Under the pieces are notes generated by a model. That model saw only the letters and a list, made by a program, of their open reading frames with translations. It was not told the origin of the DNA and ran no database searches. Positions 1 to 64,000 of a DNA stretch of 64,000 nt are shown in pieces. The stretch covers positions 124,001 through 188,000 of the forward strand of contig NZ_FOBX01000002.1 of NCBI RefSeq assembly GCF_900109945.1. Direction: 5' to 3'. The stretch is from Bradyrhizobium sp. OK095 (GTDB lineage Bacteria; Pseudomonadota; Alphaproteobacteria; Rhizobiales; Xanthobacteraceae). Both the position numbers and the translations under genes were made by a program. Positions within the stretch are counted from its first letter, which is position 1, and each line of letters opens with the position of its first letter.

Positions 1-635
1 ACGACGCGCGCCGAGGCGGCGGCGGGATTAATCAGCACCGCACCGATGGCATGGGCAAACTCGCCGGTCTTGCGGCAGCTCTTGGCATAGCCCCAATGTG
101 CCGATGCTGCGCGGGCCGGGACGTGGATAGCCTCGACGATCTCGCCCGGGTGTAACGCCGATTCCAGCGCACCGAGAACAAATGCATCTACGGCTAGCGT
201 GCGCGCGCCGGCAAGGCTGCGCAGCGTCACGCGCGCGCCCAAGGCCGCCAGTGCCGAAATCCAGTCCGCGGCGGGATCGGCGTGGCTGAGCGATCCGCCG
301 ATGGTGCCGCGGTTGCGCACCGCGCGATAGGCGATGTTGGCCGCAACGCCGCGCATGGCGCCGCGGGTTACGTCGGCGGTGCGCCCGTCCTCGATATCGG
401 CATGGGTGACCAGAGCCCCGAGCACCAGCTCGTTGCCGACGACCTCCGCCCGCTTGAGCTCGGCAAGGCCCGAGATGTCGACGATCAGCTCCGGCTGAAC
501 CAGCCGCAGATTGAGCATCGGGCCGAGCGACTGCCCACCGGCGATGATCTTTGCCGACGCGCTGTTTGCCGCGAGCATCGACAGCGCCGCGTCGAGATCG
601 CGCGGACGCTCGTAGCTAAAGGGCGCCGGCTTCAT
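1..635 (-). CDS. FAD-binding subunit of a xanthine dehydrogenase/CO dehydrogenase-type hydroxylase (CoxM-like), 3' end cut by window
   Basis: This is the medium, FAD-binding subunit of a molybdenum hydroxylase, which passes electrons from the Mo/Fe-S subunits to an acceptor. The N-terminus is present (MKPAPFSYERP) and is followed by the two hallmark FAD motifs of the family, AGGQSLGPMLNLRL near residue 32 and GTIGGSLSHADPAAD near residue 110. The C-terminal part lies beyond base 1. Its ATG at 635 overlaps the TGA of the upstream molybdopterin subunit (ATGA), so the two are translationally coupled. A small [2Fe-2S] subunit is expected next, outside the window. The substrate cannot be read from this subunit. 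Confidence 0.9.
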   Translation of the reverse strand, partial: MKPAPFSYERPRDLDAALSMLAANSASAKIIAGGQSLGPMLNLRLVQPELIVDISGLAELKRAEVVGNELVLGALVTHADIEDGRTADVTRGAMRGVAANIAYRAVRNRGTIGGSLSHADPAADWISALAALGARVTLRSLAGARTLAVDAFVLGALESALHPGEIVEAIHVPARAASAHWGYAKSCRKTGEFAHAIGAVLINPAAASARV

Positions 636-3007
636 GCCGCGCTCCTATCCGCTGCACGCGCAGCCAGCACGGCCGCGACGACACGGTGCGGCGTGATCGG
701 CGACTGCATCAGCTCGACACCGAGCGGGCGCAGCGCGTCGTTGACGGCGTTGGCGATCGCGGCCGGCGGCGCGATCGCACCGCCCTCGCCGATGCCCTTC
801 ACGCCGAACTGCGTATAGGGCGACGGCGTCTCCATGTGATCGAGGCGCGCGGCCGGAACCTCGGTCGGGCCCGGCAGCAGATAATCGGCAAGCGTCGTCG
901 CCAGCGGCTGGCCGGAGGCATCGAACGGCATTTCCTCGTAGAGCGCGGTGCCGATGCCTTGCGCGAGACCGCCATAGATCTGGCCGTCGACCACAAGCGG
1001 ATTGACCAGGACGCCACCGTCCTCGACGATCACATAGTCAAGAATTTCCACCTCGCCGAGATCAGGATCGACCGCGACAAGGGCCGCATGCGCAGCGTAG
1101 CTGAAGGTGCCGCTGTCGCGCACGGGCTTGTAGCCTTGCGTCACCTCGAGCCCGCCGGGATCGACGTCCGCCGGCAGGTCTTGCGGGCGCCGATACCAGG
1201 TGTGGGCGATCGCCTTCAGGCTGACGCTGCCGTTGACGCCGCGCACCTCGCCATTCTGCAACACCACCGCGGCCGGATCGTGCTGCAACAGCTTCGCGCC
1301 GATGCGCCTGGCACGTTCGCCGAGCTCGCGGCAGGCGGTGGCCACCGCGCCGCCCGCCATCACCATCGAGCGCGAGCCCCAGGTGCCGGTCGAATAGGGC
1401 GTCATCGCGGTGTCGCCGAGGATGATGCGGATTTTTGCGACGTCGATGCCGAGCATCTCGTGCGCGACCTGGGCGAGCGTGGTCTCCAGGCCCTGCCCGT
1501 GCGAATGCACGCCGACGCGCAATTCGAGGCCGCCATCCGGCGTCAGCCGTGCGGACGCCTGCTCATGCCCCGGCACCATCGGAATGCCCCAGCCGGCATA
1601 AACCGAGGTGCCGTGCGCGGCCTGCTCGCAATAGATAGAGATTCCGACGCCGATGCGGCGGCCGTCGGCCTCGCCCTCGCGTTGCCTGGCGCGAATGGAA
1701 TCGATGTCGATCGCGGCCAGCGCGCGGCGCATTGCTTCCGGATAATCGCCGCTGTCAAAATGCTTCCTGGTGATGTTGTCGAACGGCATCTGCTCCGGCA
1801 GCACCAGATTGCGCAACCTGACTTCACCGGGCTCAAGGCCGGCTTCGGCCGCCACGAGATCGAGCATCAGCTCCAACGCGAAGCAGACGCCGGTGCGCGC
1901 CACGCCGCGATACGGCAGGATCGGGCATTTGTTGGTGGCGACCGAGAAGGTGCGGCAGCGATAGGCCGGCATCTTGTAGGGGCCGGGCAGGATGCTCGCG
2001 ACCTGGGCGGCTTCGAGGCAGGCCGAGAACGGATAGGACGAGTAGGCGCCGGAATCCACCGTCGCCTCGCAATCGATGCCGCGCAGCGTGCCGTCGCTGT
2101 CAGCATAGAGCGTGATCTTGTAATGATGCTCGCGGCAATTGGAGCTGGCGACGAGGTGCTCGCGGCGATCCTCGATCCAGCGCACGGGATGACCGCGCTG
2201 CATGGTCAGCCAGGACAGGCAGACCTCTTCGGGCAGCAAAATCCCCTTGTGGCCGAACCCGCCGCCGACATCGGGCGAGATGACGCGGATCTGGCCCTCC
2301 TCCATATCAAGGCATTCGGCAAGGCCGCTGCGCGTGATGTGCGGCATCTGCGCCGCGGAATGCAGCGTCAGCTGGTCGAGCCGCCGGTCGAAGGTCGCGA
2401 CCACGCCGCGCCCCTCCAGCGGCGACATGCATTGCCGCGCGGTCGAGATCTCGCGCGTCACCTTGATCGGCGCGTCGAGTGCTGCGGAGATATCGACCTC
2501 GTAATTGGTCTCCAGGAAAACGTTGTCGCCCCAATGCTCATGCACCAGCGCCGAGCCGGGCTCGCGCGCCTTCAGCATGTCGGTGATCGCAGGCAGCTCC
2601 TCCAGATCGAGCGTCACGGAGGCCGCGATGTCCTCGGCCTCGGCGCGCGTCGGCGCGAGGCACATCGCGACGAGCTCGCCGACCTGGCGGACCTTGCCGG
2701 TGGCCAGCACCGGCTGCTCGGAAATCTTGAAGCCCGGCAATCCCGACACTGCGCGGATCGGCTTGATGCCGACGAGGTCTGCTGCCGTGAAGACGCTGCC
2801 GCGATGGCGTTCGGGCACGTGGATTCCACGGATCCGCGCATGCGCCAGCGGGCTGCGCACGAAGGCGACGTCGTGAAGGCCGGCGAGCCTGATGTCGGCG
2901 ACGTACTGGCCGCGGCCCCGCATCAGGCGGTCGTCCTCCTTGCGCGGCAGCCGTGCGCCCACGCCCTGCCCGGATTTGCCCGAAGGAAACTCCCGCTCGT
3001 TGCGCAA
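632..3007 (-). CDS. Molybdopterin-binding large subunit of a xanthine dehydrogenase-family hydroxylase
   Basis: Large catalytic subunit of about 790 residues, normal for the CoxL/XdhB-like family. It has the GxGARLPRKEDDRL start, the cofactor-binding GGGFGHKG near residue 250, PYRGVARTG near 370, and a C-terminal GEGG whose Glu is the expected catalytic base. The AYxCSFR loop of true form-I CO dehydrogenase is absent, so it is not a CO dehydrogenase; an N-heterocycle or aldehyde hydroxylase is more likely. I chose a TTG start at 3007 because a perfect AAGGAGG lies 8 nt upstream of it; a GTG at 3025 is the alternative. It follows the amidohydrolase gene by a short gap and overlaps the FAD subunit by 4 bp. 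Confidence 0.9.
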   Translation of the reverse strand: MRNEREFPSGKSGQGVGARLPRKEDDRLMRGRGQYVADIRLAGLHDVAFVRSPLAHARIRGIHVPERHRGSVFTAADLVGIKPIRAVSGLPGFKISEQPVLATGKVRQVGELVAMCLAPTRAEAEDIAASVTLDLEELPAITDMLKAREPGSALVHEHWGDNVFLETNYEVDISAALDAPIKVTREISTARQCMSPLEGRGVVATFDRRLDQLTLHSAAQMPHITRSGLAECLDMEEGQIRVISPDVGGGFGHKGILLPEEVCLSWLTMQRGHPVRWIEDRREHLVASSNCREHHYKITLYADSDGTLRGIDCEATVDSGAYSSYPFSACLEAAQVASILPGPYKMPAYRCRTFSVATNKCPILPYRGVARTGVCFALELMLDLVAAEAGLEPGEVRLRNLVLPEQMPFDNITRKHFDSGDYPEAMRRALAAIDIDSIRARQREGEADGRRIGVGISIYCEQAAHGTSVYAGWGIPMVPGHEQASARLTPDGGLELRVGVHSHGQGLETTLAQVAHEMLGIDVAKIRIILGDTAMTPYSTGTWGSRSMVMAGGAVATACRELGERARRIGAKLLQHDPAAVVLQNGEVRGVNGSVSLKAIAHTWYRRPQDLPADVDPGGLEVTQGYKPVRDSGTFSYAAHAALVAVDPDLGEVEILDYVIVEDGGVLVNPLVVDGQIYGGLAQGIGTALYEEMPFDASGQPLATTLADYLLPGPTEVPAARLDHMETPSPYTQFGVKGIGEGGAIAPPAAIANAVNDALRPLGVELMQSPITPHRVVAAVLAARAADRSAA

Positions 3008-3034
3008 ATCCGCGCCCTCCTTCACCGCCCGGCC

Positions 3035-4312
3035 TTACGCCGCGACGGCTTGCGGCAGGATCGGCGCGACCGCGTCGAAGCGCGTGCCGGCGCGCAGGCA
3101 GAACGCCGGCTGAAGCAGGCGCTCGGCGATCACCTCGTTCTTCTCGTTGTCCTTCAGGACGAAACGGCCGTTCTTCTCGGAGAGCACCGAGACGTCGGCG
3201 TCCATGCCGACCTTGAGCGCGCCGATCTCCCCGCTGCGGCCGAGCATCTTTGCTGGATTGGAGGTGACCATCGGCACCACCTGCTCCAGCGACAGGCCGA
3301 GCGCCATCATCGAGCTCATCGCCTGCACCAGGCTGAACTTGGCCTGGCCCGCGAACGGATGGTTCTCCTCGTCCTCGTGCTGGTCGGGCGTGCCGGCGGG
3401 TGCGGGCACATGGGTGTTGTAGCCGTGAATGTCGGCACCCAGCGTATTCGGCATGATGCCGGCGGCGATCGCCTTCTTGGCGAGCCGGTAGGAGAAGTGG
3501 CTGCCGTGACCGACATCGACCTTGAGGCCGCGGTCGAGCGCCGCCTGGATCACCGGATGCACCTCGCCCTCGCGGTTGACGAAGCCGCCAGGATGGCGCG
3601 TGAACGGGTGGGCGAGCACGTCGCCTTCGCGCAGCAGCGGGATCACGCGCGTGAGGATGGTGTCGGCATCCTCACCGTTGGCGCCGCTCTCGGGCAGGCC
3701 CCAGAGCTGGCCGAAATGCACATAGACCGGCAGATCGGCGCGCTTGCCGATCTCCGCCGCCATCTCGATGACGCGAATGCCCCAGCGCGCGAAGCCGCCA
3801 ATCTCGGCATGCGCCTTGATGCCGCGCACGATGTCGAGATTGGCCGTCGCCGCCTTGACGGTCGCATCGATATCGACGCCGTCGGGGCTGTAGAGCTGCG
3901 GATAGAAGTGCCCCTCGAGTCCGCCAACGAGATAGGCCGACAGGAAGGCGTAGACGCGCGACGCCGAGGCTTCCGCGATGAAATGGCGAAAGCCTGGCAG
4001 CGTCATGCAGGACGGGCCGCCCTGGTCGACCAGCGTCGTCACGCCCGACTGCACGCCGACCATGTCGGGGTTCATGCCAAAGCGTCCCGAGACATATTGA
4101 TAGACATGCGCGTGGGTGTCGATCAGGCCGGGCAGCACCAGCTTGCCGCCGACATCGACGACCTCCTTCGCACTGGTCGGCAGGATGTCAGGCGCGACCG
4201 CCGCAATCTTGCCGCCGCGAATGGCGACGTCCCTGATGCCGTCCACGCCCGAGGCCGGGCAGATCACGCGACCACCTCGCAGCAGAAGGTCGAAGCTGGC
4301 TGTGACGGACAT
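3035..4312 (-). CDS. Amidohydrolase/deacetylase-family metallohydrolase
   Basis: Cyclic-amide hydrolase of the amidohydrolase superfamily, 425 residues. Metal-site residues are visible in the usual order: HAH at 67-69, a candidate carbamylated Lys at 166 (GIKAHAEIGG), His199 (VYVHFGQ), His near 235 (DVLAHPF) and Asp294 (GADIHG). Relatives are annotated as dihydroorotase-like or D-aminoacylase/deacetylase-like enzymes; the substrate is unknown. It is the first gene of the leftward operon with the Mo-hydroxylase subunits, which suggests ring hydroxylation coupled to ring or amide hydrolysis. Its upstream region carries a sigma-54-type promoter and two copies of the palindrome also found in front of the NCS1 permease. 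Confidence 0.88.
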   Translation of the reverse strand: MSVTASFDLLLRGGRVICPASGVDGIRDVAIRGGKIAAVAPDILPTSAKEVVDVGGKLVLPGLIDTHAHVYQYVSGRFGMNPDMVGVQSGVTTLVDQGGPSCMTLPGFRHFIAEASASRVYAFLSAYLVGGLEGHFYPQLYSPDGVDIDATVKAATANLDIVRGIKAHAEIGGFARWGIRVIEMAAEIGKRADLPVYVHFGQLWGLPESGANGEDADTILTRVIPLLREGDVLAHPFTRHPGGFVNREGEVHPVIQAALDRGLKVDVGHGSHFSYRLAKKAIAAGIMPNTLGADIHGYNTHVPAPAGTPDQHEDEENHPFAGQAKFSLVQAMSSMMALGLSLEQVVPMVTSNPAKMLGRSGEIGALKVGMDADVSVLSEKNGRFVLKDNEKNEVIAERLLQPAFCLRAGTRFDAVAPILPQAVAA

Positions 4313-4360
4313 GACGGTCTCCTCTCCTCACACGGGCGATTGCTTCCCGCCCCGAGATTA

Positions 4361-4374
4361 CGAAGCATGCTTCG
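4361..4374. promoter_or_regulatory. Candidate MarR operator, copy 1 (perfect 14-bp palindrome)
   Basis: CGAAGCATGCTTCG is a perfect palindrome in the leader of the amidohydrolase gene. Its centre is 26 bp from copy 2, and the same core recurs before the NCS1 permease. Assignment to the adjacent MarR regulator is inference from position. Confidence 0.65.
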
Positions 4375-4383
4375 CATTTCGAT

Positions 4384-4403
4384 ATACGAAGTATGCTTCG
4401 TAT
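4384..4403. promoter_or_regulatory. Candidate MarR operator, copy 2
   Basis: ATACGAAGTATGCTTCGTAT has perfect 8-bp arms (ATACGAAG/CTTCGTAT) around a 4-nt centre. It touches the predicted start point of the leftward sigma-54 promoter and lies 1 bp upstream of the rightward TTGACA element, so a bound repressor could affect both directions. Confidence 0.7.
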
Positions 4404-4404
4404 T

Positions 4405-4432
4405 TTGACAAAAGCAAGCATCATGCCATGAT
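4405..4432 (+). promoter_or_regulatory. Candidate sigma-70 promoter of the MarR gene
   Basis: A consensus -35 TTGACA (4405-4410) is followed after 16 nt by CATGAT (4427-4432, 4 of 6 matches to the -10 box). It reads toward the MarR regulator and directly abuts operator copy 2, fitting autoregulation. Confidence 0.45.
4413..4428 (-). promoter_or_regulatory. Sigma-54 (-24/-12) promoter of the amidohydrolase/Mo-hydroxylase operon
   Basis: On the minus strand TGGCATGATGCTTGCT matches the sigma-54 consensus TGGCACG-N4-TTGCW with one mismatch and the required 10 nt between GG and GC. The predicted start point near 4402 lies within palindrome copy 2, giving a leader of about 90 nt to the ATG at 4312. 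Confidence 0.65.
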
Positions 4433-4483
4433 CAAGCGGTGGCGGCCGCGTTCGAATCGAGCTAAGCGCGGCAGGGTTTCGGG

Positions 4484-4993
4484 TTGGGAGAGCGTGCATT
4501 GCGGCAAGCACAGAAGCGTCGCGGCGGGGGCAAGCACCGCCCCTGGCCATTGTCGCAACGTCCCGGCTATCTGATCCGGCGGTTGCACCAGATTCACGTC
4601 GCACTGTTTCAGGACGCCTGCGGCGAGTTCGAGGTCACGCCGCTGCAATACAGCCTGCTCTCGGCGCTGGCGGTGCGCGAAACCGCCGATCAGACCAGTT
4701 TGGCAGCCGATATCGCTCTCGATCGGACCACGACGACCGGCGCATTGAAGCGGCTCGCCGCACGAAACCTGGTCGAGCGCGCCGTCAACAAGGACGATCG
4801 CCGCGCGCGCTTGTGCCGATTGACGCCGGCCGGCGCCGCCCTGCTGGTCAAGATCGAGGGCGCTGCGCGGCAGGCGCATCGTGCGACGCTCGGTGATCTC
4901 AGCGAAAAGGAACAGGCGCTCTTCATCGAAATGATGCAGCGCATCGTCGCCGGCAACCCCAGTCGCGACAGCTCCGCTGCCCTATTCGACTAG
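4484..4993 (+). CDS. MarR-family transcriptional regulator
   Basis: Winged-helix dimeric repressor of about 169 residues. The helix-turn-helix lies around residues 45-90 (TPLQYSLLSALAVRE, then TSLAADIALDRTTTTGALKRL) and the wing follows (LVERAVNKDDRRARLCRLTPAG). No ATG exists in frame; a TTG at 4484 with AGGG upstream is used here and a TTG at 4499 is equally possible. The gene is flanked by operator-like palindromes at 4361, 4384 and 5241, so it probably represses itself, the leftward hydroxylase/amidohydrolase operon and the rightward permease/amidase pair. Its ligand is likely a substrate or intermediate of that pathway. Confidence 0.9.
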   Translation: MGERALRQAQKRRGGGKHRPWPLSQRPGYLIRRLHQIHVALFQDACGEFEVTPLQYSLLSALAVRETADQTSLAADIALDRTTTTGALKRLAARNLVERAVNKDDRRARLCRLTPAGAALLVKIEGAARQAHRATLGDLSEKEQALFIEMMQRIVAGNPSRDSSAALFD

Positions 4994-5218
4994 AAGCTGC
5001 TGCTGCACTTTTGAGTTGGGCTGCTTAATTTATCATCGTGCCGCTGCCCGGCTGAGCGACGTCCTCCACCTCTTGCCGGCAAGGCCAACGGATGAGCGAT
5101 GCCTGAAACGTGCAGCGGCGCGACGTCGTAGCGCGCTTGAAATTTCAGGTGCAATCCGGCGCGGCGCACGTTGCGTCCGGCGTCGGCGCACGCCCTGCTC
5201 CGGCCGCCTCGCAACCGA
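4994..5218. other. Intergenic stretch without a convincing gene
   Basis: Between the MarR stop and the sigma-54 promoter of the permease I see no supported gene. The only distinct element is the 12-bp palindrome CTTGCCGGCAAG at 5072-5083. Short open frames here have an arginine-rich composition typical of GC-rich non-coding DNA. Confidence 0.5.
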
Positions 5219-5234
5219 TGGCACGATTTATGCT
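5219..5234 (+). promoter_or_regulatory. Sigma-54 (-24/-12) promoter of the NCS1 permease operon
   Basis: TGGCACGATTTATGCT matches TGGCACG-N4-TTGCW with a single mismatch, and GG (5220-5221) and GC (5232-5233) are separated by exactly 10 nt. The predicted start point near 5245 falls inside the palindrome at 5241-5260. Confidence 0.7.
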
Positions 5235-5240
5235 GCGATG

Positions 5241-5260
5241 ATGCGAAGCGTGCTTCGTAT
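5241..5260. promoter_or_regulatory. Candidate MarR operator, copy 3
   Basis: ATGCGAAGCGTGCTTCGTAT has arms matching copies 1 and 2 (7 of 8 positions symmetric). It lies between the -12 element and the ribosome-binding site of the NCS1 permease, 12 bp before its ATG. Confidence 0.7.
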
Positions 5261-5272
5261 TTGGGGGATGTC

Positions 5273-6691
5273 ATGACGGATTCCGAACTTCGCGCTGATA
5301 TTCACAGCATCGAACCAATTCCCGATGCGGACCGGGACTCGACCGGGCCGCAGCAGATGTGGATCTGGGCCGGCGCCAACATCGCACCGGTAAACTGGGC
5401 GCTCGGCGCGCTCGGCATTATTCTGAAGCTCGGCCTGATGGAAACGATCGCGGTCATCGTGCTCGGCAACATCGTCGGCTGCGCGATTTTCGCGACCTTC
5501 ACGGTGATGGGACACAAGACCGGCGTCAACCAGATGGTGTTGAGCCGCTCCGCCTTCGGCGTCCGCGGCGCCTACCTGCCCAGCATCCTGATGTTCGTGA
5601 TGACGCTGGGCTGGATCGGCGTCAACACCTACTTCCCGGTCAAGATCTCGATCGGCATCCTCGGCCAGTTCGGCGTGCCCGACACCTGGCTGGTGGAGAT
5701 CATCATCATCACGCTGGTGATGGCCGCGCAGGTCCTGATCGGCATCTACGGCTTCTACGCGATCCGCACCTTCGAGAAATACACGGTGCCGCCGACCATC
5801 GCCATCATGGCGCTGATGAGCGTGCTGGCCTGGACGCGTCCCGGCGTCGTCAACTGGAGCCTTGCGACGTCGCTGCCGCCGGGCGCGCATCTGGCGATGC
5901 TGACGCTGCTGATGACCGCGATCGGCGTCGGCTGGGGCATTTCCTGGGTGACCTGGGCGTCCGACTATTCGCGCTTCGTGCCGCGAAGCGTATCGTCGAA
6001 ATCCGTGTTCTGGTACAGCTATGTCGGCATGTTCGTGCCGACGGTGTGGCTCGGCATTCTCGGCGCGACCATTGCCTCGACGACGCTGGACACCGATCCC
6101 GCAAAAATGGTCAGCGCGGTGTTCGGCGGTCCGGTCAGCATCCTCGTTCTCCTGATGGTGCTGCACGGCCCGATTGCCACCAACATCCTCAACGTCTACT
6201 CGGCGACGCTGGCGGCGCTGAGCGCTGGGCTCAAGCTCTCGCGCTTCTGGCTCACCGTCATCGTCGGCGTCGCCGGTTATCTGGTCACGCTCTACTTCAT
6301 CTTCGCGCCGTCCTTCGCGAAGGCGTTCGACAATTGGATGATCAGCCTGCTGCTGTGGATGAGCCCGTGGGCCGGCGTGGTGCTGGCCGACTTCTTCATC
6401 AAGCGGAAGGGCAAGATCGAGGTCGCCGAGCTCTATCGCTCACCGGAGACCAGCGCCTATGGCGACATCAACTGGGCCGGCATGGTCGCGTTCTTTGCGG
6501 GCCTCGTCGCCGGATGGCTGGTCGAAGACGGTCTCGTCGGCGCGCTGCAAGGACCGGTCTCGATCAACCTGCTCGGCGGCGCCGATCTGAGCTGGCTGTT
6601 CGGCATCGGAGTGGCGGGCCTCGTCTATCTTGGGCTCGGCAAGTTCGCGACCTCGCCCTCCTCGATCGTTGCGGGCAGCGCAGGCAGGTAA
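5273..6691 (+). CDS. NCS1-family nucleobase/hydantoin-type permease
   Basis: Inner-membrane secondary transporter of 472 residues with about 12 hydrophobic segments. The family start is clear: QQMWIWAGANIAPVNWALGA, then a glycine-rich first helix and SRSAFGVRGAYLPS. NCS1 members import cytosine, purines, allantoin, hydantoins or related N-heterocycles; the exact substrate cannot be read. I chose the ATG at 5273 because a GGGGGA ribosome site precedes it and the upstream in-frame codons overlap the promoter and operator. It is followed after 9 bp by the amidase gene, so import and amide hydrolysis are co-expressed, apparently from a sigma-54 promoter under MarR control. Confidence 0.9.
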   Translation: MTDSELRADIHSIEPIPDADRDSTGPQQMWIWAGANIAPVNWALGALGIILKLGLMETIAVIVLGNIVGCAIFATFTVMGHKTGVNQMVLSRSAFGVRGAYLPSILMFVMTLGWIGVNTYFPVKISIGILGQFGVPDTWLVEIIIITLVMAAQVLIGIYGFYAIRTFEKYTVPPTIAIMALMSVLAWTRPGVVNWSLATSLPPGAHLAMLTLLMTAIGVGWGISWVTWASDYSRFVPRSVSSKSVFWYSYVGMFVPTVWLGILGATIASTTLDTDPAKMVSAVFGGPVSILVLLMVLHGPIATNILNVYSATLAALSAGLKLSRFWLTVIVGVAGYLVTLYFIFAPSFAKAFDNWMISLLLWMSPWAGVVLADFFIKRKGKIEVAELYRSPETSAYGDINWAGMVAFFAGLVAGWLVEDGLVGALQGPVSINLLGGADLSWLFGIGVAGLVYLGLGKFATSPSSIVAGSAGR

Positions 6692-6700
6692 CGACAGATC

Positions 6701-7651
6701 ATGGACTTCGTTCTGCAATCCACGCCCGGAAATGTCCAATGGGGACTCTGGGATGGACGATCGAAACCGGTGCTCCGGATCGCATCCGGAGACCGGGTGA
6801 CCATCGAGACGCTGTCGGGCGAACCGGACGATCTGCCCGATCCGTCGCTCGGCTATGACATCGTTCCCGGACACGCGGAGGTGCTGGCAAGCACTTTTCG
6901 CGGTCCGGGACCGCATCTCCTCACCGGTCCCGTCTACATCGAGGGCAGTGAGCCCGGTGACGTCCTTGAAGTGCGCGTCCTCAACATCGCGCTGCGCTGT
7001 AATTGGGGCTGGAATATCCAGGTCCCGACCCTCGGTACCCTGCCGGAGGATTTCCCGGAATTCCGCCGCATCCACATTCCGCTGGACCGAGCGCGCAATG
7101 TCGCGCGGCTGCCGTGGGGACAGGAGCTGCCGCTCTCCCCCTTCTTCGGCAATTTCGGCGTCGCGCCGCCGCCGTCCTGGGGCCGACTGTCCTCGAAGGA
7201 GCCGCGGGCGTTCGGCGGCAACATGGACAACAAGGAGCTCGGTGCCGGCAGCACGCTGTATTTTCCGGTGTTCGTGCCGGGCGCGCTGTTCTCGGCCGGC
7301 GACGGCCACGCGCTCCAGGGCGATGGCGAAGTCTGCCTGACCGCGATCGAGGCCGCGCTCACCGGCACCTTCGAATTCCACGTCCGCCGCGATCTCCACC
7401 TCACCTCGCCGCGTGCGGAGACGGCGTCGGACTGGATCACCATGGGATTCGACGAGGATCTCGACGACGCCGCCAAGGCCGCGCTGCGCGACATGATCGC
7501 GCTGATCCGGGAGAAAAGCGGCCTCAGCGCGCAGGATGCCTATACGCTCTGCTCGATCGCCGCCGACCTCAGGGTCACGCAGCTGGTCGACGGCAACAAG
7601 GGCATTCACTGCGTGCTGGCGAAATCCCGCATGCCCATGAAGCAGATCTAG
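6701..7651 (+). CDS. Acetamidase/formamidase-family amidohydrolase
   Basis: FmdA/AmdA-type enzyme of 316 residues that hydrolyses a short amide to acid plus ammonia. Family features seen are the N-terminal beta-rich part ending GYDIVPGHAEV, the GPVYIEGSEPGDVLEV segment near residue 80, GGNMDNKELGAGSTLYFPVFVPGALFSAGDGHALQGDGE near 170-210, and the conserved SIAADLRVTQLVDGNKGIHCVL end. It follows the NCS1 permease by 9 bp. A nitrogen-release step for the imported heterocycle's breakdown product is the simplest reading. Its stop codon overlaps that of the convergent RraA-like gene by 4 bp. Confidence 0.9.
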   Translation: MDFVLQSTPGNVQWGLWDGRSKPVLRIASGDRVTIETLSGEPDDLPDPSLGYDIVPGHAEVLASTFRGPGPHLLTGPVYIEGSEPGDVLEVRVLNIALRCNWGWNIQVPTLGTLPEDFPEFRRIHIPLDRARNVARLPWGQELPLSPFFGNFGVAPPPSWGRLSSKEPRAFGGNMDNKELGAGSTLYFPVFVPGALFSAGDGHALQGDGEVCLTAIEAALTGTFEFHVRRDLHLTSPRAETASDWITMGFDEDLDDAAKAALRDMIALIREKSGLSAQDAYTLCSIAADLRVTQLVDGNKGIHCVLAKSRMPMKQI

Positions 7652-8358
7652 GTCCGATCGCTCCAGACGGCGTCGATCTCGACGATGCCGGCAGCTTCAA
7701 ACAAGCTCTTCATCCCCGCGACATCGTAAAGCGTCTGCCCCTCGTCGAGCCGCCGCTTGATCTCGGCTTCCTTGGCCACCCGCGCCTCGGCATCGCGCAC
7801 CGCAGCCTCGACCTGAGCGGGCGGGATCGCCATGACGCCATCGGCATCGCCGACGATGAGATCACCGGGATTGACGGTGACGCCTGAGACGACCACGGGG
7901 ACATTGACCGCACCCGGGCCGCGTTTGCCGGGATAGGACACTGAGACGCAGGAGGCGAACACCGGAAACGCCATCTCGGTGATCTGCAGCGTGTCGCGCA
8001 TTGCGCCGTCGATCACGGCGCCGCCCAATTGCCTGATCCGGCTGTAGTAGCTCGCGATCTCGCCCCACAGCGCGCCCTGCGGCGAGCCACCATTGGTCAG
8101 CACGAGGATGTCGCCGGGCGCAGCAACCCGGAACGCCGCATGAAGCATGAGATTATCGCCGGGAAAATTGAACGAGGTGATCGCCTGGCCGCAGATCCGG
8201 GCGGCCGGGAACAGGGCGCGCATTTGCGGCTGCATCAGGCACTGCCGGCCGACGACGGGCCCCAATCCCTCATGCAGATCGGCGACATTGATGCGGCTGG
8301 CGCGCGCGATAAGCGCGGGATCAAGCCGGGGGATCCGTGTGTAGACGACTGATTGCAC
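7648..8358 (-). CDS. RraA-like / 4-carboxy-4-hydroxy-2-oxoadipate aldolase-family protein
   Basis: 236-residue member of the RraA/class II pyruvate-aldolase fold. The active-site signature is intact: GALWGEI near 95-101 and DGAMRD with Arg121-Asp122, the metal and pyruvate-binding pair of CHA/HMG aldolases; PVVVSGVTVNPGDLIVGDADGV follows. Because those residues are present, an aldolase or oxaloacetate-decarboxylase role is more likely than RNase E inhibition. It is the last gene of a leftward catabolic block that also has a PDC-hydrolase-like protein, which fits the lower part of an aromatic-acid pathway (inference). Confidence 0.85.
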   Translation of the reverse strand: MQSVVYTRIPRLDPALIARASRINVADLHEGLGPVVGRQCLMQPQMRALFPAARICGQAITSFNFPGDNLMLHAAFRVAAPGDILVLTNGGSPQGALWGEIASYYSRIRQLGGAVIDGAMRDTLQITEMAFPVFASCVSVSYPGKRGPGAVNVPVVVSGVTVNPGDLIVGDADGVMAIPPAQVEAAVRDAEARVAKEAEIKRRLDEGQTLYDVAGMKSLFEAAGIVEIDAVWSDRT

Positions 8359-8411
8359 TGTGATGTCCTTTCGAAGGTGAAAATAGCCTCGTCAGCGGCG
8401 ACCGCGCGTCA

Positions 8412-9398
8412 TCACCGGACGACCGCGGGTTTCGGCTCGCTGAGCTGCGTCGAAACCATTGTGCTGAGAACGCGCCTGACGGTTGCGAGATCGCTGTCGG
8501 GGATGTCCTGAAACAGGATCGCTTCATTGGCACGCGCATGGGCCACGATCGCGCGAAGGCGCCCTTCCCCTTCCGCGGTCAAACGAATGCGGCCGTGATC
8601 ATCGACGGCGACCAGCCCCAGCGACACGACCGATTCAAGAAGACTGCGGCTGGCGCCGAAATCGAGGAACAGCTCCGGCATCAACGCGTCGAGCGTGCGG
8701 TCGGGCGAGGTCGCCGCGGCGCGCAGCAGCCGCGCCTGCATCAGCGTGAGGCCGAGCCCTTCCGTCTGCCGCCCCTGCTCCAGCCGCGATGCGATGCTGC
8801 TGTAAGCGCGGATCATGAGGTTGGACAGCACGCGCTCCTCGCCGCCGTCGGGCCGGTCCGCACTTCCGCCGCCAGCGAAGGCACGCATGTCGGGATGCTC
8901 GGCCGAGACTGCATAGCCGCCCCTGACGAACAGCAGCGGCCGCCGATCGTGGCGATGGTAGCGCACGACCTCACCGATCAGGATGAGATGATCGCCGCCA
9001 TCGAGGGTCTGGCGACAGACGCATTCGAACGAGGCCGCGACGCCGGCGAGCAACGGGGCTGCGCCCTCGCCTGCGCCACAGTCGAGATCCCCAAACTTGT
9101 CCGGCCCCGACCGTGCAAAGCGCTGCGACAGCTCGATCTGGTCTTCAGCGAGGACGTTCACGGCGAAATGTGAGCACGCCGCGAAGGCGGCAAAACTCTT
9201 GCTCTCCCGGCGGATCGACCACAGTACCAACGGGGGATCGAGCGAGACCGAGGTGAACGAGTTCGATGTCAGGCCGAAGCGCTCGCCGCCCGCCGACGTC
9301 GAGATAACAGTGATGCCGGTTGCGAATTCGGCGAGACTACGCCGAAAGCCCTCCAGCTCGACACGGGGGTCTCCACTCTCGATCGGTGATTTCATCAA
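8412..9398 (-). CDS. Flavin reductase with C-terminal MarR-like domain
   Basis: Two-domain protein of 328 residues. Residues about 18-165 are a flavin reductase-like FMN-binding barrel (FRRSLAEFATGITVIST, GLTSNSFTSVSLDPPLVLWSIRRESKSF, FAVNVLAEDQ). After a linker near 170-188, residues about 190-320 look like a MarR winged helix (LMQARLLRAAATSPDRTL, then HGRIRLTAEGEGRLRAIV). This architecture is known from the reductase (C1) component of Acinetobacter p-hydroxyphenylacetate hydroxylase, where the MarR-like part binds the effector and relieves autoinhibition. It probably supplies reduced FMN to the NtaA-type monooxygenase at 11428-12735. Confidence 0.85.
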   Translation of the reverse strand: MMKSPIESGDPRVELEGFRRSLAEFATGITVISTSAGGERFGLTSNSFTSVSLDPPLVLWSIRRESKSFAAFAACSHFAVNVLAEDQIELSQRFARSGPDKFGDLDCGAGEGAAPLLAGVAASFECVCRQTLDGGDHLILIGEVVRYHRHDRRPLLFVRGGYAVSAEHPDMRAFAGGGSADRPDGGEERVLSNLMIRAYSSIASRLEQGRQTEGLGLTLMQARLLRAAATSPDRTLDALMPELFLDFGASRSLLESVVSLGLVAVDDHGRIRLTAEGEGRLRAIVAHARANEAILFQDIPDSDLATVRRVLSTMVSTQLSEPKPAVVR

Positions 9399-9423
9399 CG
9401 ACTCCGTTCAGCCTGATTAGTCA

Positions 9424-10380
9424 TCACACCGTGGTCACGCGGATTTGGATTCCCCGCCGCGGCGACTGGCGATCGACGGTTGCGGCGATCCATTCGGAAA
9501 AACGACGCCGCAGCTCGCTCAGCAGCCATTGCGCGGCCGGCCCCGGCGGCTGCTCGATCTTGTGCACGGCATAGAGCGGAAACCGCAGCGGCTCGCCGTT
9601 ATGCGCGGCGAGCTTCAGCTCCACGAGCTCGCCGGAATCGAGATAGGATTGCGCAAGATGGGTCGGCATCGCACACCAGCCAAAGCCGTTACGAACGAAG
9701 TCGAGCCGGCTGAACTGATCGATGAAGCTCCAGGTATGCGTTCCCATCACGACGCCGCGGTAACGCTTGGTGCGATCGACCATGGTCAGCTGAATGTGCT
9801 CTTCCAGCGCGGCCTGCGGAATCAATCCCTCGATCGTCGCCAGCGGATGACGGGACGACGCCACCAGCGAGATCGGCACGTCGCCGAGAAATTCCATCTG
9901 AAAGCCCGGCATGCCGTCGAGCGCGGTCGAATAGATTGCGAGCCGCGCATTGCCTTCGAACAGCGACTGCTCGGGCGCCCCGAGGCCTTCGGCGAGCAGG
10001 TTCACCGAGACGAGCGGGAAGCGCTCGCGAAACGCGCGCAGGCTCTCGATCAGCACCGAGCTCGGAAAGACCTGCTCGATCGAGAGGCTGATCTCGGGCT
10101 CGGCCACGGTCGCCATGTTTTTCGCGCGGGCACGCAGCGCATCCGTGCCGCTGACGATCCGTCGCGCGTCCTGGACGATCGCCTTGCCGGCCTCCGTCAG
10201 CCGGGGCAGCTTGCTCGAGCGGTCGAACAGTTTTAGTTCGAGCGCGTCCTCGAGCGATTGAATGGATTGGCTGACCGCCGACTGGACACGATTGACCTTG
10301 CGCGCAGCCGCAGAGAAATTGCCGCAATCCGCGACGGCGATCAGCATCTGGAGTTGGTCCAGCGTCACCCTGGAGAGCAT
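9424..10380 (-). CDS. LysR-family transcriptional regulator
   Basis: 318-residue LysR regulator. The N-terminal helix-turn-helix is clear: MLSRVTLDQLQMLIAVADCGNFSAAARKVNRVQSAVSQSI, residues 1-40. The effector-binding domain spans about 95-300. The ATG at 10380 has AGGTGG six nt upstream and matches the family N-terminus; the longer frame to 10548 has no LysR-like sequence in its extension. It sits inside a leftward run between an amidohydrolase and the flavin reductase/MarR fusion, so it probably controls this TRAP/monooxygenase block. Confidence 0.92.
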   Translation of the reverse strand: MLSRVTLDQLQMLIAVADCGNFSAAARKVNRVQSAVSQSIQSLEDALELKLFDRSSKLPRLTEAGKAIVQDARRIVSGTDALRARAKNMATVAEPEISLSIEQVFPSSVLIESLRAFRERFPLVSVNLLAEGLGAPEQSLFEGNARLAIYSTALDGMPGFQMEFLGDVPISLVASSRHPLATIEGLIPQAALEEHIQLTMVDRTKRYRGVVMGTHTWSFIDQFSRLDFVRNGFGWCAMPTHLAQSYLDSGELVELKLAAHNGEPLRFPLYAVHKIEQPPGPAAQWLLSELRRRFSEWIAATVDRQSPRRGIQIRVTTV

Positions 10381-10459
10381 GTTCCACCTAGCCCAATGAG
10401 TTGAATCGGGCCGAGCAGGCCCTCCCATCAGGTCAATGAAACGGTCAGCCCGGCGCACC

Positions 10460-10477
10460 ATCATTATATCTGATGAT
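10460..10477. promoter_or_regulatory. Candidate promoter/operator of the LysR gene
   Basis: The minus strand has a perfect -10 TATAAT (complement of 10463-10468) inside the inverted repeat ATCAT-N8-ATGAT, about 85 bp upstream of the LysR start. No good -35 hexamer is visible at 16-18 nt, as expected for an activator-dependent or weak promoter. Confidence 0.3.
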
Positions 10478-10553
10478 AGCGCAATGCATCTGCCCTGATC
10501 GGGTCGATCAGGCGCCGCGTGAGCAGATGGCAGGGCAATTTGGGACATGTCGG

Positions 10554-11417
10554 CTACCCGAACCCGTAGAGACGGGCAGGATTGTCGGAGAGGATGGCCT
10601 GGCGAGCGGGCGGATCAGGCGCCCAGCTCAGGAGCAGATCCAGGAGGTCGGCGTCGTCAGGCATGGTCTCGGCCGTCTCGGTCGGATGCGGCCAGTCCGA
10701 TCCCCACAGCAGGCGATCCGTGCCCTGCCGAACGAGCGCCTGCGCAATCGGCGCGACCTCCCTGTAGTCGGGGCCATCGGCATGGGCGATGTGATAGGCG
10801 CCTGAGAGCTTGACATAGACGTTGTCGCGCGCAGCCAAACGCAGCAGCGACTGGACGGCGGGATGCGCCACCGCGAGCGGATGGGCATAACGGCCCATAT
10901 GGTCGATCACCAATGTGCAGGGCAAACGCGCGAGCAGCGCCTCATGCTCCGGAAATTCCAGTCCGTCGAACTGGATCTGCAGATGCCAGCCGGTGCCGCG
11001 GATCCGTTCCGCCATCACGGGAACGTCGGGCCATTCGGTGACGCTGCCCTGCATCTGATGGTAGCGCAGGCCGCGCGCGCCACCTTGCCAGAGCCGGTCG
11101 AGCTCGCTTTCGGTGACATCAGTCGGCACGGTCACGACCGCCCGCGCGCCGGGACCGAACGCGGCCACCGAATTCAGCGTGCAGCGATTGTCGAAACCGT
11201 AAGTGACGGGCTGAACGACGATCGTGCGTTGCAAGCCGAGCCGGGCCTGCACCTTGCGATAATCCTCGACGCTGAAGTCAGGCGGAAACAGCCAGGCCTT
11301 GGACGAGGCCGGATATGCCCTGCTGTAGATGTGCATATGCGTATCGCAGGCCCCAAGGGGAGCCTTGAGTTCGGGAGATCGTGGCTTTGAATTGTTCGAC
11401 ATCTCGAAAACACCCAT
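10554..11417 (-). CDS. Amidohydrolase-family protein, 2-pyrone-4,6-dicarboxylate hydrolase-like
   Basis: 287-residue TIM-barrel hydrolase of the amidohydrolase_2 group. Landmarks are CDTHMHIY at 24-31, VIDHMGRY near 170-177 and WGSDWPHP near 238-245 with the catalytic Asp at 241. These fit the LigI-like branch that opens lactones such as 2-pyrone-4,6-dicarboxylate. The ATG at 11417 has GAGG upstream; a second ATG at 11402 is possible. It directly follows the FMN monooxygenase gene. With the RraA-like aldolase it could form a lactone-hydrolase/aldolase pair, but the actual substrate is not known. Confidence 0.85.
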   Translation of the reverse strand: MGVFEMSNNSKPRSPELKAPLGACDTHMHIYSRAYPASSKAWLFPPDFSVEDYRKVQARLGLQRTIVVQPVTYGFDNRCTLNSVAAFGPGARAVVTVPTDVTESELDRLWQGGARGLRYHQMQGSVTEWPDVPVMAERIRGTGWHLQIQFDGLEFPEHEALLARLPCTLVIDHMGRYAHPLAVAHPAVQSLLRLAARDNVYVKLSGAYHIAHADGPDYREVAPIAQALVRQGTDRLLWGSDWPHPTETAETMPDDADLLDLLLSWAPDPPARQAILSDNPARLYGFG

Positions 11418-11427
11418 AGCCCGCGCC

Positions 11428-12735
11428 TCAGTTCATCAAATTGTCGTGGAGGGTTTCGCCGTCATAGTCAGTTCGGAAGATGCCCTTCGCTTGCAGCAGC
11501 GGGACGACCTCGTCGACAAAGTTCTCGACACTCGCAATGTTGGTCGTCGGCGTGATGTTGAAGCCATGACAGCCGCTCGTGCGCCAGAGATGCTCGAGCT
11601 GGTCGGCGACCTGCTCCGGCGTACCGACCAGCTGCGGCATGCCGGCGGTCGCCCCGAAAACGCGCGCCGCGTCGCGCGCGGTCGCGTTGCCATCGCCGGT
11701 CGTGTTGGCCAGCGCCATCAGCATGCCGCGCGAGGCATCGGTCGTGTTGGCCGCCAGCGGCGTGTCGAGGTCGATCCTGCTGAAGTCGATGCCGAGCGTG
11801 CCGGACATCCGGCTGAGCGCGGCATCGAGCGGGATGCGATCGAACATCTGGGCCTGGCGACGTTTAGCCTCGGCCTCGGTGCCGCCGAGCACGCATTGAA
11901 TGCCGAACACCACTTTCGGCGGTTCGGCGCGCCCCTGCGATGTCGAGGAGTCCGCAAGCTTGTCGACGAAACCCTTCATCGCCTCCACCCGCGCCTGGAT
12001 CGAGAAGACGACGTCGCTGTGCTTGAGCGCGAATTCCTGACCGCGGCCTGACGAGCCCGCCTGAAACAGCACGGGCCGTCCCTGCGCCGACGGCAGGGTT
12101 GGCGAGACCGTATGGCAGCGGTAGTGCGTGCCTTTGAAGTCGACCACCGCGACCTTGGCCGGGTCGGCGAACTGGCCGTTTTGCCTGTCGGCGAGAATGG
12201 CGCCGGGCTGGATCCCGTTCCACAGCGCGTGGCAAATCTCCATGTACTCGTCGGCCTGGTCGTAGCGCTTGTCGTGCTCGATCTGGTCGAGGCCGAGCGC
12301 GCGATGCTCGCCGCGCAGATGACCCGACACGATGTTCCAGCCGACGCGCCCGCCGCTGAGATAGTCCAGCGTCGAGAGCCGGCGCACGGTGTGGTAGGGA
12401 TGCGTCCCCGCCGTCGACAGCGTGACGGCGAGCCCGAGATGCTTGGTCTCCGCCAGCATCACGCCCAGCAAGGCCATCGGGTCGTGGCAGGGCCAGGTGA
12501 CACCGTAGCGGACATAATCTTCAAAGCTGTCCTTGTAGCGTTCCATGCCGCCCGGCGTGTCGGCAAAGAATGCCGCATCGAAACGGCCGCGCTCGAGCGT
12601 TCGTGCGAGACGCTTCCAATGCTCGAACTGCCGCATACCCTCCACGCGGTCGTCCTCGGGATCGGCCCAGCTCAGCGCCGTATGGTTGATCGGGCTGTGC
12701 ATGTAGAAGCCGATCAGGTGCATGCGTTTGGTCAC
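11428..12735 (-). CDS. NtaA/SnaA/DszA-family FMN-dependent monooxygenase
   Basis: 435-residue bacterial luciferase-like monooxygenase that uses reduced FMN from a partner reductase. Typical family segments are FYMHSPINHTALSWADPEDD, GRFDAAFFADTPG, LSTLDYLSGGRVGWNIVSG near 135-153 and PVLFQAGSSGRGQEFA near 220. Relatives oxidise nitrilotriacetate, dibenzothiophene sulfone and similar C-N or C-S compounds; the substrate here is unknown. The flavin reductase/MarR fusion three genes downstream is the obvious partner. It follows the alpha-hydroxy-acid oxidase gene by 40 bp. Confidence 0.9.
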   Translation of the reverse strand: MTKRMHLIGFYMHSPINHTALSWADPEDDRVEGMRQFEHWKRLARTLERGRFDAAFFADTPGGMERYKDSFEDYVRYGVTWPCHDPMALLGVMLAETKHLGLAVTLSTAGTHPYHTVRRLSTLDYLSGGRVGWNIVSGHLRGEHRALGLDQIEHDKRYDQADEYMEICHALWNGIQPGAILADRQNGQFADPAKVAVVDFKGTHYRCHTVSPTLPSAQGRPVLFQAGSSGRGQEFALKHSDVVFSIQARVEAMKGFVDKLADSSTSQGRAEPPKVVFGIQCVLGGTEAEAKRRQAQMFDRIPLDAALSRMSGTLGIDFSRIDLDTPLAANTTDASRGMLMALANTTGDGNATARDAARVFGATAGMPQLVGTPEQVADQLEHLWRTSGCHGFNITPTTNIASVENFVDEVVPLLQAKGIFRTDYDGETLHDNLMN

Positions 12736-12775
12736 GTCGTTCCTCTCGTTCTCGAACCGGTAATGGCCGCGTTCG

Positions 12776-13951
12776 CTAATTTCGTCCCATGCGGAGATCC
12801 AGCAGATCGAGCAAACTGTCCGGCCCCGCCCTGTCGAGATTGATCCAGCCGAGCTGTCCCATCAGCAAGCCGATCTCCTGCCGCATGATGTCGATGACCT
12901 TGCAAGCGCCGGTCTCGCCGGCCGCGGCGACGCCGAACATCGCGGGGCGGCCCAAGAACGCGGCCTTGGCGCCGAGGCACAGCGCCTTCGCAACATCGCT
13001 GCCGCGACGAAAACCGCTGTCGACCAGAATCTCCATGCGGCCTCCGACCGCATCGGCGATCGCGGGCAGCATGTCGATCGAACCCGGCGCGCTGTCGAGC
13101 TGCCGTCCGCCATGGTTCGACACCATCACGCCATTCGCGCCGAGTTCGAGGCATTTCAGCGCGTCGGCCGGATGCATCACGCCCTTGACGACCAGCGGTC
13201 CGTCCCAGGCCTTGCGCACCTGCTCGAGGATCGACCAAGTCTGCGCCGGCGCCGGCGTCTGTTCGCCGTAAAGGTCGGCTATCGCATTGGCGCTGGCGCC
13301 TTCCACCGCATAGGGCCGCCAATTCTCCATCATTGGAATTCCGCCCTGGGTGAGATAGCGCCAGGTCCAGCCCGGCCGGCTCAATCCCTGCAGGATCACC
13401 GATGGCGTCATCTTCATCGGCCGGCGAAAGCCGTTGCGCACATTGCGCTCGCGCTTGCCCATCACAGGCGTATCGATCGTCATCAGCAACACCCGTACGC
13501 CCAGCGCCTTGGCACGACGCACCAGGTCGAGCGTGATGTGGGGGTCGCGCGTGCCGTAGATCTGGAACCAGGTCGTCTTGGGCGCGAGCGCCATCGCCGC
13601 CTCGATGGAATCGCAGCTCGCGCTCGACATGATGTAGGGAATGTCGAAACGCGCCGCCGCGCGCGCCAGCATCAGATCCGCACCGGGCCGGAAGAACCCG
13701 GCAATGCCCATCGGCGAGATACCGAACGGGCTGGCATAGTCATGGCCGAACAGATTGACGGTCTGGCGACGGTTCTCGACGTCGACCAGATAACGCGGCA
13801 GCAGCTTGTAGCGGTCGAAGGCGACGCGATTGCGCGCGAGCCCCGCCTCTCCATCCACCCCGCCGTCGATGAAGTCGAAAGCGATCCGCGGCAGTCGCTT
13901 GCGCGCGAGTGTTCTGATGTCGTCGAAATTGATGGCGTGTTCGAGCTGCAT
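12776..13951 (-). CDS. FMN-dependent alpha-hydroxy-acid oxidase/dehydrogenase
   Basis: 391-residue member of the LldD/glycolate oxidase family, which oxidises 2-hydroxy acids to 2-oxo acids with FMN. The catalytic motif SNHGGRQLD is present with His near 280, and the FMN phosphate region LVDSGFRRGSDVAKAL follows. The position matching the substrate-binding Tyr24 of spinach glycolate oxidase is Phe (AFDFIDGG), which is unusual. I chose ATG 13951 because AGGA lies six nt upstream and the family starts there; the longer version would need a TTG. It probably processes a hydroxy acid imported by the upstream TRAP system. Confidence 0.88.
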   Translation of the reverse strand: MQLEHAINFDDIRTLARKRLPRIAFDFIDGGVDGEAGLARNRVAFDRYKLLPRYLVDVENRRQTVNLFGHDYASPFGISPMGIAGFFRPGADLMLARAAARFDIPYIMSSASCDSIEAAMALAPKTTWFQIYGTRDPHITLDLVRRAKALGVRVLLMTIDTPVMGKRERNVRNGFRRPMKMTPSVILQGLSRPGWTWRYLTQGGIPMMENWRPYAVEGASANAIADLYGEQTPAPAQTWSILEQVRKAWDGPLVVKGVMHPADALKCLELGANGVMVSNHGGRQLDSAPGSIDMLPAIADAVGGRMEILVDSGFRRGSDVAKALCLGAKAAFLGRPAMFGVAAAGETGACKVIDIMRQEIGLLMGQLGWINLDRAGPDSLLDLLDLRMGRN

Positions 13952-14051
13952 GAATTCCTGGTCGCTCACCTTGATGCGCGGAATCGACTGGTCGATCCGC
14001 AAGCCATTATTCGTCGATCGCCGCGTGACAGAGAATTGGCCAAATTTTGAT

Positions 14052-14064
14052 ACTGACCATCAGT
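14052..14064. promoter_or_regulatory. Small inverted repeat upstream of the hydroxy-acid oxidase
   Basis: ACTGACCATCAGT (arms ACTGA/TCAGT) lies about 100 bp before the oxidase start, in the 206-bp gap after the TRAP genes. It may be an operator for an internal promoter. Nothing else is recognisable in that gap. Confidence 0.25.
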
Positions 14065-14157
14065 CGGCGTGATGATGTCGCACGTCATTTCGCAGGCGAA
14101 GCAAGGCGGCACGCGGCGAGCGCCGCGCGCACAACTTCTCCGTCGATCGGATCTTCT

Positions 14158-15456
14158 TCAGCCCATACGCGTCGGCAGGAACAGCGCGATCTCCGGCCAG
14201 ATCGCGAGCATGAACAACAGGACCAGCATGATCAGATGGAACGGGATCGTTCCCATCACGACTTCGCTGAGCTTGCCGTCCCAGATGCTCTGGATGACGA
14301 AGAGATTGATACCGATCGGCGGTGATATCTGGCCAAGCTCGATGAACATCACGAGCATGACGCCGAACCAGATCGGATCGACGCCGTACTGGACGAGCAC
14401 CGGATAGAGCAGCGGCACCGTGATCACGATCATGCCGAGGCTCTCAACCAGACAGCCGAGAACGGTGTAGAGAACGAAGACCGCGATGAAGAACTCGATC
14501 TTGCTCAGGTGCAGACCGACGACGAAGGCGGTGACGTCGTCGCCGACGCCGGCATAGCTGATGGCGTAGGAGAACAGGAAGGCCGCGTAGACGATGAACA
14601 GGATGTTGCCGACGACCTCGACCGTCCGGTGCATGGCTGCGACGAATTTCGGCCAGGTCAACTCGCCCCAGATGGCGGATATCACGATGCCGAACAGGCA
14701 TCCGATCGCCGCCGCCTCGGTCGGCGTGGCCAGCCCCGAATAGATGCTGCCGAGAATGAACGCGATCAGGATCGCGAATGGCAGAACATCCACCAGCGCA
14801 CTCATGATCCCGGCGAGGCTCCGCACCATCACTTCCGCGGGCGCCGCGCTCGGCCTCATGGTGGTGTAGACGGCGATGTAGGCCATGAACATGGCGGTCA
14901 GGATCAATCCCGGGATCACACCGGCCATGAACAGCTTTGCGACCGAGGTCTCGCTGAAGGTACCGTAGACGATCATCGCGATGCTCGGCGGGAACAGGAT
15001 TCCGAGCGTGCCGCCAGCGGCGAGCGAGCCGGCCGAGAGCCGGCGATCATATTTGCGCTGGCTGAGCTGGGGCAGCGCGACGCTGCCAATCGAAGCCGCG
15101 GTCGCGATGCTGGAGCCGCTGATCGCGGCGAACACCGCGCATCCCGCGATATTGGTCTGTAATAAGCCGCCCGGAATGCGCGCGACCAGAACCGACAGCC
15201 CGCGATAGATCCGAAAGCTCAGTCCGCTCTTTTGCAGGATCTCCGCGAGAAGGATGAAGAGCGGGATGGCGGTCAGCGTAAAACTGTCCATGCTGCCCCA
15301 GCTGACGAGGCCAAGCCCGTTGAAGGCGTCAAAACCGTTCTGCATGAACAGATAGACGGCCGCGGGAATCGCGATCGCGAACGGCACCTGCATGCCGAGG
15401 CCGAGCAGCGACAGGAAGACCGCGAACGAAACGACAAGCTGGAGACCCGCGCTCAT
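14158..15456 (-). CDS. TRAP transporter large permease (DctM family)
   Basis: 432-residue inner-membrane permease with about twelve hydrophobic segments. It has family signatures such as IPLFILLAEILQKSG, the GILFPPSIAMIVYG loop near 165 and GLATPTEAAAIG near 255. With DctQ it uses an ion gradient to import a solute delivered by the DctP protein. The ATG at 15456 overlaps the TGA of the DctQ gene; the longer open frame upstream is the shadow of DctQ. It ends the TRAP trio. Confidence 0.93.
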   Translation of the reverse strand: MSAGLQLVVSFAVFLSLLGLGMQVPFAIAIPAAVYLFMQNGFDAFNGLGLVSWGSMDSFTLTAIPLFILLAEILQKSGLSFRIYRGLSVLVARIPGGLLQTNIAGCAVFAAISGSSIATAASIGSVALPQLSQRKYDRRLSAGSLAAGGTLGILFPPSIAMIVYGTFSETSVAKLFMAGVIPGLILTAMFMAYIAVYTTMRPSAAPAEVMVRSLAGIMSALVDVLPFAILIAFILGSIYSGLATPTEAAAIGCLFGIVISAIWGELTWPKFVAAMHRTVEVVGNILFIVYAAFLFSYAISYAGVGDDVTAFVVGLHLSKIEFFIAVFVLYTVLGCLVESLGMIVITVPLLYPVLVQYGVDPIWFGVMLVMFIELGQISPPIGINLFVIQSIWDGKLSEVVMGTIPFHLIMLVLLFMLAIWPEIALFLPTRMG

Positions 15457-16016
15457 TGGCCACGGCTCCGACGGCTTGCCGCACTGAGCCCGCGAATGTC
15501 CGCGCCGATCGCCCTCAGCAGCGAATAGCAGAGCGCCGCGATGCCCACCGGCATGGTGAGTTGGGGAATCCACAGCGGCGTGCCGAGAATGGTCGCGGCA
15601 AAATCGCCGCCGTCGAAGCTGCGCAGCACCAGGCGGACCAGCTGCCAGAGCAGCAGCAGGCTGAAGGCAAGCGCAATCGCATCGAAGATCAGCTTGCGCA
15701 GCGCGTGACCGCGCTCGCCGAGCCTGTTGTCGATGAACTCCACCTTGTGGAAGGCGCCGCTGACGAAGCAGGTCGACAGGCTCAGGAACGAGACGGCGAC
15801 GAGCAGATAGCCGCCAAGCTCGTCGGCCGATTGCAGCGAGACGCCAAACAGGTTTCTCAGGAGGACTTCGGCCGCGACCATGACCATCATGGACATGATG
15901 GCGAGCTCGCAGAGCCAGCGGCACAGGCGCTCGACCCACCCTTCGGCCGGTTGCGAAGGCGCGGCCTCGACGGCGTGTCCGGCGTCGAGCCGCTGCGTTT
16001 GGGGAGATGACAGCAT
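15453..16016 (-). CDS. TRAP transporter small permease (DctQ family)
   Basis: 187-residue small membrane subunit with four hydrophobic segments (near 40-60, 75-95, 115-140 and 155-175) and the conserved AAEVLLRNLFGVSLQSADELGGYLL region. The ATG at 16016 lies just after the DctP stop; upstream in-frame codons run into DctP and are not needed. It is transcribed between DctP and DctM. Confidence 0.88.
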   Translation of the reverse strand: MLSSPQTQRLDAGHAVEAAPSQPAEGWVERLCRWLCELAIMSMMVMVAAEVLLRNLFGVSLQSADELGGYLLVAVSFLSLSTCFVSGAFHKVEFIDNRLGERGHALRKLIFDAIALAFSLLLLWQLVRLVLRSFDGGDFAATILGTPLWIPQLTMPVGIAALCYSLLRAIGADIRGLSAASRRSRGQ

Positions 16017-16021
16017 GGCGG

Positions 16022-17119
16022 TCAACGTCCGAGCGCTTTTCGGACCTGGTCGAGCAATTCGGCCGCCTCGGGTCCCTGCCCCTTCGCCCACTCGGCGTAA
16101 TAGGGCTTGATCTTCTGGCCGGCCTCCTCGACATCAGCAGGCGTCGCCGTGGTCGCGGTCATCTGCGCTGCAAGTTTTTGGGTGATGTCCTGATCCTCGG
16201 CCGCCATCGCCCTGGTCGTCTTGTCCGCGATCTCGCGGACCGTGTCCTGCACGATTGCCTGCACGGGCGGCGGCAGCCGGTCCCACGCCTTCTTGTTCAC
16301 CAGCAGCAGCGAAGAGACATAGCCGAGGTTCAGCCGATAATTGTACTTGAACAGGTCGCGCCAGACATAGCCGTAGCCGGAGCTCGCGGTGATCGCGCCG
16401 TCGACGACGCCGCGGTCGATGGCTGCGGGGACTTCCGCCGTTCCCAGCGTCACCGGCGAGCCGCCCATCCTCTTGATGAACTCGCCCTGGTCCGGCGAGA
16501 TCACCCTGATCTTCTGGCCCTGAATGTCTTTGAGGGACTTGATCTCCTTACGGGACCAGATCACCTGCTCCGGAAACACGTATTGGCCGACCACGACGAT
16601 GCCGCGCTTGGCGTAGGCTTCGCTCAACGCCGGCGCGAGGATGGCCGATACTTTTTCGTATTCGGCGGGATTGTGGACCAGCATCGGCAGGCGCACGACG
16701 GCGCCGACAGGCACGCTACCGAGGAAGAACGCGTCATCTCCCAGCTGGACGATGTTGTCCGCGACGGCCTGGGTGATGTCGGTCGCCTTGATCTGCAGCG
16801 TGCCGCCGAGGTGCAGCTTGATCTTCAGCTCGCCATTGGTGCGCTTGCCGATCTCGTCGAACAGCTCGGCGAGGCCCTTGGCCGCGGTAACCGTGGCAAC
16901 GGAATTGTAGGTGTAGGCATTCCAAATCTGGCCGGCCGAACCCGGGGTCGTCTGCGTCACGAGGAACGAGAACGCCAGCAGGCCGGCTGTTGCGAAAGCT
17001 GCCAGCCGTCGCGGCAGCTGCCCGTCTCTGCGCGCCGTGCCGTTCCGTGCATCGACGATCGCGACAGATGGCAGATTTTCTCTGGCGCCATCCCCCGACA
17101 ACAGGACATCTCGTTCCAT
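16022..17119 (-). CDS. TRAP transporter substrate-binding protein (DctP family)
   Basis: Periplasmic solute receptor of about 365 residues. The conserved core includes GLAELFDEIGKRTNGELKIKLHLGG near 90, a PAAIDRGVVDGAITASSGYG ligand region near 230, and the C-terminal long helix. The ATG at 17119 has AGGGG upstream. The export signal (RRLAAFATAGLLAFSFLVTQ, then PGSAGQ) starts only after about 35 polar residues, an unusually long N-terminal region; an undetected internal start is possible. Carboxylates are the usual TRAP ligands. First gene of the TRAP operon. Confidence 0.88.
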   Translation of the reverse strand: MERDVLLSGDGARENLPSVAIVDARNGTARRDGQLPRRLAAFATAGLLAFSFLVTQTTPGSAGQIWNAYTYNSVATVTAAKGLAELFDEIGKRTNGELKIKLHLGGTLQIKATDITQAVADNIVQLGDDAFFLGSVPVGAVVRLPMLVHNPAEYEKVSAILAPALSEAYAKRGIVVVGQYVFPEQVIWSRKEIKSLKDIQGQKIRVISPDQGEFIKRMGGSPVTLGTAEVPAAIDRGVVDGAITASSGYGYVWRDLFKYNYRLNLGYVSSLLLVNKKAWDRLPPPVQAIVQDTVREIADKTTRAMAAEDQDITQKLAAQMTATTATPADVEEAGQKIKPYYAEWAKGQGPEAAELLDQVRKALGR

Positions 17120-17387
17120 TTCCACCCCTGAGACCGATGTTCTTCTTTTGTATTGCCGGGACATGCCGCCCCTGGCCGCGCGCCACGGCAGAACTAATTT
17201 GCCGAAGCGCGATTGAGTTTTGTTAGCACATGGCTTTCCGGCCCGATTGGGCATTTTCCTGATGGCATCCATCGGCCGGAATGATGCATCGCGCGGCGAT
17301 TTGCCGCTTATTCCGATGAAAGGCGCAGGATCGACTGGGCTGGATGCGTCTGCCCGCGGTGGCGGTTACGACAGCGCCGAGCCGTGC

Positions 17388-17468
17388 GCGGCGCCCCTGA
17401 TCATCACCGAGGAACAGATCGCGGACATTTTTGCTGCCATCCGCCGCGCGCTGATTGCCATCGGCTAG
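17388..17468 (+). pseudogene. C-terminal remnant resembling a class III aminotransferase
   Basis: The reading frame ending at 17468 closes with APLIITEEQIADIFAAIRRAL, the pattern that ends many class III PLP aminotransferases (APPLxITExExDxxxxxLxxAL). No aminotransferase sequence precedes it: the upstream 110 bp of the same frame are non-descript and the PLP domain is missing. It lies on the plus strand between two leftward operons. I read it as a decayed 3' fragment. A small unrelated protein of up to 82 residues starting at 17220 cannot be excluded. Confidence 0.4.
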
Positions 17469-17483
17469 CGGCGACGCAGGGCC

Positions 17484-18467
17484 TCAGGTTGCCGGCAATG
17501 CATCGAGGTGGCACGCAACCCATTGCTCGCCTTCGGTCGAACGAAGCTGCGGCTCTTCCGTGCGGCAGCGGTCGAACACGTAGGGGCAACGGGTGTGGAA
17601 GCGGCACCCGCTCGGCGGATTGATCGGGCTCGGCACGTCGCCGCTGAGGATGATCGGATTGCGGTGGGCGCCCGGCTCGGGCAGCGGCACGGCCGAGAGC
17701 AGCGCCTTGGTGTAGGGATGTTTTGGCGCGGCAAAGATCTCGCGGCGTGGCGCCACTTCGACGATCTTGCCGAGATACATCACCGCGACGCGGTGGGTCA
17801 TGTGCTCGACGATGGCGAGATCATGGCTGATGAACAGCAGCGCCAGGCCGAATTTTTGCTGGAGATCCTGGAGCAGATTGACGATCTGCGCCTTGACCGA
17901 GACGTCGAGCGCCGAGACCGCCTCGTCGCAGACGATCAGCTCGGGCTCGGCCGCGAGCGCGCGCGCGATGCCGATGCGCTGGCGCTGGCCGCCGGAGAAT
18001 TCGTGCGGCCGGCGGTTCAGCGCCTCCCGCGGCAGCCGCACGGTGTCCATCAGCTCCGTGACGCGGACCTCGAGCTCCTCCCTGGATTTGGCGAGGCCGA
18101 AATTGCGGATCGGCTCGGCCAAGATGTCGCGCACGCGCATGCGTGGGTTGAGGCTGGAGAACGGATCCTGGAATACGACCTGCACGCGGCGCCGCATCTG
18201 CCGCATCGTGCTCGGATGTGCATCGTCGATACGCTGGCCATCGAGGATGACCTGGCCCGCGGTGATGTCGAACAGACGCAGGATGGCGCGGCCGACCGTC
18301 GACTTGCCGCAGCCGGACTCGCCGACCAGCGATAGCGTCTCGCCCTTCGCGATCTCGAAAGAAACGCCGTCGACGGCATAAACCCATTCGGTTTTGCGCC
18401 CGAACAGGCCCTTGTTGACCGGAAAATGTTTCTTGAGGTCGTTGACCTGGAGCAGCGGAGGACTCAT
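17484..18467 (-). CDS. Oligopeptide/dipeptide ABC transporter ATP-binding protein (DppF/OppF type)
   Basis: 327-residue ATPase with Walker [10 protein letters not shown] near 50, signature [15 protein letters not shown] near 156, Walker [13 protein letters not shown], and the C-terminal oligopeptide domain with a Cys-rich end ([22 protein letters not shown]). It energises import by the permeases at 19473-21334. The ATG at 18467 overlaps the stop of the partner ATPase, so the long upstream extension is not coding. Last gene of the operon. Confidence 0.93.
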
Positions 18468-19453
18468 GCCGCGACGGCTCCCTTGGCCGCGTAGTGGCAG
18501 GCGGCGATGTGGCGGGGACCCTTCTCCTCGAGCCCCGGCGCGTATTGACGGCACAGATCGGTCGCAAGCGCACAGCGCCCGGCGAAGACGCAGCCGATGA
18601 TCGGCTTCCGGAGATCGGGCACCTGCCCGGGAATCTCCGCGAGCCGTCTCGCCGTACCGGTCAGCGAGGAACCGAGCCGCGGCACCGCGCCGAGCAGGCC
18701 CTGCGTATAGGGATGGCGCGGCGAACGGAACAGCTCGGCCACCGGCGCCTCCTCGACCTTGCGGCCGGCATACATGACCATGACGCGTTCGGCGATCTCG
18801 GCGACGACGCCGAGATCATGGGTGATCAGGATGATCGCCGCACCGACGCGGCTCTTCAGGTCCAGCATCAGCTTCAGGATCTGCGCCTGAATGGTCACAT
18901 CGAGCGCCGTGGTCGGCTCGTCCGCGATCAGGAGTTTTGGATTGCAGGCCAGTGCAATCGCGATCATCACGCGCTGGCGCATACCGCCGGAGAGCTGGTG
19001 CGGATATTCGCGCACCCGCCGCTGCGGCTCGGGAATGCCGACCAGGGTCAGTGCCTCGACCGCGTGGGCCTCGGCGGCTTGCTGGTCGAGGCCCTGATGG
19101 ATCATCAGCGTCTCGCGAATCTGGCGGCCGACCGTCAGCACCGGATTGAGGCTCGTCATCGGCTCCTGAAAAATCATCGAGATGTCGTTGCCGCGGATGG
19201 CGCGCATCTCGCGCTCGGACAGCTGCAGAAGGTCCTTGCCCGCAAAGCGGATGCTGCCGGCGATCCTGCCGGGCGGCTCCGGGATCAGCCGCATCAATGA
19301 CATCGAGGTCACCGACTTGCCGCAGCCGGATTCGCCGACGATGGCGAGCGTCTCGCCTTCGTTGACATGGAAGGACACGCCTTCGACCGCGCGGTTGATG
19401 CCGCTGGGCGTGCGGAAGTGGGTCTGGAGGTTCTCGACTTCGAGCAGCGCCAT
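18464..19453 (-). CDS. Oligopeptide/dipeptide ABC transporter ATP-binding protein (DppD/OppD type)
   Basis: 329-residue ATPase with Walker [10 protein letters not shown] near 42, signature [15 protein letters not shown] near 155, Walker [15 protein letters not shown], and the C-terminal oligopeptide domain with Cys residues ([20 protein letters not shown]). It pairs with the DppF-type ATPase that follows, with a 4-bp overlap. The start at 19453 ([10 protein letters not shown]) matches the family; the extra upstream codons lie in the permease gene. Confidence 0.93.
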
Positions 19454-19472
19454 CGCGATCAGCCTCTCGACA

Positions 19473-20396
19473 TCACAGGCTCTTGGCCATGCGCGGATCG
19501 AGCGCATCGCGAAGGCCATCGCCGAGCAGATTCACGGCAAGCACGGTGACGGACAGGAAGGCCGCCGGGAAGAACACGATGTATGGCTTGACCTGCCACA
19601 GCGCGCGGCCCTCGGCCATGATATTGCCCCAGGACGGAATGGTCGGCGGCGTGCCCGCACCGATGAAGGACAGGATCGCCTCGGTGATCATGGCACTGGC
19701 GCAGATATAGGTCGCCTGCACCAGCATCGGCGCGAGCGTATTGGGCAGGATATGGCGCAGGATGATCATCGGCGTGCGCGTGCCGCAGGCGACCGCCGCG
19801 TCCACATAGGGCTGCTCGCGCAGCGACAGCACCACACTTCGGACAAGACGCGAAACCCGTGGAATTTCGGCAACGGTGATGGCGAGGATGACGTTGCCGA
19901 CACTGGCGCGCGTGAGCGCCATCAGCGCGATCGCGAGCAGGATCGGCGGGATCGACATCAGGCCGTCCATGAAGCGCATCAAAATGTTGTCGGCCCAGCG
20001 GATGAAGCCGGAGACGACGCCAATGGCGAGGCCAGCCGCGGAGGCAAATATCGCAACGGACAGCCCGACCGTGAGCGAGACCCGCGCGCCAAACAGCACG
20101 CGGGAATAAATGTCGCGGCCGAGCACGTCGCTGCCGAACCAGTAAGCCGCCGACGGCGCCCGGGTCCGCTTGGCCGGCGCAAGCGCGGTCGGATCGACCG
20201 TTCCGAGATAAGGCGCGAAGACCGCGATCAGAACGAGCGTCAGCAACAGCGCGCCGCCGATCGCAATGGTGGGATGGCCGCGCAGGAAGCCGACGAAGCC
20301 GCGCCGGATCACGACCGGCCGCAGGATCTCCGGCAGTTGCGGCGCGAGGACGAAGCCGGCCGGCAGCGCTTGCGGATTGACGGTGATGTCGGTCAA
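19473..20396 (-). CDS. Peptide-type ABC transporter permease (DppC family)
   Basis: 307-residue inner-membrane subunit. It has the DppC landmarks [22 protein letters not shown] near 90-110, several hydrophobic helices, and the EAA-type ATPase-contact loop near 215 ([21 protein letters not shown]). The start is a TTG at 20396 overlapping the TGA of the DppB-type gene; no ATG suits the family N-terminus, so start confidence is moderate. Confidence 0.92.
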
Positions 20397-21334
20397 TAGC
20401 GGATCCTCGGGTCAACGAGCGTATAGGTGACGTCGATCATCAAATTGACGAGGACGTAGACGAAGCTGAACAGCAGCACGATGCCCTGGATCACGGGATA
20501 GTCGCGGCGCAGGATCGCATCGATCGTGAGCCGGCCGAGGCCGGGGATCGCGAACACGCTTTCGGTGACGACCGCACCGCCGATCAGGAGCGCGATACCG
20601 ATCCCGATGACGGTCACGATCGGCACCGCCGCGTTCTTCAGCGCGTGGATGAACAGGATGCCACCCTGCCCCATGCCCTTCGCCCGCGCGGTGCGGATAT
20701 AGTCCTGCTGCAGGACTTCAAGCATGGTGGCACGGGTGATGCGCGCGATCAGCGCGATGTAGACGCAACCGAGCGCGACCGCCGGCAGGATCAGGTTTTG
20801 CAGCCACGGCCAAAAGCCCTGCGTGATCGGCGTATAGCCCTGCACCGGAAGCCATTCGAGCTCCAGCGCAAAAATGTAGGCGAGGACATAGCCGACGACG
20901 AAGACGGGCAGCGAGAAGCCGAACACGGCAAACGCCATGATGGCGCGGTCGATGAAGCTGCCGGCCTTCCACGCGGCCACGACGCCGAGCGGCACGGCGA
21001 CCACGATCGTGAGCAGAAGCGTGACCATCATCAGCGACAGCGTCGGTCCGAGACGCTGGCCGATCATCGTCGAGACCGGCAGATTGGTGAAGATCGAGGT
21101 GCCGAGATCGCCGTGCAGGATACGCCAGACCCAGCTTCCGAACTGGATCAGGAAGGGCCGATCGAGGCCGAGGCTCTGGCGGATGCGTTCCACATCCTCC
21201 GGGCTTGCCTGGTCGCCCGCAATCACCACGGCGGGATCACCCGGCGCGATGTAAAGCAGGCTGAACACGAACAGCGCGACGATTGCCATGACCGGCAAGG
21301 TCGCGACGATGCGACGGAGGATGTAGGAGAGCAT
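20393..21334 (-). CDS. Peptide-type ABC transporter permease (DppB family)
   Basis: 313-residue permease, six hydrophobic segments, with the family start MLSYILRRIVATLPVMAIVALFVFSLLYIAPGDPA and the contact loop YIRTARAKGMGQGGILFIHALKNA near 215-238. It forms the channel with the DppC-type protein encoded next. It lies 17 bp after the substrate-binding protein gene in the same operon. Confidence 0.93.
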   Translation of the reverse strand: MLSYILRRIVATLPVMAIVALFVFSLLYIAPGDPAVVIAGDQASPEDVERIRQSLGLDRPFLIQFGSWVWRILHGDLGTSIFTNLPVSTMIGQRLGPTLSLMMVTLLLTIVVAVPLGVVAAWKAGSFIDRAIMAFAVFGFSLPVFVVGYVLAYIFALELEWLPVQGYTPITQGFWPWLQNLILPAVALGCVYIALIARITRATMLEVLQQDYIRTARAKGMGQGGILFIHALKNAAVPIVTVIGIGIALLIGGAVVTESVFAIPGLGRLTIDAILRRDYPVIQGIVLLFSFVYVLVNLMIDVTYTLVDPRIRY

Positions 21335-21351
21335 CTGGCTTCAGCGCAGGG

Positions 21352-22956
21352 TCATGCGGATTTCGACACGCCCCAGAACAAGGGCACCGGTCCCTTGGCA
21401 ACACCGGAGACGTTGTTGCGCCACGCGGTGTAGCTGAGGAAGAAGCCGGTCGGCGCGTAGACGACGTCGTCCATCGCCGCCTTGTTGAGACGACCGATGG
21501 CGGCCTTCTCCTCGTCGAGGTTCTTGGCCTCGAACCACGACGCAACTTCCTTTTCGGTGCCCGGGCTGGTCGGCCAGCCGAACCACGCCTTGTCGCCGGT
21601 GGCACGAATGGCCGTGTACGGCGCCGGATTGACGCAATCCGCGCCGGCATGCCAGGTGTGGAACATGTTCCAGCCGCCCTGTCCGGGCGGTGTCTTCTGC
21701 GCGCGTCGCGCGCCGACCGTGCCCCAATCGGTCGCCACGAAGTCGACATTCATGCCGAGTTGTTTCAGGAGGTCCGCGGTCACGTCGCCCATGGCCTTGG
21801 TGATCGGCTGATCCTGCGCGACGAGGCAGGTCACCGGCTGGCCGGAATAGCCACTCTCGGCGAGCAGCTTCTTGGCGGCATTGAGGTCGCGCTTGCCCTT
21901 GAGGATATCGCCGCCCATCTCGGTATAGAGCGGCGTATCCGGCGTGAAGAAGCTGGGCAGCGACTTCCACAGCGAATTGTCGTCGCCGACGATCGCGCGC
22001 ATGTAGTCTTCCTGGCTAAGCGCCATCATCACCGCACGCCGCGCCTTGACGTCGTTGAAAGGCGGATAGAGGAAATTCATGCGGAACGAGCCGATATTGC
22101 CGAGGGGATCGCCGATATCGACGCTGATGTTCTTGTTCTTCTTCAGAACCGGAACGAGATCCGCGATCGGATTCTCCCACCAGTCGACCTCGCCGTTCTG
22201 CAACGCGGCTGCCGCGGTTGCCGCGTCAGGCATGATCACCCACTCGACGCGATCGATCATGACCTGCTTGCCGCCGGCGAGCCAGTCCGGCTTCTCCTGC
22301 CGCGGCACGTAGTCGGTGAATTTCTCGAACACGGCTTTCGCGCCGGGGACCCACTCGCTCTTGGCGAATTTCAACGGACCGGAGCCGATATATTCCGAGA
22401 TCTGCTTGAACGGGTCGGTCTGCGCGATGCGCTCCGGCATGATGAAGGCGACCGGCGCGTTGTTCTTGCCAAGCGCGAACAGCAATTTCGGGAAAGGCTG
22501 CTTCAGGACCCATTTGAAGGTGCGGTCGTCGACGGCGGTCAACTCCTGCTGCAGCGCCTTGATCATCAGGCCCATCGGATCGCGCACCGCCCAGCGGTTG
22601 AGGCTCGCGACGACGTCCTTGCTCAAGACCGGCTCGCCGTCGTGGAATTTGAGCCCGGACCGCAGCTTGAAAATCCAGGTCGTGCCGTCGTCGCTGACCT
22701 GCTCGGACTCGACCATCTGCCGCTGCGGCTGGAACGCGGCATCGATGCCGTACAGCGTATCCCAGACCATCGCCGCCGCGTTGCGCACGACATATTGCGT
22801 GCCCCAGATCGGGTCGAAATTGGCAAGGTTGGCCTGCGGCACAAATCGCAGGGTGCGGGCCGCCGCACCTTGTGCAATCGCAGGGGCCGAGAGGCCGCCC
22901 GACAATGCCAAGCCGCCCGCGCCAGCCAGTCCCTTTAATACGGTCCTGCGATCCAT
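21352..22956 (-). CDS. Peptide-type ABC transporter substrate-binding protein (SBP family 5)
   Basis: 534-residue periplasmic receptor. The N-terminus MDRRTVLKGLAGAGGLALSG is a Tat-like signal (twin Arg) ending APAIAQ, and the family core is clear (NFDPIWGTQYVVRNAAAMVWDTLYGID, LKFHDGEPVLSKDVVASL). ATG 22956 is preceded by GGGAGGA. First gene of a complete five-gene importer. The leader holds a sigma-54-type promoter and a 15-bp palindrome. Family 5 binds peptides but also nickel, opines and glycosides. Confidence 0.92.
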   Translation of the reverse strand: MDRRTVLKGLAGAGGLALSGGLSAPAIAQGAAARTLRFVPQANLANFDPIWGTQYVVRNAAAMVWDTLYGIDAAFQPQRQMVESEQVSDDGTTWIFKLRSGLKFHDGEPVLSKDVVASLNRWAVRDPMGLMIKALQQELTAVDDRTFKWVLKQPFPKLLFALGKNNAPVAFIMPERIAQTDPFKQISEYIGSGPLKFAKSEWVPGAKAVFEKFTDYVPRQEKPDWLAGGKQVMIDRVEWVIMPDAATAAAALQNGEVDWWENPIADLVPVLKKNKNISVDIGDPLGNIGSFRMNFLYPPFNDVKARRAVMMALSQEDYMRAIVGDDNSLWKSLPSFFTPDTPLYTEMGGDILKGKRDLNAAKKLLAESGYSGQPVTCLVAQDQPITKAMGDVTADLLKQLGMNVDFVATDWGTVGARRAQKTPPGQGGWNMFHTWHAGADCVNPAPYTAIRATGDKAWFGWPTSPGTEKEVASWFEAKNLDEEKAAIGRLNKAAMDDVVYAPTGFFLSYTAWRNNVSGVAKGPVPLFWGVSKSA

Positions 22957-22984
22957 GAAGTCCTCCCAGTAATGCCGTGATACC

Positions 22985-22999
22985 GGCCAATCATTGGCC
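22985..22999. promoter_or_regulatory. 15-bp perfect palindrome in the leader of the substrate-binding protein gene
   Basis: GGCCAATCATTGGCC has 7-bp arms around one base. It lies between the predicted sigma-54 start point (about 23018) and the ribosome site of the gene starting at 22956, a place where a repressor or an RNA hairpin would block expression. Confidence 0.45.
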
Positions 23000-23028
23000 A
23001 AAGGCGAGTGAAACAGAGACCATTAGCC

Positions 23029-23044
23029 TGCAAATGGTATGCCA
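23029..23044 (-). promoter_or_regulatory. Sigma-54 (-24/-12) promoter of the downstream peptide-type ABC operon
   Basis: On the minus strand TGGCATACCATTTGCA matches TGGCACG-N4-TTGCW, with 10 nt between GG and GC and a perfect TTGCA. It is 73 bp upstream of the ATG at 22956. Confidence 0.65.
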
Positions 23045-23098
23045 GTAAACGCGCCTTCGCCAGCGGGATACCATCGACTTTTTGATGAACCCGCGGCT

Positions 23099-24769
23099 TT
23101 AGAGGGCGGCCGCGAGCGCAGGCCCGGTCTCGATATGCGGGATCGCCTCGACCAGCTTGCGCGTGTAGTCGGTCTTTGGATTATCGAACAGCGCCCGGCT
23201 CTCGCCCTGCTCCACAATGCCGCCATTGCGCAGCACGATGGTGCGATCGCACAGCATGCGCACCACGTTGAGATCGTGGCTGACGAACAGAAGTGCGATG
23301 TCGTTCTCGCGCCTAAGGCGATCGAGCAGTTGCAGCACAACCGCCTGCACCGAGACGTCGAGTGCGGCGGTCGGCTCATCCAGCACCAAGAGCCGCGGCC
23401 GGCAGGCGATGGCGCGGGCAATGCCGACGCGGGCCTTCTGGCCACCGGAGAGCTGATGCGGAAAGCGCGGCAACAGATCCAGCGGCAATCCCACTCGCTC
23501 GGCGCACTCTTCCACCCGCTTCCGCAGCGCCTCACCCCCACGCATGCCGTCGAGACGCATCAAGGGATGGGCGATGCAGTCGAAGGCCGTGTAGCGCGGG
23601 TTGAGGCTCTCGTTGGGATCCTGGAACACCATCTGGATGTCCTTGCGAAAGCGCGAGCGATGGAAATCGCGTGCCGCCACATGGCCGATCGACTGCCCGT
23701 CGAACACGATATCGCCCTCGCTCGGATCGATCAGGCGGCAGATCATCCGCGAGGTCGTGCTCTTGCCGGATCCGGATTCACCGACGAGACCGACGCTCTC
23801 GCCGCCGGCGATCGTCATCGAGAAATCTGCGACCGCAGCAGAGCCCTGGTCGAAACGTTTTGCGAGCTTGCGCACTTCCAGCAGCGGCGGCGTACCGTGT
23901 GCGGGCACGGGCCTCGGCTTGCTGACAACGGCCGCAGTGCGCTCCCGCTCCTCTTCCGTCACGAGATCCTCGATCCGGGATGTTGCGGTCGGCGATGCCG
24001 CAACGAGGCGCTTGGTATAGGCGTGCTGCGGCGCGCGGAAGAGCGTCTTCGGGCTTGCCTCCTCGACGATGCGGCCACGCTCCATCACCGCGATGCGGCG
24101 GCAATAGCGCGCCGCGAGGCCGAGATCGTGCGTGATCAGGATCGTCGCCATGCCGCGCGCGGCGGCGATCTCCGCAAGCAGGTCCATCACCACCTTCTGG
24201 GTGGTGACGTCGAGGCCGGTGGTCGGCTCGTCCGCGATCAGCAGCGCGGGATTGCAGGAGATCGCGATCGCGATCATGACGCGCTGGCACATGCCGCCGG
24301 AGAGCTCGTGCGGATAGGCATTCATCCGCGCTTCGGGATCGCGGATCTGCACCGCGCGCAGCAGCTCCAGCGCCTCGGCGCGCGCGGCGTCCTTGGATAT
24401 CCGCTTGTGGGTGAGGATCGCATCCGCGATCTGCAAGCCGATCGCGCGGATCGGATTGAGCGCGGCGCGCGGATTCTGGAAGATCATCGACATCGCGGCG
24501 CCCTGGAGCTGACGAAGGTCGTCTCCCCTGAGCTTCGTCACATCCTGTCCGCGAAACAGAATTTTTCCGCCGGTAACGCGCCCGGCCGCATCGAGCAGCC
24601 GTGTCGTCGCAAAGCCAGTGACCGACTTGCCCGAGCCGCTCTCGCCGACGAGGCCGAGCATCTCACCGGCCTTGACCGTGAGCGTCACGCCACGCACGGC
24701 CTCGACCAAGCCCCGCCGCGTCGAGAACGAGACGTGAAGGTCGTCGATTCTGAGCAGGTCCTCGCTCAT
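23099..24769 (-). CDS. Fused double ATPase of a peptide-type ABC transporter (DppD-DppF fusion)
   Basis: 556-residue protein carrying two complete ABC ATPase cassettes. The first has Walker A GESGSGKSV near 40, signature [15 protein letters not shown] near 155 and [12 protein letters not shown]; the second has Walker A GESGSGKST near 337, signature LSGGQKARVGIARAI near 450 and LLVLDEPTAALD. Such fusions replace separate DppD and DppF proteins (as in GsiA/YejF). It overlaps the DppC-type permease by 4 bp and closes the upstream four-gene importer. Confidence 0.94.
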   Translation of the reverse strand: MSEDLLRIDDLHVSFSTRRGLVEAVRGVTLTVKAGEMLGLVGESGSGKSVTGFATTRLLDAAGRVTGGKILFRGQDVTKLRGDDLRQLQGAAMSMIFQNPRAALNPIRAIGLQIADAILTHKRISKDAARAEALELLRAVQIRDPEARMNAYPHELSGGMCQRVMIAIAISCNPALLIADEPTTGLDVTTQKVVMDLLAEIAAARGMATILITHDLGLAARYCRRIAVMERGRIVEEASPKTLFRAPQHAYTKRLVAASPTATSRIEDLVTEEERERTAAVVSKPRPVPAHGTPPLLEVRKLAKRFDQGSAAVADFSMTIAGGESVGLVGESGSGKSTTSRMICRLIDPSEGDIVFDGQSIGHVAARDFHRSRFRKDIQMVFQDPNESLNPRYTAFDCIAHPLMRLDGMRGGEALRKRVEECAERVGLPLDLLPRFPHQLSGGQKARVGIARAIACRPRLLVLDEPTAALDVSVQAVVLQLLDRLRRENDIALLFVSHDLNVVRMLCDRTIVLRNGGIVEQGESRALFDNPKTDYTRKLVEAIPHIETGPALAAAL

Positions 24770-25614
24770 GTGCGCATGCGCGGGTCGAGGATGTCCCGCA
24801 TCCCGTCACCAAGAAGATTGAAGCACAGCACGGCCATCATCAGCGCGAGGCCCGGGAAGGCCACCAGCCACCACCGCCCGGTCGAGATGAAGCGCGCGCC
24901 TTCGGCGACCATGATGCCCCATTCCGGCGTCGGCGGCTTGACGCCGAGGCCGATAAACGAGAGACCGGCGGCATTGAGAATAGCCCAGCCGAGATTGAGT
25001 GAGATCTGCACCGCCATCGCCGGCAGGATGTTCGGCAGCAGGAAGCGCAGCACCACCGAGAAGTGACTCTCGCCGCAGGAGCGTGCGGCCTCCACCCAGC
25101 CGACATTGCGTCGGACGTTGACCTCGGCCCGCGCGAAGCGGATGTAGAACGGAAGATTGATGATCGCGGTTGCGATCACGATGTTCTCGATGCGGTTGCC
25201 GAGCGCTGCGACCATCGCCATCGCCAGCACGAACAGCGGAAACGCCATCATCACGTCGACGAAACGCCCGACCGCGCGGTCGAGCTTGCCGCCGGCATAG
25301 CCGCAGAACGCGCCCACGACGGCGCCGATCGCGAAGGAGATGCCGACCGCGGAGACCGCGATGGCAAGATCGAGCCGGGCCGCGATGATGAGGCGGCTGA
25401 ACACGTCGCGGCCGAGCTGGTCGGTGCCGGCGAGATGCGCCGCGCTGGGCGCCTGCAAGGCCTCCGAGACATTGGAGACCACGGGATCGTAAGGAACGAT
25501 CCATGGCCCGACGATCGCAACCAGGACGAACAGCGCGACGCCGGCTGCGGCAACGGCTGTGAGCGGGTTGCCGCGCAAAATCCAGACCGAATGACGGAGG
25601 GTTGCGCTGGTCAT
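24766..25614 (-). CDS. Peptide-type ABC transporter permease (DppC family)
   Basis: 282-residue permease with the DppC signature AGTDQLGRDVFSRLIIAARLDL near 63-85 and the contact loop EAARSCGESHFSVVLRFLLPN near 178-198. ATG 25614 overlaps the stop of the DppB-type gene; the larger upstream frame is a shadow of that gene. It overlaps the fused ATPase gene downstream. Confidence 0.93.
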   Translation of the reverse strand: MTSATLRHSVWILRGNPLTAVAAAGVALFVLVAIVGPWIVPYDPVVSNVSEALQAPSAAHLAGTDQLGRDVFSRLIIAARLDLAIAVSAVGISFAIGAVVGAFCGYAGGKLDRAVGRFVDVMMAFPLFVLAMAMVAALGNRIENIVIATAIINLPFYIRFARAEVNVRRNVGWVEAARSCGESHFSVVLRFLLPNILPAMAVQISLNLGWAILNAAGLSFIGLGVKPPTPEWGIMVAEGARFISTGRWWLVAFPGLALMMAVLCFNLLGDGMRDILDPRMRT

Positions 25615-26648
25615 TCGATCGACACCCTGGGATCGGCGATGCCATAGCAGACATCGACGATGAGATTGACCAGCACGAAGATGCCAGCCATCAGCAGCAC
25701 AAAACCCTGCACCGGCGCATAGTCTGAGGACAGCAGCGCATCGAGCGCATAGGAGGCAACGCCCGGCCAGGAGAACACTTTCTCCACCAGAACATTGGCG
25801 CCCAGCATGGTCGAGAACACGATGCCTGCGATGGTGATGACGGGCAGGATGGCATTCCGTAGCGCATAGGTGACGACGACCTTGTGCCAGGACAATCCGA
25901 CCGAGCGCGCGGTGCGCACGAAATCGCTGCCGAGCGACACCAGCATCGAGGCGCGCGTGATCCGCGCCAGCGGCGCGATCACGAACAGGGCCATGCTCAC
26001 CGCCGGCAGGATCAGCTGCTTGCAGGCCGCCCACCAGCCCTCAAAATCTCCAGCGAGCAGAAAGTCGATCAGCAGAAAGCCGGTACGCTGCGGCGGAACC
26101 GACGCGAAGACGTCGATCCGCCCGGTCGGATCGGGCGCGAGCCCGAGCAGGTAGTAGAAGACGTAGATCAGCAAGAGGCCGGAGACAAAGGTCGGCACGC
26201 AGACGCCGAGCGCGCAGAACAGCCGCACGCCGTGATCGACGGCCGATCCCGGCCGCAGCGCCGCGATCACGCCGAGCGGCACCGCCGCGATCAGCGCGAT
26301 CAACAGCGCCGTGAAAGTCAGCTCCAGCGAGGCCGGCAGCCGCTCGCGCAAATCCTTCAGCACTGGCTGCCCCGTCATCATGGAACGGCCGAGATTGCCC
26401 CGACCAATGTCGGAGAGATAGAACACGAGCTGTTCCGGCACTGACTTGTCGAGCCCCATCTGCTTGCGGATCAGCTCGATCTCCTCCTTGCCGGCATTGG
26501 GCCCCGAGGCAAAGAACACCGCGGGGTCGCCGGGCAGAACGCGCATCAGGAGAAAGGTGAAGACCAGCACACCGAACAGCGCCGGCAGCGACGACAAAAG
26601 CCGCCTGCCCGCCCGCACCATCGTCGCGCCAAGACCGGTCTTCACCAT
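25611..26648 (-). CDS. Peptide-type ABC transporter permease (DppB family)
   Basis: 345-residue permease with typical RVLPGDPAVFFASGPNAGKEEIELIRKQMGLDK near 38-70 and the contact loop FVRTARSVGLSWHKVVVTYALRNA near 240-265. It is a little longer than the partner system's DppB because of an extra loop near 175-200 (LAPDPTGRIDVFASVPPQRTG). It follows the substrate-binding protein gene by 25 bp. Confidence 0.93.
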   Translation of the reverse strand: MVKTGLGATMVRAGRRLLSSLPALFGVLVFTFLLMRVLPGDPAVFFASGPNAGKEEIELIRKQMGLDKSVPEQLVFYLSDIGRGNLGRSMMTGQPVLKDLRERLPASLELTFTALLIALIAAVPLGVIAALRPGSAVDHGVRLFCALGVCVPTFVSGLLLIYVFYYLLGLAPDPTGRIDVFASVPPQRTGFLLIDFLLAGDFEGWWAACKQLILPAVSMALFVIAPLARITRASMLVSLGSDFVRTARSVGLSWHKVVVTYALRNAILPVITIAGIVFSTMLGANVLVEKVFSWPGVASYALDALLSSDYAPVQGFVLLMAGIFVLVNLIVDVCYGIADPRVSIE

Positions 26649-26673
26649 TCAGAGCTCCCAGCGTTTGACGCTA

Positions 26674-28293
26674 TCACTTGCGGCTGACGTCGCGATAGTC
26701 GACCTGGCGGTGGAACTCGTAGGTATAGCCTTCGATCGACGCGGCCATCACTGCGTCCTGGTTCGGCTGCCACAGCATGACCTGCGGCATCAGATCGAAG
26801 TGCATGGCATTGAGCTTGCGTCCGGCTTCCTCATACTTGGCCTTATCCGGCTCGAAGCGCGCTTCCTGCGCGATTGCGGCAAGGTCCGGATTGTTGATCG
26901 AGCTGTAGTTCCAGCGCTGATTCCCGGTGTAGAAGTTGCGGTAGAAGTAATCGGTCGAGGGCAGCCACGCGACGATGCCTTCGGTGTAGAAGGGCAGCTT
27001 CTTCTCGTTGATCTGCGTCGACATCTGCGCATCCGGCAGCTTTTGGATGTCGACCTTGATCCCGATCTTGCCGAGCGATTCCTTCACCAGCGCAGCCATC
27101 GGCTCCGCGGTCGCGGCCTGACCGACGTTGAAGCTGAAAGTGGTCGAGAAACCCTCAGGCAGACCGGCGGCCTTGAGATATTCCCTGGCCTTGTCGAGAT
27201 CGAGCTTCACCGGCTGCTGGAACGGGTAGATACCGTTCGGCGGCTTGCCGTCCGGCCAGCTCGCGCCGAACAGCGGCGCGCCGCGACCAAACAAAGCCGC
27301 CTTGAACATGTCGTCATAGGGCAGCGCATAAGCGATGGCGCGGCGGACATTGACGTTGTCGAACGGCGGCATCTGGTTGTTCATCGAGACGTAGGTGATC
27401 GCATTGTATTGCGGCGTCGAGACCACCTTGAGCTTGCCCTTGGCCTCGAGCGACTGCACATCGCTGGCCTGGAGATCGACGACGAGGTCGGCATCGCCAC
27501 GCTCGACGAGATTGGCGCGGGTCGCCGGCTCCGGCACCGACTGCACGATCACGCGCTTGAAGAACGCCGGCTTGTTGGCCGTGCTGCGATTCCAGCTCTC
27601 GTCGCGCTTGAGGATGACCTGCTCGCCGGGCTTGAAGGTCTCGACCACATAGGCGCCGCTGCCGGCGGTGTGCTCCTTGAGCCATGCAGTGGCCCAGGGA
27701 TCATCCGCGGTCGCGTGCTCTTTTGCCAATTTCGAGTTGATGATCAGGGGATAGACGGTTGCAAGGTTCGGCAGCGCGAGCTTGTCGGGTTTTGGTAGGG
27801 TCACCTCGATGGTGAGGGGATCGATCACCTTGAACTGATCGGCCGACGTGAGCGAACCCGTCAACAGCTGTGCCTTGCCGAGGATCGGCGCGGTGACGCA
27901 GCGATCGAGTGACCATTTGACATCCTCGGCCGTGACAGGCGAGCCGTCCTGGAATTTTGCATCCTTGCGCAGGCGGAAGGTGATCTTCAAACCGTCCGGG
28001 CTGACATCGTAGGATTCGGCGAGCTCGCCCGTGATGGTGTCGAGATCGAACACCCATTTGCCGTTGAGCTGCTTGCGGCCGAACGCCACCAGCCGGTCAT
28101 AGGTGCTCATGCTCAACGCGAAGGATTCGCGGGTCGAGCCCGGGATGTTAGGATCGAGCGTGTTGACCGTCGAGCCGGTGACATAGCGCAACGTCTCGGC
28201 CCTGGTTTGCGCTTGCGACGGCGCGCTGGCGATGAGCAACAGCGCGGTGGTGGCGAGGACGCAGGACGCCGGCCTGAAAGACACAAAACACAT
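26674..28293 (-). CDS. Peptide-type ABC transporter substrate-binding protein (SBP family 5)
   Basis: 539-residue periplasmic receptor with a Sec-type signal (hydrophobic ASCVLATTALLLIASAPSQA, cleavage after AQA) and the family core (LDPNIPGSTRESFALSMSTYDRLVAFG, TFRLRKDAKFQDGSPVTAEDVKWSLDR). ATG 28293 is preceded by AGGGA; the longer frame would need a TTG. First gene of a four-gene importer. A sigma-54-type promoter stands about 55 bp upstream. The ligand is unknown. Confidence 0.92.
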   Translation of the reverse strand: MCFVSFRPASCVLATTALLLIASAPSQAQTRAETLRYVTGSTVNTLDPNIPGSTRESFALSMSTYDRLVAFGRKQLNGKWVFDLDTITGELAESYDVSPDGLKITFRLRKDAKFQDGSPVTAEDVKWSLDRCVTAPILGKAQLLTGSLTSADQFKVIDPLTIEVTLPKPDKLALPNLATVYPLIINSKLAKEHATADDPWATAWLKEHTAGSGAYVVETFKPGEQVILKRDESWNRSTANKPAFFKRVIVQSVPEPATRANLVERGDADLVVDLQASDVQSLEAKGKLKVVSTPQYNAITYVSMNNQMPPFDNVNVRRAIAYALPYDDMFKAALFGRGAPLFGASWPDGKPPNGIYPFQQPVKLDLDKAREYLKAAGLPEGFSTTFSFNVGQAATAEPMAALVKESLGKIGIKVDIQKLPDAQMSTQINEKKLPFYTEGIVAWLPSTDYFYRNFYTGNQRWNYSSINNPDLAAIAQEARFEPDKAKYEEAGRKLNAMHFDLMPQVMLWQPNQDAVMAASIEGYTYEFHRQVDYRDVSRK

Positions 28294-28346
28294 TGGTTTT
28301 TCCCTGAATTTCGACAAGAAACGCCAGCAAGGCAGGTTAAGAAAGA

Positions 28347-28362
28347 AGCAAGTTGCGCGCCA
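28347..28362 (-). promoter_or_regulatory. Sigma-54 (-24/-12) promoter of the first peptide-type ABC operon
   Basis: On the minus strand TGGCGCGCAACTTGCT matches TGGCACG-N4-TTGCW with one mismatch and the strict 10-nt GG-GC spacing. It lies in the 119-bp gap between the flavin monooxygenase and the substrate-binding protein gene. Confidence 0.65.
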
Positions 28363-28412
28363 GTCTCATGGGCGACTTCCGTGGGCACATGGTCGCGGCG
28401 GCGCATGGATGA

Positions 28413-29849
28413 TCACCGCGACTCCTCCATTTTTCGCGCGTCCCGCGCAACCACGGCCTGCGGCACGTCATAGACGCTGAGTGAAGCCCAGTGCCGTTCG
28501 ACATCGGCACGAAACAGGCCGCGCGTCAGGCCATTGACCAGCTTTGGAACAGCCGTCGTCATCGCGTTGATCGACGATCCCGACGGACCAAAACTCATGG
28601 TGGAGGCGATGGCGAAGAGATGGATGTCCTGGATCCACGGCGTCGTACCCGGCACGCGCTCGGTGAATGCATAATCGTCGGCGAGATAGGGGAAGCGGCC
28701 GAGCCGCGCATTGCGCTCGCTCTCCGGCGGCTGGTAGCGATCGGCCCAGGTCGCGATATTGCCGGCGAATTTGGCGAGCTCGCCGCGGCCAGCAAAATTC
28801 ATGTCGATGCCGGTGCCGCAGATGACGAAATCCGCAGTAATCACGCCGCGCGGCGTTTGCAGTTCAACGCCGTCAGCGGTCTGACGCGCAGCCTCGAGCG
28901 GCGCGCCCTCGTGCAATGTGAAACTGGGGTGACGCGCGCAGCGGTCATATGTCGGCTGCGGAAATCCCTCGCGCATTTCGAGGATTTTGCGCATGAAGCG
29001 CCAGCGCCAGGCATCGTCGAGATCGCTGAGATGACGCAGGAAGCCGCGGAAGGTCAGCCAGCGATAAGGCTGGATCAATTGGATCTGGGCGCGGCGGCAC
29101 AGCAGATGCACTTCGGCCGCGCCTGCCTCCAGCCCGGTTGCCGCATTGTCGAAGGCGGAAGCACCGGCGCCGATCACCGCGACGCGCTTGCCGCGCAGGC
29201 TTTCGAAATGGATATCGTTAGCGACGGTTGTGACCGAACTCGCCGGCAGATCGCGTAGCGGCTCCGGGATCATCCAGTCGCCCATGCCCTCCTGCCCCGT
29301 CGCCAGAACGATCTTGCGCGCATAAAGGGTCTCGACGCCATCGGCGCGCTTCACGCGCGCGGCGAGCAGGCCGTCGATCGAAGGCGAAATCTCCAAGAGC
29401 TCGCAGCCGTTACGTACCGGCAAGCTGATCGTGCGTCGCAGCCAGAGCAGATACTCCGCCCAATGCTCTCTCAGGATCAGGTTCAGTGTCTGCCAGCTCT
29501 CCTTGCCGAAGCGGGCTTCGTGCCAGGACTGATAGGTCAGGCTAGGGATGTCGAGGTCGGGCCCGGTATAGTCCTTCGGGCTGCGCAGCGTCGGCATGCG
29601 GGCATAAGTGAGCCACGGGCCCTCCTTCCCCTCCTCGGCCTTGTCCAGCAGCAGGATGTTGCTGACGCGCGAGCGCATCAGGCCGAAGCCGATCGCGATG
29701 CCGGATTGGCCGGCGCCGACGATCAGCACGTCCAGCGCGGGCTTGCCGTCCGGCCCCGTTTTCGCTTCGAGCCACGCGGCGCCGGGATGCGCGATCATGG
29801 CGAGATCGGCGCGAACATCCGCTTCAAGCTCTGTCAGCGCGTCACTCAT
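28413..29849 (-). CDS. Flavin-containing monooxygenase / NAD(P)-dependent FAD oxidoreductase
   Basis: 478-residue two-dinucleotide-fold flavoprotein. The FAD-binding GAGQSG is at 45-50 and the NADPH-binding GAGASA at 227-232; ATGQEG and CGTGID motifs follow. The full Baeyer-Villiger fingerprint FxGxxxHxxxW is not visible, so N- or S-oxygenation or a related reaction is open. ATG 29849 overlaps the stop of the SDR gene. The large open frame to 30251 is a shadow of that SDR. It belongs to the run of oxidoreductase genes below the hydantoinase. Confidence 0.88.
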   Translation of the reverse strand: MSDALTELEADVRADLAMIAHPGAAWLEAKTGPDGKPALDVLIVGAGQSGIAIGFGLMRSRVSNILLLDKAEEGKEGPWLTYARMPTLRSPKDYTGPDLDIPSLTYQSWHEARFGKESWQTLNLILREHWAEYLLWLRRTISLPVRNGCELLEISPSIDGLLAARVKRADGVETLYARKIVLATGQEGMGDWMIPEPLRDLPASSVTTVANDIHFESLRGKRVAVIGAGASAFDNAATGLEAGAAEVHLLCRRAQIQLIQPYRWLTFRGFLRHLSDLDDAWRWRFMRKILEMREGFPQPTYDRCARHPSFTLHEGAPLEAARQTADGVELQTPRGVITADFVICGTGIDMNFAGRGELAKFAGNIATWADRYQPPESERNARLGRFPYLADDYAFTERVPGTTPWIQDIHLFAIASTMSFGPSGSSINAMTTAVPKLVNGLTRGLFRADVERHWASLSVYDVPQAVVARDARKMEESR

Positions 29850-30595
29850 GCCGCGAGCCAGCCTCCGTCGACCACCATCACGGTGCCGGTCGTGAAGGAG
29901 GACGCATCGCTGGCGAGATGCAGCGCGGTCTGCGCGATCTCCTCGGCCTCGCCGAACCGCTTCATGGCATGGCGGTTGCGGGAGGCTTCGCGCACTTCCT
30001 CCGAATTGGCATGACGGGCAAAGCTGCGGCGAAGCATCGGCGTGTCGATTGCGCCCGGTGCGATGGCGTTGACGCGAATGCCGTCGGTGGCGAAATCCAC
30101 CGCCATCGTTCGGGTGAGGCTGACGATCGCGCCTTTGGCCGCGATATAGGCGCTGCTGCCCCTGCCGCCGGCAATCGCAAGCTGCGACGCCAGCGTGATG
30201 ATCGAGCCGCTTTTCTGCCGCTGCATCTGGGGCACCGCCGCCCGCGCCCACAGCCAGGTGCCGCCGACATTGGCGCGGAACACGGCGTCCCAGTCGTCCG
30301 GGCTCGTCGTCAGTACGGTGCCGCCACAGGAGAAGCCGGCGGCGGTCATGAGGATGTCGAGTTGGCCGTGCCGAGCCACGACGTCGCCGACAACGGTCTC
30401 GGCGAAAGCGGCGTCGCCGACGTCCCCGACATGCACCGTTGCGTCACCTACCAGGCTCAGCGTCTCCTGAAGTCCCGCGGCATCGCGATCGACCAGAGCG
30501 AGATGCGCGCCCTCCTCTGCAAACAGCTTTGCACTGGCGCGGCCGATGCCCGAAGCTGCTCCCGTGATGATGGCCGTGCGCCCCTGGAGCCGCAT
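29846..30595 (-). CDS. Short-chain dehydrogenase/reductase (SDR)
   Basis: 249-residue classical SDR. Cofactor motif TGAASGIG is at 11-18; the catalytic Ser137, Tyr150 and Lys154 (AYIAAKG) are all present. Asp37 after the second strand (LVDRD) points to NAD(H). The substrate is not known. It sits 1 bp after the epimerase-like gene and overlaps the flavin monooxygenase gene by 4 bp, forming a small oxidoreductase set. Confidence 0.92.
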   Translation of the reverse strand: MRLQGRTAIITGAASGIGRASAKLFAEEGAHLALVDRDAAGLQETLSLVGDATVHVGDVGDAAFAETVVGDVVARHGQLDILMTAAGFSCGGTVLTTSPDDWDAVFRANVGGTWLWARAAVPQMQRQKSGSIITLASQLAIAGGRGSSAYIAAKGAIVSLTRTMAVDFATDGIRVNAIAPGAIDTPMLRRSFARHANSEEVREASRNRHAMKRFGEAEEIAQTALHLASDASSFTTGTVMVVDGGWLAA

Positions 30596-30596
30596 C

Positions 30597-31571
30597 TCAG
30601 ATCCACTCCTTGTGCTGCGTCAACCAGGCACTCATCGCGGCCGCCGACTCGGCGCAGCCGAACCGCGCGCGCCAGCCGAACTCATCTGCCATCCGCGTCA
30701 CCGACAGCGGCGCGCGATAGCGTCCATGCAGCTTGATGGCAGTCTTCTCTCCGGGCGCCGCGAGCCGGCATTGCAGGCCGGGATTTAATGCTGCAAAGGC
30801 CTCGCCCCATTGCAGTGCGGGCCATAGCCCCCCGGACGAGATGTTGTAGAGCCGATGGCGCGGCCGCTCGGCTTCGATCAACAGAGCGACCGCTTCGGCC
30901 GCGTCGGAAGCGTAGATCCAGTCCCTCATGCCCGGTTCAGGCATCACCGCCGCCTCGCCGCGCGCGAACGCGGCCAGAATCTGGAACTGGAGGCTCGGCG
31001 TGTCGCGGACTGAACTGGGTCGCTCCCACGGGCCGAACAGGGCGCTCAAGCGCACGCTCAGGAAATCGCCGCCGAAGAGTTCCGCATGGCGAGCGACAGA
31101 TCGTTCCGAGGTGAACTTGCTGATCGCATAGAACGTGATGGGATCGCAGGGCGTCTCCTCGTCCAAAATCTCGACCCGCGCACCCGCGGCGCCGTAGGCC
31201 GACGCCGACGAGAGATTGACGACGCGGCGAACGCCATGGCGGATCGCGGAGAGCAGGATCGGGATCTGCGCCATCACGTTGATCTCGAGAACGCGCGCGG
31301 TCGATGCGCGCTCGAGTTCGTCGCCGGCCGTGACCGCGGCACCCAGCACGATCGCATCGCAGCCTTCAGCGACGAGGGCGTCGATGGTGTCTGCGTCGGT
31401 GATATCGCCCTGCACGGCTTTGAACCGTGCGCCGTGATTGACCAGCGCTCGCCGGGCGGATGGCGGCAACTCTGCGCGGTCATACAGCGTCACGTCGTGA
31501 CCGCGCGCGAGCAGCGCCTCCGCAACATTGAGGCCGACAAAACCGGTGCCGCCGAAGATGACGATCTTCAT
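30597..31571 (-). CDS. NAD-dependent epimerase/dehydratase-family protein
   Basis: 324-residue extended SDR with GGTGFVG at 7-13, a Ser-Ser-Ala region (NLSSASAYGAAG) near 122 and the YxxxK pair (FYAISKF) near 152. Sugar-nucleotide epimerases and various lactone or ketone reductases share this fold; context suggests a catabolic reductase rather than cell-wall synthesis. ATG 31571 matches the family start (MKIVIFGGTGFVG). It follows the hydantoinase gene by 16 bp. Confidence 0.88.
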   Translation of the reverse strand: MKIVIFGGTGFVGLNVAEALLARGHDVTLYDRAELPPSARRALVNHGARFKAVQGDITDADTIDALVAEGCDAIVLGAAVTAGDELERASTARVLEINVMAQIPILLSAIRHGVRRVVNLSSASAYGAAGARVEILDEETPCDPITFYAISKFTSERSVARHAELFGGDFLSVRLSALFGPWERPSSVRDTPSLQFQILAAFARGEAAVMPEPGMRDWIYASDAAEAVALLIEAERPRHRLYNISSGGLWPALQWGEAFAALNPGLQCRLAAPGEKTAIKLHGRYRAPLSVTRMADEFGWRARFGCAESAAAMSAWLTQHKEWI

Positions 31572-31587
31572 CGCGCGTGATCCATCA

Positions 31588-33057
31588 TCACAGCAGTTTC
31601 GCTCCAAAATTTCGCTCCGGATCCATGTCGGCAACGAGCCGGCCTGTGGGCTTTGCCGCCTCGCCGCCGCCGCGCGCCAGGAATTTGCCGCTGCCGGCGC
31701 TCGCGAGACATCTGTCGCCGTCGACGATCACGCGGCCGCGCGAGAGCACCGACACCGGCCAGCCCTTCAGCTTGCGGCCCGCGAACGGCGTATAACCGGC
31801 GAGGTCGTGCATCATCTCGTCGGCGATCACAGTCTCGCGGTTGGGATCCCAGATCGCGATATCGGCATCGGCGCCGACGGCGATCGAACCCTTGCGCGGA
31901 TGCAGATTGTAGATTTTTGCCGGCGCAGTCGAGGTCAACTCGACGAACTTTTCGAGGCCCAGCCGGCCCTTCGACACCATCGCGTCGAACAGCAGCGGCA
32001 ATCGCAGCTCCAGTCCCGGCAGACCGTTCGCGACCTGCTTGAAGTTCGGATTGGGGCCGGCGCGCAGCTTGCCGGTCTCGTCGTAGCGATAGGGCGCGTG
32101 GTCCGACGAGATGGTCTGGAGATCGCCGAGCGACAGCGCCTGCCACAGCGCCTCCTGGTCGGCATGCGTGCGCGGCGGTGGGCTGCACATCCACTTGGCG
32201 CCTTCCGCGCCGGGCTTGTCGAGATCGTTGGCCGTAAGGAACAGATATTGCGGACAGGTTTCCGCAAAGACCTTCAGCCCCTGCCCGCGCGCGTCGCGGA
32301 CGACTTTTGCGCCTTCAGCGGTCGAGACATGGAAGATCATGATCGGCTGGTCGATCAGCGCCGCCATGCCGATCAGCCGGGTGAAGGCTTCGGCTTCCGA
32401 TACGCGGGCGTGACTGACCGCGTGGTATTTCGGCATGGTGTAGCCGCGCGCGAGCAGGCGCTTCACCATCCAGGCGATGATGCCGTGATTTTCGGCATGG
32501 GCGCACAGCATCGCGCCGGACTGGCGCGCGGCAAGGAGAATGTCGAGCAAGGGCTCATCATCGACCTTGAGCCGGTCATAGGTCATGAAAATCTTGATCG
32601 AGCCATGCCCCTGCTTCACCAGCGCGGGAATGTGCTCCTCGACCGTCTCCTTGGTCGCATCCGCAATGATCATGTGAAAGGCGTAGTCGATCACGGCGCC
32701 CTTCTTCGCCAACGCGTGATAATCCTCCACCACTTGCGGCAGCTTCATGCCGACATGCTGGGCGGCGAACGGGATCACCGTGGTGGTTCCGCCAAAGGCC
32801 GCCGACACGGTCGCGCTCTCAAAAGTGTCGGCATTCATGATGCCGGCAGCCGACAGCTGCTCGATATGGGCGTGGCTGTCGACACCGCCCGGCAGCACCA
32901 GCTTGCCGCGTGCGTCGATCTCGCGCTTCGCTGCCGGCAGCCCGCGGCCGATCGCCGCGATGGTCTCGCCGGAGATGGCGACATCGGCCTCGAACACATC
33001 GGTGGTGGTGGCAACGCGGCCGCCGCGAATGATCAGGTCGTAAGTGGGTTCAGTCAT
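31588..33057 (-). CDS. D-hydantoinase/dihydropyrimidinase
   Basis: 489-residue cyclic-amide hydrolase that opens 5-substituted hydantoins or dihydropyrimidines to N-carbamoyl acids. The complete binuclear metal site is visible: His62 and His64 (DSHAHIE), carbamylated Lys155 (GSIKIFMTY), His187 (CAHAEN), His243 (IFHVSTA) and Asp319 (SSDHAPY), with spacing like known hydantoinases. It is the first gene of a long leftward run and is divergent from a hydantoin racemase. With the D-carbamoylase at 34441 this makes a full D-hydantoin pathway. Confidence 0.94.
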   Translation of the reverse strand: MTEPTYDLIIRGGRVATTTDVFEADVAISGETIAAIGRGLPAAKREIDARGKLVLPGGVDSHAHIEQLSAAGIMNADTFESATVSAAFGGTTTVIPFAAQHVGMKLPQVVEDYHALAKKGAVIDYAFHMIIADATKETVEEHIPALVKQGHGSIKIFMTYDRLKVDDEPLLDILLAARQSGAMLCAHAENHGIIAWMVKRLLARGYTMPKYHAVSHARVSEAEAFTRLIGMAALIDQPIMIFHVSTAEGAKVVRDARGQGLKVFAETCPQYLFLTANDLDKPGAEGAKWMCSPPPRTHADQEALWQALSLGDLQTISSDHAPYRYDETGKLRAGPNPNFKQVANGLPGLELRLPLLFDAMVSKGRLGLEKFVELTSTAPAKIYNLHPRKGSIAVGADADIAIWDPNRETVIADEMMHDLAGYTPFAGRKLKGWPVSVLSRGRVIVDGDRCLASAGSGKFLARGGGEAAKPTGRLVADMDPERNFGAKLL

Positions 33058-33113
33058 GAGGCACTCCGTGATAGGCTTAAGGCATGTGATCGCAATTTCT
33101 TGGAAAGACCATC

Positions 33114-33776
33114 ATGTCCCGGCCGCGCATTCTCGTCATCAATCCGAACTCCAACCCCGCGGTGACGCAAGGGCTGGAGGAAGCCTTGAAGCCGCTCGGT
33201 TTCGAGGGCGGCCCGGAACTGGTCTGCCAGTCGCTGGCCGAGGGTCCGTTCGGCATTGAAAGCCAGGCCGATGTCGATGGCGTTGCGATACCGCTGCGAA
33301 AACTGGTCGAAGGCGACAACAGTTTTGCCGCCTTCGTCATCGCCTGCTACAGCGATCCCGGGCTTCAGGTCTGCCGCGAAGGCACCGACCGCCCCGTGTT
33401 CGGCATCGCCGAGTGCGGCGTGCTGACGGCGCTCGCGCGCGCCGAAACGTTCGGTGTCATCGCGATTGCCCAGCGCTCGATCCCGCGACATATGCGCTAT
33501 CTCAGGCAGATGGGATTGACCGAGCGCCTCGCCGGCGAGCGGCCGCTGAACATGAGCGTCGCGGAGACCGCCTCGGGTGAAGGTACGCTCGCCAAAATGA
33601 TCGACATCGGCCGCGCGCTGCGCGACGAGGACGGCGCGCGCGCCATCGTGATGGGCTGCGCCGGTATGGCGCGCCACCGCCGTCCGCTGGAGGACGCGCT
33701 CGGCATTGCGGTGATCGACCCGACACAGGCGGCCGTCACCATGGCGCTGGGTACGGTGCAGTTCTCGAATCACTAG
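33114..33776 (+). CDS. Hydantoin racemase (Asp/Glu/hydantoin racemase family)
   Basis: 220-residue cofactor-independent racemase. The N-terminal INPNSNPAVT motif is typical, and the two catalytic cysteines are present: Cys78 (ACYSDPG) and Cys182 (MGCAGM). It would interconvert L- and D-5-substituted hydantoins so that the D-specific hydantoinase can use both. It is divergent from the hydantoinase gene (56-bp gap) and its stop overlaps that of the flavin reductase gene by 4 bp. Allantoin racemase or maleate isomerase are alternatives, less likely given the neighbours. Confidence 0.88.
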   Translation: MSRPRILVINPNSNPAVTQGLEEALKPLGFEGGPELVCQSLAEGPFGIESQADVDGVAIPLRKLVEGDNSFAAFVIACYSDPGLQVCREGTDRPVFGIAECGVLTALARAETFGVIAIAQRSIPRHMRYLRQMGLTERLAGERPLNMSVAETASGEGTLAKMIDIGRALRDEDGARAIVMGCAGMARHRRPLEDALGIAVIDPTQAAVTMALGTVQFSNH

Positions 33777-34435
33777 GCGTCCTTCAGCTCTTGAGCGCGT
33801 GCGAGCCATTGTGCGTGGCTCTCGCGCGACAGCGCAAACGTATCCCGCTGCGTCGTGTAGAGATTGCCGAACATGCGGCCGATCGGCCGATAGGCGGCGA
33901 GATCGACATACATGTTGGCCTCATCCACGAGGCCCTCGCGGGCGTGAATCCTGAGCACCTCGCCGACCAGCAGTTCCCGGTCGGGCGAAAAATTCAGCAC
34001 GATTTGGCGGCGGCATTCGAGCGCGAAAGGCGCAGCCGCGAGCCGCGGCACTTTCACGTCGACTGAGGGAAGCGTCGCCAGACCGGCCGCGGCAACTTCG
34101 CTGTCACCGGAGGGGAAATCGACCGCGCAATCGTTCATCGCGACCGACAGCGCCTCGTCGACCATGTGAACGACGAACTCGCCGTCGCGATGGATGTTGC
34201 GGGTCGTGTCCTTCGGCGAGTGATCCGGCTTGTGCTGGAGCCCGAGCACGATCAACGCCGGACTTTCGGAGAAGACGTTGAAGAAGCTGAACGGCGCAGC
34301 ATTGACCGCTCCGTTCTCGTCGAGCGTCGTCACCAGCGCGATCGGCCGCGGCACCACCACGCCGCAGAGCAGCTTGTAGCGATCGCGCGGGTCAAGCTCG
34401 CGCAGGGAAATACCTGATGTCGCCTCGCCTGCCAT
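33773..34435 (-). CDS. Flavin reductase family protein (FMN-binding split barrel)
   Basis: 220-residue protein with the flavin reductase-like core: LLCGVVVPRPIALVTTLDENGAVNAAPFSFFNVFSESPAL near 22-62 and a C-terminal YRPIGRMFGNLYTTQRDTF. It would reduce FMN or FAD for a monooxygenase, or act alone. ATG 34435 lies 6 bp after the D-carbamoylase stop, so they share a transcript. No monooxygenase is directly adjacent. Confidence 0.88.
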   Translation of the reverse strand: MAGEATSGISLRELDPRDRYKLLCGVVVPRPIALVTTLDENGAVNAAPFSFFNVFSESPALIVLGLQHKPDHSPKDTTRNIHRDGEFVVHMVDEALSVAMNDCAVDFPSGDSEVAAAGLATLPSVDVKVPRLAAAPFALECRRQIVLNFSPDRELLVGEVLRIHAREGLVDEANMYVDLAAYRPIGRMFGNLYTTQRDTFALSRESHAQWLARAQELKDA

Positions 34436-34440
34436 CAGCG

Positions 34441-35373
34441 TCACTTCTCCGGCGGCGGCACCGCGCCGGTCTGGCTGGTGATCAGGCCGTAATGCTCGAT
34501 GCGGCGGTGCTGGGCGAAATTGAAGATCGTGGTCTTGCCGAAAATGGTGGCATCGAGATCGCAAGCGTGAACCAGAACCTCGTCGTCCTCGGTCTTGGCC
34601 TCGGCGACGATCTCGCCATTGGGATCGACGATCAGGCTGCCGCCGAACAGCGGATGGCCGTCCTCATCACCGGCCTTGGCCACCGCAACCACCCAGGTCG
34701 CGTTCTGATAGGCGCCGGCCTGCACGGAGAGGCGGTTGTGGAACAGGCGCTTCTCGACGCCCTCCTCGCTCCTCTCGGCATTCACCGACGGCGTGTTGTA
34801 GCCGATCAGCACCATCTCGACGCCTTGCAGGCCCATGACGCGATAGGTCTCGGGCCAACGCCGGTCGTTGCAGATCGCCATGCCGATGATGCCGCCAAGC
34901 TCGCGCCAGACCTTGAAGCCGAGGTCGCCTGGCTCGAAATAGCGCTTTTCCAGATGCTGATGCGAACGCTTGGTGTCGAAGTCCACATGGCCCGGCAGAT
35001 GGACCTTGCGATATTTTCCGACAATCTTGCCGGACTTGTCGGTGAGAATAGCGGTATTGAAGTGATGGCCGTCGGGCGTCAGCTCGGCATAGCCAAAGTT
35101 CATCGCCATCTGGTGCTGCGCCGCGCGCTCGAACAGCGGCTTCGTCGCCGGGCCCGGCATCTCGCGCTCGAACCAGATGTCGGCCTCCGCCCGATCCTCC
35201 GAATACCAGCGCGGGAAGAACGTCGTCAGCGCCAGCTCCGGATAGACGATCAGATCGGCGCCTTTGGCCTTGGCTTCGTCCATCAGCGCAATCATGCGCC
35301 TGACCACGGCCTCGCGGCTGTCGGCTTTCTGGATCGGGCCCATCTGGGCGGCGGCAACAGTGACGATACGCAT
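34441..35373 (-). CDS. N-carbamoyl-D-amino acid hydrolase (D-carbamoylase)
   Basis: 310-residue nitrilase-fold amidohydrolase converting N-carbamoyl-D-amino acids to D-amino acids, CO2 and ammonia. The Glu-Lys-Cys triad is visible at Glu46 (PELALTTFFPRW), Lys123 (KYRKVHLPGH) and Cys168 (ICNDRRWPE). These stretches and HLEKRYFEPGDLGF match the Agrobacterium D-carbamoylase as I recall it almost word for word, so the assignment is strong. It acts on the product of the D-hydantoinase at 31588. A flavin reductase gene follows in the same operon. Confidence 0.95.
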   Translation of the reverse strand: MRIVTVAAAQMGPIQKADSREAVVRRMIALMDEAKAKGADLIVYPELALTTFFPRWYSEDRAEADIWFEREMPGPATKPLFERAAQHQMAMNFGYAELTPDGHHFNTAILTDKSGKIVGKYRKVHLPGHVDFDTKRSHQHLEKRYFEPGDLGFKVWRELGGIIGMAICNDRRWPETYRVMGLQGVEMVLIGYNTPSVNAERSEEGVEKRLFHNRLSVQAGAYQNATWVVAVAKAGDEDGHPLFGGSLIVDPNGEIVAEAKTEDDEVLVHACDLDATIFGKTTIFNFAQHRRIEHYGLITSQTGAVPPPEK

Positions 35374-35400
35374 CAGCGATTTCCTGGTGATGTCTTGGGG

Positions 35401-35414
35401 GAAGCTACAGCTTC
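35401..35414. promoter_or_regulatory. Palindrome upstream of the D-carbamoylase gene
   Basis: GAAGCTACAGCTTC has perfect 6-bp arms around AC, 28 bp upstream of the D-carbamoylase start, in the 103-bp gap after the acyl-CoA ligase. It may be an operator for an independent promoter or part of a terminator; no T-tract follows. Confidence 0.35.
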
Positions 35415-35476
35415 AAAGATGTTCCGGCGCGCGCAGCATATCGCAGCCTTGCCAGGTTTTTCCAGCCAAGCAGCTT

Positions 35477-37159
35477 TCATGCCGTCCGCCCCCATTCTGC
35501 GTCCTGCAACAACCGCCAGTTGATCTTGTTGCTCGCAGTGCGCGGCAAGGACTCGACGAAGACGACTGCACGCGGCGCCTTGTAGCTCGCCATCGCGCCG
35601 CGGGCCCAGCTCACCACATCGTCCGGCGATGTCGTTGCGCGCGCGGTATCATCGAGCACCACCAGCGCCTTGACGGTCTCGCCGCGGTAGCCGTCCGGCG
35701 CCGAGACGATGCAGCACTCCCGGATGGCGCGGTTCTGGTACATCGCGGCCTCCACCTCGGCGGGCCACACCTTGAAACCACTGACATTGATCATCCGCTT
35801 CAAGCGATCAACCGCGAAGAAATAGCCGTCGGCATCGCGATAGCCGAGATCGCCGGTGCGCAGGAACCGCTTTCCCGAGAGTTTTATGAAGGATTCGGCG
35901 TTGGCCTGCGGCCTGTTCCAGTAGCCCTGCAACACCTGCGGCCCGTGCACGACGATCTCGCCGACGACATTGTCGCCGAGCTCGGTCAGGCTGTCGGGAT
36001 CGACGACCCGCGCATCGGTCTCGTGCACGGCAATGCCGAGGCACTGACGCTTCGGAGCTGCCATCGGGTTGAGATGGGTCGGCGACATCGTCTCGGTCAT
36101 GCCGTAGCCCTCGACGAAATCGAGGCCGAAGCGGCCTTTCAGCCGTTCGGCCACCGCGGTCGGCATCGCCGCGCCGCCGCCGGTCAGCACCTTGAGTTTC
36201 GCAAAGCACTTATCGCGGAAGCGAGCGCTTGCAAGCACATCGACGATCATGGTCGGCGCCGCGTTCCAGAACGATACGCCATGGGTCTCGAACAAATCGG
36301 GCAGCAGATCCTTGTCCCAGCGCGCCATCAGCAGCAGCGTGGCACCCGTGACGACCGCGGCATTCATTGATCCCTGCATGCCCGCGACGTGGAACAGCGG
36401 CATGAAACCGGTCATGACGTCACCGCCATCGAGCCCGTACCAGCGCGCCTGAAGCACGGCGGTGAACAGCGCGCTGCGATGGGTGTGCATGCACGCCTTG
36501 GGTTTTCCCGTTGTCCCCGATGTGTAAGGCAGGATCATGAGATCGTTCGGACCAACGCTCATCGCGCCCGGCTGTAAGCCTTGCGCGATTGCCGATGACC
36601 AGACATGCCAGCCTTGCGACGACGGTACGTCCGACGGCGCCTCGGTGATGCACGACGGCAGCGTATAGGGCGTAGCGGCTGGAACCTCGTCGCGATACTG
36701 CGCAACGATCGCATGCGCGATGACTTCGCCCGCCAGCGGCGCAAAGACATCGCTCAGCTCGCTACCGATGATCGCGACCCTGGCGCCGCTGTCCGCGGCG
36801 AGATAGTCGATCTCGGCGGTCTTGTTCATGGGGTTGACGGGCACGATCACCGCGTCCGCCCGCATCACTGCGTAGTAGGCGATGACATATTGCGGCGAAT
36901 TCTGAAGCGCGATCATGACGCGGTCGCCGCGCTTCACACCGCAAGCGTGCTGCAGGAAGCCGGCCATGGCGTCGACGCGCTCACACAGCTCGGCATAGCT
37001 CAGGCTTGCGCCGTAAAACAACGTCGCCGGATGTGATGGCCGATCGCGCGCCGAACGGACCAGCGCATCGTACAGCGTCCCCTCCGGCAGCGCGAGATGC
37101 CAGGGCTCATCCACCGGCCATGCCGGCGATAGACTGGGCGTTGCGTGATCCGCGCTCAC
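35477..37159 (-). CDS. AMP-dependent acyl-CoA synthetase/ligase
   Basis: 560-residue ANL-superfamily enzyme that activates a carboxylic acid with ATP and CoA. Core motifs are YTSGTTGKPK at 212-221, GYGMTETMSPTH near 351-362, the hinge TGDLGYRDADGYFFAVDR near 425, and the adenylating Lys near 548 (RTASNKINWR). The GTG start overlaps the stop of the aminotransferase gene. The acid is unknown; location after hyuAB and an aminotransferase suggests it activates the carbon skeleton left after deamination. Confidence 0.9.
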   Translation of the reverse strand: MSADHATPSLSPAWPVDEPWHLALPEGTLYDALVRSARDRPSHPATLFYGASLSYAELCERVDAMAGFLQHACGVKRGDRVMIALQNSPQYVIAYYAVMRADAVIVPVNPMNKTAEIDYLAADSGARVAIIGSELSDVFAPLAGEVIAHAIVAQYRDEVPAATPYTLPSCITEAPSDVPSSQGWHVWSSAIAQGLQPGAMSVGPNDLMILPYTSGTTGKPKACMHTHRSALFTAVLQARWYGLDGGDVMTGFMPLFHVAGMQGSMNAAVVTGATLLLMARWDKDLLPDLFETHGVSFWNAAPTMIVDVLASARFRDKCFAKLKVLTGGGAAMPTAVAERLKGRFGLDFVEGYGMTETMSPTHLNPMAAPKRQCLGIAVHETDARVVDPDSLTELGDNVVGEIVVHGPQVLQGYWNRPQANAESFIKLSGKRFLRTGDLGYRDADGYFFAVDRLKRMINVSGFKVWPAEVEAAMYQNRAIRECCIVSAPDGYRGETVKALVVLDDTARATTSPDDVVSWARGAMASYKAPRAVVFVESLPRTASNKINWRLLQDAEWGRTA

Positions 37160-38451
37160 CCGTGCTCCTCGTCGGCGATATCGAGGCCGTGATCGAGTGC
37201 ATCCAGAAGCAGCGTCGCTTCACGCTCGGAGATCACCAGCGGCGGCGCCAGGAACAGCGAAGTCTGCTCGCCGCTGGTTCCAATCACCGCGCCGGCCTCC
37301 AGCGCCCGCTCCGCGACGCGCGAGGCGATCGGCACCTCGGTGGTGTCGGCATGCCAATTGCGCCAGTCCGGGCCGTGCAGCTCCACAGTCCAGTGCAGCC
37401 CCTGCCCCGCCACACGCTGCACGCTCGGATGTTTTTGCGCGATTGCAAGCAGGCGGCGCGTGAACAGCTTTTCGAGCTTTTGGACATGCTCGAGAATCTT
37501 GTCGTCGCTGACGACCTTCAGATAGGCGCTGACCGCGGCCATGCTGATCGGATGGCCGCGCAGCGTGCCGTAATTCTGCCAGCTCGAGCCCTTCAGCCGC
37601 TCGACGATGTCTTTCGACACCACGACCGCAGCGACAGCGGCCGCGCCGCCGCCGAGCGATTTTCCGAGCGTCACGATGTCGGGGCGGCTTTGAGCGCCCT
37701 GGAACGCGAACCATCGCCCGGCACGGCCTGCGCCGGTGACGACCTCGTCGGCGATCCAATACGAGCCCGCCTGCCGCGCGTGCCGCGCCACCTCGTCCTG
37801 ATAGGCGCCGTCGTAATAGATGCCGCCTTGCGTGTAATCGATGATCGTTGCCGCGGTGTCCGAGAGCAGGCGCGCGGCATCGGCCAGATATTCGCTGGGC
37901 GGGGTGTTGTTGGCAGGCGCGCCATAGATCGCACCATCAGGTGCGGGAAGAACCCGCACCGGTGCCATCGGCGCCGGCAGTTTTGAGCCGCCTGCGTGCA
38001 CCGCAAGACCGCCGTGCCATTGCGGCTGCACCGTCATGCTGCGCGACAGGCCGGTGATGCCGTGATAGGCGCGCTCGCGCGTCGCCAATGCCGAGCGCTG
38101 CGTCAGCGCCTGGCAGAGCGACAGCGCCATGTCGTTGGCCTCGCTGCCGCTGATGCAGAAGCGCACCGCGCCGACCCAATCCTGTTCGCCCGCGAATGCA
38201 GTGGCCATCAGATCGTCCGCGGCCTGCTCGCGACCGACCCAGGTCCAGCCCTCGTTCACCACAGGCGTATCCGCCGCGCCGCGGATTGCTTCCACCATCG
38301 CAGGGTGCCGATGCCCGAGGCCGCCGCCGGTATTGCTGCCGTCGATCAGTTTGCGGCCATCCGACAAATGGAAATAGACGCCCTCGCCGCCGACCACAGC
38401 CATCGGCGCGCTTTCGCCTGCGTTCAGTCCTGTTCGCAACAATTTGCTCAT
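37156..38451 (-). CDS. Class III PLP-dependent aminotransferase
   Basis: 431-residue aminotransferase of the GabT/HemL-like fold. Asp235 (WIADEVVTG) should bind the PLP ring nitrogen and Lys264 (VTLGKSLGGG) form the Schiff base; SGSEANDMALSL at about 101 is the phosphate region. Its substrate may be an amino acid or omega-amine from the hydantoin/oxoprolinase step. ATG 38451 is 12 bp after the HyuB stop, and the gene overlaps the acyl-CoA ligase gene. Confidence 0.92.
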   Translation of the reverse strand: MSKLLRTGLNAGESAPMAVVGGEGVYFHLSDGRKLIDGSNTGGGLGHRHPAMVEAIRGAADTPVVNEGWTWVGREQAADDLMATAFAGEQDWVGAVRFCISGSEANDMALSLCQALTQRSALATRERAYHGITGLSRSMTVQPQWHGGLAVHAGGSKLPAPMAPVRVLPAPDGAIYGAPANNTPPSEYLADAARLLSDTAATIIDYTQGGIYYDGAYQDEVARHARQAGSYWIADEVVTGAGRAGRWFAFQGAQSRPDIVTLGKSLGGGAAAVAAVVVSKDIVERLKGSSWQNYGTLRGHPISMAAVSAYLKVVSDDKILEHVQKLEKLFTRRLLAIAQKHPSVQRVAGQGLHWTVELHGPDWRNWHADTTEVPIASRVAERALEAGAVIGTSGEQTSLFLAPPLVISEREATLLLDALDHGLDIADEEHG

Positions 38452-38462
38452 CGCCTGTCCCC

Positions 38463-40043
38463 TCACTCTGCGACCGCGGCGCCGTAGCCGCCGCCGCCGC
38501 ACATCTCGATCGTGACGAGATCGTCTTGTTGCAACACCAGGTTGGACTTGCCGTCGATCGCGACGTTTGCGCCCTGCCGGATCAGCGAGATGCGGCACGC
38601 CTTGCCGGGCAAGCCGCCCTGCATGCCCCAGGGCGCAATCACCATGCGCTCGATGCAAGTGGTGAGGTGCATCGAAGGCGCGAGGATGCGATAGGTGCGA
38701 ACGGAGCCGTGACCGCCGCGATGCGCGCCCGCGCCGCCGGAATTCCAGCGAATGGCCTGCTGCTCAAGGCGGATCGCGTAGCTCGCCTCGATCACCTCGA
38801 CCGGCGTGTTCGAGGTGTTTGAGAGATGCACCCGGGTCGCCGACATGCCGGCCCGGTCATGCCGCGCGCCTTCGCCGCCGCCGTGGACCTCGTAGAGCAT
38901 CTTCCAGGAGCCGTTTGGCCGTGGTTCGGCGAAAAACAACACGCCCGCGGTGGTCGCGCCGCCGGCCGACAAACGTTCCGGAATGGTGTCCTGCATCGCG
39001 CGAAAAATTGCATCGACGATGCGCATGGAGGTCTCGTGGTTGCCGGCGGCAACAGATGCGTTCCAGCCCGGCTCCAGGATCGAGCCCGGACGCGTGATGA
39101 TGGTCAAAGGCCGCAGCGCGCCGGCGTTCTGGTGCATGTCGCGCCCGCTCATGATGCGCGCGGCATAAGCGACAGCCGAGCGTGCCATGAACGGCGTGGT
39201 GTTGCAGAAGTTGGAGACACGGTCGCAGCTTCCGGAGAGGTCGAAGGTCGCCTCGTCGCCCGCGATGGTGATTTTCACATGGATGCGTGCCGGCGCGTCG
39301 TTCACGCTGCCGTCGTCGAGATAATCCTCGCCCTCGTAGACGCCGTCCGGCAACGCGCGGAGCGCCTCGCGCATCTCGATCTCGGAGAGATCGTGCAGGC
39401 GCGACTGCGTCGCCGTGAAGATCGCCTTGCCGTGCTCGCGGCAGAGCTCGACGATGCGCTTCTCACCGGCTTTGGTCGCCGCGATCTGGGCAAGCAGGTC
39501 GCCCTCGCACGACTCGGGGTCGCGGACATTGGCCTTGAGCAGCTGCACGATCGGCGTGCAGACGCCGGCCGCGGTTGCGATCAGCACCGGCGGAATGCGC
39601 ATCGCTTCCTGGAAGGTGTCGATGGCTTTTGCAAAGTAGCTGCCGGGCCAGGTGCCGCCGATATCGGGCCAGTGCGCGAGGCTGACCGCGAACGCCACAA
39701 TCTCGCCGTCGACGAAGACGGGCCGCACGACCTTGACGTCGTTGAGATGATTGCCGCCGAGCGCGCCGACATTGTAGATCACCACGTCGCCGTCGTTCAG
39801 GCTGTCGCGCGGCACGACCTTCAGCAGTTCGGGAATGGTGTAGGCCATCGCGCCGAGATGGATCGGGATGTCGCGGCCCTGCCCGACCAGACCGCCGTGG
39901 CCGTCGGTGATCGCCGACGACAGATCGCCGGCCTCGCGCAGCAGCGGTGAGCGCGCCGAACGCGTCATCACCAGGCTCATTTCCTCGGCCGCGGCGGAGA
40001 GCCCGTGCCTGATGACTTCGACGACGAACGGATCGAGCTTCAT
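38463..40043 (-). CDS. hyuB: Hydantoinase B/oxoprolinase-family subunit
   Basis: 526-residue HyuB-type subunit. Typical motifs include the start KLDPFVVEVIRHGLSAAAEEM, ITDGHGGLVGQGRDIPIHLGA near 66-86, DGDVVIYNVGALGGNHLNDV near 103-122 and DLSGSCDRVSNF near 268. With HyuA it forms an ATP-dependent hydantoinase, N-methylhydantoinase or 5-oxoprolinase-like enzyme that opens a lactam ring. The ATG overlaps the HyuA stop (ATGA), so expression is coupled. Confidence 0.93.
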   Translation of the reverse strand: MKLDPFVVEVIRHGLSAAAEEMSLVMTRSARSPLLREAGDLSSAITDGHGGLVGQGRDIPIHLGAMAYTIPELLKVVPRDSLNDGDVVIYNVGALGGNHLNDVKVVRPVFVDGEIVAFAVSLAHWPDIGGTWPGSYFAKAIDTFQEAMRIPPVLIATAAGVCTPIVQLLKANVRDPESCEGDLLAQIAATKAGEKRIVELCREHGKAIFTATQSRLHDLSEIEMREALRALPDGVYEGEDYLDDGSVNDAPARIHVKITIAGDEATFDLSGSCDRVSNFCNTTPFMARSAVAYAARIMSGRDMHQNAGALRPLTIITRPGSILEPGWNASVAAGNHETSMRIVDAIFRAMQDTIPERLSAGGATTAGVLFFAEPRPNGSWKMLYEVHGGGEGARHDRAGMSATRVHLSNTSNTPVEVIEASYAIRLEQQAIRWNSGGAGAHRGGHGSVRTYRILAPSMHLTTCIERMVIAPWGMQGGLPGKACRISLIRQGANVAIDGKSNLVLQQDDLVTIEMCGGGGYGAAVAE

Positions 40044-42049
40044 GCTGCGCTCCGCGTCAGGAACAGATTGCCTGATACATCCGGTTTTGCCTGCCAGCCG
40101 GGTGGCACGACAACCGTGGACCAGGCGTCTTCGATGATGGCCGGGCCGCTGACGATGTCAGTCAGCGAGGCGCGATCGATGATGGCAGTCTCGATCTCGT
40201 GAAGGCCATCGAACGAGCAGATGCGCTTGCCGGTGGAGACCGCCCTCACCGCCGTCGCCGGCCGGCTCACGACGGTCGTTGATGGGCGGCGCGCCTGCAC
40301 GCGCACGGATTCGATGACGCAAGCCTCGCTGGTCGCGTAGCCAAACAGCTCGTGATGCCGCGCCAGAAAGTCCTTCTTGAGCTTGGCAACATCGAGCGGC
40401 AGCACGAACGACACCGGAATGGCGTCATTCTGCGCGGCGTAGCGCATCAGCGCGACGAGTTCGACCTGGATCTCCGCCAGCGCAACACCGTTGGCGATCA
40501 GCGGCGCCCGGGCATCGTCGATCAGCGTCCCGATCCGTTCCGACGCGCGCGCAAGGTCGATCCCATCGAGCGCCGCGCGCAGCGTCTGTTGCTGCAAGAA
40601 GCTGAAATCGGCAGTGAGACAGCCCAGCGCCGAGAACGCGCTCGATGCGCTGGGCACGACGACCTCTGCAATTCCGTAGAGATCAGCGAGTCCCGCCGCA
40701 TGCATCGGGCCGCCACCACCGAAGGCGAGCAGCGTGCAGTCTCGGCCGTCGATACCGCGCTCGACCGTGACGCGGCGCAGCGCGCGGGCCATGGTCGCGT
40801 TGGCGACCTTGATGATGCCGAGTGCGGTTTCGGTCAGGCTCAGACCCAAGGCCCGCGCGATGGGATCGATGACGCGCTTGGCGGACTCGATATCGATTCC
40901 AATCCGGTCGCCGAGCTTTGTCTCGGGATTGAGATAGCCGAGCACGGCATTGGCGTCGGTGATGGTGGGTTCAGTGCCGCCGCGGCCGTAGCAGGCCGGC
41001 CCGGGCTCAGAGCCGGCGCTCTCCGGGCCGACCGTGAGGCCGCCGGGACCGTTGCGCACGATCGATCCGCCGCCCGCCCCGATCGAGTGAACCGCGAGCA
41101 TCGGCTGACGCAGCGGCTTGTCGCCGAGCATGCGGCCGTCGGTCATCTCGGCCTGGCCGTCGACGATCAGGCAGACGTCCGTCGTGGTGCCGCCCATGTC
41201 GAACGTCAGCATGCGGGATGTGCCGAGCTGGCGCGCGATGCTGACGGAGGCCGAGACGCCGGCAGCCGGGCCTGACATCGCCATCACAAGCGGCCGCCGC
41301 TTCACCGCCGAAATCGGGATCATGGCGCCGGCCGAATGAAACACCTGCAAACCAGGGCCGATCGGCAGCCGCTGCTCCAGCTCGCTGAGATATTCCACCG
41401 CGATCGGCATCGCCGCCGCGTTGAACACGGTTGCCGAGGTCCGCTCGTATTCGCGCGCTTCGGGATTGACCTCGTGCGACAGCGAGACATGGGTAACGAC
41501 GCCCTTGAGGCGTTCGCCCAGCATCTTTTCATGGACAGGATTGGCATAAGCGTGAAGCAGAGCGACTGCGACGCTCTGAACGCCGGTCCCTTTCAGCCAC
41601 GCCACCAGACGCTCGATCTCCGATTCGTCCAGCGCCTTCAGCACCCGGCCTTCGTGATCGAGGCGCTCGGCAATGCCAAAGCAACGTTCAGGCGGCACCA
41701 GCGGTGGCGATTTCGGGGGAATGTCGAGACGATAGAGATCGCGGCGGCGATAGCGCGCGATCTCCAGCACATCGGAAAATCCTTCGGTCGCGACCAGCGC
41801 CACCTTCGGCAGCCGGTTCTCGACGATGGCGTTGGTCACGCGCGTGGTGCCGTGGACGAAGCGCTTGACCTCGCTCTTGCGCAGGCCCACCGCTTCGATG
41901 GCTTCAAGCATTGCCTGAACGGGCGCGTCGGGGCGCGACGGCACCTTTGCGATCCGCGCCTCGGCGGAATCGCGCCGGATGGCGATGATGTCGGTGAAGG
42001 TGCCACCGATATCGGTGCCGACTTCCCAATGATGTTCGGAAGAGCTCAT
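40040..42049 (-). CDS. hyuA: Hydantoinase A/oxoprolinase-family subunit
   Basis: 669-residue ATP-binding subunit, actin-like ATPase fold. The phosphate loop VGTDIGGTFTDI is at 10-21; VHGTTRVTNAIVENR lies near 65-79, TFDMGGTTTDVCLI near 280-295 and LLAFGGGGPMHAAGLADLYGI near 450. It uses ATP to activate the ring carbonyl for HyuB. ATG 42049 is chosen from the family start; the longer frame runs into the intergenic region. First gene of a hyuA-hyuB-aminotransferase-ligase operon, downstream of a MocR regulator. Confidence 0.93.
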   Translation of the reverse strand: MSSSEHHWEVGTDIGGTFTDIIAIRRDSAEARIAKVPSRPDAPVQAMLEAIEAVGLRKSEVKRFVHGTTRVTNAIVENRLPKVALVATEGFSDVLEIARYRRRDLYRLDIPPKSPPLVPPERCFGIAERLDHEGRVLKALDESEIERLVAWLKGTGVQSVAVALLHAYANPVHEKMLGERLKGVVTHVSLSHEVNPEAREYERTSATVFNAAAMPIAVEYLSELEQRLPIGPGLQVFHSAGAMIPISAVKRRPLVMAMSGPAAGVSASVSIARQLGTSRMLTFDMGGTTTDVCLIVDGQAEMTDGRMLGDKPLRQPMLAVHSIGAGGGSIVRNGPGGLTVGPESAGSEPGPACYGRGGTEPTITDANAVLGYLNPETKLGDRIGIDIESAKRVIDPIARALGLSLTETALGIIKVANATMARALRRVTVERGIDGRDCTLLAFGGGGPMHAAGLADLYGIAEVVVPSASSAFSALGCLTADFSFLQQQTLRAALDGIDLARASERIGTLIDDARAPLIANGVALAEIQVELVALMRYAAQNDAIPVSFVLPLDVAKLKKDFLARHHELFGYATSEACVIESVRVQARRPSTTVVSRPATAVRAVSTGKRICSFDGLHEIETAIIDRASLTDIVSGPAIIEDAWSTVVVPPGWQAKPDVSGNLFLTRSAA

Positions 42050-42464
42050 GTGGGGGTCAGTTACGGATGACGGCCGAGCCGGACGCCGGGTCCATAGCAA
42101 CGTCCAAAGCCACACCGAGAGCGCTCATCATCATCCCCTGTCATGCCACCGACTTCGAGCGTGCGACAGAGCGATAGGCTCCGGATAGGGCCAGAGTTGT
42201 CGCAAACCACTAGACCAGCGCCCACGCGACGCCGCGCGCCGCGCCACCCGCTGCACGTTTTGGTGCAGTGCTGCCTGCGCAGAGTGCAGGCGAACGCAGG
42301 CTGTTCCAAGCGAGAAACGTGCAGCGCACCACGGGATTTTCGGCGCAAATCGTGACGCCCGCCGCACTGCGATCCGAGTGTCTCAAACCGTCTGTCTAAT
42401 TTGCAGGCGATTGAACGGCGTTGCGGGATAGCTGGCTGCCTAGGAGCTATGCACAGCGGTCGCC
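42050..42464. other. 415-bp intergenic region upstream of hyuA with repeated GTGCAG hexamers
   Basis: No gene is supported here. The hexamer GTGCAG occurs at 42263, 42284 and 42319, with its complement CTGCAC at 42251; the first two direct copies are 21 bp apart. CTGCAC-N6-GTGCAG at 42251-42268 is an inverted repeat that resembles an NtrC site but has a spacer one base too short. GCCTGC-N7-GCAGGC lies at 42273-42291. The region very likely holds the hyu promoter and the MocR binding sites. Confidence 0.5.
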
Positions 42465-44012
42465 TCAGCTTCTCTTTATTGTACGAACAGTAAGAGAGGG
42501 AATTGCCTTCTCGGATGGTGCATTGCGGGAGCTGCTGCCGATGCAAGCCGCGATTCTCGCGAGCAGCGGCAAGGCATCCTCGACGCGCAACCGCCCGTAG
42601 CCGAACACCAGCCCCTGCCGCGTCGGCGCTTCCAGAAAATTCTGCGACAAGGGCTGCACGTGAATGCCGGCCTGCTTCAGGGTCGCTGCCGCCTCGCGGT
42701 CACTCATCCGCGCCTGCATCGCGTCGGTGAACAGCGCCACCAGATGCAGTCCGGTGACGGCCGAGGACACGGTCAGATCATCAGGCATCAGCGCCGCGAT
42801 GGCGTCAATCAGCGCCTTTCGCCTGCTGGCATAAACCCGCCGCATCCCGCGCAGATGCCGCAGCAAGTGTCCTTCCCGCATGAACTCCGCCAAGGCGAGC
42901 TGTCCAATGCCGGAGGTGTGCACGTCGATGCGCGCGCGGCCCTTCGAGAAGCCGTCGATGAATTGCCTGTTGGCCACCATGTAGCCGAGCCGCAGGTTCG
43001 GCATCATGATCTTCGAGAACGTGCCGAAATAAATCACCCGCCCCTCGCGATCGAGCGAACGCAACGACGCGATCATGCTGTCCTGATGCCTGAACTCCGA
43101 ATTGTAATCGTCCTCGATCACCCAGACGTCGTTCTTGTTGGCCCAGTCCAACAGCTCGAGGCGCCGCTCCAGGCCCATGCTGATGCCGAGCGGATATTGA
43201 TGCGACGGCGTGACGACGATCAACTTCGCACGCGGCGCGCGCCTGATGCCTTCAGAGACGACCAGCCCCTTGTCGTCGACCGGAACCGGGACGAGCTTCG
43301 CGCCGGCCGCCGTGAGCGCCCACCGCGCCTCGACGAAGCCGGGCTCCTCGACCCAGACCTCGTCGCCGGGATCGAGGATCATCCGGCTGCAGAAATCCAG
43401 CGCACCCGACGTACCCGAGGTGACCACGACCTCCTCCGGCGAACAAACGAGCCCACGGACCGAGCCGAGGAAGTTCGCGATTTCGCTCCGCAGCCGCGGA
43501 TGTCCCTCGGGCGGAAGGTCGAGGCACTCCTGCTCTCTCGGGTTTTGCCAGGTCTGGCGCAGCAGGCGCGACCAGTCCTTGAACGGAAAGGTCGAGATGT
43601 CAGGCGCGCCGGGACTGAACTCCGACGGCCAGTTGGTCTCGTAGTCGAAGGCGAGCAGCGAACGCCAGCGCTTCGACATATGCGCAGGCCTGGCCGTGGG
43701 CGACTTGGCGGACGGAGGCTCGACATGTGGTGTCGCAACGGATGCGACCATGACGCTGCCGCGCGGCGTCGATTCAAGATAGCCCTCGGCATAGAGCAGA
43801 TCCCACGCGGTCAGCACCACCGTGCGCGAGCAGCCCAGTTCCCGTGCGATCTCGCGCGAGCCCAGGAATTGCGTTCCTGCCGGAAAGACACCACGCAGAA
43901 TGCAGCCACGGATGTGAGCCGCGATCTGCAAATGCAGCGGCACGGCCGAGGTCCGGTCAATATGCATCCCCGCAAGGGATACGCGCTTGCTCAGGTGACG
44001 ATCTCTGTCCAT
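42465..44012 (-). CDS. MocR/PdxR-type regulator (GntR winged helix fused to aminotransferase-like domain)
   Basis: 515-residue regulator. Residues about 16-90 are a GntR-type winged helix (PLHLQIAAHIRGCILRGVFPAGTQFLGSREIARELG); residues about 120-495 are a fold-type I aminotransferase domain with PLP Lys in YFGTFSKIMMPNLRLGY. Such proteins sense PLP or amino compounds and activate nearby genes. It reads toward hyuA across the repeat-rich 415-bp region, so hyu control is likely. ATG 43967 is an alternative start. Confidence 0.92.
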   Translation of the reverse strand: MDRDRHLSKRVSLAGMHIDRTSAVPLHLQIAAHIRGCILRGVFPAGTQFLGSREIARELGCSRTVVLTAWDLLYAEGYLESTPRGSVMVASVATPHVEPPSAKSPTARPAHMSKRWRSLLAFDYETNWPSEFSPGAPDISTFPFKDWSRLLRQTWQNPREQECLDLPPEGHPRLRSEIANFLGSVRGLVCSPEEVVVTSGTSGALDFCSRMILDPGDEVWVEEPGFVEARWALTAAGAKLVPVPVDDKGLVVSEGIRRAPRAKLIVVTPSHQYPLGISMGLERRLELLDWANKNDVWVIEDDYNSEFRHQDSMIASLRSLDREGRVIYFGTFSKIMMPNLRLGYMVANRQFIDGFSKGRARIDVHTSGIGQLALAEFMREGHLLRHLRGMRRVYASRRKALIDAIAALMPDDLTVSSAVTGLHLVALFTDAMQARMSDREAAATLKQAGIHVQPLSQNFLEAPTRQGLVFGYGRLRVEDALPLLARIAACIGSSSRNAPSEKAIPSLTVRTIKRS

Positions 44013-44061
44013 CGCATGGAGGCGGTTGTTGGAACGGGCGGCGATAGAAGCCGGCCTCCCC

Positions 44062-44604
44062 TCAGGATGGGCCAGAAGCGGATTCGGGTCCAGCCTCCGC
44101 CGGATCGGTCACCCCGACCGTGTGGTAGGCGCGGCCGAAATAGATCAGATTGTCCGTGCCGCCGGATCTCTGCAGCGCGACCACCCGGCAGAACAGCACG
44201 TCATGCGTGCCGACATTGACGATATCGGCAATCCGGCAGTCGAACGCAGCCGCACTATCGGCCAGCACCGGTGCACCTGTTTCAAGTGTCGACCACGCGG
44301 CTGCGGCAAAGCGTTCGTCGGCGGGCACCTTGCCGCCGAACAGGCGGGACAGCTGCTCGTGCCGAGCCGAAAGCACGTTGACGCACACCACCTCGTTGCC
44401 CGTCACGCTGGCATAGGCGGAGGAACCGCGGTTGATGCAGACCAGAAGCGTCGGCGGATCGTCGGTGACACTGCAAATCGCCGATGCGGTAAATCCGGCG
44501 CGGCCCGCGCTCCCGTCGGTCGTCACGATGTTGACGGCGGCACCAAGACAGGCCATCGCGTCGCGGTAGTCCTGAGGGGCGACGTCCTGCATCGGCGTCC
44601 TCAT
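44062..44604 (-). CDS. RutF-like flavin reductase
   Basis: 180-residue flavin reductase. The segment AAVNIVTTDGSAGRAGFTASAICSVTDDPPTLLVCINRGS (about 21-61) and the Asn-Val-Leu-Ser-Ala region after it closely follow RutF, which supplies reduced FMN to the pyrimidine monooxygenase RutA. Its ATG overlaps the stop of the M20 hydrolase gene. The likely partner is the NtaA-type monooxygenase at 53937-55241 in the divergent operon; no other monooxygenase is close. Confidence 0.88.
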   Translation of the reverse strand: MRTPMQDVAPQDYRDAMACLGAAVNIVTTDGSAGRAGFTASAICSVTDDPPTLLVCINRGSSAYASVTGNEVVCVNVLSARHEQLSRLFGGKVPADERFAAAAWSTLETGAPVLADSAAAFDCRIADIVNVGTHDVLFCRVVALQRSGGTDNLIYFGRAYHTVGVTDPAEAGPESASGPS

Positions 44605-45848
44605 ACCTCGATCGAAAGCACGAGCCCGCGCAGCACCTGCGCCAGCACGGAAGCGCCGGCCGCGACATGATCGGGCTCGGCCCATTCGTGCTCGACATGG
44701 CTGGCGCCGTCGCGACACGGAATGAAGATCATCGCCGCCGGACAGATTTTTGCGAGATGGCGGGCGTCGTGACCGGCGGCCGAGAGGATAGCCATGGCGG
44801 AGTGACCCTGCTCGCGCGCTGCCTCCGCGATGCTTGCCCGCAAGCGCGGATCGAATTGGTTCGACGGCGCGTCGACGAGCGGCGTCACGGTCACTGCGCA
44901 TGGTGGAGCGTTTTCCCGGCAGAGAGCGATGATGCGCGCACCCGCGGCATCGAGCACCGCATTATCAGGGTGGCGCAGATCGATGCTGAAGCTGACGCGC
45001 GACGGCACCACTGACGGCGCGTTCGGCAGGACTGCAACCCGGCCGATGGTGAATTTGATGTCGACATCGATGGTGCCGATCTCGGCATGGAGCGCCGTCG
45101 CCATCCGCGCAAAGGCCGCGAGCGCATCCCGCCGCTCCGACTGCGCGAGCGTGCCGGCATGGCCCTCGGCTCCCTCGACTACCACCTGAAAGGTCTTCTT
45201 GCCCTGAATGCCTGTGACGACACCGATCGTGCAGTCGGCCGCCTCCAGCAGCGGTCCCTGCTCGATGTGCAGCTCGAGATAGGCCCCAGTGGCAAAACCG
45301 AGCGGCCTGTGCGGCATATCAGGGAAAGCCTTGTGCAGGCGATCGAGCGCTTCGCCGACACTGATGCCGTCTGCATCGCGCGCCGCACGGATGACCGCCA
45401 TGTCTCGCTCGCCCGTAAAAGCCTCCGAACCCATCATGCCTGGGGCAAAGCGGGAGCCTTCCTCGTTCATCCAGGCAACGACGATGACGTCGCGCGCGGG
45501 CTTGTCGCCCTGCTCGGCGAGCGAGACGACCGCTTCAAGCGCCGCCATCACGCCGGCCGCGCCGTCGAATTTTCCGCCGGTCGGCTGGCTGTCGAGATGA
45601 CTGCCAAGCAGAAACGGTGGCGCGGAGCGATCGCGGCCGGCCAGCGTCAAAAACAGGTTAGCCGCCGCATCCGTCGACGGCGTCAATCCCGCTTCAAGCG
45701 CCCAGCCGATGACACGGTGCCAGGCGGCGATCTCGCCGTCACTCAGCGCCTGGCGATTGACCCCGCCGGCAGGCGTCGCGCCGATCTCGGCAAGCGACAT
45801 CAAGCGCGTCCAGAGCCTGTCAGCGTTGATCAAGGTGCTGGATCCCAT
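44601..45848 (-). CDS. M20-family amidohydrolase (N-carbamoyl-L-amino acid hydrolase/allantoate amidohydrolase type)
   Basis: 415-residue zinc hydrolase of carbamoyl or ureido acids. Metal ligands are present in order: His84 (LGSHLDSQPTGGKFDG), Asp95, Glu129/130 (WMNEEGSRF), the His of LELHIEQGP near 195 and a late His in GASHVEHEWAEP near 388. The SHLDSQ motif and HIEQGP are typical for L-carbamoylases, beta-ureidopropionases and allantoate amidohydrolases, which I cannot separate by eye. It releases ammonia and CO2 in a pathway with the alpha/beta hydrolase and RutF-like reductase. Confidence 0.9.
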   Translation of the reverse strand: MGSSTLINADRLWTRLMSLAEIGATPAGGVNRQALSDGEIAAWHRVIGWALEAGLTPSTDAAANLFLTLAGRDRSAPPFLLGSHLDSQPTGGKFDGAAGVMAALEAVVSLAEQGDKPARDVIVVAWMNEEGSRFAPGMMGSEAFTGERDMAVIRAARDADGISVGEALDRLHKAFPDMPHRPLGFATGAYLELHIEQGPLLEAADCTIGVVTGIQGKKTFQVVVEGAEGHAGTLAQSERRDALAAFARMATALHAEIGTIDVDIKFTIGRVAVLPNAPSVVPSRVSFSIDLRHPDNAVLDAAGARIIALCRENAPPCAVTVTPLVDAPSNQFDPRLRASIAEAAREQGHSAMAILSAAGHDARHLAKICPAAMIFIPCRDGASHVEHEWAEPDHVAAGASVLAQVLRGLVLSIEV

Positions 45849-45852
45849 CGGC

Positions 45853-46740
45853 CTACTTCGTGCGCATGATCTGGCCCGGCAGCGCACGCGGATCGCGCGG
45901 CAGCCATTGCCCGGCCTCGACCTGGGCGATGAACTCGGCGATCAGCGCGTTGAATGCCGCGGGTTCTTCCAGATTGAGCGTGTGGCCGGTCTTGGGGAAG
46001 ACCGAGAGGCCGCAGGCCGGAATGGTCTTCTTCAGGAAGATGCCAGGCTGGAGGCAATGATCGTCCTCGTCACCGACGACGACCAGCGTCGGCACCATCA
46101 TCTTTTTCAAGCCGTCTTCGAGATCGTAGAACGACGGCCGCCGTGCCTGGACGCCACGCATGGTGTTGGCGGCGCCGCGGTCGGAATGGGTGGCAAGACG
46201 ATCGGCGAATTCCTGCCAGCCGCGCGGATCCTTGTTCTGGAACTGCACCCGGCTCGCGCCGAGCGCGTAGACCTTGGAAAATTCCTTCGCGCCCTGCTTC
46301 TCGAAATTGTCGGCGACTTCGAGCGACACGCCGCGGAAATAGTCCTCGAACTCCTTCTCGCAGCCGTAGCCCGCGCCGGCCACCGTCAGCGACAAAGCGC
46401 GCTCCGGCGTGCGCAGACCAAAATGGACCGTGCAGAAGCCGCCCATCGAAAGGCCGACAATATGCGCCTTCTCGATTTTGAGCGCGTCGAGCACCGCGAC
46501 CGCATCGTCAGCGGCAACCGCCTGCGAATAGGCCTCCACGCTGTCAGGCACCTCCGACGGCGGATAGCCGCGCGCGGCGTAGCTGATGCAGCGATGGCGC
46601 CGGCTGAAATAACGCAGCTGCGGCTCCCAGCTTTGGTGATTGCCGCCGAACTCGTGGATGAAGAGGATCGGCGTGCCCTCGCCGGCCTCTTCCACATGGA
46701 GCTTCACGCCATCCTTGGTCGTGATCATCGTCATCGGCAT
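45853..46740 (-). CDS. Alpha/beta-fold hydrolase
   Basis: 295-residue hydrolase with nucleophile Ser98 in GLSMGG, a likely acid in VVVGDEDDHC near 228, and the catalytic His in KTGHTLNLEEP near 258; the oxyanion region is FIHEFGG at 28-34. The fold includes enol-lactone, carbamate and ester hydrolases, and RutD. In this operon it may hydrolyse a carbamate or amide intermediate (inference). ATG 46740 is 6 bp after the aminotransferase stop. Confidence 0.88.
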   Translation of the reverse strand: MPMTMITTKDGVKLHVEEAGEGTPILFIHEFGGNHQSWEPQLRYFSRRHRCISYAARGYPPSEVPDSVEAYSQAVAADDAVAVLDALKIEKAHIVGLSMGGFCTVHFGLRTPERALSLTVAGAGYGCEKEFEDYFRGVSLEVADNFEKQGAKEFSKVYALGASRVQFQNKDPRGWQEFADRLATHSDRGAANTMRGVQARRPSFYDLEDGLKKMMVPTLVVVGDEDDHCLQPGIFLKKTIPACGLSVFPKTGHTLNLEEPAAFNALIAEFIAQVEAGQWLPRDPRALPGQIMRTK

Positions 46741-46745
46741 ATTTC

Positions 46746-47891
46746 CTAGAATTGCGGCGGCAAATCGTTCAGCGTCCGCGCCTGCGCGACCATGTCCGGC
46801 AGCAGCGTGCATAGTTTTTCGACCCAGGCCTGCGGCACGGAGGTGCTGATCTTCACAAAACGGTCGCCGAAGCGCTGGGTGTGATAGGTGCCCTGGCGGA
46901 TCATGATGCCCTGCCGGCGATAGCACTCGACCAGCGCCTCCGGGCGGATGCCGGCTGCGATAGTCTCCAGCACCAGGAAGTTTCCGTGCGACGGCATGAT
47001 CGGCAGCGCCAGCCCTTCGATTCCCGCTGCCGCCTCCTGGATCATCGCCTTGTTGGCCCGGTCGGTGCTGCGGACCTTCTTCATCCATTCAGCCTTGACC
47101 GACAACCCCGCCTGCGCCGCGCGCTGCGCGATGACGCTCGCGCCGAGCACGCTGGTGGAGGTTTGCGCCAGCTCTTCGAACAGGTCGGGCGCCGCAACGA
47201 GCGCACCGATCCGCAAGCCCGCAAGCCCTAGCCATTTCGAGAAGCTGGTCGAGACCACCGTGCCTTGCGGCGCGACGTGAAGCACGGGCGTGTGGCCGTC
47301 GGCGAAATCGCGGTAGGTGCAGTCGTGCACCAGCAGCGCGCCGCAATCACGCGCGATCGCCGCGAAGCTATCGATCTCCTCGCGCGTATAGCGAATGCCG
47401 AGCGGATTGTTGGGATCGACGAGATAGATGATCGCCGTGCGCTCATCGACATTGGCCTTCAACGCCTCCGGCGTCAGGCGGTAGTTGCAGGCGGGATCAT
47501 AGATCGGAATCTCGATCACCTCGGCGCCCTGCTGGCGCGCGAACAGGCACGGCCATTTCCAGGTCGGATCGGTCGTCACCAGCGTGGTGCCGGGCTTGCA
47601 GCGCGCGCGGCAGATCATCGCGAGCGCATTGACGCCGCCCTCGGTCACCAGCGCTTCTGCGCCTGGCGTCCCGAGGTCGGCGACGATCGCGGCACGCAGC
47701 GCCTCGAAGCCGAGCGGTGGGGCATAGGCATTGAACTCGCCAGCCTCGATCGAGCGCAGCATGGCCTCGCGCACGGCGGGATGGCTCTCGATATGGTTGG
47801 TGTTCTGGCCGAGCCAATAGAGCCCCGGCGTTGCCGAGAGCTCGTCGAAATAGAGGTTGCGGACCAGCGCCGCGGATTGCACTCCAGACAT
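46746..47891 (-). CDS. Class I/II PLP-dependent aminotransferase
   Basis: 381-residue fold-type I aminotransferase. It shows YLVDPNNPLG near 155-164, a Tyr-Arg region near 188 (HDCTYRDFADG), the Schiff-base Lys in STSFSKWLGLAGLRIG near 220 and the C-terminal carboxylate Arg in RFVKISTS near 350. The amino-group donor is unknown; histidinol-phosphate-type and aspartate-type enzymes are the nearest relatives. It lies between the SDR and the alpha/beta hydrolase in a five-gene leftward operon. Confidence 0.9.
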   Translation of the reverse strand: MSGVQSAALVRNLYFDELSATPGLYWLGQNTNHIESHPAVREAMLRSIEAGEFNAYAPPLGFEALRAAIVADLGTPGAEALVTEGGVNALAMICRARCKPGTTLVTTDPTWKWPCLFARQQGAEVIEIPIYDPACNYRLTPEALKANVDERTAIIYLVDPNNPLGIRYTREEIDSFAAIARDCGALLVHDCTYRDFADGHTPVLHVAPQGTVVSTSFSKWLGLAGLRIGALVAAPDLFEELAQTSTSVLGASVIAQRAAQAGLSVKAEWMKKVRSTDRANKAMIQEAAAGIEGLALPIMPSHGNFLVLETIAAGIRPEALVECYRRQGIMIRQGTYHTQRFGDRFVKISTSVPQAWVEKLCTLLPDMVAQARTLNDLPPQF

Positions 47892-47898
47892 CGATACC

Positions 47899-48678
47899 TC
47901 AGATCACCGAGCCGCGCGCGGCAATGCCGCCGTCGATCGTCACCACGGTGCCGGTGATGTAGCCGGACCGCGGCGAAGACAGGAATGCGACGAGATCGGC
48001 CACTTCTTCCGACGTCGCCGGGCGCTTGCCCGGATATTTGTCGAACAGCTCCTCCCAGCGGCTTTCGTCGCCGAGCATGTCGATCGCCTTGCGCTTCATG
48101 ATCTTGAGCATGCGGTCGGTCGCCACCGGTCCGGGATTGACCGCGACGACGCGCACGCCGTGGTCGAGGCTGCGGCCGCCGAGCGCTTTGGTGAATGACA
48201 TCAGCGCCGCATTGCCGGTCGAGCCCGCGATGTAGCTCGCGTCCCAATTCTCGCCGGAATTGCCGATGATGTTGATGATGACGCCGTCCTTGCCCTTCAT
48301 CCGCGGATAATAGAGACGCGACAGCGTGATGTAGCCGAACACCTTGAGATCGAAGCCACGCCGCCAGGCGGCGTCATCGAGGATTTCCAGCGAGCCGGCC
48401 GGGATGTCGCCGGCATTGTTGATGAGGATGTCGATGTCGCCGACCTCGGCCGCGAGCTTCTCCATCGCGGCCGTGCTCGACAAATCGAGCGCGTGGATGG
48501 TGATCTTCACACCAAAGCGCGCTTCGAGCTGCTTCTTGGCCTCGAGCATCGCCTCGCCGTTGCGGGCGGCCAGATGCAGATGACACCCTTCCGCGGCGAA
48601 GAGTTCGGCCACCGCCAAACCAATTCCTTTCGACGCGCCGGTGATCAGCGCGGTCTTGTTCGTCAGCTTCAGGTCCAC
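47899..48678 (-). CDS. SDR-family oxidoreductase with non-canonical active site
   Basis: 259-residue classical-SDR fold: TGASKGIG at 13-20, NNAG at 87-90, catalytic-type Ser141 and Tyr149. The Lys that should follow in YxxxK is Ser153 (YIAGSTGN), so the normal proton relay is incomplete. First gene of the leftward operon; upstream stand a candidate GntR box and a sigma-54-type promoter. The C-terminal GYITGTVVTIDGG end is normal for the family. Confidence 0.88.
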   Translation of the reverse strand: MDLKLTNKTALITGASKGIGLAVAELFAAEGCHLHLAARNGEAMLEAKKQLEARFGVKITIHALDLSSTAAMEKLAAEVGDIDILINNAGDIPAGSLEILDDAAWRRGFDLKVFGYITLSRLYYPRMKGKDGVIINIIGNSGENWDASYIAGSTGNAALMSFTKALGGRSLDHGVRVVAVNPGPVATDRMLKIMKRKAIDMLGDESRWEELFDKYPGKRPATSEEVADLVAFLSSPRSGYITGTVVTIDGGIAARGSVI

Positions 48679-48704
48679 GCGGGATCTCCAGAATGCAAGC
48701 TAGA

Positions 48705-48713
48705 TATACAAGG
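48705..48713. promoter_or_regulatory. Candidate GntR box A (SDR operon)
   Basis: TATACAAGG recurs at 49670, and TATACAA at 49485, around the GntR gene. Here it is framed by the inverted repeat GCTAGA-N9-TCTAGC (48699-48719) and covers the predicted start point of the sigma-54 promoter of the SDR operon. Confidence 0.55.
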
Positions 48714-48716
48714 TCT

Positions 48717-48732
48717 AGCAATTTGCATACCA
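48717..48732 (-). promoter_or_regulatory. Sigma-54-type (-24/-12) promoter of the SDR operon
   Basis: On the minus strand TGGTATGCAAATTGCT has a perfect -12 TTGCT, TGG at -24 and exactly 10 nt between GG and GC, with two mismatches in the -24 half. It lies 39 bp upstream of the SDR start and is the weakest of the six matches. Confidence 0.5.
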
Positions 48733-48745
48733 AGAGGCCGGAGGG

Positions 48746-49462
48746 TCATTCGAAGGCGGCGAGAAAGTCCAGCAGGTTGTCGCCGAGCAGGTTGACGTGA
48801 TCCCGCATGGCGCTGTGCGCCCGCTCCGGGTCGTGCGCGAGGATGGCCTGCATGATCGCCTCGTGCTCGCGGACAGTATCGGCGATCCGGTTCGGCATCC
48901 GCGTCACTCGGCGGCGATAGGCCGCCACCTGGTTGCGCAGCTTGCGGGTCTGGTCGGCCAGGAAAGTGTTGCGCGAGGCTTCGTAGATCGCTTCGTGGAA
49001 TTCCTGGTTGATGTCGTAGAAGACGTCGATATCACCGGTTTCGCCTGCCGCCACAAGCCGCTGGTGAATCTCGCCTATTTCGGCTCCCCAAGCCTGGGAA
49101 ACACGTCTTGCGGCGAGCCGGGCGCAGAGCCCTTCGAGCTCCGCCATGACCTGGAACATCTCGATCAGCGCCTGCGCCTTGATGCTGCGGACGGTCGCCC
49201 CCAGCCGGCCGCGCAGCTCGACCAGATTGTTGGCGGCCATCAGGCGGAACGCCTCCCGCACCGGCGTGCGCGAGACGCCGAAGCGCTGCGCGATCTCCTG
49301 CTCGTCGAGCCGGCTGCCGGGTTCGAGATGACCCGCCGCGATCGCCCCTTCGAGCTTCTGGCGCAGGCTCTCCGCCAGCGTCATGCCGGGGCTCGCGCCA
49401 AGGGACTCCTGCCCATTTTTCACGCGCCTGCCTCCGCCATGTGCACCAATATCCGCCATCAT
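48746..49462 (-). CDS. GntR-family regulator, FCD (FadR-like) subfamily
   Basis: 238-residue regulator. The winged helix spans about 28-95 (LAESLRQKLEGAIAAGHLEPGSRLDEQEIAQRFGVSRTPVREAF) and the all-helical FCD ligand domain about 105-230, with metal or ligand-binding His residues in EFHEAIYEAS and REHEAIMQA. ATG 49462 has GGAG upstream; ATG 49459 is possible. It stands between two divergent operons and three TATACAA boxes mark its own promoter and both operons, so it is probably their repressor. Confidence 0.93.
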   Translation of the reverse strand: MMADIGAHGGGRRVKNGQESLGASPGMTLAESLRQKLEGAIAAGHLEPGSRLDEQEIAQRFGVSRTPVREAFRLMAANNLVELRGRLGATVRSIKAQALIEMFQVMAELEGLCARLAARRVSQAWGAEIGEIHQRLVAAGETGDIDVFYDINQEFHEAIYEASRNTFLADQTRKLRNQVAAYRRRVTRMPNRIADTVREHEAIMQAILAHDPERAHSAMRDHVNLLGDNLLDFLAAFE

Positions 49463-49484
49463 GTTTCTCCGATATCGATACATG

Positions 49485-49493
49485 TATACAAAA
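49485..49493. promoter_or_regulatory. Candidate GntR box B (autoregulatory)
   Basis: TATACAAAA includes half of the perfect 8-bp palindrome TGTATACA (49483-49490), about 25 bp upstream of the GntR start. It fits autoregulation by the FCD regulator. Confidence 0.5.
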
Positions 49494-49605
49494 TGGCACC
49501 CATCTTCCAGCGAAACGGCTGATTTTCGCGCGGAGATGCGCGCGGCTTCGCTTTGTTCGCCGTCGATCTCGCAAGTCTTATGCCTGATTTGCGCGGAAAT
49601 CGCAC

Positions 49606-49621
49606 TGGCACACGAGTTGCT
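49606..49621 (+). promoter_or_regulatory. Sigma-54 (-24/-12) promoter of the THI5-like ABC/monooxygenase operon
   Basis: TGGCACACGAGTTGCT has a perfect -24 TGGCAC and -12 TTGCT with 10 nt between GG (49607-49608) and GC (49619-49620). The predicted start near 49632 is 55 bp before the GTG start at 49687, and GntR box C lies between them. Confidence 0.75.
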
Positions 49622-49669
49622 AAGAGATTTCGACGCGGTCCGCTTTCGTATGCGAATGGCCGCCGCCAT

Positions 49670-49678
49670 TATACAAGG
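49670..49678. promoter_or_regulatory. Candidate GntR box C (ABC/monooxygenase operon)
   Basis: TATACAAGG is identical to box A. It lies downstream of the sigma-54 start point and 8 bp before the GTG start of the ATPase gene, where binding would act as a roadblock. Confidence 0.5.
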
Positions 49679-49686
49679 ACATCCCG

Positions 49687-50550
49687 GTGCAGGCTGCCCG
49701 CCTCCCCCATCCCGGACCGGCTACCGACGCCCCGCAGGCTCAGAGCAACCCTGAGCCGCTGCTCGAGCTGCGCGCGATCAACAAGACTTTTGGCGCCGTC
49801 GCGGCGCTCTCGGGGCTTCAGGCGACCATCGCCCCGGGCGAGTTCGTGACCGTCGTAGGTCCGAGCGGCTGCGGCAAGAGCACCCTCTTTAATATTGTCG
49901 CCGGACTGGAGGAGCCGGACGCCGGCGGCATCCTGCGCTTCGAGGGCAAGAGCTGCCATTCGGCCGACCTGCTCGGCCGCGTCTCCTTCATGCCGCAGCG
50001 CGACCTGCTGTTTCCCTGGCGCAACGTTGTCGACAACGCCATCCTCGCACTCGAGGTCGAGGGCATGAAGCGCGACCAGGCCCGCGCGAAGGCGCTCAAG
50101 ATGCTGCCCGAGTTCGGCCTCGCCGGCTTCGAGAAGCAATATCCCAATCAACTGTCCGGCGGCATGCGCCAGCGCGTCGCCTTGATGCGCACCTTCCTGT
50201 TCGAGCGCGACCTGATGCTGCTCGACGAGCCCTTTGGCGCGCTCGATGCGCTGACGCGGGCGATGATGCAGCGCTGGCTGCTCGACGTCTGGCAGAAATA
50301 CCGCCGCACCATTCTCTTCATCACCCACGACGTCGACGAGGCCATCTTCCTCGGCGACCGCGTGCTGGTCATGACGGCGCGTCCCGGCGCGGTGAAGCTC
50401 GAACAGGTCGTCGACCTTCCCCGCCCGCGCCGGCCCGAGATCGTCACCTCCCCTGAATTCATCCGCCTCAAGCGCACGCTGCTCGATGCGATCGAGGAGG
50501 AAAGCATGAAATCATTCCAATCCTCCCTCGCGCAGGAGAAGTCGCAATGA
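49687..50550 (+). CDS. NitT/TauT/ThiZ-family ABC transporter ATP-binding protein
   Basis: 287-residue ATPase with Walker A GPSGCGKST at 58-66, Q-loop MPQRDLLFPW near 102, signature [16 protein letters not shown] near 157 and Walker B LMLLDEPFGALD near 178. The DLLFPWRNVVDN loop is typical for nitrate, taurine and pyrimidine importers. Start is GTG 49687. First gene of a six-gene rightward operon; its stop overlaps the aldolase start by 4 bp. Confidence 0.92.
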   Translation: MQAARLPHPGPATDAPQAQSNPEPLLELRAINKTFGAVAALSGLQATIAPGEFVTVVGPSGCGKSTLFNIVAGLEEPDAGGILRFEGKSCHSADLLGRVSFMPQRDLLFPWRNVVDNAILALEVEGMKRDQARAKALKMLPEFGLAGFEKQYPNQLSGGMRQRVALMRTFLFERDLMLLDEPFGALDALTRAMMQRWLLDVWQKYRRTILFITHDVDEAIFLGDRVLVMTARPGAVKLEQVVDLPRPRRPEIVTSPEFIRLKRTLLDAIEEESMKSFQSSLAQEKSQ

Positions 50551-51326
50551 ACGCGATGTCGCCGAAAGAACCGCGCGGGATCGATCCGGCCGAATGGGAT
50601 GCCCGGATCAAGCTCGCCGCCTGCTATCGCATGGTCGCCAGGCTCGGCATGGACGATCTGATCTACAATCACATCTCCTCGCGCGTGCCCGGCCACGACG
50701 ATCAGTTCCTGATCAATCCCTATGGACTACTGTTCGACGAGATCACGGCCTCGAGCCTGGTGAAGATCGACACCAAGGGTAACAAGCTCGACGACACGCC
50801 GCAGGCCGTCAATGTCGCGGCCTTCGTCATCCATGCAGCGATCCACACCTCGAACCATGACGCGGTTTGCGTGCTGCACACCCATTCCGACGCGAGCGTT
50901 GCCGTCTCGGGGCAGGAAAAAGGCCTGCTGCCGCTCAGCCAGTTCGCAATGCGCTTCTACGACCGACAGGCCTTCCACGATTACGAAGGCGTTGCCATCG
51001 ACCTCGACGAGCAGCTCCGCCTGGTGCGCGATCTCGGCCCGCACAAGGTGATGCTGATGCGCAACCACGGCATCCTCACCGTCGGCCGGACGCCGGGCGA
51101 GGCCTTCATGCTGCTCTATTATTTCGAGCGCGCCGCGCGGATCCAGCTCCAGATGCAGGCCGCCGCCGCGTCAGGCGCCAGGCTGGTGATGCCGCCGCAC
51201 GAGGTCTGCGAGAAAGCAGCCCGCCAGTTCTGGGAATTGCAGGGCGACATCCTCGTGCCCGGCGAACGCGAATGGCCGGCGCTGATGCGCCAGCTCGACC
51301 GTACCGATCCATCCTATCGCAATTGA
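50547..51326 (+). CDS. Class II aldolase/adducin-family protein
   Basis: 259-residue zinc-dependent fold. Metal-binding His residues are visible at 111 and 113 (VLHTHSDASVAV) and near 174 (LMRNHGILTVG); NHISSRVPGHDDQFLINPYGLLFDEIT near 41-67 is the family substrate loop. Members cleave sugar phosphates or decarboxylate hydroxy acids. Its unusual place inside an ABC importer operon suggests it acts on the imported compound or a breakdown product. Confidence 0.9.
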   Translation: MNAMSPKEPRGIDPAEWDARIKLAACYRMVARLGMDDLIYNHISSRVPGHDDQFLINPYGLLFDEITASSLVKIDTKGNKLDDTPQAVNVAAFVIHAAIHTSNHDAVCVLHTHSDASVAVSGQEKGLLPLSQFAMRFYDRQAFHDYEGVAIDLDEQLRLVRDLGPHKVMLMRNHGILTVGRTPGEAFMLLYYFERAARIQLQMQAAAASGARLVMPPHEVCEKAARQFWELQGDILVPGEREWPALMRQLDRTDPSYRN

Positions 51327-51348
51327 TTTCACCGCCTGGAGTATGACC

Positions 51349-52365
51349 ATGTTGAGCCGACGCCACGCCCTCTCCGTCCTCTCCGCGATCGCACTGGCGA
51401 CCGGCTCGCTTGTCACGGCCGCGTCCGCAGCCGAATTGCAGAAGGCGAGCTTGCGCCTGAAATGGCTGCCGCAGGCGCAGTTCGCAGGCTTCTACGTCGC
51501 GGCGGCCAAGGGCTACTACAAGGCCGAGGGTATCGACCTCACCATCAATCCCGGCGGCCCCAATCTGCTCACAGAGAATCTGGTGGCGACCGGCGCCGAC
51601 ACGTTCGGCCTGTCGGGCGGCACCGACAGCGTGTTCGCCGCGCGCGACAAGGGGCTGCCGATCGTCTGCATCGGCGTATCGCACCAGATCACGCCCTTCA
51701 TCTTCGTCACCCGCAAGGACGGGCCGGTAAAGACGATCCAGGACTTCAAAGGCAAGACCGTCACCACCTGGTTCACCGGCGCCAATCATGTGCTCAACGG
51801 CATGCTGGCCAAGGAAGGCATCAAGCCGGATGAGGTGAAGATCCAGCCGCAGCAGGTTTCGGTGACGCCCTTCGTCGACGGCAACGTCGATGTCATCACG
51901 GCGACCTATTACAACGAATTCTACACCATCCAGTCGCGCATGCCGAAGGACAGCCTGAAGACCTTCGTCGCCGAGGATTACGGCATCACCTTCCCGCGCG
52001 ATACGTTGATCGTGGCCGAGGCGACCGCCAAGGAGAAGCCGGAGCTGGTCAAGGCGTTTTTGCGGGCCTCGCTGAAGGGCTGGAAGGATGCTTTCTCGGA
52101 TCCCAAAGGCGCCGTCGACACTGTCATGGCCGCCGCGCCAACGCTCGATCGCGCACAGCAGGAGTTCATGCTCACTGAGGTGAAGCGCCTGATGACCGCT
52201 GGCGCCGCAGCGAAGAACGGTATGTTCTGGATCGACACCGACGCCGTCAAAACCGCCCACGATTTCTTCCTGAACTACGGCGTGATCTCCAAGCCGGTCG
52301 ATCTCGCTGCGGCCTATGATTCCAGCTTCATCCAGAGCGTCCCGGCGGCGGACCGGCTGCCGTGA
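51349..52365 (+). CDS. THI5/NMT1-like ABC transporter substrate-binding protein
   Basis: 338-residue periplasmic receptor. A short signal (RRHALSVLSAIALATGSLVTAASA) is followed by the family hallmark LRLKWLPQAQFAGFYVAAAKGYY and INPGGPN. The NMT1/THI5 group includes ThiY, which binds a thiamine-pyrimidine precursor, and receptors for other small N-compounds. ATG 51349 is chosen because GGAG lies 7 nt upstream; ATG 51343 would be only 1 nt from it. The permeases follow immediately. Confidence 0.92.
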   Translation: MLSRRHALSVLSAIALATGSLVTAASAAELQKASLRLKWLPQAQFAGFYVAAAKGYYKAEGIDLTINPGGPNLLTENLVATGADTFGLSGGTDSVFAARDKGLPIVCIGVSHQITPFIFVTRKDGPVKTIQDFKGKTVTTWFTGANHVLNGMLAKEGIKPDEVKIQPQQVSVTPFVDGNVDVITATYYNEFYTIQSRMPKDSLKTFVAEDYGITFPRDTLIVAEATAKEKPELVKAFLRASLKGWKDAFSDPKGAVDTVMAAAPTLDRAQQEFMLTEVKRLMTAGAAAKNGMFWIDTDAVKTAHDFFLNYGVISKPVDLAAAYDSSFIQSVPAADRLP

Positions 52366-53177
52366 GCAGCCCTGCCGCGACATCGCTTGGTGACGGCCGC
52401 GCGACTGCGCGGTCGATGACGATGCCGGATTGGCTGCGCAAGCTGGTCCGACTGCTGCTCGGCCTCGCCGTCGCGGCGGTGATCTGGGAAGGCTCGGTGC
52501 TGCTGTTCGGCATCCGGCCCTATTATCTGCCGCGCCTCAGCACGATCCTGATGGCAATGGCGGCGACGCCCCGGGCCTATGTCGACGGCTTCCTGCGTAC
52601 GCTGGCCGAGACGCTGATCGGCTTCGCCTCCGGCGGCGCGTTCGGTGTGCTAATGGGCGTCCTGTTCTTCCGCGTCCGCGCGCTGCGCGAGATGATCTTT
52701 CCGATCTTCGTGGTATCGCAGACCATTCCCGTCATCGCCTTCGGCGCGCTGGTCGTGCTCTGGTTCGGCAACACCTTGCTCGCCAAGGCGATCATCGCGT
52801 TCTATCTGACCTTCTTTCCGGTGACGGTGAACACGCTGCTGGGCCTCGAGACCGTCGATCCCAGGCAGGTCGACCTGATGCGCAGCTTCGGCGCCTCCAA
52901 CCGCCAGCTCCTGCTCCGCTTGCAGCTTCCGACCGCGCTGCCGCAGATCTTCGTGGCGCTGCGGCTGGCCGCATCGTTGAGCCTCGTCGGCGCCATCGTC
53001 GGCGAATGGTTCGGCGACACCACCGGGCTCGGCGTGCTGCTGCTCCAGGCCATGTTCACCGAAAATGTCGTTGCGATCTGGGCCGCACTGCTCGCGGCGG
53101 CCCTGCTCGGCACAGGCTTCTATGCGGTGGTCGCTGCGGTCGAGCGGCGGCTGGTGTTCTGGAACGCCGAGCAATGA
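52362..53177 (+). CDS. ABC transporter permease (NitT/TauT family), first copy
   Basis: 271-residue inner-membrane subunit with about six hydrophobic segments and the ATPase-contact loop DLMRSFGASNRQLLLRLQLPTALPQIF near 171-198. GTG start overlaps the stop of the substrate-binding protein gene. It probably forms a heterodimeric channel with the next permease. Confidence 0.93.
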   Translation: MSSPAATSLGDGRATARSMTMPDWLRKLVRLLLGLAVAAVIWEGSVLLFGIRPYYLPRLSTILMAMAATPRAYVDGFLRTLAETLIGFASGGAFGVLMGVLFFRVRALREMIFPIFVVSQTIPVIAFGALVVLWFGNTLLAKAIIAFYLTFFPVTVNTLLGLETVDPRQVDLMRSFGASNRQLLLRLQLPTALPQIFVALRLAASLSLVGAIVGEWFGDTTGLGVLLLQAMFTENVVAIWAALLAAALLGTGFYAVVAAVERRLVFWNAEQ

Positions 53178-53932
53178 GCCGCGCACTCGCAGCACCCTCG
53201 CTCGCTGTCCAGCGCGGTATTCTCGGCGCTGTCCTGCTGATCGCGTGCTGGGAAGGCACGGCGCGCGGACTGCACCTGCCGGCCTATGTTCTGCCCGCTG
53301 TCAGCGACATCGTCGTCGGCCTCTGGTCCAAGCGCGCAATCCTCATTGATGCTGCCGGCTACACCCTGCTCGAAGCGCTGGCGGGCTATGGGCTCGGCTG
53401 CCTGATCGGGATCGGCCTCGCCGTCGCCATCGCACTGGTGCCGGCATTGCGCAGCGCGATCCTGCCGCTCGCAACCGCGATCAATTCGGTGCCCGTGGTC
53501 GGCTATTCGCCGCTGATCCTGCTCTGGTTCGGCATTGGCGTCAGCTCGAAGATCGTGATGGTGGCGATGGCGGTGAGTTTCACCATCCTGTTATCGATGC
53601 TGGCCGGGCTCGACCGTGTCGATCGCCGCGCCGTCGACCTCATGAAGAGTTTTGGCGCAAGCCGCTTCGGCGTGCTGTGGCGCCTGCGGCTGCCGACGGC
53701 GCTTCCGCTGTTGCTGTCCGGAATGCGCGTCTCGACAGTGCGCAGCGTGATCGTGGCGATCGTTACCGAAATGCTTGGCGCGCAGGGCGGGCTCGGCTGG
53801 GTGATCTACCAGGCCGTGCTCCAGATCGATTTCGTCCAGGTCTGGGCGGCGATCTTCGTCGCATCCGCCGCAAGTCTCGCCTTCTTCGGCCTGATCGGCT
53901 TCCTCGAACGCAAGATCCTGTTCTGGACATGA
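53174..53932 (+). CDS. ABC transporter permease (NitT/TauT family), second copy
   Basis: 252-residue permease with the contact loop DLMKSFGASRFGVLWRLRLPTALPLLL near 157-184. The ATG at 53174 overlaps the stop of the first permease (ATGA). A longer open frame from 52430 is a shadow of the first permease. Two different permeases, as in ThiX-type or RibX-type systems, are less common than a homodimer in the NitT group. Confidence 0.93.
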   Translation: MSRALAAPSLAVQRGILGAVLLIACWEGTARGLHLPAYVLPAVSDIVVGLWSKRAILIDAAGYTLLEALAGYGLGCLIGIGLAVAIALVPALRSAILPLATAINSVPVVGYSPLILLWFGIGVSSKIVMVAMAVSFTILLSMLAGLDRVDRRAVDLMKSFGASRFGVLWRLRLPTALPLLLSGMRVSTVRSVIVAIVTEMLGAQGGLGWVIYQAVLQIDFVQVWAAIFVASAASLAFFGLIGFLERKILFWT

Positions 53933-53936
53933 CGTC

Positions 53937-55241
53937 ATGAAACGACAGATGCATCTCGGCTTGTTCATCCTGGGCACCGGCAGCCACGTCGCGGGCTGGC
54001 GCTATCCCGGCGCGGTCGACAGCTTTCAGGATTTTGCCGCGATCCAGGAGATCGGCCGCACCGCCGAGCGCGGCAAGTTCGACCTGATCTTCATGGGCGA
54101 CAATCTCTATGCTGACGCGGCCGCCCATCCCTCCTACACGCTGCGGCTCGAGCCGCTGACGATGCTGGCCGCGCTCGCGACCTCGACCAGCCACATCGGT
54201 CTCGGCGCCACCGTCTCCACCACCTACAGCGATCCGTTCTCGGTCGCGCGCGTCTTTGCCTCCCTCGACCACATCTCAAACGGCCGCGCGGCATGGAACG
54301 CGGTGACGACGGCCAATCCGGCGACGGCGGCGAATTTCGGCACGACCCATCCCGACCACGCCCGCCGCTACGAGATGGCCGGCGAATTCCTCGACGTGGT
54401 CAAAGGCCTGTGGGACGGCTGGGCGGATGATGCCATCGTCGCCGACCGCACCAGCGGACTCTACATCGATCCGGCAAAATTGCGCGCGATCGACCATGAC
54501 GGCGCGTTCTTCAAGGTGAAGGGCCCGCTCAACATCGGCCGCAGCCCGCAAGGCCGCCCCGTGGTGCTCCAGGCCGGCGGCTCCGAGGCCGGCCAAGCGC
54601 TCGCCGCGCGCACCGCCGATATCGTATTCTCGGTGGTGCAGGACGTCGAGGAAGCCAAGGCCGGCTATGCCTCGCTGAAGACCCGGCTGCCAGCATTTGG
54701 ACGCCGCGCCGAGGACGTCACGGTGCTGCCGGGCGTGATGCCCGTCGTCGGCCGCACCGACAAGGAGGCGTTCGAGAAGCTCAACACGCTTCAGAGCTTT
54801 GTCAGCGGCAGCAATGCGCTCGCCATCTTGTCCGACCGCTTCGGCCGCGACATGTCGGCTTACGACCTCGACGGGCCGATCCCTGATATCGCGCCATCGG
54901 ACAGCTATCACAGTTTTGCCAGCGTCATGCTCGCCAAGGGCCGCCGCGAGAACATGACGCTGCGCGATCTCTACAATCTCACCGCCGCAGCCCGCGGCCA
55001 TTGGGTGCTGTGCGGCTCGGCCGAGCGCATCGCCGACACGCTCCAGCTCTGGTTCGAGGAGCACGCCGCCGACGGCTTCAACGTCATGCCGCCTTATTTC
55101 CACGAAGGGTTCGAGGATTTCGTCGAGCTCGTCGTTCCCATTTTGCAGGAGCGCGGGCTGTTCCGTGCGGATTACGAAGGCACGACCTTGCGCGATCACC
55201 TCGGACTCGCGCGTCCCGCCAATCCGTTCTTCGCGCTTTAG
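53937..55241 (+). CDS. NtaA/DmoA-family FMN-dependent monooxygenase
   Basis: 434-residue luciferase-like monooxygenase. Family segments include MHLGLFILGTGSHVAGWRYP, RGKFDLIFMGDNLYAD, SLDHISNGRAAWNAVTTANP near 108-127 and PVVLQAGGSEAGQALAAR near 203. It needs reduced FMN, for which the RutF-like protein at 44062 in the divergent operon is the best candidate. It is the last gene of the THI5-like importer operon, so it probably oxidises the imported compound. The stop overlaps that of the convergent DapA-like gene. Confidence 0.9.
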   Translation: MKRQMHLGLFILGTGSHVAGWRYPGAVDSFQDFAAIQEIGRTAERGKFDLIFMGDNLYADAAAHPSYTLRLEPLTMLAALATSTSHIGLGATVSTTYSDPFSVARVFASLDHISNGRAAWNAVTTANPATAANFGTTHPDHARRYEMAGEFLDVVKGLWDGWADDAIVADRTSGLYIDPAKLRAIDHDGAFFKVKGPLNIGRSPQGRPVVLQAGGSEAGQALAARTADIVFSVVQDVEEAKAGYASLKTRLPAFGRRAEDVTVLPGVMPVVGRTDKEAFEKLNTLQSFVSGSNALAILSDRFGRDMSAYDLDGPIPDIAPSDSYHSFASVMLAKGRRENMTLRDLYNLTAAARGHWVLCGSAERIADTLQLWFEEHAADGFNVMPPYFHEGFEDFVELVVPILQERGLFRADYEGTTLRDHLGLARPANPFFAL

Positions 55242-56179
55242 AGCGCGCCGGCAATCCGCAGTGCCTGATCGAGCGCCTGCACCTCGTTTGGTGTTGCCGG
55301 CGTCTGCGGCGGCCGTACTGCGTCGCATGAGAGACGCCCGAGCAGTTTCAGGCAGGCCTTGAGCCGTACCGTTGCGCGTCCCCCGGGCGCATCGCGGTAA
55401 ATCGCGACCGCCAGCGGATAGAGCTTCTCGTGCGCAGCACGAGCCTGCTCCCAATCACCGGCTTCCGCCGCGTTCCAGAGGCTGACGACGAGCTCCGGCA
55501 CGACGCAGGCGAGGCTGACCTGGCTGCCGGCCGAGCCGACGAGATAGCTCGTCAGCAGGTGCTCGTCGCCCGAGCCGAGCACGACGAACTCCGGCCGTAG
55601 CTTATGGATCAGCCGCAGATTCTGCTCGTAAGTCGCGACCTCCCAGCTGCCCTCCTTGATCGCGGCGAAGCGCGGATCGGCGACGAGCCGCTCCAGCAGC
55701 GGCGGTGCGTAGGCCATGGCGCCCGCACCGACCGGCGCGGCGTAGAGCATCAACGGCACGGTTGTGGCATCGCGGATGCGCCGGTGATGTTCGATGACGC
55801 AGTCGTCAGCGTGGCTAAGCGCCCAGCTGTTGGGAGGAAACACCAGGAGCCCGTCCGCACCCGCCTGCTCCAGCGTCGCCGCCTCGCGCGCGGCCTCCAG
55901 GCTGGATTCGTGGTTGACCCCGGAGACGATCAGGCAGTCTTTTGGGGCATGCCGGCGCGCCAGCTCCACCACGCGCTGTTTTTCAGCGAGCGACAGCACA
56001 AAATTCTCGCCAGCGTGGCCGTTGACCAATAGCCCATTGATGCCCGGCGTCGACGCGACCAAGGCGAGATGCATCGCAAGCTTCGGCTCATCGATCTGGA
56101 AGTCAGGCGTCATCGGCACAATCGTGGCGGCATGAATGCCGCGCAGGCGATCGCCAAATGTCCGCATCGCGTTCGACAT
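55238..56179 (-). CDS. Dihydrodipicolinate synthase/N-acetylneuraminate lyase-family protein
   Basis: 313-residue class I aldolase of the DapA/NanA superfamily. Schiff-base Lys175 (AAIKEGSWEV) and the catalytic-type Tyr146 (MLYAAPV) are present. The usual GTTGE/GSTGE pyruvate-binding loop reads NGHAGE at 53-58, which is shared with the second paralogue at 59009. It is probably a catabolic aldolase or dehydratase rather than a lysine-biosynthesis enzyme. Located 3 bp downstream of the amino-acid ABC ATPase gene. Confidence 0.9.
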   Translation of the reverse strand: MSNAMRTFGDRLRGIHAATIVPMTPDFQIDEPKLAMHLALVASTPGINGLLVNGHAGENFVLSLAEKQRVVELARRHAPKDCLIVSGVNHESSLEAAREAATLEQAGADGLLVFPPNSWALSHADDCVIEHHRRIRDATTVPLMLYAAPVGAGAMAYAPPLLERLVADPRFAAIKEGSWEVATYEQNLRLIHKLRPEFVVLGSGDEHLLTSYLVGSAGSQVSLACVVPELVVSLWNAAEAGDWEQARAAHEKLYPLAVAIYRDAPGGRATVRLKACLKLLGRLSCDAVRPPQTPATPNEVQALDQALRIAGAL

Positions 56180-56182
56180 CGG

Positions 56183-56983
56183 CTAGTGGATGATCTGGTC
56201 GAGGAACGTCCTGGCCCGCTCGGACTTCGGATTCTTGAAGAACTCTTCCGGCGCGGCCTGCTCGACGACCTTGCCCTCGTTCATGAACACGATGCGGTCG
56301 GCGACCTCGCGGGCAAAGCCCATCTCGTGGGTCACGCACAGCATGGTCATGCCCTCTTCCGCGAGCTTCTTCATGGTCTCCAGCACTTCCTTGACCATTT
56401 CAGGGTCGAGCGCCGAGGTCGGCTCGTCGAACAGCATGATCTTCGGCCGCATGCACAGCGCCCGCGCAATGGCGACGCGCTGCTGCTGGCCGCCCGACAA
56501 CTGCCCGGGGAATTTCTCGGCCTGATCCGGAATCCGGACCTTTGTGAGGAAATGCATGGCGAGGTCTTTTGCCTCAGCCTGAGACATGCTGCTCACGGTC
56601 ATCGGCGCCAGGATGCAATTCTCCAGCACCGTCATGTGCGGAAACAGATTAAAACTCTGGAACACCATGCCGGTGTCGCGCCTGACCGCGTCGATGTTCT
56701 TGCGCTGGCGATCGAGCTCAACGCCATTGACGTAAATCAGGCCCTCGTCGTGTTTCTCGATGTGGTTGATGCAGCGAATGAGCGTCGACTTGCCCGAGCC
56801 GGAGGGGCCGCAAACCACGATCTTCTCGCCCTTGGCGACCTTGAGGTCGACCTCGTTCAACGCCGTGAAATCGCCGTAGTGCTTGTAGACGGCCTCCATG
56901 CGAACCGCAGGCACTTCACGCAATTGCGGCTGGGCCATTGCGCCTTCGGCACCACTAGCCGTATTCATCGACATCTCGCTCAT
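56183..56983 (-). CDS. Polar amino-acid ABC transporter ATP-binding protein (GlnQ/HisP family)
   Basis: 266-residue ATPase with Walker A GPSGSGKSTLIRCIN near 58, Q-loop MVFQSFNLFPHMTVLEN near 108, signature LSGGQQQRVAIARAL near 162 and Walker B IMLFDEPTSALDPEMVKEVL. These match the polar amino-acid uptake group. ATG 56983 overlaps the stop of the permease gene. The 24 or so residues before the core (MSEMSMNTASGAEGAMAQPQ) are low-complexity and variable. Confidence 0.93.
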   Translation of the reverse strand: MSEMSMNTASGAEGAMAQPQLREVPAVRMEAVYKHYGDFTALNEVDLKVAKGEKIVVCGPSGSGKSTLIRCINHIEKHDEGLIYVNGVELDRQRKNIDAVRRDTGMVFQSFNLFPHMTVLENCILAPMTVSSMSQAEAKDLAMHFLTKVRIPDQAEKFPGQLSGGQQQRVAIARALCMRPKIMLFDEPTSALDPEMVKEVLETMKKLAEEGMTMLCVTHEMGFAREVADRIVFMNEGKVVEQAAPEEFFKNPKSERARTFLDQIIH

Positions 56984-57711
56984 GCGCGCACCTCCACGCT
57001 TGTCTGCGCAACCGGCGCCCTTGCCGCGACCCGCCTCGATTTCGCGGCGCTCGACCGACCGAAATGCTTCTCCAGTCGGCGCTGCACCGCGTCCCAGACC
57101 GATGTGAGGATCAGGTAATAAGCTGTTGCAGCTGCGTAGACTTCGAGGATCTGGAAATGCTCCTGCATCAGCATGTCGCTGCGGCGCATGAGCTCCTCGA
57201 CCGAGATGACTGAGGCGAGCGAAGTCGCCTTCAGCAACGAATTGATGGAGTTGCCGAGCGGCGGGATCATCAGCCGAAACGCCTGCGGCAACGTCACGCG
57301 CCGGAACGTTGTCCAAGGCGATAGGCTCAGCGCCCAGGCAGCCTCGCGCTGCCCGGCAGAGACGGCCATGAAACCTGCGCGCACGATCTCGGCGAGATAG
57401 GCGGCCTCGTTGAGGATGAGGCCGACGAGCGCGCAGGTAATCACACTAAATTTGATCCCCAGCTGCGGCAAGCCGCTGTAGATCACCACCAGCTGGATCA
57501 GCAGCGGCGTGCCGCGGAAGAACCAGATGTAGAAGCGCGAGAAGCCTGATAGCACCGGGTTGGACGACATGCGCATCAACGCGATGCCCATGCCGAGGAT
57601 CAATCCGCCGATCACAGCCGCCACCGTCAAGCCGATGGTGACCAGCACACCCTTCATCAGGAAGTAGTTGAAGAAGTAGTTGACGGCGGCCGTCGGACTG
57701 AAATGGCTCAT
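56980..57711 (-). CDS. Polar amino-acid ABC transporter permease (HisM/GlnP family)
   Basis: 243-residue permease with five or so hydrophobic helices, FFRGTPLLIQLVVIYSGLPQLG near 70-90 and the contact loop EAAWALSLSPWTTFRRVTLPQAFRLMIPPLGN near 125-157. A single permease gene implies a homodimer. It follows the substrate-binding protein gene by 19 bp. Confidence 0.93.
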   Translation of the reverse strand: MSHFSPTAAVNYFFNYFLMKGVLVTIGLTVAAVIGGLILGMGIALMRMSSNPVLSGFSRFYIWFFRGTPLLIQLVVIYSGLPQLGIKFSVITCALVGLILNEAAYLAEIVRAGFMAVSAGQREAAWALSLSPWTTFRRVTLPQAFRLMIPPLGNSINSLLKATSLASVISVEELMRRSDMLMQEHFQILEVYAAATAYYLILTSVWDAVQRRLEKHFGRSSAAKSRRVAARAPVAQTSVEVRA

Positions 57712-57730
57712 CGGCTCGTCTCCGTAAGTA

Positions 57731-58567
57731 TCAGGCCGGACCGGGGCCGGCGATCGCAAGCGGCTGATCGGCCGGCATGCTGGTCAGGCCGAACTTGTCG
57801 AACAGCGCCTGATAAAAGCCATCGGCACGCATCGCGTTGAGCGCCTTGACGACGGTCTCGGCGACCGTCTTGTTGCGAAAACCGAGCGTGGTCCGCGCCG
57901 TACCGAGCCCGCTCAGCACTTCCTTGACGCGGCCACGGCCGACGAGATCGCGCGCCACGCTGTCGACCAGCAGCGCGTCGTCCACCTGTCCCGCGAGCAG
58001 CGCGCTGACGACGTTGGTCGCGGTCGGGAACGTGCGCATCTCGATGGCAGGGCCGCCCTTCGCCACATTCGTATCGCTCAGCTTCTTGAGCCAGTTCATC
58101 TGGTAGGTAGAGACCTCGACAGCGGATGTTTTTCCGATCAGGTCATTTTCGGTAGCAATTTTTATGCCGCTGTCGGGTGCAACCACGACCGAAATGGCCT
58201 GAATGGCGTAAGGCACCATGTACATCAGCTTCGAGCGTTCCTCGGTCCAGAACATCCCGGTGTCGATGCCGTCGATGCGACCCGCGCCCATGGCCGGGAT
58301 CATCGCCGGAAAATCCATCCGGACGAGTTCAACCGGAAGACACAACCGCTTGCCGAGCTCGGCGGCGAGTTCCACGTTGAGACCCTGCAACTGACCATCC
58401 TTGTCGACGAATTGCTGCGGCGGATTGGTGGGGTTAATTGAGAGCTGTAATTTCCCGGGCGCAATCAGATCGCTGTCGGCGATCGCGGGCGTGCATGCCG
58501 CATGCGCAGCCGTGGATACGAGAAGGAGTGCGCCAACCGCACCCAAGCGAAGCAGTGTCGAGAACAT
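57731..58567 (-). CDS. Amino-acid-type ABC transporter substrate-binding protein (SBP family 3)
   Basis: 278-residue periplasmic receptor with a Sec signal (LRLGAVGALLLVSTAAHA, cleavage before ACTPA) and family 3 core (LSINPTNPPQQFVDKDGQLQGLNVELAAELGKRL, FGLTSMPADQPL at the end). First gene of a three-gene importer. A GGAGG-type ribosome site lies just upstream. The 122-bp leader holds no clear promoter; the ligand could be the acid processed by the neighbouring DapA-like and CoA enzymes. Confidence 0.92.
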   Translation of the reverse strand: MFSTLLRLGAVGALLLVSTAAHAACTPAIADSDLIAPGKLQLSINPTNPPQQFVDKDGQLQGLNVELAAELGKRLCLPVELVRMDFPAMIPAMGAGRIDGIDTGMFWTEERSKLMYMVPYAIQAISVVVAPDSGIKIATENDLIGKTSAVEVSTYQMNWLKKLSDTNVAKGGPAIEMRTFPTATNVVSALLAGQVDDALLVDSVARDLVGRGRVKEVLSGLGTARTTLGFRNKTVAETVVKALNAMRADGFYQALFDKFGLTSMPADQPLAIAGPGPA

Positions 58568-58689
58568 TCTTTACCTCCAGTAAGACGCCAATGACCGATG
58601 CTGTCCCTTGCCCGGGATTCCCCTCAACGTTTCTTGGATACGGCCGGCCAGGTCTCACGACACGACAGGCAGCATCGTCCTTGATCCCC

Positions 58690-58992
58690 TCAGGCCGGTC
58701 CCGACATCGGCTTGAGCTGGATGCGCATGAAATTCTTCACGAGCGTTTCGAACGGGCCAAAACCCTTCACCTTCAAGAACTCCGGCGTCTCGAACACCCA
58801 GCGTCCTGCGACCTCGTACATGGCGGCATATTTCGGCCCCTCGCCCACCGAGACGAAGCGCTTTGCCGACAACCAGCCTGGGCAGTCGAGCAAATCAGGA
58901 AAATGCCGCTGCTCGTACCAGGCGTTGAACGCAGCCTCATGCTCGGGATCGATGTCGACCCGCACGATGTGGATGAAGGCTCCGTCGGCCAT
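58690..58992 (-). CDS. Small ferredoxin-like (dimeric alpha-beta barrel) protein, DUF4286-like
   Basis: 100-residue protein with HIVRVDIDPEHEAAFNAWYEQRHFPDLLDCPGWLSAKRF near 8-45, the pattern of small alpha-beta barrel enzymes that oxidise or decarboxylate unstable intermediates. ATG 58992 fits the family; the 22 extra upstream codons overlap the leader. It stands 16 bp after the DapA-like gene in the same leftward operon. The exact reaction is not known. Confidence 0.75.
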   Translation of the reverse strand: MADGAFIHIVRVDIDPEHEAAFNAWYEQRHFPDLLDCPGWLSAKRFVSVGEGPKYAAMYEVAGRWVFETPEFLKVKGFGPFETLVKNFMRIQLKPMSGPA

Positions 58993-59008
58993 GGGCTCGT
59001 CCCTCACG

Positions 59009-59959
59009 CTAAGCGCGAATGTCGCCGCCGGCGCGCGCCGCGCCGACGGTCGTTGCAATGGCGTCGCACAGCTCAGGAAGAACCGGCAGCAGCGGCGGCC
59101 GCGGATCGGCGTTGCGGATCAGGCCAAGCGCCTTGAGTCCGACCTTCATGCGCGTATGCATGTCCATGATCGGCGCCGGCCCGTAGATCGAACGCACAAT
59201 CGGATAGAGCCGCTCGTTGACGGCGCGCATCGCTTTGAGATCGTCGGCGAGCGCGGCTTGCCAGAGCGCAATGAACAGATCCGGCGCGAGACTGACGAGA
59301 CCGGAGAGAATCCCGTCGCCGCCGACGGCGAGCTGCGGCAGGAACCAGTTGAAGTTCGACGGTAGTATCGCGACGGAGGGATCGGCCTGCTTCACCGCAC
59401 GACGGTTCTCGTCATAGGCGAAGATGCTGTCGCTGCCTTCCTTGATGGCGATGACGCGGTCGAGCGCGGCAATCTTCGCCAGCGTTTCCGGCGAATAGCC
59501 GGAGCCGGACGCCAGCGGATACTGGAAGATCGACACCGGAATTCCGATCGCGGAACTGACCGCCTGCACGAAGGCCACCGGGGCGCGCGAGGTCGCCGAT
59601 GCACCGCCGCCGAGCGGCGCCGGCGGAAACAGCACCGCGCAATCGGCGCCGGCAGCCTCCGCGAGCTGCGCCTGATGGATCGCCTCGGCGGTGGAATGCG
59701 CGATGATGCCTGAAAGCAGCGGCTTGCCGCCGATTTGCTTGCGCGTGCGCGAGATCACCGCCTGACGTTCGTCGTCCGAGAGCGATCCGCCCTCGCCCGC
59801 ATGTCCGTTGACGAACACAGCGGCGATTCCATCCGGACAGGCGCAATAATCGAGCACACGGGCATAGCCGTCCCAGTCGATCGAGCTGTCATCCCTGAAG
59901 GGCAGCACGGTTGCGACGGTGACGCCGCGCAAATCGGGTTTCTTCATCGGCTTGCTCAT
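59009..59959 (-). CDS. Dihydrodipicolinate synthase-family aldolase, second copy
   Basis: 316-residue DapA-superfamily protein with Lys173 (IAIKEGSDSI) and Tyr147 (SIFQYPLASG). The pyruvate loop again reads NGHAGE (51-56), as in the copy at 55238, which sets these two apart from typical DapA. It overlaps the MaoC-like gene by 4 bp. Within the CoA-linked operon it may cleave or dehydrate a 2-oxo acid. Confidence 0.9.
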   Translation of the reverse strand: MSKPMKKPDLRGVTVATVLPFRDDSSIDWDGYARVLDYCACPDGIAAVFVNGHAGEGGSLSDDERQAVISRTRKQIGGKPLLSGIIAHSTAEAIHQAQLAEAAGADCAVLFPPAPLGGGASATSRAPVAFVQAVSSAIGIPVSIFQYPLASGSGYSPETLAKIAALDRVIAIKEGSDSIFAYDENRRAVKQADPSVAILPSNFNWFLPQLAVGGDGILSGLVSLAPDLFIALWQAALADDLKAMRAVNERLYPIVRSIYGPAPIMDMHTRMKVGLKALGLIRNADPRPPLLPVLPELCDAIATTVGAARAGGDIRA

Positions 59960-60387
59960 GACGGTTTGCGCCGCGGGAATTTCAGGCTCGCGCGCGCCTT
60001 CAGCACTTCGAGGCCGCCCTCGTTGCGGGCACTGGCTTCCCAGATGATGGTGCGGGTCTCGTCGTGCTGCTCGGCGATCCAGACGTCGAAGGTGAGCGTG
60101 TCGCCATAGAACACGGGACCGGTGAACCAGAAGCGGTCCTCGACCGACACGCCGATGGTGCCGACCAGCTCACTGGTGAGAACGCTGGTGCAGAGACCTG
60201 CAACCATGATCCCCGGCGCCAGCCTGCGGCCGAAGCGCGTCGCGCCCGCATAGACATCGTCGACATGGACCGGGCCGAAATCGCCGGTCGCGGCGATGTA
60301 GAGCGCGCCATCCGCTTCGGTGATGGTCTTGCTCAGGCTGACCCTGTCGTTCACCTTGAGATCGTCGAAGGACTTTGGCTCGTACAT
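59956..60387 (-). CDS. MaoC-family dehydratase (hot-dog fold)
   Basis: 143-residue hydratase-like protein. The catalytic Asp-His pair is visible in AATGDFGPVHVDDVYAGAT near 31-49 and GRRLAPGIMVAGL follows. It would hydrate or dehydrate a CoA thioester. Three bases separate it from the second hot-dog gene upstream, suggesting that the two proteins may work as a pair. Confidence 0.88.
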   Translation of the reverse strand: MYEPKSFDDLKVNDRVSLSKTITEADGALYIAATGDFGPVHVDDVYAGATRFGRRLAPGIMVAGLCTSVLTSELVGTIGVSVEDRFWFTGPVFYGDTLTFDVWIAEQHDETRTIIWEASARNEGGLEVLKARASLKFPRRKPS

Positions 60388-60390
60388 GGC

Positions 60391-60798
60391 TTAGCCCAGT
60401 GCGAAGGGAACGAGCGTTGCGGTGCCGTCGACCACCGTCACGCCCGAAGGCGACAAGGTGCAAGTCACGCGGCAGGTCGCCTCCTCGCCGCTGACCTCGA
60501 CGATCTCGGCCTTGGCCTCGACGGAATCGCCGACGATCACGGGCGCGGCAAAATTCAGCGCAATGCTGCCGATCCGCCGGGTCGGCCCGCCGAGCTGGCT
60601 CAGGCAGGTGGTGGCGAGCCCGCCGACCGCGAGCTCGAAGGCGACCATGTTGGAGGCACCCGCTTTTTTGGCGCGGACGGCATCGACATAGAGACCGCCG
60701 AGATTGCCGCTGATGCCGGTGAACATCGCCTGCTCGGCGACCGTCATCGTCTTGCGGAAGGCAAAGGCCGCGCCGAGCTTGAGAGGTGCGTGGGACAT
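60391..60798 (-). CDS. Second hot-dog-fold (MaoC-like) protein
   Basis: 135-residue protein with the hot-dog pattern: AFRKTMTVAEQAMFTGISGNLGGLYVDAVRAKKAG near 14-48 and FAAPVIVGDSVEAKAEIVEVSGEEATCRVTCTL near 85-117. The Asp-x4-His hydratase dyad is not clear, since the SGNLGGLYVD position has Tyr where His is expected. It could be a non-catalytic partner of the adjacent MaoC protein. Confidence 0.78.
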   Translation of the reverse strand: MSHAPLKLGAAFAFRKTMTVAEQAMFTGISGNLGGLYVDAVRAKKAGASNMVAFELAVGGLATTCLSQLGGPTRRIGSIALNFAAPVIVGDSVEAKAEIVEVSGEEATCRVTCTLSPSGVTVVDGTATLVPFALG

Positions 60799-60807
60799 GA
60801 GACGATC

Positions 60808-61971
60808 CTAGAGCTGCAAGCCGTTCTTGATGGTGCTGCGCGCAACCAGCATGCGGTGGATTTCGGAGGTGCCGTCATAGATGCGGGTGACGCGGGCGTC
60901 GCGATACATGCGCTCCAGCGGCAGGTCCTTGCTGAAGCCCATGCCGCCGAACACCTGGATGGCGCGGTCGACCACGCGGCCCTGCATCTCCGACGCCGCG
61001 ACCTTGATCATCGAGACCTTGTCGCGCGCATCCCGGCCCTGGTCGATGTCCCAGGCGGCGTTCATCACCATCATCTTGACGCCAAAGATCTCGATGGCGG
61101 AATCGGCGATCAGTTTCTGCACCATCTGAAAGTCGCCGATCGGCTGGCCGAACTGGCGCCGCTCGCCGGCATGCTTGCGCATCATTTCGAGCGCGCGCTG
61201 CGCCATGCCGACGGCGCGCGCGCCGATATGGGCGAGACGGATCTGGAGCACGCTCTGCATGATCAGCTTGAAGCCGCCGCCGACCTCGCCGAGCACGGCG
61301 TGTTTCGGGATACGGCAGTCCTCAAAGCTCAGCTCGGCATGGCCGTAGCCGCGATGACCCATCATCGGCTGGGTCCGCGCCACCTTGAAGCCTGCCGTGC
61401 CACGGTCGACCAGAAACAGGGTAATGCCGCCCCGCGCCCGCTTGTCCTTGTCGGTGAGCGCCATCAGGATCACATAGTCGGCGATGTCGCCGTCGCTGAT
61501 GAAATGCTTGGTGCCGTTGAGCACCCACGCGTCGCCGTCAAGATGAGCGGTCGTGCTGATCGACGCCGCATCGGAGCCGGCGCCCGGCTCGGTGATCGCC
61601 ATGGCGCAGATCTTGTCGCCCTTCACCGTCGGCAGCAGATAGCGCGCGACCTGATCGCCCTTGCAGGCCATCAGCATCGGATAGACTTGGCCGAACACGC
61701 GCCGGATCAGCGCGTCCGACGTCTTGCCGAACTCCTCCTCGACCAGGCAATGCTCGATGCAAGACAGCCCGCCGCCGCCGACATCCGCCGGCATGTTCAT
61801 CGCGTAAAGGCCGAGCTTCTGCGCCTTGGCCTTGGTGACTGCCAGCACGTCGGCGGGCACCGTGGCCGTGCGCTCCACCTCGTCTTCGAGCGGCTGCACC
61901 TCCGTCTCGACGAAACGGCGGACGGTGTCGACCAGGAGGCGCGTATCCTCAGGAATCGAGAAGTCGATCAT
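60808..61971 (-). CDS. Acyl-CoA dehydrogenase
   Basis: 387-residue flavoprotein with the three-domain ACAD pattern: ITEPGAGSDAASISTTA near 128-144, LNGTKHFISDGDIADY near 152-167, RRQFGQPIGDFQMVQKLIAD near 272-291 and QVFGGMGFSKDLPLERMYRDARV near 338. The position of the catalytic Glu of medium-chain ACAD (YEGT) holds Asp366 here (YDGTSEIHR). It introduces a double bond in an acyl-CoA; hydration by the MaoC-type proteins would follow. Confidence 0.92.
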   Translation of the reverse strand: MIDFSIPEDTRLLVDTVRRFVETEVQPLEDEVERTATVPADVLAVTKAKAQKLGLYAMNMPADVGGGGLSCIEHCLVEEEFGKTSDALIRRVFGQVYPMLMACKGDQVARYLLPTVKGDKICAMAITEPGAGSDAASISTTAHLDGDAWVLNGTKHFISDGDIADYVILMALTDKDKRARGGITLFLVDRGTAGFKVARTQPMMGHRGYGHAELSFEDCRIPKHAVLGEVGGGFKLIMQSVLQIRLAHIGARAVGMAQRALEMMRKHAGERRQFGQPIGDFQMVQKLIADSAIEIFGVKMMVMNAAWDIDQGRDARDKVSMIKVAASEMQGRVVDRAIQVFGGMGFSKDLPLERMYRDARVTRIYDGTSEIHRMLVARSTIKNGLQL

Positions 61972-63158
61972 CGCGCCACTCCGACAGCCTTGCCGGCGAT
62001 CATCGCGTCGATATCGGCCGCGCCGTAACCGATCTCGCCAAGCACTTCGCGCGTCTGCGCGCCTAACCGTTGCGGCACCAGCCGCACCTCCGGCGTCTGG
62101 CCGTCATAGCGGGCGGGATGCGCGACCATCCGGATCGGCGCGCCGCCTGCGCTCTCGGCCGTCTTGAACACGCCAAGATGATTAAGCTGGGGATCAGTCT
62201 CGAGATCGCGATAGTCCTGCACCGGCGCGTGCCAGATGCGCGCGGCTTCGAGCGCCGGCAGCCAGTCGGCTGTCGACTTCTGTTTCAGCCTGACAGCGAC
62301 GATCCGCGTGATCTCCTCACGCTTCGAGAAACTGTCACCTTCGCCGAACTGCTTCAGCTCCTCGCTGTCCAGCGCGACCGCCAGCGCCTTGGGCGCGGCC
62401 ATGGAGATCGCCATATGACCGTCCGCCGTGGCGTGAACGCCGTAGGGCCCGGGGCTGAACCATGCCGCGATGCCGGCTGGACCGCGCGACGTCGGCGACG
62501 GCGCGCCGTTGAGCCATGCCGTCAGCGGCTCGACCTGGAGATCAAGCGCGGCCTGATAAAGGTTGACCTCGACCAGCCGGCCTTTGCCGCTCTTCGTCCG
62601 TGCGAACAAGGCGGCGAGAATGCTCATGGCATAGAGCGAGGCTGCATGCTGGTCGACGATGACAGAACCGACCGCCGTCGGTTCGCCGTCAGCGCGTCCC
62701 GTCCGCATCGCAAGACCCGACATCGCCTGGAGCAGCAGGTCCTGCCCCGGCCGATCCTTGTAGGGCCCGTCCGATCCGAATCCGGTGGCGACAGCATAGA
62801 TCAAGCCGGGATTGATCGCCTTCAACGTGTCGTAGCCGAGGCCGAGCTTGGCCATGGTGCCCGGCCGAAAATTCTCCATCACGACATCGGAGGTCGCGAC
62901 CAGCTTCTTCACGGCGGCGATGCCATCGGGATGCTTCAGGTCGACCGCGATGCTGCGCTTGTTGCGCCCGGTCGCGAGATGATTGACGCTGTCGCCCGCG
63001 ACAAAGTGATTGGCGACCGCCCAGTTGCGCTGAAACGCACCCTCGATCGGCTCGACCGCGATGACATCGGCGCCGAGGTCGGCGAGCGTCTGCGCAGCCA
63101 ATGGTCCCGCGAGATAATGATTGAAGCTGAGGATCTTGACGCCGTCGAGCAGGTCCAT
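61968..63158 (-). CDS. CaiB/BaiF-family (class III) CoA transferase
   Basis: 396-residue CoA transferase with the family start MDLLDGVKILSFNHYLAGPLAAQTLADLGADV and the catalytic Asp169 (VGSVIVDQHAASLYA), at the same position as in formyl-CoA transferase. It loads CoA onto the pathway acid before dehydrogenation. I chose ATG 63158 on family alignment; ATG 63173 right after the upstream stop would add five residues. Its stop overlaps the acyl-CoA dehydrogenase start. Confidence 0.92.
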   Translation of the reverse strand: MDLLDGVKILSFNHYLAGPLAAQTLADLGADVIAVEPIEGAFQRNWAVANHFVAGDSVNHLATGRNKRSIAVDLKHPDGIAAVKKLVATSDVVMENFRPGTMAKLGLGYDTLKAINPGLIYAVATGFGSDGPYKDRPGQDLLLQAMSGLAMRTGRADGEPTAVGSVIVDQHAASLYAMSILAALFARTKSGKGRLVEVNLYQAALDLQVEPLTAWLNGAPSPTSRGPAGIAAWFSPGPYGVHATADGHMAISMAAPKALAVALDSEELKQFGEGDSFSKREEITRIVAVRLKQKSTADWLPALEAARIWHAPVQDYRDLETDPQLNHLGVFKTAESAGGAPIRMVAHPARYDGQTPEVRLVPQRLGAQTREVLGEIGYGAADIDAMIAGKAVGVAR

Positions 63159-63173
63159 CCGTTCACATCCCAT

Positions 63174-64000
63174 TCAAGCTGCCGCAATTGGCGCGCTACG
63201 CCACGCCAGATCGAACGTCTTGACCAGCGCGCGTGCAGCGGCATCCTGCGCAGCCGGCAGCGGCAGCCGCGGCGGGCGTGGATTGCCGACTGAGAAACCC
63301 ATATGGCCGAGCAGCGCCTTGCTGCCGGCGACATAGGCCTGGCCGCCGACGAACTCGATCACCGGCAAATATTTGAGATAAAGCTCGCGTGCCTCTTTGA
63401 TCGCGCCGTGATCGGCGACGAGGCTGAAGATGCGCGCCATCTCCGCCGGCACCACGTTGGAGGCGACCGCCACCCAGCCCTGGGCGCCTTCGACAAAGGA
63501 TTCGAAGCCGAGAATACCGCCGAACACGGTCATCCTGTCGCCGCAGAGGCGGATGATGTCGCGCACGCGCGTCACTTCCAGCGTCGACTCCTTGATATAG
63601 AGGCAGTTGTCGATCTCGGCGATGCGCGCCACCAGCGGTGGCTTGAGATCGACATTGGCCGTCGCCGGATTGTTGTAGACCATGATCGGCAGCGAGATCG
63701 CGTCGCCGACCGTCTTGTAATGGTGGACCAGCTCGTCGTCGGTCGGCGTCGAGTAGAACGGCGGAATGATCATGACGCCGTCGGCGCCCAGTTTTTCGGC
63801 ACGGCGGCTGAGGCGAACAACCTCGCGCGTATCCTCCGCCCCCGTTCCGATCAGCACAGGCACACGCCCCGCGGCCTGATTGATGACGACCTCGGCGACA
63901 AGCGCCTTCTCGTCATCGTCCAACGACAGGAACTCGCCGGTGGAACCGAGCGGGATCAGCCCGTGAATGCCTTCTGCAATCTGCCAATCGACGAAGGCGC
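63174..64000 (-). CDS. Dihydrodipicolinate synthase-family protein, third copy, 5' end cut by window
   Basis: The coding frame runs off the window end; about 275 residues are present. It has a standard pyruvate loop (PLGSTGEFLSL), catalytic-type Tyr (MVYNNPATAN) and the Schiff-base Lys (LYIKESTLEV). It is therefore a more typical DapA-like aldolase than the two downstream copies with NGHAGE. It directly precedes the CoA transferase gene in the operon. Confidence 0.9.
   Translation of the reverse strand, partial: AFVDWQIAEGIHGLIPLGSTGEFLSLDDDEKALVAEVVINQAAGRVPVLIGTGAEDTREVVRLSRRAEKLGADGVMIIPPFYSTPTDDELVHHYKTVGDAISLPIMVYNNPATANVDLKPPLVARIAEIDNCLYIKESTLEVTRVRDIIRLCGDRMTVFGGILGFESFVEGAQGWVAVASNVVPAEMARIFSLVADHGAIKEARELYLKYLPVIEFVGGQAYVAGSKALLGHMGFSVGNPRPPRLPLPAAQDAAARALVKTFDLAWRSAPIAAA

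Follow-up and report, generated by a model that had tools for sequence, protein, structure and literature searches.

A MarR-family protein encoded in Bradyrhizobium sp. OK095 very probably represses two sigma-54 promoters from predicted operators at +1, an arrangement that would form an AND gate for a substrate and a sigma-54 activator. In the explanation that we favour, MarR would bind 18-bp palindromes whose first base lies on the transcription start site, or a few bases from it, at two sigma-54 (RpoN) promoters, one serving a leftward amidohydrolase and molybdenum hydroxylase operon and the other a rightward unit of an NCS1 permease and a formamidase. Without inducer, bound MarR would stop either melting of the start site or escape from it. 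An inducer, probably a substrate or an intermediate of the pathway, would release MarR, and transcription would even then require a sigma-54 activator, for which NtrC is our guess. Expression of the genes would require both the substrate and a sigma-54 signal, perhaps nitrogen limitation acting via NtrC, a guess prompted by the types of gene present (amidohydrolase, formamidase, permease) and by the parallel with HutC. To this explanation as a whole (MarR at about +1 of two sigma-54 promoters, release by inducer and a continued need for a sigma-54 activator) we assign a probability of roughly 0.8. The sites, their spacing, their conservation, their tie to one MarR recognition helix, and the genes for RpoN and for activators are all present in the DNA itself.

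The gene at the centre of the locus (Table 1) encodes a protein with a MarR winged-helix domain, with both PF01047 (E 1.6e-10) and PF12802 (E 1.2e-8) scoring above their cut-offs in a profile search. TTG 4499 is favoured as its start because GGGAGAG sits immediately 5′ of this codon. The leftward and rightward units were each read as an operon because the gaps that follow the amidohydrolase and the permease are only 9 bp, and the leftward operon continues beyond the window edge through the FAD subunit to a 2Fe-2S/CoxG protein and ABC-transporter genes. The first-pass annotation had placed hydroxylase, amidohydrolase, permease and amidase in one regulon, and this grouping fits the gene order on both sides of marR. 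Adjoining the rightward unit, positions 7648-12735 of the window contain genes for an RraA-like aldolase, a flavin reductase, a LysR regulator, a sulfomuconolactone-hydrolase-like protein and an NtaA/DmoA-type monooxygenase, which perhaps belong to a linked catabolic pathway.

Table 1. Features of the marR locus, in coordinates of the window (the whole stretch of 64,000 nucleotides that was analysed)
Feature	Position	Strand	Description
FAD subunit of molybdopterin hydroxylase	1..635	-	extends past window edge
Molybdopterin hydroxylase large subunit (xanthine/CO dehydrogenase type)	632..3025	-	9 bp past amidohydrolase
Amidohydrolase/deacetylase-family metallohydrolase	3035..4312	-	gene 1 of leftward operon; NF006689 above cut-off
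Predicted second leftward operator O1, TACGAAGCATGCTTCGCA	4359..4376		+27 to +44
Predicted MarR operator O2, TACGAAGTATGCTTCGTA	4385..4402		spans +1 to +18 of leftward sigma-54 promoter
Probable sigma-70 promoter of marR, TTGACA-16-CATGAT	4405..4432	+	TG before -10; consensus scan
-24/-12 element TGGCATGATGCTTGCT	4413..4428	-	GG-N10-GC; predicted +1 at 4402
marR	4499..4993	+	preferred start TTG 4499; ORF from TTG 4484 to 4993; PF01047 match
Conserved island CTTGAAANNNCAGNNNCAATC	5136..5156	+	upstream of permease -24 box, in otherwise variable marR-permease spacer; candidate activator site
-24/-12 element TGGCACGATTTATGCT	5219..5234	+	GG-N10-GC; predicted +1 at 5245
Predicted operator O3, TGCGAAGCGTGCTTCGTA	5242..5259		spans -3 to +15 of permease promoter
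NCS1-family permease (cytosine/purine/allantoin type)	5273..6691	+	gene 1 of rightward unit
Acetamidase/formamidase family protein	6701..7651	+	9 bp past permease

Copies of the palindromic core CGAAG-N4-CTTCG occur in the window at 4361-4374, 4387-4400 and 5244-5257, and again at 29507-29520; shuffled sequences contained 0.10 copies on average and reached four in 0 of 100 trials. The fourth copy, at 29507-29520, has a CGGG spacer and does not fit the predicted operator type. Extended to 18 bp, the sites conform to YRCGAAGYRYRCTTCGYR, and those at 4359-4376, 4385-4402 and 5242-5259 are the only three in the 7,846,124-base genome, all of them flanking marR, with a backwards version of the pattern giving 0 matches. 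The bare core is found 48 times genome-wide (25 for its backwards control), so specificity would reside in the flanks and the YRYR spacer. The claim of the first-pass annotation that three copies flank a single marR gene is thereby confirmed, and the sites themselves had been located correctly; their starts had been given in mixed registers, 4361 being the start of a core while 4384 (ATACGAAG) and 5241 (ATGCGAAG) are the starts of extended palindromes.

Start points were predicted by setting the GC box of each -24/-12 element at -12. The operator core lies 25 nt downstream of the rightward element and 28 nt downstream of the leftward one, and both operators cover the predicted +1 (from +1 to +18 on the left and from -3 to +15 on the right), in agreement with the overlap proposed from the first reading. 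The strict pattern TGGCAYG-N4-WTGCW has 12 matches in the genome, compared with 3 for the control, and two of the 12 are the elements beside marR. By chance, 3.2e-5 strict elements would be expected 24-30 nt upstream of any of the three operators, and the probability of at least two is about 5e-10, both figures being post hoc as the motif was picked after the sites had been seen. The sigma-54 gene, rpoN, is encoded at one place in the genome (PF04552, E 7.9e-70).

Among 265 genomes of the genus, 99 contained a MarR match at E <= 1e-30; five MarR matches were just 39-43% identical, and the amidohydrolase was absent beside those five loci. With identical sequences counted once there were 95 left and 57 permease promoter regions, many of them from close relatives, and the counts are not independent trials. 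On the permease side, TGGCAYG-N4-WTGCY followed 24-30 nt on by an operator was present in all 57 non-redundant regions, with an exact operator core in 52 and a core that is one base off in five. Here the element stands directly 3′ of poorly conserved sequence. Where ATTTATGC is altered it becomes ATTGTTGC, with the GC kept, and one locus has AATTATGC. In three loci (L016, L020 and L066) the marR-permease spacer is shortened to 121-123 bp, and when L016 and L066 were aligned the conserved stretch started at ATGGCAC, which suggests that selection at the permease promoter keeps the -24/-12 element and the operator. The upstream island CTTGAAANNNCAGNNNCAATC is missing from L016 and L066, as it is from L020, judging in the latter case from the equal spacer length.

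On the left, the strict element was present in 51 of the 52 loci of the main group (the exception, L141, reads TGGCACAGAGCTTGCT), in 27 of 27 in a middle group, and in four of the 16 loci of a clade with 60-70% MarR identity, where operators are kept. In that clade the -12 GC has become GG or GA in nine loci, and three match no pattern, L112 among them reading GGGCATGAAGCTTGCT. The left promoters of L115, L116, L118, L119, L121-L123, L125 and L126 retain the -24 box as TGGCACG (TGCCACG in two) and have GG or GA in place of the -12 GC; a possible cause is decay of sigma-54 dependence under a retained predicted MarR operator. Second operators of the same clade had no TGGCA-N8-GC within 100 bp (0 of 9). 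Since operators are kept as the -12 decays, and second operators stand apart from such elements, MarR sites do not need sigma-54. Distal operator copies in two genomes of the clade (L167:1890 and L168:1881; G040 and G205) precede genes for ABC-transporter periplasmic binding proteins, so the regulon would not be exclusively sigma-54-dependent everywhere; in L168 the operator is also followed, on the minus strand, by TGGCATACCGTTTGCT. Main-group loci have between one and four left operators, and at L040 and L059 the tandem operators have grown to four and three copies.

The 18-bp site was also surveyed in 23 chosen genomes of the 265, where it occurred in 19 of 19 with a MarR ortholog and in 0 of 4 without one. 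Three genomes (G004, G040 and G205) have one such site each away from the marR locus, and the backwards control pattern matched in G066 (twice) and G007 (once).

Relatives of the amidohydrolase at E <= 1e-150 were present in 61 of 295 genomes of the family, and 40 of 50 loci from other genera were fetched. Where a MarR gene is adjacent (28 loci), element and operator lie 27-28 nt apart in 27, with a one-base operator variant in three, and one locus, L212, has an operator without a -24/-12 element. Twelve loci had no adjacent MarR by tblastn: element and unchanged operator occur together in two, the element is combined with a different palindrome in two (genus g38), a related palindrome stands without the element in three (genus g34), and five have neither. 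Pooling all left loci gave 163, of which 135 were non-redundant and 122 were used (12 without adjacent MarR and one without operator were left out), with an operator pattern that admits some one-base variants. GG-N10-GC was found 18-34 nt upstream of the left operator in 109 of these 122 loci, 108 of them with TGGCA. When the gap was changed to 7, 8, 9, 11 or 12 in the same loci, between 0 and 3 matched; a gap of 13 gave 24 of 122 and a gap of 6 gave 64, an excess due at least partly to a second GC within elements like TGGCATGATGC. The first-pass annotation had proposed comparing the corresponding intergenic regions of related genomes for conservation of the palindrome, and there both palindrome and element are kept, in the 109 of 122 left loci and in the full permease set.

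Column conservation was counted with the loci (all but L068 and L212, for which registration failed) registered on the -24 box, which makes that box conserved by construction. An independent reading therefore comes from the -12 columns alone; these columns (TTGCT) are 90-99% conserved, compared with 60-71% for the four inner columns. The nearest operator core lies 26-29 nt from the start of the -24 box in 113 of the 120 registered loci.

A composite DNA pattern was then used alone to search 385 class-level and 397 order-level genomes, of which 9 and 29 matched. Of 19 loci fetched, all six with a YRYR spacer had the amidohydrolase and MarR, compared with none of the 13 with other spacers. Two of the six were already known, and the other four come from two further families of the order and have a divergent amidohydrolase-marR pair. 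Outside the 19, eight more matches with a YRYR spacer were found in genus g356. At ten amidohydrolase promoters of other genera (L202, L203, L204, L206, L207, L209, L210, L211, L217 and L218) an FNR/FixK-like box, TTGAT-N4-[AG]TCAA, stands just 5′ of the -24 element, which suggests an additional oxygen-linked input.

These observations bear on the question of promoter type. MarR operators could sit on ordinary sigma-70-family promoters and act by classical occlusion, GG-N10-GC being coincidental or the mark of another promoter type; we regard this as unlikely. The left -24 block does overlap the likely marR promoter (its -10, on the other strand), which offers a second possible cause of its conservation. 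That probable promoter overlies the leftward -24/-12 element on the opposite strand and starts two bases past the operator, and its -35 is not conserved across other clades. The permease side, however, has no opposing gene, yet the element is there in every one of the 57 regions. TATGCT within the permease block resembles a -10, but it is lost in L078, L080, L081, L084 and L103 while the GC is retained; no conserved -35 accompanies it, and in L016 and L066 conservation begins only at ATGGCAC. A sigma-70 reading would also accommodate the retention of operators in the 60-70% clade despite a degenerate -12, and the FNR/FixK-like boxes beside the ten -24 boxes of other genera. Against it, the -12 half is conserved even though it was unused for registration, and a consensus scan found no sigma-70-type promoter at its threshold for either the amidohydrolase or the permease.

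The operators are closely tied to one form of MarR. The position of the recognition helix, which we take from general MarR structure, holds the segment LDRTTTTGALKRL in 119 of 122 MarR proteins with CGAAG operators, two others being one residue off and one unmatched, and the segment persists down to 54% overall MarR identity. At four loci in two further families it is exact in two, one residue off in one and unmatched in one. Two genomes, G447 and G455, have an operator at the sigma-54-type promoter of the amidohydrolase (L217 and L218) with no marR adjoining. Their marR genes (L257 and L258; 58% identity) are on a separate contig in one case and about 96 kb off in the other, and encode a helix that is exactly LDRTTTTGALKRL. 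Each of the two genomes has just one 18-bp site, which lies at the amidohydrolase promoter, and no palindrome was found near the unlinked marR within the 3.4 kb fetched around the gene, indicating that the operator follows the target promoter and not the marR gene. The first-pass annotation had described the circuit as closed, that is, with marR regulating itself. In favour of this, the likely marR promoter adjoins an operator; against it, the -35 of that promoter is not conserved and the unlinked marR genes of these two genomes have no palindrome nearby, and we consider autoregulation no more than plausible.

A different pairing of protein and site is found in g38 (two genomes), where a MarR homolog of 44-46% identity, with the helix DR[AT]TLANV[AV]ARL, is encoded at the 3′ end of the operon. 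For L201 and L208 (g38) a different type of regulator had been considered, an idea that was dropped when this homolog was found. The palindrome here is CGTCAG-TATG-CTGACG, or nearly so, and occurs in two places about 7.7 kb apart (L234:4112/11861; L235:3764/11488). The first copy lies on the sigma-54-type element of the amidohydrolase operon; the second lies downstream of marR, about 40 bp upstream of the sigma-54-type element TGGCATGGGAGTTGCA, and not at +1. The g38 protein could be an ortholog that was recoded or else a replacing paralog. The layout of a predicted operator on a sigma-54-type promoter would have survived both relocation of marR and a swap of the MarR-palindrome pair.

The proposal made from the first reading, that operators lie on the predicted +1 of two sigma-54 promoters, is therefore supported by conserved sequence and spacing in three families and by a near-invariant helix, and further by the absence of the site from the four genus genomes that lack a MarR ortholog and by the two genomes with unlinked marR that keep the operator. 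Some MarR proteins activate transcription, and MarR might accordingly be an activator, or a co-regulator that gives the DNA a shape suited to the sigma-54 activator. We consider such a role very unlikely: the second g38 operator, some 40 bp upstream of its element, would suit it, but the conserved operators are downstream of -24/-12 and over +1, which is the position of a repressor, and extra operators extend further downstream still. It is highly improbable that the palindromes work in RNA, as 5′ CGAAG hairpins affecting stability or translation of predicted mRNAs that do start inside or at a palindrome, given that the palindromes accompany one MarR recognition helix, are absent from the four examined genus genomes without the ortholog, and in the 60-70% clade also occur away from any sigma-54-type element.

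From these data we infer that MarR binds and represses and that the promoters are used, and we also infer the AND logic, the blocked step and the nature of activator and ligand. Because the operator starts at +1, MarR would leave the -24/-12 element free, and a sigma-54 closed complex could sit beside the bound repressor. In a tentative extension, one that we hold to be somewhat less than an even chance, this would create a double lock in which MarR blocks activator-driven melting and not polymerase binding, so that a poised, pre-loaded polymerase fires on arrival of the ligand. Ten matches to the activator domain were found genome-wide, none on the contig of the window, with NtrC above its curated cut-off. 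Consensus scans for NtrC (three forms), NifA, IHF and FixK/FNR on both sides of marR rose at most one letter above a single control stretch, the best gains being 9 versus 8 of 12 for one NtrC form on the permease side and 7 versus 6 of 9 for IHF on the left, and NtrC consequently stays a guess. The island CTTGAAANNNCAGNNNCAATC was also tried as a motif common to both sides and dropped, its leftward score (9/16) equalling the control.

Sigma-54 promoters are usually described as activator-controlled because melting of their closed complex depends on an ATP-driven activator. If our reading is true, a MarR lock at +1 in three families would mean that a substrate-sensing repressor can be layered onto the sigma-54 switch with a fixed geometry, and the conserved layout probably confines expression of genes for the use of some compound to conditions in which two independent signals coincide. 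The natural promoter pairs, two per genome in many Bradyrhizobium species, would offer a means to test the step at which a repressor halts sigma-54 polymerase, and the loci as a group supply a natural set of MarR-operator pairs that differ in specificity. The reading further predicts the regulon and the two-signal logic of a Mo-hydroxylase/NCS1-permease pathway in soil bacteria and legume symbionts.

Several known systems share parts of this arrangement. Among the matches listed in a search of the open-licence literature, and in the portions of those papers available, no published case was found of a MarR operator on a -24/-12 (sigma-54) promoter. RpoN promoters of Bradyrhizobium, including nifH, fixA, fdxN and others, have GG at -24 and GC at -12, and a transcription start site map exists for strain USDA 110, according to the retrieved portion of the source (PMC4842269). 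The known RpoN promoters described in that portion belong to nitrogen-fixation genes and are linked to NifA; the elements reported here resemble these nif promoters in GG -24/GC -12 and differ from them in having a local predicted repressor site at +1.

A closer parallel is HutC on hutU. The first-pass annotation had called repression of this kind uncommon, which is fair, but it is not unprecedented: HutC protects a region that overlaps the sigma-54 site at hutU (PMC12977541), and a review has HutC, NtrC and CbrB binding the hutU promoter region (PMC8871633), as stated in the parts of these sources that were available. In the same parts, HutC of Pseudomonas resembles the predicted system in being a substrate-responsive repressor with a site overlapping the sigma-54 region of a catabolic operon and a gene near its targets, and differs in belonging to the GntR family, in having the operator TGTA-N2-TACA and in having known NtrC/CbrB sites. 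The protein of the present locus is of the MarR family and falls outside GntR/HutC; its predicted operators lie downstream of the -12 element, over +1, and no NtrC/CbrB sites were found at this locus. By analogy, it would work like HutC on hutU from outside the HutC family. In P. aeruginosa, BetI, of the TetR family, reportedly acts at the gbdR sigma-54 promoter together with NtrC/CbrB and IHF. The present locus would share with BetI/gbdR, as far as the available text on that system goes, the combination of a local regulator and a sigma-54 activator on one promoter, the protein family being different. With CouR and NadR, as portrayed in the source excerpts, it would share a MarR-type repressor with defined operators and a small-molecule ligand. 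Sigma-54 promoters are thus already known to be targets of repressors from other families; set beside the cases found in that literature, what would be new here is a repressor of the MarR family in that place.
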